Shown: positions 1-30,312 of the stretch, piece after piece
Position numbering within the stretch: the first letter of the stretch is position 1
How the letters are laid out: every line of letters begins with the position of its first letter
Source of the DNA: a virus
IMG/VR virus record: IMGVR_UViG_3300012920_000165
Span: 1 to 30,312 of that record
DNA length: 30,312 nucleotides
Reading direction: 5' to 3' (one strand)
Notes under the pieces: generated by a model
What the model was told of the DNA's origin: nothing
Database searches by the model: none
Seen by the model: the letters and a program-made list of their open reading frames with translations, nothing else
Program-made: the position numbers and the translations under genes

Positions 1-97
1 GGCTTTGAGAATAGGGGCGGGGGGGGCATTCTCGACGACCCCTTTCTGCCTTGGCCAGAGTCGCGCAGCCGCGGTCGCTCTGCCTATGGCTCGAACC

Positions 98-328
98 CTG
101 GCCCTGTTGCCGTCCGTGTAGCCGTTGACGTGACCAGACGGCTACAGCGAGACGCGGCGTAGCTCCTGCCGTATCGCCCAGGTGTGGCCGTTTGTAGCCG
201 CGCCTCGCGCACAGGGTACGCGTTCGCGTCTCTCTGTCGGTTTCTTGTTTTTGGCCCTTCTCTGGCCCTACCTCTCTAGAGATCTCTAGTGCGAGAGATC
301 TATGGCTACACGGCAACAGTAGGGCCAG
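98..328. repeat. Long imperfect inverted repeat, arms 98-123 and 304-328
   Basis: The left arm at 98-123 begins CTGGCCCTGTTGCCGT and the right arm at 304-328 ends AGGGCCAG. Read as a reverse complement, the right arm matches the left almost throughout, with a few bases inserted or missing in the middle. The arms enclose about 180 bases that contain other repeats. Confidence 0.6.
116..147. repeat. Hairpin repeat, copy 1 (TGTAGCCGT / ACGGCTACA)
   Basis: TGTAGCCGT at 117-125 and its exact complement at 138-146 form a 9-bp stem around a 12-base loop. The same hairpin, with a 13-base loop, recurs at 354-386. Two copies about 240 bases apart suggest paired binding sites for one protein. Confidence 0.7.
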
Positions 329-329
329 A
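261..329. promoter_or_regulatory. Nested palindromes, operator-like
   Basis: An exact 11-bp inverted repeat, TCTGGCCCTAC at 261-271 and GTAGGGCCAGA at 319-329, encloses a perfect 14-bp palindrome CTAGAGATCTCTAG at 276-289. The octamer AGAGATCT (278-285) occurs again at 294-301, 16 bases later. Symmetric sites in non-coding DNA are typical of dimeric regulators or terminase/initiator sites. No binding protein can be assigned. Confidence 0.45.
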
Positions 330-353
330 ACGCTGACCCGCTGGCGATCGTAG

Positions 354-386
354 CTGTAGCCGTTGCGCCGGGGCAGACGGCTACAG
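354..386. repeat. Hairpin repeat, copy 2 (CTGTAGCCGT / ACGGCTACAG)
   Basis: CTGTAGCCGT at 354-363 and ACGGCTACAG at 377-386 are exact reverse complements, giving a 10-bp stem with a 13-base loop. This matches the hairpin at 116-147. Its right arm also overlaps the tandem 10-mer array that starts at 374. Confidence 0.7.
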
Positions 387-403
387 ACGGCAACAGACGG
401 CAA
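374..403 (+). repeat. Three tandem 10-bp repeats (CAGACGGCWA)
   Basis: Three directly adjacent copies read CAGACGGCTA, CAGACGGCAA and CAGACGGCAA. A further unit, CAGACGGCTA, is at 135-144. The array ends 11 bases before the stop codon of the DUF927 gene. One repeat per helical turn resembles iterons or cooperative operator sites; the function is not known. Confidence 0.7.
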
Positions 404-414
404 CGCAGCGCAGG

Positions 415-2460
415 TCATGCCAGCACGTCCTCGATAGCGCGACGCTTGAACCGGTAGACGTTGACGACGGACCCATCGAGACGGACGCGAGCGCGACGCC
501 CTGCGCCTGTGTGGATCTCCAGCCAGCCACGTTCGAACCAGCGATCAACCACGCCCACGTCGTACCCTGACGCCTGCAACAGCTTCCGGACAACGGTCGT
601 TCGCACGTCCAGGTGCTCCCAAGTGTCGCCGCTGTTCCAGACGCCCAGCCAGCCCTGAAGCGGAACGCGTGGCGTACCGTCCTCCCTGCTGGTCTCGTGT
701 CGACCCCAGAACGACGTGGGCTTGCTGGCCGCCAGGTCGTAGACCGCGCGCAGGGCCTCTGCTGGCTGGTCAGCGTCGGCGCCTCCAGCGGCTGCGCATT
801 GCTTGGCGTAGGCCATCGGGTCGCATTCTGGCTCCGGTAGGCCGACCTCCTGCGCTATCCACTGCGCCAGGTGCAAGGCTGCGACGATACGCGACAGGCG
901 CCGCGGGACTGCGCCGGCGCTCCTGAGTTCGCCAGCCCAGCGCGTCGACAGGTTGTCCCACTGGACCTGGACTGCCTCGAACGACCCTGGACGGTTCAAG
1001 AACTCGACGACCCGTCGGCCCAGGTGCCCGTAGTGTGCAACGCAACCCAGACCGACCTCGGTGGCCGTGTCGCCGTCTGGCAGTGGGTCGCCGCGCATGC
1101 ACAGGACGCGAGCCCTGGCGCCTGCGTCTGCGGTAAACGACGTCAACGCCTGTTCGCCGTCGCTGTCGAGGCTGGACCGCCAGCGTTCGGTCACGCGCAA
1201 CCCGACGCCCTTGGAGTCGTCGCCAGGCTTCCCTCGGAACGAACCCAGGCCCCCGCTGTGCATGTAGACGACCGCGGCGACGTCGTGCGCGCTTCTGGCC
1301 TTCTTGCTGTCGTCCAGGCTTAGCGGCAGGTTCCGCAGCATAGACGCGACCGCCTCGACGCCCACACGCGTTGTCTTCCAACTGGGCCGCATGGACGGGT
1401 TGCCCCAGACCGAGAAGGCAGCGCGGCCGACCGTGCTCTTCCCCTTGCTGGTCTCGCCGCTCCTGTCGATCGCCCAGTTGTCGCCCAGGTCGAACGGTTC
1501 GATCAAGACAGACGCGACGGCGTTGTACACAGCTAGCCAGAACATAGGCGACCGCCTGGCGGGCCTGACGACCTCCTCCAGCCAGCCGGCCCAGGTGCCC
1601 CTCGACCGGTAGGCGTTCGCCAGTTGTTCCAGGCCAGCGTCAGGCGCCAAGCTGGTCCGGTTGTCCTCGCTGCCCAGGTATTCGCTACCCAGCAGGAACC
1701 CGCCGCCAGGCAACCAGCCGAACCGACCGGCGACGCGTTCCAGCGGCAGCCGGCCGGCGTTCTCCTCGATCGCTGCGTCAATGTAGAACGACAGCGCGCG
1801 GGAGTTCCCTGTCAGGACCGGCAGGCCATGGCGCGACAGGGCGACAAGGGCGCGCGTGTCTGCGAACGTCTTGGCGCTGACGACCCGCTGATCAATCCGT
1901 CCGCTGACCTGTCGCCATGCCAGGCGAACGCTGAACCCATGGCCGTCGACGTCCTCCAGGTAGCCGACGACCCAGATCGGTCGGGTAGCGATGCGGTCTG
2001 CGCCCTCTTCGGTCTCCCGCCAGACGCCGGCCTGGGTCACGCGCCAGCCTACAGGCGCCCTCCAGCCGTCCGGGACGCAGGCAGGCGCCTGATACCCCTC
2101 GTCGTCGTCTGCGACGCGCAGGTGCGAACGCTGGCCGCCTTCTATGGCCTGCTCCTGTTCGCTGCTGCGCTCCTCGACGGTTCCGCGGAACATGCGAACC
2201 GACGGACCCAGACCGCGAACGGTACCCGCCAGCATCAGCCAAGCACGCCAGCCGCCGCGGTCCAGACGCGCGAACGTCGCCAGGTCGTCGACCTTTCGCC
2301 GGTCGTCGGCCAGTTCCGCAAACGCGCGGATCAGCGGTTCCTTCTCCTTGGCGTCGATGGCCTGGCGCAGCTCGTCCAGCAGCTTCCGGCCGCGGTTCGC
2401 TGCGTCGCTTCCTGCTGGCTTCTCGCCGAGCAGCTTCTCTGCAATGTCGTTTGGAATCAT
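415..2460 (-). CDS. DUF927-like primase-helicase ATPase
   Basis: This 681-residue protein is likely the replicative helicase-like ATPase of the phage. The region after about residue 140 resembles DUF927 proteins, which are related to the helicase part of primase-helicases. A Walker A motif, GETSKGKST, is at residues 335-343, and a Walker B-like LSLDDS follows at 380-385. A C-terminal part after about residue 590 looks like a small winged or DNA-contacting domain, but this is only an impression. The gene begins with ATG four bases after the stop of the primase gene and is the last gene of the leftward replication operon. The primase activity seems to be supplied by the separate upstream gene. 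Family assignment is by recall of motif layout. The ATPase call is firm and the replication role likely. Confidence 0.75.
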   Translation of the reverse strand: MIPNDIAEKLLGEKPAGSDAANRGRKLLDELRQAIDAKEKEPLIRAFAELADDRRKVDDLATFARLDRGGWRAWLMLAGTVRGLGPSVRMFRGTVEERSSEQEQAIEGGQRSHLRVADDDEGYQAPACVPDGWRAPVGWRVTQAGVWRETEEGADRIATRPIWVVGYLEDVDGHGFSVRLAWRQVSGRIDQRVVSAKTFADTRALVALSRHGLPVLTGNSRALSFYIDAAIEENAGRLPLERVAGRFGWLPGGGFLLGSEYLGSEDNRTSLAPDAGLEQLANAYRSRGTWAGWLEEVVRPARRSPMFWLAVYNAVASVLIEPFDLGDNWAIDRSGETSKGKSTVGRAAFSVWGNPSMRPSWKTTRVGVEAVASMLRNLPLSLDDSKKARSAHDVAAVVYMHSGGLGSFRGKPGDDSKGVGLRVTERWRSSLDSDGEQALTSFTADAGARARVLCMRGDPLPDGDTATEVGLGCVAHYGHLGRRVVEFLNRPGSFEAVQVQWDNLSTRWAGELRSAGAVPRRLSRIVAALHLAQWIAQEVGLPEPECDPMAYAKQCAAAGGADADQPAEALRAVYDLAASKPTSFWGRHETSREDGTPRVPLQGWLGVWNSGDTWEHLDVRTTVVRKLLQASGYDVGVVDRWFERGWLEIHTGAGRRARVRLDGSVVNVYRFKRRAIEDVLA

Positions 2461-2464
2461 CGGG

Positions 2465-3343
2465 CTACCTCACGAGGAGAGCATAGTCGTACAAAGACGC
2501 AGACCAGCCGCACGACTGGCGGTGGTTGCAATGAGCCCAGCCTGCCGCGACTGCAAACCAGACAGCGTCGCGACCGCAAGATGGGCATCGGCCGTACCGC
2601 GCCAGGTCGGCGCCGTTGTTGGCCCGGATCAGCTTCATGTTGGCCATGACAGCCAGCCGGCGGCGCGCGTCTCGGTCGGTCGCCATGACCCGGCGCAGGT
2701 TCGTCTCCTGTGCGCCCTTGGACCGGATCTCTTCTCTGGCCTTCCTTGCCATGCGCTGGCGCTGTTCCTTGCGCCGCTGGGCCTCGCGCTCTTTCTCTGT
2801 GTGCAGACGCTGGGCCCTGGGCCATAGGTCGATCCGTTCTCCCTCGACCCGTTCGCTGTAGTGCGGACCGCCTGCGCCAACTGCCGGAAGGTAGTACGCC
2901 CTCGACGGGTCGCAGCACTGAGGGTCCGCGCCTTGTCCCTGGTCGCGCAAGACAGACCGGTACAAGTCTCCCCACCATTCGCCAGGGATAGGCCGCAACA
3001 ACGGCAGCACGACACGACAGCGCGGCGCCTGCTCGCTGTGCGACCAGGTCGTGTACCCGACACGCTCCCAGCCATCCCAGCGCGCCAGGGCCTTTGGGAC
3101 GGTCAGTGCAGCGTCGTCGTCGTAGTCCAGGACCAGCGCCGTCACGTTCCGAACGCAGGCAGACGCGCGCCTGGGTTCTGACAGTTCGACAGGCGACCAG
3201 AGCGGAGCGGAGCGCAGCCGCTGCTCCTTCGTCCCGGTGTGAGGACGGAACCGCTGCAGGTCTGCGGACAAGGCAGGCCAGGAAAGCCGAAGGATCTTCG
3301 GGTTCCTGCTGTCGAACGTCGACGCGTAGTAAGCGACGATCAC
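2465..3343 (-). CDS. Small primase (AEP/PrimPol-like) with zinc finger
   Basis: This is probably the phage primase. Residues 70-77 read LVLDYDDD, matching the D-x-D catalytic motif of archaeo-eukaryotic-type primases. Residues 97-111 contain YTTWSH followed by PRCRVV, the pattern expected for the second nucleotide-binding motif. Near the C-terminus C253, C256, C272 and C278 form a CX2CX15CX5C zinc finger. The reading frame is open further upstream, but the GTG at 3343 is preferred: it overlaps the helicase stop codon as GTGA and has GGAGGG about six bases upstream. At 292 residues it lacks a helicase domain, which the next gene (DUF927) can supply. Homology was judged by motifs only. Confidence 0.75.
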   Translation of the reverse strand: MIVAYYASTFDSRNPKILRLSWPALSADLQRFRPHTGTKEQRLRSAPLWSPVELSEPRRASACVRNVTALVLDYDDDAALTVPKALARWDGWERVGYTTWSHSEQAPRCRVVLPLLRPIPGEWWGDLYRSVLRDQGQGADPQCCDPSRAYYLPAVGAGGPHYSERVEGERIDLWPRAQRLHTEKEREAQRRKEQRQRMARKAREEIRSKGAQETNLRRVMATDRDARRRLAVMANMKLIRANNGADLARYGRCPSCGRDAVWFAVAAGWAHCNHRQSCGWSASLYDYALLVR

Positions 3344-4890
3344 GGTGCACCCTCCAGCATCAGCCCTGCACGCGCTGCTGCCTTGCATTCCTCGGCCGTC
3401 GGGATGGGTGAGGCGACCGCAACGTCCCAGGGGTTCTGGTTCGCGTACTGCTGCCAGGGTTGCAGGTTCCGCTTCGACCAGCGGTGGCCAGCGTACAGCA
3501 CGTCCAGCAGGTCGGACGCTTCGCCTTTCGTCAATGCCCAGGGGATCCGGCAAAGGTGCTGCAACGCCAGCCGCAGGCGCTTCGAGCAGCTACCGGCCAG
3601 GCGCTTCGCTTTCTTGATTGCCTCGACCTGCTTCGAGCTGACGTGCGCCAGCCTCCAGCTCTGGTCGCCAGTGTCGTAGCGGTCCAGCTTGATCATCCCT
3701 CGCGCTACCATTGCCAGACGCAGGGCGATCAGGAACCCGATCAGGTTGTCGAGCGCGACGACGTCGCCGGGTCTGGGTTCGCCCTTCTCGCGGTAGGTCG
3801 ACCCGTCGCGCGCCTCTTCTTCGGCTGCCTCGCGCATGGCCTGGCCGATGGCCTCCAGCGACGTCAACCCATGCCGACCCAGGAGCAGCAGCGGGTCCAG
3901 GACGACGCCCTCCAGCTTCGCGCCCAGGGCCTCTGGCGGGTCAGGGTCGACCCGGAACACGCGACCGATCTCCTGCAAGAACCGCACGCGCGCGTGCACG
4001 TTTCGACGCAGACAGATCCACCGCAGCCACGGCAGGTCGACGCCCTCGGCCAGCAGGCTGACGTGTACCAGCGCGCGCAGGTCGCCCGTCCGCAGGCGTT
4101 CCAGCTTGGCCGCGCGTTCGTCCAGGCTGTGCTGGCTGTGGATGGATTCAGCGGCCAGGCCCTGGTCAGACAGCCAGGACGCGTACGCGTCTGCGTCTGC
4201 AATGTTCCGCGCGCTGACAATGCCAGGGCCTGCGCCTGCCTGTTCTTCGATCATCTCAAGACACGCACGGTTCAGATCGGCTGCGTTGTCGCCGTGGTAG
4301 CGCTCGTGGCGCATCGGGACCAGGACACCGTCGGCCATGGCGTCCTCCAGAGTGTACCGGTACAAGACCGCGTCGAACAGTTCCAGCGACTCCTTGGGCA
4401 GCGATCGGAACGGGGTTGCAGTGAACCCGACGAGCGACGCGGGGGCCAGCCGCGGGATCTCGGCTCGCAGGGTTGCGCCCTGTGTTCCGTGCGCCTCGTC
4501 ACAAATCAGCAGCGCAACCCGTCGCCCCTGCTCCTCCAACGCCTGACGCAGCGACGGTACAGACGAGTTGCACGCGACGACCACGCGCCGGTCGTGCTGT
4601 TTGCCTCGTTCGTAAAACGTGCCAACGGTCTCCTCGCCCAGCCAGCGGCGCAGGGTTCCGGCGAGCTGTTCGACCAGCGCCTGGCGCGGTGCTGTGACCA
4701 GGACGACGCGGTCGCCTGTCTTCGGCAGCGCGGTAGCCACGAGCGCCGTCTGTAGAATGCTCTTGCCGCTTCCCATGACAGCCGACACGATCCCACGTTC
4801 TCCGCGGCGCAGGGCGTCGACAATCACCGGCAACGCGGCGCGCTGCCAGTCGCGAGGCACCCAGGGCGCCTCGTTCCATACGTCTGTCAT
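3340..4890 (-). CDS. SF2 DEAD/DEAH-box helicase
   Basis: This 516-residue protein has the full set of superfamily 2 helicase motifs: GSGKS at 40-44 (motif I), DEAH at 131-134 (motif II), TATPF at 157-161 (motif III), AEGVD at 281-285 (motif V) and QEIGRVFR at 306-313 (motif VI). The first 30 residues (PRDWQ) form the Q-like motif seen in RecG/UvsW-type and type III restriction-like helicases. It likely unwinds or remodels DNA during phage replication, as UvsW does in T4. The roughly 200 residues after motif VI are unassigned. It sits directly upstream of primase and DUF927 with a 4-base overlap, so the three are likely co-translated. There is no strong Shine-Dalgarno before the ATG. Confidence 0.9.
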   Translation of the reverse strand: MTDVWNEAPWVPRDWQRAALPVIVDALRRGERGIVSAVMGSGKSILQTALVATALPKTGDRVVLVTAPRQALVEQLAGTLRRWLGEETVGTFYERGKQHDRRVVVACNSSVPSLRQALEEQGRRVALLICDEAHGTQGATLRAEIPRLAPASLVGFTATPFRSLPKESLELFDAVLYRYTLEDAMADGVLVPMRHERYHGDNAADLNRACLEMIEEQAGAGPGIVSARNIADADAYASWLSDQGLAAESIHSQHSLDERAAKLERLRTGDLRALVHVSLLAEGVDLPWLRWICLRRNVHARVRFLQEIGRVFRVDPDPPEALGAKLEGVVLDPLLLLGRHGLTSLEAIGQAMREAAEEEARDGSTYREKGEPRPGDVVALDNLIGFLIALRLAMVARGMIKLDRYDTGDQSWRLAHVSSKQVEAIKKAKRLAGSCSKRLRLALQHLCRIPWALTKGEASDLLDVLYAGHRWSKRNLQPWQQYANQNPWDVAVASPIPTAEECKAAARAGLMLEGAP

Positions 4891-4939
4891 CTTCGGTTCT
4901 CTGTCTGTTGGTAGTGGAGTCGGGTCTGTCGTCCGACTG

Positions 4940-5242
4940 TCAGGGGCGCGCCGTCTGCAGGTGCGTCAGCAGGTCGCGACCTGGCGTGACGCCGTCAAGG
5001 TCCAGCGCGCTCTTAAGGATCGTCAGGTGAAGCGCCGTCGTGCGCTGCCCTGGGCCCCACGTCAGGCCGATCGGTTCGCTTGTCTCGGCCAGCAACCAGA
5101 CGACGCGCACTGGGTCGTCCTCAATATGAAGCAACGTCTTGGAAAGTTGCGTGCGCAGTTGTGCGGATCCGTCTGGAGCCACCCAGAGTTCCAAGCCCTT
5201 GAGAGCGCCCGACAGCTTCCGCTGTTGCATCAGTTGCGACAC
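4940..5242 (-). CDS. Hypothetical protein (100 aa)
   Basis: I do not recognise this protein. It is soluble-looking, with no membrane segment or cysteine motif. The GTG at 5242 is chosen because AGGAG stands six bases upstream; it then overlaps the preceding winged-helix gene by 13 bases. An ATG at 5230, which overlaps the preceding stop as TGATG, is an alternative and would shorten it by four residues. It lies in a run of small early genes upstream of the helicase, so a role in early takeover or replication control is possible but unproven. Confidence 0.65.
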   Translation of the reverse strand: MSQLMQQRKLSGALKGLELWVAPDGSAQLRTQLSKTLLHIEDDPVRVVWLLAETSEPIGLTWGPGQRTTALHLTILKSALDLDGVTPGRDLLTHLQTARP

Positions 5243-5460
5243 GGCGTTCTCCTGTACAGGTACGCAGGCCGTCCGCGGCCTTCTGAGTAGCGCAGTCCGA
5301 CGCGCTCGATCCTACCCTGTGCGATCAGCCGGTACAGGCAGCGGCGCACGCTCGACAGGTCTCGACCGAACTCTTCGGCCAGTTCGGGCGTCGTCGCCTG
5401 TCGGCCATCCTTTAGAGCGCGCAAGATCCGACCGCTCGTCGGCTGGTACCCTTCAGGCAT
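5230..5460 (-). CDS. Winged-helix DNA-binding protein candidate (76 aa)
   Basis: The 76 residues fit a winged helix-turn-helix domain. A first helix (SGRILRALKDG) is followed by TPELAEEFGRDLSSVRRCLYRLIAQG, split here as TPELAEEFGRD and LSSVRRCLYRLIAQG, typical of helices 2 and 3. A wing then follows with GRGRPAYLY. It could be a transcriptional regulator of the phage. The longer open frame upstream is rejected because it overlaps most of the preceding gene; the ATG at 5460 overlaps that gene's stop as ATGCCTGA. Its cognate site is unknown, although the repeats at 1-414 and 6626-6652 are possible candidates. Confidence 0.7.
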   Translation of the reverse strand: MPEGYQPTSGRILRALKDGRQATTPELAEEFGRDLSSVRRCLYRLIAQGRIERVGLRYSEGRGRPAYLYRRTPCRN

Positions 5461-5800
5461 TGCAGCACCCACCGCAAGAGGACGGCGCGACCTGCTCGAC
5501 CTCGGTTTCTGGCAAGACGTGCAAGACCCATCCGTTTCCGATCGCGTAGTAGGTCGCGCCATGCGGGCCCGCCTCGGCCGACAGGCAGCGGGTCGGCAGG
5601 TCCAGGACAAACCCTTCGCCCATTCGGATCAGCCGCCTGCCGCCGCTGCGCTCCAAATAGACGTGGCCGATCGGCAGACCTGGCGCCGTGCCTTTCGGAT
5701 ACTCGAACACGTTCAGACTCCAGGACTCGACGCCAGACAGACGCGCGTCGTAGGTCGCGCAGCGCGCTCGAATCTGTTCAAGTGTGATGCGTTCAGACAT
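5453..5800 (-). CDS. Hypothetical protein (115 aa)
   Basis: I do not recognise the family. The predicted character is a small alpha/beta protein with several beta-strand-like stretches (for example IGHVYLERS, YYAIGNGWVLHVL) and a cysteine-rich C-terminal end, SCGGCCNA, with three cysteines that could bind metal. Its ATG overlaps the stop of the preceding membrane protein as ATGTCTGA, and its own stop overlaps the winged-helix gene by eight bases. Such tight overlap indicates one co-translated early operon. Confidence 0.65.
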   Translation of the reverse strand: MSERITLEQIRARCATYDARLSGVESWSLNVFEYPKGTAPGLPIGHVYLERSGGRRLIRMGEGFVLDLPTRCLSAEAGPHGATYYAIGNGWVLHVLPETEVEQVAPSSCGGCCNA

Positions 5801-6014
5801 TGACGAAGGCCAGCGCGAACAGGGTCATACCAAACCCGACGGCCAAGCAAAGGCCCACAGCCAGCTCGTCCGAACGCTGTTCGATCCGCTCCTGGACCGC
5901 GGCGATCCGTGCGGCAGCGTGGCGCGCTCGCTGTGCGTTCGCCTGTCGGTCTGCGAGTCGGTCCGCTTCGTCCAGGACGCGGTCGACCCAGTCTGGGGTG
6001 TCAGTCGTTGCCAT
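5793..6014 (-). CDS. Small protein with C-terminal membrane segment (73 aa)
   Basis: The first 50 residues are charged and helical (many Asp, Arg, Ala, Gln), probably a coiled coil. They are followed by one hydrophobic stretch from about residue 51 to the end, LAVGLCLAVGFGMTLFALAF. This suggests a tail-anchored inner-membrane protein with its N-terminus in the cytoplasm. A GAGGA stands five bases before the ATG, and the start overlaps the preceding gene by 14 bases. Possible roles include superinfection exclusion or membrane attachment of replication; none is shown by the sequence. Confidence 0.7.
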   Translation of the reverse strand: MATTDTPDWVDRVLDEADRLADRQANAQRARHAAARIAAVQERIEQRSDELAVGLCLAVGFGMTLFALAFVNV

Positions 6015-6213
6015 TGTTGTCCTCTTCGGTAGCTACAGCGTGTTCGTATTCGACTCGTGCTGCCCAGCGGGTCAGGACGTCAGCCCTCGACTCGCCGGTC
6101 TGTCTGTCTTCGTCCATCGCGGCAACGACCCAGGGCTCTACTCGAACCGAGACCATGGCAGACCGTACGGCCTCGCCTTTGATCGGTCGTCCTGCTGTGC
6201 GCTTGTCTGTCAT
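6001..6213 (-). CDS. Ribbon-helix-helix-like protein (70 aa)
   Basis: The middle of this small protein reads MVSVRVEPWVVAAMDED followed by SRADVLTRWAARV. A short beta strand followed by two helices matches the ribbon-helix-helix fold of Arc/CopG-type DNA-binding proteins. The basic N-terminus (TDKRTAGRPIKGE) and acidic tail (ATEEDNNGND) flank it. The ATG at 6213 is preferred to upstream starts in the frame because those would overlap the previous gene heavily, and AAGGAT lies just upstream. It could repress its own operon, whose promoter candidate at 6620-6648 contains a 6-bp inverted repeat. That link is inferred. Confidence 0.65.
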   Translation of the reverse strand: MTDKRTAGRPIKGEAVRSAMVSVRVEPWVVAAMDEDRQTGESRADVLTRWAARVEYEHAVATEEDNNGND

Positions 6214-6230
6214 TGGTCGATCCTTTGGCC

Positions 6231-6569
6231 TCAGGCGGCGGCGGTGGCGGCTTCGAGGGCTGCAATCTCGGCAGCAAACTCCTCGGCCCACTCCTCGGCG
6301 CCATCTTCAACGGACACGTCGATGTAGGTAACCAAGTCCCGGTAATCGAAGCCTTCAGGGAATACGATCCCCTCGTCCGCGCAGGCCTTGAGGATGTAGG
6401 GCCTGCGGTCGCGGTAGCACGCGTGCATCGCCCGGGTGAGGCGGCCGCGCTCTGTATCGTCGTTGAGGGCCCACGCGGGGCAGCCTTCGTACCGGTTGGC
6501 CATATGGTCGGCCTTGGTTGCGGCAGCAAGCTTCGAGAGGAGTGCGGTAGCGGCGTTGAGGTTGGTCAT
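6231..6569 (-). CDS. Hypothetical protein (112 aa), first gene after an internal promoter candidate
   Basis: The family is not recognised. The protein is helical, with an alanine- and glutamate-rich C-terminal helix (EEWAEEFAAEIAALEAATAAA in part) and a central segment, TRAMHACYRDRRPYILKAC, that carries several basic and aromatic residues. GGAG stands seven bases before the ATG. Codon choice looks slightly different from its neighbours (many GAG, GCC and GCA codons), which may hint at separate acquisition; this was judged by eye. It follows an 88-base gap with a promoter-like sequence, so it may be the first gene of an early transcript. Confidence 0.65.
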   Translation of the reverse strand: MTNLNAATALLSKLAAATKADHMANRYEGCPAWALNDDTERGRLTRAMHACYRDRRPYILKACADEGIVFPEGFDYRDLVTYIDVSVEDGAEEWAEEFAAEIAALEAATAAA

Positions 6570-6619
6570 GTCTGTCTCCGGGTCTCGCGGGCTTGGTTCG
6601 TTCCCCGCCCGACACAGAC

Positions 6620-6648
6620 ACCTTACCGCTTACCTATCTGTAGTGCAA
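6620..6648 (-). promoter_or_regulatory. Candidate sigma70-type promoter with operator-like repeat
   Basis: On the minus strand TTGCAC (6643-6648) and TAAGGT (6620-6625) are separated by 17 bases, a fair -35/-10 pair pointing toward the genes at 6569 and below. The spacer starts and ends within an inverted repeat, AAGCGG (6647-6652) and CCGCTT (6626-6631). The arms touch the -35 and flank the -10, where a repressor would act. The -10 match is weak (three of six). Confidence 0.4.
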
Positions 6649-6657
6649 GCGGAAACC

Positions 6658-7134
6658 CTACAAAACCGGGACCACCGACAGCGACACCCAACAAAAAGCG
6701 CCCTCTGCTGCGCGTTCTCGACGATTAAGGATTTTGCCCCATGCCTTCCGCGCTGCGATCTCGACGATCTGCGCGTCGTCCGCGAACAGTCTCGCGCCCT
6801 GTAGGCCATCGATCAATGATTTCAGGTAGTTGTCGAGATCTGGGCGCGTGGTCTTTGCCGTCCGCTGGCCGTCGTCGTCTGCGACTCGGAACCGGCTGGC
6901 CGGTCGCTTGCAAACGACTTGGACTTCGAGCCGCAACGGTACGCGCGCGCCGACCTGCCAGCCTCCCAGGTCGTCAGCGGCGCGCCGTGCAGCGGCTGCC
7001 ACCGCCTGCTCAAACTCGCGGCTTTTTTCGTCGGTGTAAACACGGAACCCGCGGCCGCGACGGGCGAACCGGGGTCGCCCCTTGGGCACTGGTTCGCCAG
7101 GAATGCAGAACGACAGGGTCGGGTATTCGGTCAT
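6658..7134 (-). CDS. rusA: RusA-family Holliday junction resolvase
   Basis: RusA cleaves Holliday junctions and other branched DNA, which phages need to resolve recombination intermediates before packaging. The 158-residue length is normal for phage RusA proteins (about 120-160). The N-terminal PGEPVPKGRPRF (12-23) is the usual RusA opening. RPDLDN at 97-102 supplies aspartates D99 and D101, and FADDAQ at 117-122 supplies D119 and D120; these acidic residues match the catalytic set. GAGGA lies about seven bases before the ATG. It is divergent from the exonuclease gene across a 64-base gap and leads the leftward replication cluster, although a second promoter may lie just downstream. Confidence 0.92.
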   Translation of the reverse strand: MTEYPTLSFCIPGEPVPKGRPRFARRGRGFRVYTDEKSREFEQAVAAAARRAADDLGGWQVGARVPLRLEVQVVCKRPASRFRVADDDGQRTAKTTRPDLDNYLKSLIDGLQGARLFADDAQIVEIAARKAWGKILNRRERAAEGAFCWVSLSVVPVL

Positions 7135-7198
7135 GGGTTGTCCTCTTCTGAATGGTGCGCCAGGGTACAGGCGATCAGACCCTATCGAGGAGGAAACG
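7135..7198. promoter_or_regulatory. Divergent intergenic region between rusA and exonuclease
   Basis: These 64 bases separate leftward rusA from the rightward exonuclease, so both transcripts must start here or upstream within the opposite gene. I see no convincing -35/-10 pair on either strand. A short inverted repeat, AGGGT and ACCCT around 7163-7182, is present. The strong Shine-Dalgarno GAGGAGG of the exonuclease lies at the right edge. Confidence 0.4.
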
Positions 7199-8017
7199 TT
7201 GACACCCTGTTACCGAGAGGAGCCCGACTGCGACTACCGCGCAGCGCTTGGCTTGAACTGGTCGACGCTCAAGGCCATGGCGACCAGTCCGAAGCACTAC
7301 CGATGGCTCCGAGACAACCCCCGGCCAGATTCTGCCGCGTTCCGCCTGGGTCGCGCGACGCACGCGGCCATCCTGGAGCCAGAACGGTTCGAAGACGGAT
7401 GGACGGTCTACCCTGGGCGGCGCGCTGGGAAGGCGTGGCAGGCGTTCCAAGAAGACAACCTCGGACGCGAGATCGTCAGCCAGTCCGAATACGACCAGGC
7501 CGTGGCGATGGCTACCGCTGTGACCCGCTCGCCTGCGCTGGCGGAACGCTTGAACGACGGCCGCGCGGAGTTGTCGCTATACTGGTCCGAAGCCGTCGAG
7601 GGTCTGGCCGAACCGCTCGCCATGAAGGCGCGCCTGGACTGGCTGTACCAGCGCGACGGCGTCTGGGTCGTCCTCGACGTCAAGACAGCACGCGAGATCG
7701 GCCGCACGTTCGGAACTGCCGCGGCACGGTTCCTGTACCATGGCCAGCTCGCGCACTATTGCGCCGGCGTCGCTGCCGTCCTGGGCGGAGAGGTTCGCGC
7801 GGAACTGCTGGTCGTCGAGACCCAGGGCCCGTACGACTGCGGCCTGTTGCAACTTGACCAGGTCGCGTTGGAATGCGGCCGCAAGCGACGGCGCGACCTG
7901 CTCGCGCGTCTGGCGCAGTGTACAAACGACGACGACTGGCCTGGACAGATTGCGACCCCTGGCTGGCTGCAGTTGCCCGATTGGGAACTGGCAACCCTCG
8001 ACGATCTGGAGGCATGA
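7199..8017 (+). CDS. PD-(D/E)XK exonuclease, RecE/exodeoxyribonuclease VIII-like
   Basis: This 272-residue protein is likely a 5'-3' double-strand exonuclease used in phage recombination. GRATH at 51-55 is the usual helix motif of RecE-like nucleases. The active site follows: E131, D147 in ARLDWLY, and D160-x-K162 in VVLDVKTA. The start is a TTG at 7199, chosen because a near-perfect GAGGAGG is about seven bases upstream. ATG codons at 7082, 7103 and 7133 lie inside or next to the divergent rusA gene and lack a comparable site. It is the first gene of the only rightward operon and is followed without a gap by a conserved partner gene. Confidence 0.85.
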   Translation: MTPCYREEPDCDYRAALGLNWSTLKAMATSPKHYRWLRDNPRPDSAAFRLGRATHAAILEPERFEDGWTVYPGRRAGKAWQAFQEDNLGREIVSQSEYDQAVAMATAVTRSPALAERLNDGRAELSLYWSEAVEGLAEPLAMKARLDWLYQRDGVWVVLDVKTAREIGRTFGTAAARFLYHGQLAHYCAGVAAVLGGEVRAELLVVETQGPYDCGLLQLDQVALECGRKRRRDLLARLAQCTNDDDWPGQIATPGWLQLPDWELATLDDLEA

Positions 8018-8608
8018 ATGGACCTGTCCGATACAATCGAACCGCGCAGCGACCAGATCAACGCAGACGACCTGCTGGCCGGTCCGCGTGACGTCACTGT
8101 CGCAGGCGTTCGACGGGGCAACCCTGATCAGCCTGTCGAGATCGTCGTGGCAGAGTTCGACCGCGTCTGGAAACCCTGCAAGACCGTCCGCCGTCTGCTG
8201 ATCGCCTGTTGGGGCGCTGACGGGTCCGCCTGGGTCGGTCGACGCGCGCGCCTGTACAACGACGCGACGGTGGAATGGGGCGGACGCAAGGTCGGCGGGA
8301 TCCGGATCTCGCACTTGTCGCACCTGGACTCCCTACGGACCGTGCTTGTGATGGTCAAGCGGGGCAAACGCCAGCCGGTCGAACTGCTGCCCCTGCCTAT
8401 GCCTGCCGAGCCCTTGATGCCTGCCGAACCGGTCGACCTCCTCGACGTGCTAAAACAGCGCGGCTTGTCCTTGGGTCAGCTCGACGAGTGGGCCAGCACA
8501 ACGGGCCGTCCGCTGGTCTCCTGCCTCGACCGCGACGGCCAGGACAAGGTCGCCGCCTGGCTGGCCTCTCCAAAGGCTGACGCGGTCGTGGCGTCCCTCG
8601 TCGGCTAA
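8018..8608 (+). CDS. Conserved phage protein, probable recombination partner
   Basis: This 196-residue protein starts with ATG directly after the exonuclease stop (TGA then ATG, no gap). Residues 1-25 (TIEPRSDQINADDLLAGP) and 58-105 (RRLLIACWG, ARLYND, GGIRISHLSHLD) match, from memory, a family frequently placed next to RecE-like nucleases in phages. Its biochemical role is not established to my knowledge; single-strand DNA binding or recombinase-like help is an inference from context. A proline-rich linker near residues 128-140 separates it from a helical C-terminal part. No catalytic motif is visible. Confidence 0.75.
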   Translation: MDLSDTIEPRSDQINADDLLAGPRDVTVAGVRRGNPDQPVEIVVAEFDRVWKPCKTVRRLLIACWGADGSAWVGRRARLYNDATVEWGGRKVGGIRISHLSHLDSLRTVLVMVKRGKRQPVELLPLPMPAEPLMPAEPVDLLDVLKQRGLSLGQLDEWASTTGRPLVSCLDRDGQDKVAAWLASPKADAVVASLVG

Positions 8609-8617
8609 GCTGTCGCC

Positions 8618-9013
8618 GTGTCCTACAAACCGCCCGCAACTGTCGCACGCGCCGCCCGTCGAGGGTTGGGCCTGCGCCGCCTCGCGCCGAAGAGTCGTCG
8701 AGGCGGAACCGCTGTTGGCGTCGCGCGCGCTACGCAGCTCGCAAACCAGCGAAACGTCAGCCTCGACACTGTGAAACGGATGATCGGGTATTTCTCGCGC
8801 CACCTGGTCGACAAACAGGGCGCGACCTGGTCGGAGAAGGGCAAGGGGTTCCAGGCGTGGCTCCTCTGGGGAGGCGACCCTGGCGCGCGCTGGGCGGTTC
8901 GGATTCTGCGTCGCGAGGCGCCCGACTGGTTCGACACGTTCCTGGAGGGTCCGCGGAACCGCGCGCTCCTTCGACACCTGGGACTATCGACGCGGAGGCG
9001 TGGCAATGGCTGA
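8618..9013 (+). CDS. Small modular phage protein with WLLWGGDPG motif (131 aa)
   Basis: The segment RGGTAVGVARATQLANQRNV, then SLDTVKRMIGYFSRHLVDK and AWLLWGGDPGARWAVR, matches a module I recall in many environmental phage proteins, sometimes fused to other domains. Its function is unknown. The start is GTG at 8618, nine bases after the preceding stop, with only a weak Shine-Dalgarno; translational coupling is likely. The N-terminus is highly basic (many Arg and Lys), suggesting nucleic-acid contact. Its stop overlaps the next start as ATGGCTGA. Alternative downstream starts are possible but would cut into the conserved part. Confidence 0.72.
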   Translation: MSYKPPATVARAARRGLGLRRLAPKSRRGGTAVGVARATQLANQRNVSLDTVKRMIGYFSRHLVDKQGATWSEKGKGFQAWLLWGGDPGARWAVRILRREAPDWFDTFLEGPRNRALLRHLGLSTRRRGNG

Positions 9014-9548
9014 TCCCATCTCACAAGGCGAGGACGACCGCGGGCCCTTCTACCGCGTGGGCGAACGCGGCGAAAAGATCCGCTACCGTCGAGGCGACGA
9101 CCGCAGCCGATCCCGTGCACGCTCCAGGGCGCTTCTGGCTGCGCGTCAGCGCCAAGGGAGGAACCCGACACGATCCAGCCCTGCGCGGGGGTCAGAACGC
9201 CGCAGAGGGTCACGGGCGAACCGCAGCGGGAGCGCAGCAGGGTCGCGCGGTGGGATCAAGATCAGCGCCGCCGTGGAGCAGTCGCTGCGGGACAAGGTCG
9301 AGGCGCACAACGCAGAGAACCCGCAGAAGCGCAAGCGCGTCGATCTGGGCATGCTGAAAGCCGTCTATCGGCGCGGAGCTGGAGCCTACAGCGCCAGCCA
9401 TGGGCGGAACATGACCCGGAACCAGTGGGCGATGGCGCGTGTGAACGCCTTCCTGCGCATCGTGCGCACGGGTCGCGCTCGCAAGGGCGGATCGCTGTTC
9501 GATACCGACCTTCTGCCCAAGGACCACCCACGCAGGACAGAGGACTGA
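9006..9548 (+). CDS. Two-module phage protein (180 aa) with YRRGAGAYS / NQWAMARVNAFL motif
   Basis: The N-terminal module (about residues 10-50) reads GPFYRVGERG, KIRYRRGDD and SRARSRALLAARQRQ. It resembles the whole of the next small protein. The C-terminal module (about 85-180) contains SAAVEQSLRDKVEAHN, KRVDLGMLKAVYRRGAGAYS, NQWAMARVNAFLRIV and DTDLLPKDHP, a pattern I recall in many environmental phage proteins of unknown function. A basic, serine-rich linker joins the two. ATG at 9006 is preferred over GTG at 9000 because GGAGG sits seven bases before it. Its chemistry is unknown; the charged N-terminus hints at DNA or RNA binding. Confidence 0.72.
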   Translation: MADPISQGEDDRGPFYRVGERGEKIRYRRGDDRSRSRARSRALLAARQRQGRNPTRSSPARGSERRRGSRANRSGSAAGSRGGIKISAAVEQSLRDKVEAHNAENPQKRKRVDLGMLKAVYRRGAGAYSASHGRNMTRNQWAMARVNAFLRIVRTGRARKGGSLFDTDLLPKDHPRRTED

Positions 9549-9551
9549 CGC

Positions 9552-9731
9552 ATGCCTGTTTTTCAGAGGGTCGACGAGCGCGGCCACTATTTCCAGTGGG
9601 GCGACACAGGAAAGAAGTACTATTTCGACCCATCATCGCTCGTCTCGTCTGCTAGGGCGCGCCAAAAGGCCCACAAGCAGGGGCGCGCGGTTCGGGCGCG
9701 TCAGGGCGCCGCCGGCGAGTACAAACGCTGA
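9552..9731 (+). CDS. Small YYF/QGRAV module protein (59 aa)
   Basis: A 60-codon gene that begins with ATG three bases after the preceding stop. The protein contains FQRVDERGHYFQWGDTG, KKYYFDPSS and ARARQKAHKQGRAV, a short module I recall from many environmental phage proteins. It also resembles residues 10-50 of the preceding gene. It is basic and has no cysteine or membrane segment. The resemblance to a known family and the tight coupling make it a real gene rather than a chance ORF. It is the last gene of the rightward operon; no strong terminator is seen before the convergent genes at 9815. Confidence 0.7.
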   Translation: MPVFQRVDERGHYFQWGDTGKKYYFDPSSLVSSARARQKAHKQGRAVRARQGAAGEYKR

Positions 9732-9814
9732 GCAGACCCAGACGACGCCCCGAAGAAGACAAACAGACAGACAGATAGCGCCGCCTGGGTTCTGACGTCT
9801 GTAACGCGCTCCGC

Positions 9815-10174
9815 TCAGTCGACCTCGTGTCGTTCCATGACCAGCGATTCTACCTTGTCGCAAGACGGTCGCTGCGCTGACGACTGGCCCATGGACCAGC
9901 AGCTAAGGAGCAGGCATTCAGCCGATCGCGCGTCGCCTCCAAGGGCCTCGACGCAGGCTGGCGGGATCTGCGCGAGGCTGGCGCGTACCTCTGCGTCGAT
10001 GACAACGGGCGCGCCGACCGTTGCGGCCAGTTCGCGCTGGCCGTCCTGAATCGTCCCGATCAGTTGGGTCTGTTCGGCCAGGATCCGCTCCGTCTTCGAG
10101 CGCGAGACAGCGACGCCGACGCCAACGCCGCCGCCAAACAGCAGCGCGCCTGCAATGCACAGCGCCGGGATCAT
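9815..10174 (-). CDS. Single-pass membrane protein of lysis cassette, possible Rz-like spanin
   Basis: The 119-residue protein starts MIPALCIAGALLFGGGVGVGV, an N-terminal membrane anchor (residues 2-23), and continues with a charged helix (SKTERILAEQTQLIGTIQDG) like an inner-membrane spanin. Several cysteines occur in the C-terminal half (PPACVEAL, ECLLLSCW, SCDK), which may form disulfides in the periplasm. The ATG at 10174 overlaps the endolysin stop as ATGA; an upstream ATG at 10216 is open but would overlap the endolysin by 46 bases. No separate outer-membrane lipoprotein partner is seen. Spanin is inferred from topology and position. Confidence 0.7.
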   Translation of the reverse strand: MIPALCIAGALLFGGGVGVGVAVSRSKTERILAEQTQLIGTIQDGQRELAATVGAPVVIDAEVRASLAQIPPACVEALGGDARSAECLLLSCWSMGQSSAQRPSCDKVESLVMERHEVD

Positions 10175-10587
10175 CGGGGATCGACCTGGTAGTGGGGACC
10201 GTCGCGCATTTTCCATCGTCCGCCCCAGGTCAGTCGGAACAAACCAGACAGCGCACCATCGGCCGCCAGGCGGGCCCAGGTCGCTTCAATATGTTCGTTG
10301 AGTGGATAGTAATACTGCCAGTCCCAGGAGACCGACCCGCCAACGTACGGCGCAACGTCGACCGCGAGGCTGTGCGGGGTCCTGTTGTGCTTGCTTTGCG
10401 GGTAGCGCAACTGAGACGCGCCAGAGTCGTAGGCTGCGTTTTGCTCTGCCTCGCCTCTGTACCCGCACAGCACAGTCATATCTGACGGGCAATCCGGGTC
10501 TGACAGGGCTTCTTTCATCAGCAGCACGAGATCAGGATGGCAGGTGTTCAACCGGTCCAGGCTTCGCTGGCTGAAGCGGTAGGTCAT
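10171..10587 (-). CDS. Endolysin, M15-family peptidase (L-alanyl-D-glutamate/D-Ala-D-Ala type)
   Basis: This 138-residue protein should cut peptide cross-links of peptidoglycan at lysis. The motif SKHNRTPHSLAVDVAPY begins at residue 65 and carries H67 and D77. The later GPHYQ carries H132; together these match zinc ligands of M15 (VanY-like) phage endolysins. WGGRWK before it is also typical of this group. There is no secretion signal, so a holin is needed. The ATG at 10587 is preferred over far upstream starts because it overlaps the preceding stop as ATGA. One-residue spacing differs from the form I remember between H67 and D77, so ligand assignment needs checking. Confidence 0.85.
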   Translation of the reverse strand: MTYRFSQRSLDRLNTCHPDLVLLMKEALSDPDCPSDMTVLCGYRGEAEQNAAYDSGASQLRYPQSKHNRTPHSLAVDVAPYVGGSVSWDWQYYYPLNEHIEATWARLAADGALSGLFRLTWGGRWKMRDGPHYQVDPR

Positions 10588-10697
10588 CCGACTGCCAAAC
10601 GCAGCGCGAGACCGACCAAGCAAACGCACAAGCCCAACAGGAACCAGCGCCCCAGTTCCTCCAAGAAGGCAGCGTCCTCTGGCGTGTAGGGCTTCAC
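10584..10697 (-). CDS. Tiny membrane protein, holin candidate (37 aa)
   Basis: A 38-codon gene with a GTG start at 10697 that overlaps the stop of the preceding gene as GTGA; its own stop overlaps the endolysin start as ATGA. The peptide reads VKPYTPEDAAFLEELGRW and then a hydrophobic FLLGLCVCLVGLALRLAVG, one membrane segment. The double overlap and the position directly before the endolysin argue for a real gene. It could be a small holin, pinholin or antiholin partner of the next upstream protein. Alternative starts further upstream in the frame lack hydrophobic or conserved content. Confidence 0.6.
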   Translation of the reverse strand: MKPYTPEDAAFLEELGRWFLLGLCVCLVGLALRLAVG

Positions 10698-10990
10698 TGA
10701 ACCGAACGCCCCTGAAGGCTGTCGATGCGTGCATAGAGTCCGCCGATTTTCTTCTCGATCCGGTTGCCCTGTTCGGCGCACTCCTTGACCTGGAGCAGCC
10801 ACGCAGCGCGGTCGGCTGCGTGTTCCGTGATCATCCTCGAATGCGAATCAAGATGTTGATCCACCCACCTCGATACTGCTGGGATCACCTTGGAGGAGAA
10901 GAAGCGCCAAGCGCCGAGCCCCATCCCTGCAAGGAGCAGCAACGACGAGAACGGGCCCGTCAGCAGGCTAACGATCGACGCGTCGTCCAT
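10694..10990 (-). CDS. Holin-like membrane protein with coiled coil (98 aa)
   Basis: The N-terminus has a hydrophobic segment at about residues 7-30 (SLLTGPFSSLLLLAGMGLGAW) and then a long charged, helical C-terminal part (KECAEQGNRIEKKIGGLYARIDSL) that may form a coiled coil. This layout fits phage holins and lysis-control proteins with one membrane span. GGAGA stands five bases before the ATG. It is followed by the tiny membrane protein with a GTGA overlap and then by the endolysin, the standard lysis gene order. The exact holin class cannot be assigned. Confidence 0.65.
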   Translation of the reverse strand: MDDASIVSLLTGPFSSLLLLAGMGLGAWRFFSSKVIPAVSRWVDQHLDSHSRMITEHAADRAAWLLQVKECAEQGNRIEKKIGGLYARIDSLQGRSVQ

Positions 10991-10991
10991 C

Positions 10992-11228
10992 TCAATCTCC
11001 AGTCACGCGGCGCAGCTCATCCAAAACAGCGCGCGCGATGGTGCGGCTGGTTGCTGCGTTAGGGCTGCTTTTTGACTCGTGGTCATAGGCTGCCAGCCAC
11101 TCTTCGACCTGATCAAGCGGGACAAGAACGGCAATAGCCCAACAGTCGACAAGGGTTGTCCCTCCGTCGTCGTCTGCGTCGCGTCCTGCCTTTTCTGTGG
11201 CTTCTTTGTCGATGTATACGTCTGGCAT
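10992..11228 (-). CDS. Hypothetical protein (78 aa)
   Basis: An acidic small protein (many Asp and Glu) with no membrane segment. A hydrophobic strand, WAIAVLVPLDQVEEWL, lies in the middle and a helix, TSRTIARAVLDELRRVTG, at the end. I do not recognise it. AAGG lies seven bases before the ATG, nine bases separate it from the fibre-like gene upstream, and one base separates it from the holin-like gene downstream. It could belong to either the tail or the lysis module. Confidence 0.6.
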   Translation of the reverse strand: MPDVYIDKEATEKAGRDADDDGGTTLVDCWAIAVLVPLDQVEEWLAAYDHESKSSPNAATSRTIARAVLDELRRVTGD

Positions 11229-11237
11229 CGGTAGACC

Positions 11238-12023
11238 TTAGCTTGGGAGATTGAACACCACGACGCGGTAGTATGCGCGGATCTTTGCGTCCTCGCCTGC
11301 CGTGATTGTTCCCAGGGAGAAGGTACCAAGTCCGACCATCAGATTCAGGTCTGTCGTGGTGTTCGTGTACAGCATTCCGCTATTTCGAGAAGAACCCGCG
11401 AGCTCCTCTTTGCTGCTGTCCACGTTGACGTATGCGACTGCCTGCGCCCTGCCTCCTGCATGGTTGGAGGTTGCGACGTTCTGATGGTTGTTTGCGTTGG
11501 CAAGACTTAGCTGTGGCGTGTTTCCGTTGAAGGAGCCCATCCGAATGTTCCCGGCTCCTGTCAGAACCAACAGGCCGCCGTGTGCCTTGTTCGCGCCGCT
11601 CGTCGTCGCGGTGCCATCCTCGGCAGACGCGACGACGATCTCCGTCGCGAAACCGTTGTCGGGTGCCACGTATTCGATCACGGTCTGAAGCACGTAGGCG
11701 TCCCCTGACGTCACGCGCACGTTCGCGCCGTTGCTGTCGATTGCGTAGAGGGGGGTTGTCCATCGCGGCGCGCGCTGCGTCGTTCCAGCCGTCCAGGCGT
11801 AGTTGTTTGAACCTGCCGCCAGCGCGTTCATGACGACCCTGTTTGTCCCTGTCGAATGCGTGACACTGTTGACTAGGTTGTCTGGGTCCGTCAGCGTCCA
11901 CGAGCTGTCCGAAAGGTTGATCAGGGTAAAACCCAAGGCGGACAAGTCGGCGCCAGTCGCTGCGCCGCTTCCGCCGCCCATGCCGGTCGGCTGTTTTGGG
12001 AAGAAGGTTGGCGACCCTGCCAT
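11238..12023 (-). CDS. Probable virion appendage or fibre-like protein (261 aa)
   Basis: The sequence is rich in Gly, Ser, Thr, Asn and Ala with alternating hydrophobic residues, typical of beta-rich phage surface proteins. The N-terminal GSPTFFPKQPTGMGGGSG is flexible. The long middle is strand-like (VRVTSGDAYVLQTVIEYV, GLLVLTGAGNIRMGSF) and the C-terminus (KIRAYYRVVVFNLP) may be the folded end. No catalytic motif is seen. ATG at 12023 is preferred over TTG at 12032 because the AGGG is better spaced. Base composition is visibly less GC-rich than in neighbours, which often marks exchangeable host-contact genes. Function as receptor-binding or decoration protein is inferred. Confidence 0.6.
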   Translation of the reverse strand: MAGSPTFFPKQPTGMGGGSGAATGADLSALGFTLINLSDSSWTLTDPDNLVNSVTHSTGTNRVVMNALAAGSNNYAWTAGTTQRAPRWTTPLYAIDSNGANVRVTSGDAYVLQTVIEYVAPDNGFATEIVVASAEDGTATTSGANKAHGGLLVLTGAGNIRMGSFNGNTPQLSLANANNHQNVATSNHAGGRAQAVAYVNVDSSKEELAGSSRNSGMLYTNTTTDLNLMVGLGTFSLGTITAGEDAKIRAYYRVVVFNLPS

Positions 12024-12025
12024 GG

Positions 12026-12418
12026 CTACCAACCCTGCCGAAAATGGTAGACCGTCGTGATCGAGTTGTCCGCCCCTGCGTCAACCTTCGATCGATGAAA
12101 GAAGGACGAAACCTGCGTGCCGTAGGTGATGGGGACCGCCGGCTGCTCGTGTACCGGGTTTGCCGCGGTGTCGTTGTCGAACAGCCAGCTTGCGCCGTTC
12201 GCCGGGTCGGTGGCGTTGCCCAGGACCGGGTCGACCGTCGTTCCGGTTCCGCTGGTAACTGCGCAGCGGCGCGCGACAACCGAACCGACAGCGGGCAGGC
12301 CCTGGGTCGCGAGGTTGATCTGGACCTCGCTGGTAGCTGCCGCTTCCGTTTCGGTGATTTTCACGACGTACAGGCCCGTTCCCGCCTGCTGTACTGTGAT
12401 TGAGCTTGCGTATGCCAT
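12026..12418 (-). CDS. Virion structural protein (130 aa)
   Basis: A small, beta-rich protein. The opening SSITVQQAGTGLYVVKITETEAAA and the end HRSKVDAGADNSITTVYHFRQGW (each seen in shorter pieces) match, from memory, a family found near tail genes in many environmental phages. No enzyme motif is visible. GAGGA stands six bases before the ATG, and only two bases separate the stop from the next gene. Its place between the tail-tip proteins and the fibre-like gene suggests a tail-associated structural role. Confidence 0.6.
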   Translation of the reverse strand: MAYASSITVQQAGTGLYVVKITETEAAATSEVQINLATQGLPAVGSVVARRCAVTSGTGTTVDPVLGNATDPANGASWLFDNDTAANPVHEQPAVPITYGTQVSSFFHRSKVDAGADNSITTVYHFRQGW

Positions 12419-12443
12419 GGCGTCCTCGCTTGTCGTCAGGGTA

Positions 12444-14123
12444 TCACGGGCGCGTCTGAGTCAGGGGATCCTCAAACTTGACAACCTCGAAAACCCAGGA
12501 GTCTCCTTCCCAGGTTCTCGACGTGATCAGAACGAACTCCTCGGACCAGCTTTTGCCGCTGTCGGTCACGCGTCCGACGTCGCCGACCTGAAGCGCGCCG
12601 TAGTGCCAGGGCGCGCGGTAGGTCGTCCGCTCCCTGGCCATCGTGTCGAGCCTCGACCGCCAGGCCAGGATCTGGTCAGCAGTCGCGTCGTCGTACAGAA
12701 ACGACGCCGTGATCTCCTTGGACGCCAGCAGGTCGCTGCGCGTCTGCGCCTGGTCGAGGTACAGCGACAGCGATTCCGGCCCCTCGCGCCTTGGGTTGCC
12801 GTCTGGCTGTGCTGCGGCGCTGACGTCGGACAACCAGGTTCGCGACCGTCGGTAGCTATTCGACCGAATGTCGAGCGCGTACCGGATCGTAATCTGGTTC
12901 GGTACGTCCTCGGGTTCTGTCACGAGCTCGACGCCACCGACCGGCGACCAGTCGCCAGCGCCAGCAGCGTCTGGCGTGTCGATCACGTCGACGTAAAAAC
13001 CCTCCTGGCCAGCGCGCAGTTCGGGATCGTAGATGACTGGCGTCAGACCCTGGCGGGTGAACCGGTATGACAACGGAACCAACGGCAGCAGGTGAGTCGA
13101 GGCAACGTCCCAGGCTGTGCTGTCGTCGTTGACGTAGCCGCCGATCTTCATGCTGGAGAAGTATTCGGACGCAGCCAGCCAGGCCGGCAGGTCGACCTCC
13201 AGCGCCGACAGCGCAAACAGGTACGCAGCAGCGCGGACCGGGTTCTCCAACCCCTGACCGAACCCAGACGCTGCCGTGTCTGGCCAGGTCGCGTAGAACT
13301 GTTCGTCTGTGCGAGACAGACCAGAGGTAGTCGGGACGACAAACGACACCGGCGTGTTGTGGCGATCTTCGATCACCTGAACGTCGCGCGTTTCCTTGTT
13401 CCCGCTCTGGTCGAAGACCTGACAGGTTGCGCTGTTGACTCGACCCAGGGCGATCAGCAGTTGGTTTGCCTTGCCTGCGCCGTCTCGTTCGAGCGCATAG
13501 ACCGGCGACCCTGGCGCCGTAGCGATGCCAGGCGCGCCGAGGACGAGGGGCATGATCTTCCCGTCTGCGTCCTCTGGCGGCGGACCAGGAACAGACAGCG
13601 CGCCGCTAAACCTGCTGGAGTCAATCACCAGATCCGGCCGCACGACAGGACGGCGATCGGTCCAGGGGTTCTGGCGCAGCGTAAACTCCAGGAACCCAGG
13701 CGGCTCGCCAGGGACGCCCCAGACCGGCGCAGAGATCCCACCGCTGATCTGGTACCAGAGATCAGGGTGCGCCAGCTTAGACTCTGCGACCTGGAGGCGC
13801 CGCGCGTCCTCGCTGCAGAACGTCAAGAAGAGTTCAGCAGTGGCGTACAGCAGCGAATGGCCTGCAGCGCGCAGGTCTGCGACCGACTCTGGCAAGACGA
13901 CAGCCATAGACGCAGTCCGGTTCGGAACGTCGGTGGCGCTGAGCTGCAACTGTTCAGTCAGTTCCGGCGCTGCGAGCCCACCGACGTACGACAGGATCAG
14001 CCCTGTGCCGTCGTCGACGTTGACGGGTTCCGTGGCGATTCGGTAGACCGTCCCGGCGTAGTGCAGGTCTAGCAGCCAGATCGGGTACGTGCCGACGAAG
14101 TCGGCTGGCTCCTCGCGCCTCAT
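12444..14123 (-). CDS. Tail tip / baseplate-like protein (559 aa)
   Basis: This large protein follows the tape measure and the 1127-residue tail protein, where siphophages encode distal tail and hub proteins. It is beta-rich with many turns. The N-terminal WLLDLHYAGTVYRIATEPVNV resembles the opening of distal-tail or hub proteins with a ferredoxin- or Ig-like fold, and the C-terminal LQVGDVGRVTDSGKSWSEEF resembles the late domain of hub proteins, where a surface loop ends the protein. Both comparisons are weak. No peptidase or glycosidase motif is seen. Its ATG overlaps the preceding stop as ATGA. Confidence 0.6.
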   Translation of the reverse strand: MRREEPADFVGTYPIWLLDLHYAGTVYRIATEPVNVDDGTGLILSYVGGLAAPELTEQLQLSATDVPNRTASMAVVLPESVADLRAAGHSLLYATAELFLTFCSEDARRLQVAESKLAHPDLWYQISGGISAPVWGVPGEPPGFLEFTLRQNPWTDRRPVVRPDLVIDSSRFSGALSVPGPPPEDADGKIMPLVLGAPGIATAPGSPVYALERDGAGKANQLLIALGRVNSATCQVFDQSGNKETRDVQVIEDRHNTPVSFVVPTTSGLSRTDEQFYATWPDTAASGFGQGLENPVRAAAYLFALSALEVDLPAWLAASEYFSSMKIGGYVNDDSTAWDVASTHLLPLVPLSYRFTRQGLTPVIYDPELRAGQEGFYVDVIDTPDAAGAGDWSPVGGVELVTEPEDVPNQITIRYALDIRSNSYRRSRTWLSDVSAAAQPDGNPRREGPESLSLYLDQAQTRSDLLASKEITASFLYDDATADQILAWRSRLDTMARERTTYRAPWHYGALQVGDVGRVTDSGKSWSEEFVLITSRTWEGDSWVFEVVKFEDPLTQTRP

Positions 14124-17100
14124 AGTTCCGGCTCCAGCGTGACCGTCGCCACGGTGAACGTCTCGTCCTTGCCTTCGTCGCCGTAAGCGCTCGTGATGTT
14201 CAGACCGTTCGGCGCGCGTGCTGGGTAGACCTCAAACCAGCGCGTAAGGTTCCGGACGTCGCTGGGCGCGTTGCGTTCGATCTTCGGCAGGTAGACCAGG
14301 GGGTGACTGCCCAGCGCGTCGATCTCGTGTTGGAGATCGTAGACGGTAGCGGCCCAGGTTGCAGCGCCCTCGACGCCTGCGCTCGCTGTCGTCGTGACGT
14401 AGGTGGGTTCCGCTGTGCCGTCGTGGAACTGGCGGGTATCGACTCCAGCAGCCCAGCCGATCTCGACTGCGTAGCCAGACGGCGCCGGCTGGCCGGCTGT
14501 CACGCTGCCGTCCTGTCGAACGTTGTACGCGGTGCCGAGCTGCTGACTGATCCGCCGTCCCCAGTCCGGTACCTGACCAGAGACCCAGACCGGGCCCAGT
14601 TGCATTGTCCCAACCTCCAGGTGTCCCTCGACGGTGTCCTGGGCGTCAATCACCAGCCGAAACCCTGACACGACGTCAGCGGCTGCCAGTTCGAACACGA
14701 CACAGACCTGGCGCGCGGACAGGAAGCAGCTACCCGACGCCGGGTCGGTCGCGTCGATCTTGTCAACAGCGACACGGACCCGCGGGCCTGCCGTCGCACC
14801 TGTCGCCCAGCGGCCGCCGCGGTTGGCTTTGATCCGTCGGACGATGTTCCCTGTGAACGGGCGCCAGTCCCAGCCGACCAGTTCCTGGCCTGCGATCTGC
14901 TTTGTCGTGTCGCTGTTGGGCAAGATGGACGCGCCTTCGCGAGTGAACGACAGAGCCCCGAACCCTGCGCTAGCGTCAATGTCTGCGATCTTCGACCAGG
15001 CGCCGCCTGCGTAGCCTTGAAGTTCGCCCGTCCTCCAGTTGATCCCGTCCAACCAGAGCGCGAACAGCGGCGCGCCTGGGTGCGACTCGTCCGTCCCAAG
15101 CAGCGTACGGTCCAGACTTACCGCGATCTTCTGCTGGGTCGTGTCGTCGACCGACCGCCAGCGGACCCGCGGCGACCTGGCGTAGCTCGGCCAGAGACGT
15201 TCCACGGGGAACTGGTACGCGGTCTTGACCACCCAGGAGTCGTCCCGCATTGCAGGCCCGTCAACTGCGCGAACCTCCAGGCCCTTCGACAGGTAGACCG
15301 GACGCGTGGACAACGGCGTGAGGCTAAGCGCGTCCGGGTTGCTGGCAGTCGTCCATGTGTGCCAGTGATGATCGGAACCCGTCAGGCAGTTGGCCGTCTG
15401 TAGGTCGCCGGTGCTCCAGTGCGGGCCCTCGAACAGGTCGATCTCGGCGATCTGCGTCGTCGAGGTAAACGCGCCGAACGCGACCCGGTTTGTCCCGACC
15501 GTTCCGCCGTCGTCCGTCAGCGAGAAGGTACCCGCCGACGTCCAGCGCCGATCCTCGCTGCGGTTCCAGGTTCGGTACCAGACTTGGCAGGTAAACACGC
15601 TGGACGTCTCGTCTGCAAAGACCGCGACCCGATACTGGCGCGTCTCGTTTGCCAGCCCTGTGAGGCGCGCCAGTTGGCCGCCGCTGACCCGGTCGTAGAT
15701 CCCCAGCTCCGTCGTCGTGAGGAACAGACCCAACTCCACCCCGCGCGATCCGTCGTCCACGCGGAACGTGAACGCGCTCGTCGGCGTTGTCGACGACGCG
15801 CCAGCGCCAGACCCCTTTGCCGCGAATTGGGCGCACAGCAAAACGTCGCCCGTCTTGCTGTCGGTCGCACTTACTGCCAAGTTCCCAGCCGACAGACCGT
15901 CGCCGCTGCGCAAGCGTTCAAAGCCTGGCTCCAGCGTGTTCGACGTCGTTCCAGTCGTGCTGGCCGTGTACATCGTCAGATCCTGCGCCCGCTCGATGGG
16001 GAGCAGCGTGTAGACCCAGGGAACGCGGTTCTGGAGACCAGCGTACGCAGACCAGGGCGCGACGGTCAGATCGCTGAAACCGCCCAGATACAGCAACCCC
16101 ACCGACTCGTCGTTGTTGCCTGTCGCTGCTACCCAGGTGTGCGACAGCAGCAGCCGGCCGCGCTGCCAAGTTCCGGCGAACTGCGTCAGGTAGGCGTCCT
16201 GGTGCGAGGCGCCGCCGCCTGCGCGACCGATTCCCCAGATCGACCCAGTCCCGTTCGTCAGCAGGTCGTTCGTCGACACGTTTTCGAACGTCAGGCCGTC
16301 GTCCTGTGAGAAATACAGTTCGACCCGCTGGCGGTCGTCGTTCAGGGTGTCTGCAATGCGGACCAGCAGGAACAGCAGGCCGACGTCGTCAGCGACCAGC
16401 GCCAGATCGGCGTCCGTTTGTCGGACTGGCGTGCTAGCTGTCGTGCTGACGTTGTTGATGCCCGTCGACTCGAACTGGTTCAGGACGTTGTCGTACGCGC
16501 TCGCGAACCGAACCCGGCGCAGCAGTCCACCGCTTCCGGTGTTGTCTGCCATGACTGCGACGAACTGCCCCGCGTGCGCGATGACTCGGCAGCGTCCTAC
16601 GTCCTGGACGCCTGCTGTAGCGTCCAGCAGATCGATTCGGTCCAGCTTGGTAGCAAGGTTGGCCGAAGCCCACTGCGCCAGGGTGTCGGCTCTGTCAGAC
16701 CCTCCACTGGCGACCGCCTGCCAGAGATGCGCCAGGACGACGACTTGGCCGTCCTTGTGCGCAGCCGACAGCGACCGCGGCTGGTAGTTCGCGACGCCTG
16801 TGAACGAGATGGACGCGCGGACGCCCAGCAGTTCGGTCGCCTGCCGTCTGGCTACGCTCCAGGTCGCGCCGCCGTCTGTCGACACCTGGGTCCGAATGAA
16901 CAGGTTAGCCGCTGCTGCGCCGCTGCCTCTTGCCCAGTGCAGACAGAACAACCGATCGCCAACCTCGACCAGGCAAGGCGTAAACCCCTTCCCCTCGTTC
17001 GCTCCGTTGTGGATCACGACTTGGCTCTGGATCGTCCCGTCGGTGCTGCGACGCCAGGCGACGACGTCGCCGGTGCTGGGCTCGGACGCGACGATCACGA

Positions 17101-17503
17101 CCTGGTCGCGGTAGGCCGGCGTCGTCAGCGTGACGCAGTCGGTGTGCGTGTACCCGTTGCCCGTCACCCATTCGACAGCCTCCCAGCCGGTCAACGTGAT
17201 CGGGATCTCGCGGCCGCGGTAGCTGTTGGCGCTGTCTGTGCTCTCCTTCCAGACAATCCCGGCAGCTCGCGCAGACCGTCCAACAGGCCCCCCGTCGACC
17301 GTCAGGACGTCGACAGACTTTCCGGCCGTCATAGTTCCAGACGACAGCAGGAGCGCCTCCGTGTCGCGTCCTGGCGACGGGCGGCCAGGGTAGGGGGACT
17401 GCTGGCCGAACGACGACTCCGCGTTCCAGAGCGCGTCGACCTGGCGCAGTCGAGGGTCGGGCAACAGGAGGCCCTGGTACTGTTCTCGGTTGTTCGCTGA
17501 CAC
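14120..17503 (-). CDS. Large tail protein with sialidase-like Asp-box repeats (1127 aa)
   Basis: The largest protein of the window, directly after the tape measure gene. Residues 208-215 read STDGGATW, an Asp-box (S-x-D-x-G-x-T-W), and 399-406 read SQDDGLTF, a second, looser one. The intervening stretch has repeating strand-rich blocks, fitting a beta-propeller of sialidase/BNR type in about residues 110-500. A later region near 550-700 (FRVDDGSRGVELGLFLTTTE in part) looks like a concanavalin-type lectin fold. It is likely a tail-tip protein that contacts cell-surface sugars; catalytic sialidase residues are not evident. The start is GTG at 17503, overlapping the previous stop as TAGTG, with GGGAGG six bases upstream. 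Confidence 0.7.
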   Translation of the reverse strand: MSANNREQYQGLLLPDPRLRQVDALWNAESSFGQQSPYPGRPSPGRDTEALLLSSGTMTAGKSVDVLTVDGGPVGRSARAAGIVWKESTDSANSYRGREIPITLTGWEAVEWVTGNGYTHTDCVTLTTPAYRDQVVIVASEPSTGDVVAWRRSTDGTIQSQVVIHNGANEGKGFTPCLVEVGDRLFCLHWARGSGAAAANLFIRTQVSTDGGATWSVARRQATELLGVRASISFTGVANYQPRSLSAAHKDGQVVVLAHLWQAVASGGSDRADTLAQWASANLATKLDRIDLLDATAGVQDVGRCRVIAHAGQFVAVMADNTGSGGLLRRVRFASAYDNVLNQFESTGINNVSTTASTPVRQTDADLALVADDVGLLFLLVRIADTLNDDRQRVELYFSQDDGLTFENVSTNDLLTNGTGSIWGIGRAGGGASHQDAYLTQFAGTWQRGRLLLSHTWVAATGNNDESVGLLYLGGFSDLTVAPWSAYAGLQNRVPWVYTLLPIERAQDLTMYTASTTGTTSNTLEPGFERLRSGDGLSAGNLAVSATDSKTGDVLLCAQFAAKGSGAGASSTTPTSAFTFRVDDGSRGVELGLFLTTTELGIYDRVSGGQLARLTGLANETRQYRVAVFADETSSVFTCQVWYRTWNRSEDRRWTSAGTFSLTDDGGTVGTNRVAFGAFTSTTQIAEIDLFEGPHWSTGDLQTANCLTGSDHHWHTWTTASNPDALSLTPLSTRPVYLSKGLEVRAVDGPAMRDDSWVVKTAYQFPVERLWPSYARSPRVRWRSVDDTTQQKIAVSLDRTLLGTDESHPGAPLFALWLDGINWRTGELQGYAGGAWSKIADIDASAGFGALSFTREGASILPNSDTTKQIAGQELVGWDWRPFTGNIVRRIKANRGGRWATGATAGPRVRVAVDKIDATDPASGSCFLSARQVCVVFELAAADVVSGFRLVIDAQDTVEGHLEVGTMQLGPVWVSGQVPDWGRRISQQLGTAYNVRQDGSVTAGQPAPSGYAVEIGWAAGVDTRQFHDGTAEPTYVTTTASAGVEGAATWAATVYDLQHEIDALGSHPLVYLPKIERNAPSDVRNLTRWFEVYPARAPNGLNITSAYGDEGKDETFTVATVTLEPEL

Positions 17504-19332
17504 TACCAGCCTCCCTGGCCCTGACGGCGCACAGAGTTTAGCGCGCGCGAGTCTGCGCCTGGGCGCCGGTAGGCGTCACGCCTTGCACGTTCATAGGTTC
17601 GACCCTCGTAGGACGGGATCGCGACGACCTGGACAACCGGCTGGCGCTGCCGTCCGTCCGCTGCGTCGATCTGCCGTCGCATATCGCCCAGGTCCTTACC
17701 AGCCACGACCAGGTCGCCGGCAGCAAACGAGGCAGACCCGCCGCGCGGCAGGCTGACAGGGCCCGGCGTGTCGTTGAACGATGGCTCCTGGGCCGCAATG
17801 ATCCCGACCTGGGCAGACGTTGACGCAGCGACGCCAGCCGCTGCAATGGGTCCGAAAATCGGTCCGAGGTCCGCCAGCGCTCGCGTCACTGCGAGCGCGC
17901 CATTGATGATGGCCTGGCTGATGGCTGCAGCCTTCCCAACTGCGAACATCCGTTTGGCCCCTTCGATATTGTCCTGTGCCATCTGTTCGGCAGCGAATCG
18001 AGAGGCGTCTGCAACGCCTCCAGCAAACGTCGACAAGGCCATCCCGTTTTCTTGAATCTGCTGTTGCCTCGCCTGCTTTTCTTGTTCAATGCGCGCCAAC
18101 TCTGCGCGGCTAAACCGTTTGCGTTCTCCCTCAATGAAAGCCAGTTGTTCCGCGCGGGTCTCCTGTAGTTGGCGGGTCCGGTCTGCCTCGATGGCGTCGC
18201 GCGCCGCCTGGCTCTGCGCCGTCACTTGGTTTAGGATCTCGAACTCCTCGACCAGCGCGAGGCGTTCGCGGAACTCTTCGTTGATCTTTTCTTCGGTCTG
18301 CTGAAAGGACGTGCGCGGACCGACTGCAGCCAGGTCGCGCAGTTGTTCAAGCGTTCGGATCTCGCGGTCGGCTGCGTCCATTGCTGCCAGTGCTTCCGCC
18401 TCGACCTGCGCCTGTGCTTCTGCAAGTGCGCGCGCTGCGTCCGCTTGACGCTGCATTGCTGCTGCACTGCCTTCTCGTTCTTTTGGCTCGCTTTGTCGAA
18501 GTTCGCTGTTCGCCTCTGCCAAAAAGAGCGCGCGCTCCTCGTTTTTGTTCAGTGCGTTTAGGATGTCCTTCTGCTTTCGGATCCGCTGTTCGACCCTCTC
18601 GCGTTCTTTTGCCTGTTCGCGAATCCCCAGCCCGGACGCCTTGATCGCCTGCCTTTGCTTTTCCAGGTCTGCGATCTGGCGTTGGATAGCGTTTCGGCTT
18701 GCCCGGAACCTGCTGGATAGTTGCTCCTGTTGTTCCGAGAGTGCTTGCGCGTCCTCTGTTGTAGAACCAGAAAGGACAGCAAACTCCCGTTCCAAAGCGC
18801 GAACGGCGGAACCAGTGCGACCGAACACTGACTCCGCACGCGTAGCAGCCTGGGCGGCCGCCTCCATGGCCTTCTCTGCCTCCTCGACCTGACGGGCGGC
18901 GACCATATGCGCGACGCCCATGGCGGCTACTGCGACGCCTACAGGCCCTGCAATGCGCAAAACTGACCCAAGGTTTCCGCCAAAAAGTTCTGTAGCGCGT
19001 GTCACGCCCTCCAGGCCGCCGCCCAGTTCCGCGACAGACGCCAGCGCCTTCTCTGCCTCTGGCGAGACCAGACCGATCACGCCTGCGACGGCGCGCAGGG
19101 ACGACTCTGCGTCGCCGCTGGCGTCTCCGATCGTTTTGACCCCTGCGCCGACCTGCTGCGCGGACTTGGTGACGCCTCTGGCGTCCTTCTGCAGCGCCTT
19201 TGTGCCCTTGCGAATTGCGGCTGTAGCGCGCCTCACCTCTGCGCTTGTCAGGTCTGGTATTTCGTTCAATCGCTTGATCATCGGGCCCAGATCGGCCTCA
19301 AACGTCAGCGATACGCGATCCGCTTTTGCCAT
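17503..19332 (-). CDS. Tape measure protein (609 aa)
   Basis: The protein sets tail length and is threaded inside the tail tube. It is long and helical, with predicted coiled coils over roughly residues 150-430 (repeats of Glu, Gln, Arg, Ala), a hydrophobic segment near residues 115-135 (RIAGPVGVAVAAMGVAHMV) and another near 500-540, all typical of tape measures. The start is the ATG at 19332, which overlaps the preceding stop as TAATG; longer open frame upstream is rejected. If tape measures give about 0.15 nm per residue, tail length would be about 90 nm. It is a short tape measure but within siphophage range. Confidence 0.85.
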   Translation of the reverse strand: MAKADRVSLTFEADLGPMIKRLNEIPDLTSAEVRRATAAIRKGTKALQKDARGVTKSAQQVGAGVKTIGDASGDAESSLRAVAGVIGLVSPEAEKALASVAELGGGLEGVTRATELFGGNLGSVLRIAGPVGVAVAAMGVAHMVAARQVEEAEKAMEAAAQAATRAESVFGRTGSAVRALEREFAVLSGSTTEDAQALSEQQEQLSSRFRASRNAIQRQIADLEKQRQAIKASGLGIREQAKERERVEQRIRKQKDILNALNKNEERALFLAEANSELRQSEPKEREGSAAAMQRQADAARALAEAQAQVEAEALAAMDAADREIRTLEQLRDLAAVGPRTSFQQTEEKINEEFRERLALVEEFEILNQVTAQSQAARDAIEADRTRQLQETRAEQLAFIEGERKRFSRAELARIEQEKQARQQQIQENGMALSTFAGGVADASRFAAEQMAQDNIEGAKRMFAVGKAAAISQAIINGALAVTRALADLGPIFGPIAAAGVAASTSAQVGIIAAQEPSFNDTPGPVSLPRGGSASFAAGDLVVAGKDLGDMRRQIDAADGRQRQPVVQVVAIPSYEGRTYERARRDAYRRPGADSRALNSVRRQGQGGW

Positions 19333-20003
19333 TACTGCCCTCGCGCCAATGCTGTGATCTCGTCCTGCAGACGGTCGACGACCTCTGCGGCAACCTTCCG
19401 ACCTGGACGCCTGACCATAGCCGACCAGATCGAACGACCGGCCAGCACTCTCTGGGGCGCCCCTGTCCCGTGACTGTTGAACAGGTTCGTCGTGTAGACC
19501 CGGACCAGGCCCTGCGCTGTCGACGTCCTGCCAAGCGGTGGCAGGTTTAGCGCCTCGCGTTCCGCCAACTCTCGCGCCCGTTTGAGGAACACATACCGAC
19601 GGACCCCTGGCGACTCGACGTCGTCTGCGTAGTCTTCTGCGTCGCGTGCGATGCGTTGAACCTGTTTGATCTCGCGTTGCAGGCTGGCGCGGTCGCGGAA
19701 ACTGTAGCGAATGAACCAAGCGTAGCCGCGACCTTTGAACGTCGTAGCCGTGTTCTCGATCCCGACCCTCAGCTTGCTGCCCTCGACGACGTCAAACAGT
19801 CGGAACGACCCGCGGCTGTTCCGGCTGCGACGAAAACGAACAGGCCATCGGGTAACCGCTGCAGTCATTACCGGTCGCAGTTCGCGCTTTGACTCGCGAA
19901 TGACCAGAGACGGCGCGCCCTTGGCGGTCTTGTCCAGCGCAGCGATCAACCGGTCGTCGTCGATCGTGATCTTAGCGGGTCCGTCTTTGATTGTTCTGGG
20001 CAT
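19332..20003 (-). CDS. Minor tail protein (223 aa)
   Basis: A basic, mostly helical protein between the tail-chaperone region and the tape measure. The middle has segments such as RGYAWFIRYSFRDRASLQREI and RRYVFLKRARELAEREAL. No known motif is recognised. The ATG at 20003 is chosen over upstream starts that overlap the chaperone gene; it still overlaps the 49-codon ORF by 32 bases. Position between chaperone and tape measure suggests a minor tail or tail-completion role. Judged on context only. Confidence 0.6.
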   Translation of the reverse strand: MPRTIKDGPAKITIDDDRLIAALDKTAKGAPSLVIRESKRELRPVMTAAVTRWPVRFRRSRNSRGSFRLFDVVEGSKLRVGIENTATTFKGRGYAWFIRYSFRDRASLQREIKQVQRIARDAEDYADDVESPGVRRYVFLKRARELAEREALNLPPLGRTSTAQGLVRVYTTNLFNSHGTGAPQRVLAGRSIWSAMVRRPGRKVAAEVVDRLQDEITALARGQ

Positions 20004-20121
20004 GTTCTGACCTGACGCGTTGATCGGCCAGGAGGAGCGCCTGGGTTTCTCTCTCCAGAGAATCGAACCAGGCTGGCGGCTGGCCATACTCGCGGCAGAG
20101 CGCAAGCACAGCGCGGATCAG
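19972..20121 (-). CDS. Short ORF, tail assembly chaperone C-terminal part candidate (49 codons)
   Basis: This short frame would be overlooked because it lacks an ATG. The -1 frame relative to the chaperone gene encodes LIRAVLALCREYGQPPAWFD then SLERETQALLLADQRVRSEH, ending at TAA 19972-19974. YGQPPAWFDSL and ETQALLLADQR match, from memory, the small protein that follows tail chaperones in many phages. Two routes to expression are possible. One is a CTG start at 20121 that overlaps the TGA stop (CTGA), with AAGAGGAG about eight bases upstream. The other is a -1 ribosomal frameshift, as in lambda G-T; no canonical slippery heptamer was found. No ATG, GTG or TTG has suitable spacing. Confidence 0.6.
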   Translation of the reverse strand: MIRAVLALCREYGQPPAWFDSLERETQALLLADQRVRSEHAQNNQRRTR

Positions 20122-20516
20122 TCCGCCTGCTCCTCTTGGCCTTCGGAGAAATCCGATGCAGAGGCGACCTCCTGTTCTGTGACCGAAGAGACAACTACCC
20201 AGGCCCGCGCTTTTGCCAGCTCACGCCCCAGATCGCCCAGGGTCATGCCTGACTCTGGATAGAGCGCGTCGAGGACCGTCTGGCCATACTGGCCGACGTC
20301 CTGACCCAGGCGCAGCGGCCGCGGTCGCTTCCTGGCAGGCCAGGCGACGTCGTCAGGCCAGGCGGCGCGCAGACACGCTGCAGAGACCGCTAGCACCCAG
20401 CCGACGTCCTTGGCTCGCGGGTCGTCTGGATTGACCGACAGCGAGACCGCTGCGGTAATGCCGACCGGCTGTAGGGTCGCCTCGACCTTTCCAACCTTTA
20501 CCTGTACTGGTTCCAT
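20118..20516 (-). CDS. Tail assembly chaperone candidate (132 aa)
   Basis: The gene lies downstream of the tail tube gene and two genes upstream of the tape measure, where phages encode the tail assembly chaperone. Its start is ATG 20516 with GAGGA six bases upstream. The protein opens EPVQVKVGKVEATLQPVGITA, beta-rich, then a helical middle (GWVLAVSAACLRAAW) and an acidic, glutamine-rich tail (FSEGQEEQAD). In phage lambda the G protein is followed by a -1 frameshift into T; here the alternative frame carries the 49-codon ORF. No sequence-family match was recalled for the 132-residue part, so the call is contextual. Confidence 0.55.
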   Translation of the reverse strand: MEPVQVKVGKVEATLQPVGITAAVSLSVNPDDPRAKDVGWVLAVSAACLRAAWPDDVAWPARKRPRPLRLGQDVGQYGQTVLDALYPESGMTLGDLGRELAKARAWVVVSSVTEQEVASASDFSEGQEEQAD

Positions 20517-20555
20517 GGGTGTCCTCTTCGTCAGGGTAAACAGGCGCGGCCGCTA

Positions 20556-21035
20556 CTACAGCGACGGGATCAGAACCGTTCCGTCTGCGCTGACTGGTCC
20601 CGCGATCTGGAACGTGAAGGAGATCGTGGACGTCTCGCCTTCGGTGATCTCGATCGCAGTCAGGAACGCGTCGTCTCCGGTGAGGTCGCGAGTCTCGGCG
20701 CCAAAATCGAAGGAGAAATCAAAGTTGACGGCGGGGTAGTCGCCGATGAGCGACGTAGTCGACTGAAACCCTGCGGTCTTGCCCAGGGCCAGGATCTGGA
20801 ACGCAGCGGACGGCGCAGCCAGGATGGCGGAGACAGAGATCGTCGGGTAGGCCCGCGCGCCCTTCCGAATGCCGACCGTCCCGCCGCGAGACTGCGACAC
20901 AATCGCCTCCCGTCCGTCTGGGACAAGGTTGGAGAACGACAGATCGCCCTGGCTCATAACCAGTGTCGCGCTGTTGCTGTTGTCGTCCGTGATGGTGAAG
21001 GTCCCATCGGTGAAGTTCGCGGGAATGTTGGACAT
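20556..21035 (-). CDS. Major tail tube protein (159 aa)
   Basis: The likely main tail tube subunit. It is beta-rich and low in cysteine, with TDGTFTITDDNSNSATLVMS near the start, LSFSNLVPDGREAIV, then ITEGETSTISFTFQIAGPV near the end, patterns of phage tube proteins. GGAG stands eight bases before the ATG. Short gaps flank it. Its place before the chaperone and tape measure supports the call. There is no sheath gene next to it, so the tail is expected to be non-contractile. Confidence 0.75.
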   Translation of the reverse strand: MSNIPANFTDGTFTITDDNSNSATLVMSQGDLSFSNLVPDGREAIVSQSRGGTVGIRKGARAYPTISVSAILAAPSAAFQILALGKTAGFQSTTSLIGDYPAVNFDFSFDFGAETRDLTGDDAFLTAIEITEGETSTISFTFQIAGPVSADGTVLIPSL

Positions 21036-21053
21036 AGGGGTGTCTCCTTTGCC

Positions 21054-21548
21054 CTACTGGGCGACGATAAACCAGAGTGTGTAGCTAGAGGCGGTGGAGC
21101 CGGTTTCGGTCACGCGCAGGTTCGATGCGGTCGTGACGTCCAGGCCAACCGACCCGAAGTCTACGCCCATTGTCTGACCGGCTGACAGAACGATCCCGTG
21201 GTTGTTCGTCTCGAAGAACGGCAGCGTTCCGCTGGCCGAACCGTCGACGGTCACCTGACCGACCGCGCAGCGAATCACGAGACCCTTCAATTCGTCCGCG
21301 TCGATCGTCTGACCCAGGACGTCTTTAAGCCCGCCAGCCGCCTTCAGGTCGTAGACCTTGGACGTCCCGCTGCTCAGCGTGTTGGCCTCCAGGTAGACGC
21401 GGTCTACCTCGCCGCGGTCAATGCCCTGGCGCCAGCCGCGGCCGCCTGGCGCGTTCTCCAGCTCGTGGCCGATCGTCTGGCTGTGCGGCGAGTCGGGTTC
21501 CAGGTCGGCCTGGCCTTCGATGCGGAGTCGAGCGGAAAGCGTAGACAT
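21054..21548 (-). CDS. Virion structural protein, tail/neck region (164 aa)
   Basis: A mixed protein with an acidic N-terminus and beta-rich C-terminal half. LGQTIDADELKGLVIRCAVG is followed by VDGSASGTLPFFE and GIVLSAGQTMGVDFGSVGLDV, a layout seen in phage structural proteins of neck or tube. No enzymatic motif. One base separates its ATG from the preceding stop. It could be a tube-associated protein or a neck protein; I cannot choose. Confidence 0.6.
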   Translation of the reverse strand: MSTLSARLRIEGQADLEPDSPHSQTIGHELENAPGGRGWRQGIDRGEVDRVYLEANTLSSGTSKVYDLKAAGGLKDVLGQTIDADELKGLVIRCAVGQVTVDGSASGTLPFFETNNHGIVLSAGQTMGVDFGSVGLDVTTASNLRVTETGSTASSYTLWFIVAQ

Positions 21549-21549
21549 A

Positions 21550-21978
21550 TCAGGCCCTTGGGATGCGGGTCTGCAGTGTGATCATCGTTGTAAGCCATTC
21601 GGCCGACAGCGCGTCGATCTGGTACGACTGGCAACGGTACCGAACGCCGTTCTGGCCTCTGTAGCCGTCCAGCCAGGCCATAGCCGCGCGAGTGGCAGCG
21701 TGGACCCTTGCCTGCCCCACGCTGTCGTCGTCGGGTGTGAACCGGTGAACGATGACCAGTGTGGAGTCGTGCACGAAGTGCGGCGCTGTGGACGTCGCAG
21801 GACCCAGGTCGAACCAGACCTCCAGGTGCTGCGATCCTCCGCGCTCTGCGTCTAGGAACCGCGCCTGGCGGAACCCGTCAGCAGGCCCGTAAGCAAAATC
21901 CGAACAGTCGACGCCCTGGAGCCCTGTATAGACCTCCTCGATCACGGTCTGGTACGTCCTGGCAGCGTTCAGACCCAC
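21550..21978 (-). CDS. Tail terminator / completion protein candidate (142 aa)
   Basis: The 142-residue size, the mixed alpha/beta make-up and the position just after the connector and before the tube genes fit a tail terminator. The C-terminal TTMITLQTRIPRA resembles the final strand of such proteins. The start is GTG at 21978, which overlaps the stop of the connector gene by 10 bases. No diagnostic motif was recognised, so the identification rests on position and size. Confidence 0.55.
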   Translation of the reverse strand: MGLNAARTYQTVIEEVYTGLQGVDCSDFAYGPADGFRQARFLDAERGGSQHLEVWFDLGPATSTAPHFVHDSTLVIVHRFTPDDDSVGQARVHAATRAAMAWLDGYRGQNGVRYRCQSYQIDALSAEWLTTMITLQTRIPRA

Positions 21979-22724
21979 TGCGGCCGCCCTACCGCTACCA
22001 GCGAGATGATCGGTGTACCGCTGCGGCGAGTGGAACTGTCGTCGGTGTCGTACTGGAACCGGAGGCGCGCCTGGACCCGCTGCATATCAAAGTGCAGTTG
22101 TTTGGACTGCTGGGCCCAGGTGCTGTCGGGTCCGAACGAGATCGTGCCCGTGCAAAGTTGGAGCGCGCGCGTCAGGAGCCAGTCGCGGTACCCTGTCACC
22201 TCGCGAATGTTCCAGGGTTGCTGGCCGTCCTCCAGCAGACGGCGGATCAGCTCAAAATAGGCCTCGTCGATCTGCGGCTGCCATCCCTCGCCAGATCCGC
22301 CGCGGTCGGTCGACCCCTGGGACTGCGGTACCCGGTGCTCCAACTCAGGCACGCGCGCGTACAGGTCGCGCTCGCTGATGACGTTGGGCGGAACGTACTT
22401 GACCAAGTAGGCCGACTGGCGGAAGGTCGGGTAGACGACGCCCGAGAACGTCAGGGTCCAGAGGACGTCCCAGCCTGCGCCAAGGGTCTCCGACGCAGCC
22501 GGTGCGAGCGTATAGGTCGCAGTCGAAGAGGAGACGGCTACCGGCTGGTCGGAGACGAGATCGGTACCGTCAGGCCGGCGAATGGTCACCTTGCCAGAGT
22601 CAGGCGTGACGAGCTGACCGCCCGACCCGTAGCGGATCGGTGCGGTGATCGTCTGCGTTGCGGCGCGTTCCAGCAGGTAGGGCGCTGGACGTGAGAACGC
22701 GTAGGTCGCCTGACGAATCGCCAT
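21969..22724 (-). CDS. Head-tail connector / adaptor-like protein (251 aa)
   Basis: Two parts are seen. Residues 1-105 are strand-rich (KVTIRRPDGTDL, TATYTLAPAASE, YPTFRQSAYLVKY) like an Ig-type domain. The rest is helical, beginning VISERDLYARVPELEHRVP and continuing IDEAYFELIRRLLEDGQQP and RDWLLTRALQLC, which resembles HK97 gp6-type connectors. The ATG overlaps the previous stop as TGATG. Its place between capsid and tail genes supports the connector role. The N-terminal extension is unusual for such proteins. Confidence 0.65.
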   Translation of the reverse strand: MAIRQATYAFSRPAPYLLERAATQTITAPIRYGSGGQLVTPDSGKVTIRRPDGTDLVSDQPVAVSSSTATYTLAPAASETLGAGWDVLWTLTFSGVVYPTFRQSAYLVKYVPPNVISERDLYARVPELEHRVPQSQGSTDRGGSGEGWQPQIDEAYFELIRRLLEDGQQPWNIREVTGYRDWLLTRALQLCTGTISFGPDSTWAQQSKQLHFDMQRVQARLRFQYDTDDSSTRRSGTPIISLVAVGRPQWV

Positions 22725-23152
22725 CAGCCCACGATCGTGTACAGGATGATCACGTCCATGCTGCCAGAGTCCAGGCCAGACGTTGACCCGTCGCCAAAGT
22801 TGTCGCCGGTCGCGGTGAACTTGGCCTTAACTGCAACGCCAGACGCAGACGGGTTGGCGCCGTCTGCGCGATACTGACCGGCAGCGGGTCCAAAGACGTC
22901 GGTCGACGTCTGGAACGCGTCAGGGTCCGACGCCGTACCGATCTCCACGGTCACGTCGGAGATCGATCCAGCGTCTGCGAACGTCACCAACAGGTCGACC
23001 AGACACAGGTCGATCTGAGCGCCAGTCGGCAGCGTGACCAGGTCAAGCGTCGCCGCGGTCGCTGCTGCTTTGAGTTCGGAAAAGTCGACGCGGATCCGCG
23101 CCTCCTGCTGGTCGCGTCCGACAGGCCGGTTCGAACGGTAGGCGGTGGGCAT
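22724..23152 (-). CDS. Virion structural protein, head-associated (142 aa)
   Basis: A beta-rich protein. ATLDLVTLPTGAQIDLCLVD is followed by FADAGSISDVTVEIGTASDPDAF, and then a Gly/Ala/Thr-rich end with VAVKAKFTATGDNF. This matches, from memory, a small structural family that lies near capsid genes in many phages, sometimes as decoration or fibre base proteins. ATG at 23152 with its stop overlapping the connector start by one base. Role inferred from context. Confidence 0.6.
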   Translation of the reverse strand: MPTAYRSNRPVGRDQQEARIRVDFSELKAAATAATLDLVTLPTGAQIDLCLVDLLVTFADAGSISDVTVEIGTASDPDAFQTSTDVFGPAAGQYRADGANPSASGVAVKAKFTATGDNFGDGSTSGLDSGSMDVIILYTIVG

Positions 23153-23156
23153 GGGT

Positions 23157-23846
23157 CTACTCCTTTCGACGGCGCGCCGTCTTCGGTTTGGGCTGCGACT
23201 CTTCGACCAGGTCGGCCAGGTCGGGCGGGACGTGTTCGGTAGGAAGGTGGGAAAGCAGCTGTTGGAGCATGCGCCGGCCGCGCGCGTCGTCGCGGTCCTG
23301 GGCGGCTCGAATGCGACGAAGGACGGGCGCGACTGCGAGCTGAATCTGGAGATCGACCAGACCAGCAGGAGAAACGATCTGCAAACACTGCGCGAGAAAC
23401 GCCTTCCAGCCTTCGCGGTCGTGCTCCCAGCTTGTCAGATGCCCCAGCTGCTTAGGGCGATGCCAGGCGTCAGAATAGTAGACGACGCCACGGCCGCCGC
23501 TGACGCCCTCGTACCGGTCCAGGTAGGTCGACACGGGCGACCCGGCGCGCGACTGTCCGAAGGCCTCGCAGGGCAGATCATGCGGGACCGGCTGGTAGCC
23601 GTTTGCAATCAAGTTCCCGACAAAACCCTGGCCGCGGTTGGTTCCGGCTGGGTTGCCCTGAATGCCTGGAGTATGCCAGGCTTTCGCGAGTTCCGGCAAG
23701 ATCACCCCGTCAAGGCAGAACAGACGCGTCGGACTGACGCAATAGGTCCAGGCGTCGCGCTGACCTGGCAGGCGCAGGTCCTGACGGGAGAAACTGGTAC
23801 CGCCTGACAATGCAGGCGCGGTGCTTGGCTGTTCGCCGATTGGCAT
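23157..23846 (-). CDS. Hypothetical head-region protein (229 aa)
   Basis: I do not recognise the family. It has a hydrophilic N-terminus (GEQPSTAPALSGGTSFSRQD), a middle with several aromatic residues (RDAWTYCVSP, GVVYYSDAWHRPKQLGHL), a helical part (WKAFLAQCLQIV, DLQIQLAVAPVLRRIRAAQ) and a basic tail (KPKTARRRKE). Position between capsid and decoration-like gene suggests a virion or assembly protein. Its ATG lies only about 20 bases past a strong terminator hairpin, with GAGGAT upstream, so expression depends on readthrough or a further promoter. Confidence 0.6.
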   Translation of the reverse strand: MPIGEQPSTAPALSGGTSFSRQDLRLPGQRDAWTYCVSPTRLFCLDGVILPELAKAWHTPGIQGNPAGTNRGQGFVGNLIANGYQPVPHDLPCEAFGQSRAGSPVSTYLDRYEGVSGGRGVVYYSDAWHRPKQLGHLTSWEHDREGWKAFLAQCLQIVSPAGLVDLQIQLAVAPVLRRIRAAQDRDDARGRRMLQQLLSHLPTEHVPPDLADLVEESQPKPKTARRRKE

Positions 23847-23866
23847 GGGTTGATCCTCTTCTTTTG

Positions 23867-23901
23867 GTAAAAGACCCGCCGACAGCAGCGCCGGCGGGTC
23901 T
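23867..23901 (-). terminator. Rho-independent terminator after the capsid gene
   Basis: AGACCCGCCG at 23872-23881 and CGGCGGGTCT at 23892-23901 are perfect complements: a 10-bp GC-rich stem with a 10-base loop. On the minus strand the stem ends in TTTT (23869-23872). It lies 15 bases after the capsid stop codon, the classic place for a terminator that limits transcription of the genes after capsid. Confidence 0.9.
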
Positions 23902-23916
23902 GGCAGGGACTACGAC

Positions 23917-24873
23917 TTAGGAGACGTAGCGAATGGCGGCCATGCGGCCGTTTTCGGCAATGCTCACGCCGTTGTACGCGACGGTCTCGATCATGCTAAC
24001 GGAACCGCCAGGGCGCCGAAGTTCCATGGAGTAGAACCCAGCGTTGACGAGGACGTCAGCCTCGCGGGGCAACGCGACGGTCTGGTGCTTGCTGATCACA
24101 GCGCCATCGGTCAGCAACAGGCCGAGATCGTCGCCGCTGTCGGTGTCCAGCTCGCTGTTCAGGTAGACGTCGACGCCACCGAAGGAGCCAACAAACCCGC
24201 CAGCGGAGGCGTTCGCGAGAAGCTGCTGGATCTGCGGAGCCATGGCGACAGCGCCACCGAGGGACAAAGCGTCGTCAGCCAGATCCTTCGCGCCCTTGAC
24301 AGTGACCAGAGCCATCGCGCGACCCTGTGCTGCGCCGCGGTCCTTGAGGTCCAGGATCCCCTCGTTCAAAGCGGACCAGGTCAGCGGGACGCCAGTGCTG
24401 CCGATCGTGTTGGTAGCAGAGGAGGCGAGCGCGGCGATCTGGTCTACCAGGCTGTTCACCCAGACACGGGTTCCGTCGTAGGCCAGCAAAGCCTCTGCGG
24501 TCGGTCCGATCTCGCCCATCAACTGACCCTCGGACAGCGACCGCGCGTAGTCGGAGACCTCGCGCGAGAAGGCGCGACGGGCAACTGTCACAGCGACGTT
24601 GGTCGTAGAAAAGTTCGTCGCGGTGGCAATGTTGCCTTCGGTCGTTGCGGCAAGCTTCCCGCTCCCCAGATCAGCGAAGGACATACCGAAGCCCAGGGCC
24701 CCGATCATGTTGCCGACGCCCTGATCCCGTGCAAGCATCGCCTGCATGACCGGGTGGGCGGAGGCTTCCATGTTCTTGTTCGCAGCGGTCAGCGCGGCCT
24801 GAATGCCGCGTGCGGTCACTGCGTTGTTTGCGTCGCCGATGCCAGCGTTCGAGAACCATTTTCCAGCAGCCAT
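23917..24873 (-). CDS. Major capsid protein (318 aa)
   Basis: The protein that builds the head shell. It follows the scaffold gene, the standard place, and has the composition of capsid proteins. The long N-terminal part is helical (GIQAALTAANKNMEASAHPVM), then RAFSREVSDYARSL, and later strands such as GSFGGVDVYLNSELD and DVLVNAGFYSMELRRPGG. The motif ALPREADVLVNAGFYSMELRRP, given here in parts, resembles the late beta-strand region of HK97-like capsids. The ATG at 24873 is preferred over GTG at 24906 because it better fits the protein's N-terminus. It is flanked by a promoter-like sequence upstream and a terminator downstream. Confidence 0.8.
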   Translation of the reverse strand: MAAGKWFSNAGIGDANNAVTARGIQAALTAANKNMEASAHPVMQAMLARDQGVGNMIGALGFGMSFADLGSGKLAATTEGNIATATNFSTTNVAVTVARRAFSREVSDYARSLSEGQLMGEIGPTAEALLAYDGTRVWVNSLVDQIAALASSATNTIGSTGVPLTWSALNEGILDLKDRGAAQGRAMALVTVKGAKDLADDALSLGGAVAMAPQIQQLLANASAGGFVGSFGGVDVYLNSELDTDSGDDLGLLLTDGAVISKHQTVALPREADVLVNAGFYSMELRRPGGSVSMIETVAYNGVSIAENGRMAAIRYVS

Positions 24874-24938
24874 GATCGTGTACCTATTCTTGCGCGACGG
24901 GTACACGGTTTACGCTCGGCAGCGGTGCGCTCGCCTTG

Positions 24939-24967
24939 ACGGTAGCGGTTTAGCGTCAGCGCGTCAA
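24939..24967 (-). promoter_or_regulatory. Candidate promoter for the capsid gene
   Basis: On the minus strand TTGACG (24962-24967, five of six to consensus) is followed after exactly 17 bases by TACCGT (24939-24944, three of six). It lies 66 bases upstream of the capsid ATG; the -35 overlaps the end of the scaffold gene. The same segment contains CTTGACG/CGTCAAG as inverted arms, so a structural role is an alternative. The -10 is weak, so confidence is moderate. Confidence 0.4.
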
Positions 24968-25620
24968 GCGCCCTGAAGCGACCGGAGAACGTCCTCGATC
25001 GACGCGTCAGCAGGCAGCGCAGCCAGTCGGTCCTCGACGTTGGCAGGCTGACGACGGCGCGCGCCCTGGTCGACCTGTGGCGGTCGGGCCTTCGGTGCTG
25101 CTGCGGCCGGCGTTGCCTGCTCTGGCAGGTACCCCAACAGCACCCGCGGCACCTCGACGGCCGGTGCGTCGTCTGGGTTCGCAGCGTGCGCCGCGTGCCC
25201 CTCGACGACCTGGGACCACCAGGCGGCCGGCGAGTCGCCGCGCGCGTCTGCTGGCTGGGCCTCCCATGCCTGACGCACAGCAACGCGGCCCAGGTCGTCC
25301 TTGATCCCAGCGCTGACGAGCTGCAGATCCTCCTTGTGCTTCTGGGCGATGCCTGCGACCTGCGTCGCCGTCTGGGTCTTCAGCGCGTCCATCTGGTTTT
25401 CGTAGGCTTCCTGCAGGGTCTCGACCTGGCGCGACAGTTCGGCCAGCTCTTCGCGCGCCTGGTTCCTGGCGTCGATGGCCTGGCGGAACCGGTCGTACGG
25501 TACGCGACCGCGGCCTCCGTAGTCGTCGACGTCGTCGCCGTCAGACTGGCGAGACAGAGCAGAGGAGACAGCGCGGGAGACTCGCGCGGCCAGCGTTTCT
25601 GGGTCCAGTGCGTCACTCAT
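24964..25620 (-). CDS. Scaffolding protein (218 aa)
   Basis: The protein is helical with a coiled coil at about residues 55-115 (ARNQAREELAELSRQVETLQ, followed by EAYENQMDALKTQT), then a linker rich in Ala, Pro, Gln and Arg and a short helical end (ANVEDRLAALPADASIEDVL). This is the standard make-up of phage capsid scaffolds, which shape the procapsid and are then removed. The gene sits between portal and capsid. No protease is visible next to it. Its ATG overlaps the portal stop as ATGAGTGA. Confidence 0.75.
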   Translation of the reverse strand: MSDALDPETLAARVSRAVSSALSRQSDGDDVDDYGGRGRVPYDRFRQAIDARNQAREELAELSRQVETLQEAYENQMDALKTQTATQVAGIAQKHKEDLQLVSAGIKDDLGRVAVRQAWEAQPADARGDSPAAWWSQVVEGHAAHAANPDDAPAVEVPRVLLGYLPEQATPAAAAPKARPPQVDQGARRRQPANVEDRLAALPADASIEDVLRSLQGA

Positions 25621-26899
25621 TGTTGGGATCCTCTTCGTTCATTGGTTCGTCAACGGCGCCAAGGGCCTCCGTCACTTCGTCGCGGAAAAGACAGCCGTAA
25701 GGCTCCTCCGACAGTTCGACCTCGACCAGGTCGGTTTGGTTCGACAGCGCAGCGACCCGGCGCAAGATCTCGCTATCCAGCCGGCGCAGTTCGGGGAACG
25801 TCTGCGCGATCAACGCGTCCAGGGCGCGCTGTTCGTATGCCAGGGGCTCGCCTCCGGTCTTCTCGAACCCGATCGGCAGACCCAAGCCGGCCATGGCGTT
25901 TAGTTCGTAGTCGCGAATCGCCTTGCCCAGCGTCTCCATGTCGGCCGCTGGCGCGTCCTGCCAGTGCGACCCTGGCCGGTCTGGGTCAATGTCGACCCAC
26001 TGGAGGACGGTCTCCGGTCCAGTCTGGAACCCGGTCTCCGACTCGACGGTGGAGTCCATGCCCACCAGGGTCAGGCCCCGGACGTTCCGCTGCGGGTGCC
26101 CGCTGTCGCGGACACCGGACAACCAGTGCGTGTACAGCGTGCAGACTGACAGCGTCGTCTGGATCAGCGGGTCGGTCTGGTACGGGTGCCGCGTGTCGCC
26201 CACGACGACGATCCGATGGTAGGGCGTCCCGTCTGCGTAGCGCCAGGGGTACGCGTCGCCCTCGAACGTGTCGCCCAGGACGTCTGCCGTGCGGTCCTCT
26301 CCGCCGATCTCGACCCGGTACGACGGCGCGCCCAGGTCTGTCAGGTCGTAGACGTCGACCGCGACGACCTGCTGGCCGCCCATCGTGCGGAACCGCTCGT
26401 GTCGGATCACAGTTGGTTCGAGCGGGTCGTGGCTCTGGTAGTGCAGTTCCAGGCTGTCAGGCTTGACGACGTCGAGGTACACCTGTCGCGCGCGCTCGCT
26501 GTAGCCCATGAGGACGCCAGCGAAGCCAGCGCCCAACCTGTACTTATACGCCTCTGTCGCTGCGCTGATCAGCGTCGACGGCATGGGGCGACCGCCTGCC
26601 ATGCCGTACAGGTCGACCGTAGTGCGCGCGCTCTGGTCGCCCAGCAGGGTCGCCAGTTCTGCGGACAGACCGTCCACCAGCGGGACGGGGTGCTCGTGTG
26701 CCCGGTTCACTCTGCGCGTGAACCCCAGAAGCGTGTTCCGGGTCATATCGAGCGGACCGAGAATGTCAGCGCGGGGGCCCAGTTCGGCGCGCGCGCGCAG
26801 CCTGACGTCCTCGAAGTGGGCGCCGTCAAGGATGCGAACAGCGAGCGCGACCTGCTCGGCTGGCGTGCGTGACCGCCAACCGCGGTACCTCTGGAACAT
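25613..26899 (-). CDS. Portal protein (428 aa)
   Basis: The portal forms the dodecameric ring at the head vertex through which DNA enters and leaves. Gene order (directly after terminase, before scaffold and capsid) and size fit. The protein has a mostly helical start, a strand-rich middle (HRIVVVGDTRHPYQTD) and a C-terminal part with TLGKAIRDYELNAMAGLGLP and EQRALDALIAQTFPELRRLD, consistent with the portal crown and stem helices. ATG at 26899 follows the terminase stop by 12 bases with GGGAGG upstream. No motif proves the fold, so the call rests on context plus composition. Confidence 0.75.
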   Translation of the reverse strand: MFQRYRGWRSRTPAEQVALAVRILDGAHFEDVRLRARAELGPRADILGPLDMTRNTLLGFTRRVNRAHEHPVPLVDGLSAELATLLGDQSARTTVDLYGMAGGRPMPSTLISAATEAYKYRLGAGFAGVLMGYSERARQVYLDVVKPDSLELHYQSHDPLEPTVIRHERFRTMGGQQVVAVDVYDLTDLGAPSYRVEIGGEDRTADVLGDTFEGDAYPWRYADGTPYHRIVVVGDTRHPYQTDPLIQTTLSVCTLYTHWLSGVRDSGHPQRNVRGLTLVGMDSTVESETGFQTGPETVLQWVDIDPDRPGSHWQDAPAADMETLGKAIRDYELNAMAGLGLPIGFEKTGGEPLAYEQRALDALIAQTFPELRRLDSEILRRVAALSNQTDLVEVELSEEPYGCLFRDEVTEALGAVDEPMNEEDPNNE

Positions 26900-26911
26900 G
26901 CGGGCCTCCCT

Positions 26912-28342
26912 TCAGTGCGCGACGCCTTCAGCCATCGGAACAGCAATATAGCGCAGCGCGTCGATCCCGTGTTTGTTTGGGTCGGTTGGCGACGTGCTGC
27001 CGTTCCACTCGTTCAGGTCTCGGATCAGGTCGTGGCAGGACGGGTCAACCGAGAACCGCGGCGGGTCGCTGATCATCATGCGATGGAGGATTTCCGACGA
27101 CTCCCAGACGCTCTGATCAAACTTGCGGGGCGTTCGCATAAAACGCAACGATTTCGGCAACTTCTCGCTCCAGCCCCGCGCCCGCGTGTCGTGTCCCAAC
27201 AGTTCCGCGATCGCAGCCTTCAGACGGGTGTTCGATTTCTTCCCGCCTCGCTTGTCCCCATGGTGGGCTCGGTCTCCGACCCACTGATCAATGTCGCCCA
27301 GCGCGAACCCGCGGGACTGCAAGAGGTCCAGGATTCCGCGCGCGTCGTCCTTCGTCTGGGTCCGTCCGTCGCCTGACCATTCGCCCAGAACATGGACGGC
27401 GCTGTACAGGCCGCGGCCGCCGCACGCTGCCAGGATGACCCGCTGGGATCCGGGCTTGCTGCCGTGGTCGATTCCGACACCAAGGCGCCAGCCGGTCAGG
27501 TCTGACAGCGGCCGCTCTTCGACCAAGTCTGCGCGCCATGCAGAGAAGTAGGCCGCATCGCGTTTCGGGGTCCGACTGCGACCCATTCGCATATCGGCTT
27601 CCACTTTCGACAGGCCCGCCTCGAACTGGCGCAGCTCGTCGGGTGTCATCCAGGGCAGTTCGACCAGACCGCCCCGCGGCGTGACTGCGTCGAGGGTCAG
27701 CGGGACGTGGATCTGTCCTGCCCAGGGTCGGGTCTCGTCGTCGACCAGCGCCCAGAGGTAGTCGACCTTTGCAGCCGTTCCCAGGGTCGGCGTGAACCCC
27801 TGGAACATGCGACCGTCTCGACCCAGCAGCCGCGGCCAGAGTTCGTTGTAGACCGCTTCCGGCAGCGGTTCGTCCGTGATCACGACGTTGGCGCGCGGGC
27901 CTGCGAGGTTCGCAGCCTTAAACGTCCCAAGGCGCAGCTCGCCGCCAGCGCCAGGACCGCGGACGATGTCGAACACCTGGAGGCGTTGCCCTTTCATTCC
28001 GCCAGCTTCGTACCGGACGCCCTCCTTCAGCCAGTGCCGCAGGCGGCCGCCCATCATGTACCGGATCGTCGACCCAAGCTGGCTCCAGGTGTTCCCAGCC
28101 AGGATCACGGTTTGCGGTCCTGGGCGCTGCCAGTGTAGCGACCCCTCGATCGCACGCGTCGCCAGTTCGGCCAGCCCTGTGGACTTGCCAATCCCGTTTG
28201 CGCCCCAGAACACCGTAAGCTTGTACGGCGACCGGAACAGGCGCTCCTGTGCGTTTGTCCAGCGCGCCGTCCGGTCCTGGCGCTGCGTCCTTGCGTCCAG
28301 CAGCAGGTCGCGCGGAGGAGGCGAGATCAGGCGGAGTGTCAT
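26912..28342 (-). CDS. terL: Terminase large subunit
   Basis: The motor and nuclease for packaging DNA. GANGIGKST at residues 47-55 is the Walker A motif, VVITDE at 153-158 the Walker B motif with catalytic glutamate. The nuclease domain begins near residue 285 with GVGIDHGSK (D292) and ends with GIDALRY (D461), typical terminase RNase H-like acidic residues. Full length, 476 residues. The ATG at 28342 overlaps the methyltransferase stop as ATGA. No small terminase gene is recognised immediately upstream; the unassigned 120-residue gene at 29908-30270 is a candidate. Confidence 0.93.
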   Translation of the reverse strand: MTLRLISPPPRDLLLDARTQRQDRTARWTNAQERLFRSPYKLTVFWGANGIGKSTGLAELATRAIEGSLHWQRPGPQTVILAGNTWSQLGSTIRYMMGGRLRHWLKEGVRYEAGGMKGQRLQVFDIVRGPGAGGELRLGTFKAANLAGPRANVVITDEPLPEAVYNELWPRLLGRDGRMFQGFTPTLGTAAKVDYLWALVDDETRPWAGQIHVPLTLDAVTPRGGLVELPWMTPDELRQFEAGLSKVEADMRMGRSRTPKRDAAYFSAWRADLVEERPLSDLTGWRLGVGIDHGSKPGSQRVILAACGGRGLYSAVHVLGEWSGDGRTQTKDDARGILDLLQSRGFALGDIDQWVGDRAHHGDKRGGKKSNTRLKAAIAELLGHDTRARGWSEKLPKSLRFMRTPRKFDQSVWESSEILHRMMISDPPRFSVDPSCHDLIRDLNEWNGSTSPTDPNKHGIDALRYIAVPMAEGVAH

Positions 28343-29418
28343 GGGTTCCCCTTCGGTGCGAACAGCGAGCCCTGGACGCTGGGCCGCCAGGCCGGCGCGC
28401 GGTTCAGGGTCACGATCTCGCGTTGCTGTTTGCTGAACGTGCGTTTCTGGCCGCGGCGTTCGCCGGTGATATCGACCTCGAACCAGTCGCCCGTCAGGTC
28501 TGCCGACAGTCCGACCGCCTCGCTAATCGCGACCGTCGCACCGGCAGCAGCCCAGCGTTCGGCCAGTTCGACGACCTGCGACCGCGGCAGGTCGTGCGCG
28601 TACCCTGTCGTGTCCTGGTATGGCGGGTCCATGTAAACGACGACGCCAGGCGGCAGGGTCGGCGGGTCGACCTGTCGCGCGTCGTCGCAGACGGTCGCGT
28701 CGAGGTCCGACCGCACGCCCTCGACGGACGCAGCCAGCGGTTCGATCGCTGTGCAAAACTCCTCGCCTCCATGGGTCGTTCCGCCTGCGCCAGTGTTCCG
28801 CCAGGTCGACGGGTCCAGGTTGATCAGCCGGTTGGCGGTCAGCAGGCGCGCGACCCTGGCGACCTCTTGCGGGTCGACCTGTCGGGCGTCCGGTGCGACG
28901 GTCGCAGGTAGGCCGGTCGCCATGGCTGCCGCGATGCCTGTTGCCGAGACATGACGACCGGACGAGCAATAGGCGTCCAAGCCGCCGCCCATCCGAAAGC
29001 CCCAGTCGATTAGCCAGCGCGCGACCTCGCGCGCGTCCGCTGGCGGACACTTTGCTGGACCCTCTGCGCGCAGCCGTTCCCAGAGCGCCCGCGGGTCCTC
29101 GTCCGCCCAGCCTCGAATGATGGCCGCGGCAGCCTGCGCCAGCTCGGCGTCGCGGTACGCCTCCAGCAGCAGCCGAACCCCTGCGTCTGGCTCGCACCAG
29201 AGGTAGTGAGCTGCGCGCTGACCTGGACGCAAACCCAGGACGCGCAGCAGCGGCGCCGCATAGCCAGTCTTCGCACCCATGCGCGAGACAGGCGGCCGCG
29301 CAGTCAGGCCCCCATGGAGCGCCAGCGACAGCGCAGCGGTACCCGCGCAGAGTTCAACAAACAGCGGGATCGGCGCAGTCATGGCGATACCGTCAAGGGG
29401 GGAAAAGCTGTCACGCAT
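28339..29418 (-). CDS. D12-class N6-adenine DNA methyltransferase
   Basis: The protein likely methylates adenine in DNA, shielding phage DNA from host restriction. FVELCAGTAA at 20-29 matches motif I (AdoMet binding) and DPPY at 264-267 is the catalytic motif IV of adenine methyltransferases of the Dam/D12 type. The ATG at 29418 is favoured because GGAGGGG stands just upstream; GTG at 29478 and ATG at 29382 are alternatives. At 359 residues it is longer than typical Dam (about 270), with an added middle part that may serve target recognition. It lies between a GNAT-like gene and terminase. The target sequence cannot be read from the protein. Confidence 0.85.
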   Translation of the reverse strand: MRDSFSPLDGIAMTAPIPLFVELCAGTAALSLALHGGLTARPPVSRMGAKTGYAAPLLRVLGLRPGQRAAHYLWCEPDAGVRLLLEAYRDAELAQAAAAIIRGWADEDPRALWERLRAEGPAKCPPADAREVARWLIDWGFRMGGGLDAYCSSGRHVSATGIAAAMATGLPATVAPDARQVDPQEVARVARLLTANRLINLDPSTWRNTGAGGTTHGGEEFCTAIEPLAASVEGVRSDLDATVCDDARQVDPPTLPPGVVVYMDPPYQDTTGYAHDLPRSQVVELAERWAAAGATVAISEAVGLSADLTGDWFEVDITGERRGQKRTFSKQQREIVTLNRAPAWRPSVQGSLFAPKGNP

Positions 29419-29467
29419 TCCCACCCCTCCGACGCGAGCAGGCGCAAACCCTGAAGGGCGCCCGCGG

Positions 29468-29911
29468 TCATCCGACACGCTCCCATCGGAGCTTGACCTG
29501 CAGCGGATGAAGGTCGACCCTCGGTCTGTCTTTGCGACTCCAACTCCCGCCGCCGGCCTCTCCGATCAGCGTAAAGCCAGCGCCGCGGAGACTGGCGCCG
29601 CCCTCCTCCGGCAGCGTGTACGTCACAAGCCGACGGTAGCCGAGCGCCCGCGACGCGCGCCAGGCTGCGCCGTACAGCTTGCTGCAGGCGTTCCGTGTCC
29701 CGTCTGTCGCGACGCGCAGGACCTCGACCGTCCAGCCGTCCGTCAGCATTCTGGCGACCGGCCGGCCGACGATGCAGACGCCTACGATCTGGTCGTCCTT
29801 CGCGACAGCGATCTGCAAGATTGACCCGCGTGGCGGTCGGTGATGCCGATGGGTTCGGGCGACCCAGGCGAACGCCTCGCGCTGTGTAATGGGTACGATC
29901 TGCAGGCTCAT
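29468..29911 (-). CDS. XF1762-like / GNAT-fold protein (147 aa)
   Basis: The 147-residue protein matches the XF1762-like phage family from memory. Early on THRHHRPP (20-27) is conserved, then VGRPVAR (48-54), EVLRVATDGTRNACSKLYG (63-81) and ALGYRRL followed by LPEEGGASLRGAGF. This layout fits a GNAT acetyltransferase-like fold. Its substrate is unknown. The gene lies directly before a DNA methyltransferase, so a role in DNA modification, comparable to the GNAT-related Mom protein of phage Mu, is an attractive inference. ATG at 29911 overlaps the previous stop as ATGA; the longer open frame upstream is rejected. Confidence 0.8.
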   Translation of the reverse strand: MSLQIVPITQREAFAWVARTHRHHRPPRGSILQIAVAKDDQIVGVCIVGRPVARMLTDGWTVEVLRVATDGTRNACSKLYGAAWRASRALGYRRLVTYTLPEEGGASLRGAGFTLIGEAGGGSWSRKDRPRVDLHPLQVKLRWERVG

Positions 29912-30270
29912 CCGACACGCTCCAGCAACAGCGCGCCGTTCGAGACCGACAGCGCGTAGCCGTTGCGAGCCAGCCAGGTCGTGACGTAGATCTCCAGGTC
30001 GTCGTCGGTCGCTTGCTGCGCGTCCTGTTCGACCTTGTCGCGCCATTCGGCCGCGGTCAGGTTCGCAGCGTCGTACGCGACCTGGTCGGCTGCGCGCAGC
30101 TCCTCCAACTCCTGACTCGCGCGAGCAACGGCGCGCAGGCTTTGAACGTACGCGACCGAACCCGGCCGCGCCTCCTCGACTGCGAGCTGCGCGCGTTCGA
30201 GCAGCCACTCCGCACGCTGGCGCGGGGTCATATCGACCAGGGCTGCGGCTATGTTTGCGGGATCACTCAC
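29908..30270 (-). CDS. Hypothetical protein (120 aa), small terminase candidate
   Basis: A helical, acidic protein with DMTPRQRAEWLLERAQLAVE near the N-terminus and TTWLARNGYALSVSNGALLL near the C-terminus. It is the first gene of the leftward late cluster and its start, GTG at 30270, has GGGAG about six bases upstream. No motif identifies it. Small terminases are often of this size, helical, and first in the packaging operon, and none is recognised elsewhere in the window. An N-terminal DNA-binding helix is not obvious, so the idea stays tentative. Confidence 0.55.
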   Translation of the reverse strand: MSDPANIAAALVDMTPRQRAEWLLERAQLAVEEARPGSVAYVQSLRAVARASQELEELRAADQVAYDAANLTAAEWRDKVEQDAQQATDDDLEIYVTTWLARNGYALSVSNGALLLERVG

Positions 30271-30312
30271 TTTTTGCTCCCTGGGGGGGTTGTGCGGCGA
30301 GAAAACATCGAC
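30271..30312. other. Non-coding right end
   Basis: The last 42 bases contain the Shine-Dalgarno of the leftward gene at 30270 and a run of seven G at 30283-30289. No promoter is visible. It may join the non-coding left end if the genome is circular or terminally redundant; no direct repeat shared by both ends was seen. Confidence 0.4.

Follow-up and report, generated by a model that had tools for sequence, protein, structure and literature searches.

An iteron array behind a DUF927 helicase gene, predicted to be a replication origin beside a cos-like end in a 30-kb phage genome

Genes and repeats at the ends of the window

The window, i.e., the whole stretch of DNA analyzed here, is an entire virus record of 30,312 bases and lacks terminal repeats. 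Its early genes (helicase, primase-like, Rep, and RusA) point leftwards and reach position 415, and its late genes run from the right end, where a TerS-like ORF is followed by a methyltransferase gene and then by the gene for the terminase large subunit (TerL). The following genes are referred to hereafter:

415–2460, minus strand: Rep, a DUF927 initiator helicase (Pfam PF06048, E 9e-37; PDB 8tch, E 2e-29, and 5dgk, E 1e-7)
2465–3553, minus strand: primase-like protein, encoded upstream of Rep (matches to PHROG primase/helicase families, E 7e-11 to 5e-5; no Pfam match)
26912–28342, minus strand: TerL (weak PHROG terminase match, E 3.5e-4; conserved among relatives)
29908–30270, minus strand: TerS-like ORF (assigned from its position and from relatives; no family match)

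DUF927 has been predicted to act as a helicase in mobile elements (PMC5862659), and the closest solved relatives of Rep by sequence are 8tch, a SaPI Rep annotated as 'Pathogenicity island protein', and 5dgk, an SCC Cch annotated as 'Active helicase'. The C-terminus of the window Rep has no Pfam match of its own; an HTH_56 domain was found only in the Rep of one relative (L002), just below the curated cut-off, and it aligns to the same part of Rep. The AlphaFold model of Rep (mean pLDDT 44) was too poor to use. When 25 kb of the window was compared by megablast with the annotated phage collection, no match was obtained, and the TerL and TerS-like protein searches for matches also gave none. The relatives used below were found through TerL; searches with the primase (2465–3553) and a Rep-alignment search of viral contigs yielded no new ones.

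A preliminary description of this DNA had drawn attention to a nest of repeats at 1–414, and its counts proved correct. The 8-mer TGTAGCCG has 6 exact matches in the 30,312 bases, as against 0.76 expected and at most 3 in 100 shuffles, and five of the six lie within 1–414, three forward and two reverse (117+, 139−, 193+, 355+, and 378−). No other 400-bp segment carries at least five copies of any 8-mer when the whole window is scanned; the copies are clustered here. Two hairpins were also present as described: the one at 116–147 has arms of 9 bp (117–125/138–146) with 12 nt between them, and the one at 354–386 has arms of 10 bp (354–363/377–386) with 13 nt between them. Two details had to be corrected. 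The three tandem 10-mers exist, but at about 376–405 rather than 374–403, a shift of 2 bp; and the region is the longest gene-free one rather than the only long one, as the ORF positions leave another of about 266 bp at 9549–9814. The GC skew of the window was uninformative.

Arrangement of the iterons and the low-stability center

Taking TGTWGCCG(T) as the iteron unit, we scanned for TGTWGCCGT with one mismatch permitted. Eleven copies were found in 1–414, where the density elsewhere in the window would predict 0.35. They are listed below from the Rep-proximal half onward, together with the predicted unwinding element taken from the nearest-neighbor profile:

397–405, minus strand: iteron 1, one mismatch; Rep-proximal half
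387–395, minus strand: iteron 2
377–385, minus strand: iteron 3, right arm of the hairpin at 354–386
355–363, plus strand: iteron 4, facing iteron 3
310–318, minus strand: iteron 5
302–310, minus strand: iteron 6, one mismatch
243–302, no strand: predicted DNA unwinding element
193–201, plus strand: iteron 7, one mismatch, in the ninth base
183–191, plus strand: iteron 8, one mismatch
138–146, minus strand: iteron 9, right arm of the hairpin at 116–147
117–125, plus strand: iteron 10, facing iteron 9
105–113, plus strand: iteron 11

Two features of this arrangement are noteworthy. One is its symmetry: read in the gene direction (minus strand), the sites stand at >0 >10 >20 <43 >87 >95 in one half and at <205 <215 >259 <281 <293 in the other, and 10 of the 11 obey mirror symmetry, a degree equalled by 2 of 5,000 random arrays. 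Both 'hairpins' are a facing iteron pair, one in each half-site. Another is that the segment between the halves, 243–302, is the least stable 60 bp in the entire 30,312-bp record by nearest-neighbor energy; the array centers of the relatives G004, G005, L009, and L002 likewise hold the minimum stability of their available stretches. The array center also contains an 11-bp perfect inverted repeat (261–271/319–329) around an 8-bp inverted repeat (280–287/294–301), a nesting (261–329) that was not seen as such among the relatives looked at.

Comparison with known and related arrays

An array directly 3′ of the gene for a DUF927 helicase of the Cch/SaPIbov1 Rep type (105–405, with the Rep stop at 415), arranged as two iteron sets around a low-stability center, shares these features with the SaPI/SCC-type origins. 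The closest counterpart was found in PT1028 (AY954948, L060), a SaPI-like element with a DUF927-type Rep hit and AGTTCCCG repeats directly behind the Rep gene. Its eleven sites, one of which (offset 183, two mismatches) was added by eye, stand at >0 >9 >20 <43 >87 >96 and <183 <192 >236 <259 <270, again around a low-stability center. With the halves placed independently, the template accommodates every one of the 11 window sites within 1–2 bp, in the same order and signed spacing; the best of 20,000 random arrays placed 8 of 11, and an automatic version of the comparison gave 0 of 2,000. The sequences of the iterons are nevertheless unrelated (TGTWGCCG in the window). PT1028 also differs in being a satellite with an AT-rich host and longer, unrelated flanks, whereas the window is a 30-kb cos-like phage. 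That the PT1028 array would be an origin is taken from published SaPI work in general.

The same template was fitted by 8 of 11 sites in each of the DUF927 phages THSA-485A and Epona, by 9 in G004, and by 8 in G005, fits as good being reached by 1–7 of 2,000 random arrays. In THSA-485A, one site pair is displaced by about 10 bp. As in the window, the repeats of THSA-485A and Epona lie behind a primase/helicase gene, but their iterons are GGTAACCG and GTTTCACC, and their hosts are Firmicutes; indeed, each of these four genomes carries another iteron sequence. The conservation of the repeats in relatives, on which the preliminary description had made its reading depend, thus holds for their number, orientation, and spacing and fails for their letters.

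Among the SCC elements, with their putative SCCmec origin, Cch is a DUF927 helicase, and Cch2 has iterons downstream of its gene that are bound by its C-terminal domain (PMC7581432). The window resembles Cch in its helicase and Cch2 in the position of the iterons. It differs in that the SCCmec origin has three iterons and that Cch2 belongs to another helicase family, and the sequence similarity between Rep and Cch is low (5dgk, E 1e-7).

For L014, Jekyll, phiRg507T2, and AC844P1, the template fit was no better than that of random arrays; facing repeats were found behind the helicase gene in these four nonetheless. In L014 (5654–7433), facing CGTGGAAC repeats come immediately after a VapE-type helicase gene and enclose a GT-rich center of low stability, i.e., the same idea as in the window with another helicase family and another spacing.

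Similar arrays that do not adjoin a Rep gene were found in L002, L016, and L020, which counts against the reading proposed below. These facing iteron arrays (L016, 3441–3821, GTCCCCAC; L020, 1603–1984, GTGGGGCA; L002, 10756–11106, TGTGAACA) have the least stable DNA of the locus inside or beside them, and the L020 array is fully mirror-symmetric (12/12 sites). They are probably origins set apart from rep. Arrays from the 8-mer scan in L046, L013, and L043 were set aside, as they overlap long frames or lie elsewhere; in L043 (2470–2602), a methyltransferase-like ORF is followed by CGGGACCC (as its complement) in nine copies, most of them at 11-bp intervals.

The genome end

The outermost bases of the window form two further features:

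1–40, no strand: one half of a putative cos-like end, with a C/G run at 14–26, from comparison with junction-spanning contigs
30283–30312, no strand: the other half, with the contig start GTCGATGTTT...CCCCCCC on the minus strand and predicted cohesive bases at 30303–30312

Some 15 related contigs, recovered from many metagenomes, begin at the base equal to the right end of the window, about 19–24 bp ahead of a conserved CCCCCCC. A fixed genome end, as in cos-type phages, is common to these relatives. On the opposite side, the junction-spanning contigs carry C/G runs at a distance of no more than about 40 bp, and the run at 14–26 is their counterpart in the window. One relative, L009, reads on from its replication genes across the junction to the TerS-like gene and TerL, and the two window ends therefore belong together. 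In G004, the identical ten bases GTGGCGTAGT occur at both contig ends; such a 10-bp terminal repeat is what a 10-nt 5′ overhang filled in during library making would leave. The window's own ends show no such repeat, and its left end may lack a few bases. G005 continues for about 126 bp past the junction, so that either the joined form of the DNA occurs too or the circle was closed by the assembler.

From these comparisons, 1 to about 40 and 30283–30312 are probably the halves of a cos-like physical end, for which an overhang is predicted. A defined end beside the terminase genes is the arrangement of the lambda-like cos phages, and the G004 repeat fits filled-in cohesive ends; unlike in lambda-like cos ends, C/G runs flank both sides here, and the ends of the window are without a repeat. 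A packaging site had been among the readings first offered for the repeats. A cos-like end is indeed present, but as a separate neighbor confined to the outermost 40 bp or so, and it is not made of the repeats.

Co-variation in two near-identical genomes and alternative readings

The relatives G004 and G005 are about 93% identical overall. Over the last part of the Rep gene and the array, their identity drops to 60–82%; the end sequence is again fully identical. When the two Rep proteins are aligned, 5 differences fall in the first 565 residues and 26 in the last 97, and the iteron changes from TGGTGGACGT to CGGTGGACCT. As the iteron sequence thus changes along with the C-terminus of Rep, the pair is a natural experiment on origin specificity and makes a specificity rule testable. 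The TerS-like protein varies as well: its N-terminal 70 residues or so (L029 and L039, positions 30–270) are strongly different between G004 and G005, the remainder being nearly identical, and a third type of this N-terminus is present in L031–L036. This variation amounts to a modular exchange beside the genome end.

Since the TerS-like N-terminus also differs, the G004/G005 pair alone cannot tell Rep from TerS, and binding by TerS is the main rival. In that case the iterons would be bound by TerS and would form a packaging signal of the cosB or pac type next to the cut site. Besides the co-variation, their location within about 400 bp of the cos-like end speaks for this, as do the arrays of L016 and L020, whose neighbors are HTH/terminase-like ORFs and which are distant from Rep. 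The positions in the window point the other way: the iterons occupy the side of the cut that faces Rep and not the interval from the cut to terS, where cosB of lambda is located; the gap from the end to the TerS-like ORF is only about 42 bp. In geometry, the iterons follow an array that stands behind a SaPI-type Rep gene, the center holds the genome-wide melting minimum, and in L002 some 4 kb, with RusA among them, lie between the array and TerL. Recognition by Rep is favored by the melting minima (G004, G005, L009, and L002), by the location of the array beyond the cut, and by its agreement with the SaPI-type array, and we consider the packaging signal improbable. No recombinant separating Rep from TerS was found, a pattern search for G004-type ends having returned only G004 and G005.

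Repeated facing sites can also be operators, and an HTH-like protein with winged-HTH Pfam hits is encoded nearby (5230–5610), so that the array might be a control region with multiple operators, recognized by a phage repressor or activator. This is very unlikely: a sigma-70-type scan detected no promoter-like site in 1–700, and an origin is the better explanation for eleven mirror-ordered sites that extend over 300 bp and surround a melting minimum. Chance clustering or a coding origin of the repeats can hardly be entertained, for even though a frame of 139 aa (2–418, minus strand) is open from the Rep stop codon, the copy number is far above that of the shuffles and of the remaining genome, the copies lie on both strands with a 10-bp period that is not a multiple of 3, and, as weak evidence, the codon-position GC of the frame is flat (0.66/0.60/0.63), most genes here having a GC3 of 0.74–0.84.

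The predicted origin

Of the origin, packaging site, and multi-operator region proposed at the outset, it is the origin that the geometry, the melting minimum, and the Rep homology support. We therefore regard 105–405 as very probably a phage replication origin of the kind used by the SaPI Rep and SCC Cch initiator helicases, as predicted from sequence. In the mechanism that we propose, the DUF927 helicase (415–2460, minus strand) would bind the eleven iterons TGTWGCCG(T) through its C-terminal domain. The iterons would act as two mirror-image half-sites flanking the easily melted center, on which two Rep assemblies may load face to face and open 243–302. Synthesis would then start with the phage primase, the primer presumably being made by the 2465–3553 product. 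If the separate cos-like end consists of the outer 40 bp or so and 30283–30312, the origin and the genome end would be neighbors.

This kind of origin is already known; what is new is the phage lineage, the neighborhood of the origin and the genome end, and the co-variation. For this uncultured phage, whose lineage matches nothing at the DNA level in the annotated phage collection, a nest of repeats thereby becomes a predicted origin whose initiator can be named. A more general idea, which we put forward tentatively and at somewhat less than even chances, is that such origins may be read by geometry: satellites and tailed phages, and with them no fewer than two helicase types (DUF927 and the G004/G005 Prim-Pol fusion), would share a fixed scaffold of about 11 sites with signed spacing, whereas the letters of the iteron would turn over jointly with the C-terminal domain of Rep as an exchangeable address module. 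This suggests a possible rule for finding origins where the iteron sequence is unknown, namely signed spacing plus a melting minimum behind an initiator helicase gene.

Finally, a Rep homolog with 42% identity was found in the chromosome of a Gemmatimonadota MAG (L059, 4944–6968), and the same small ORFs stand behind the Rep homolog in L059 and L002. This locus is possibly a prophage and may hint at the hosts of such phages.
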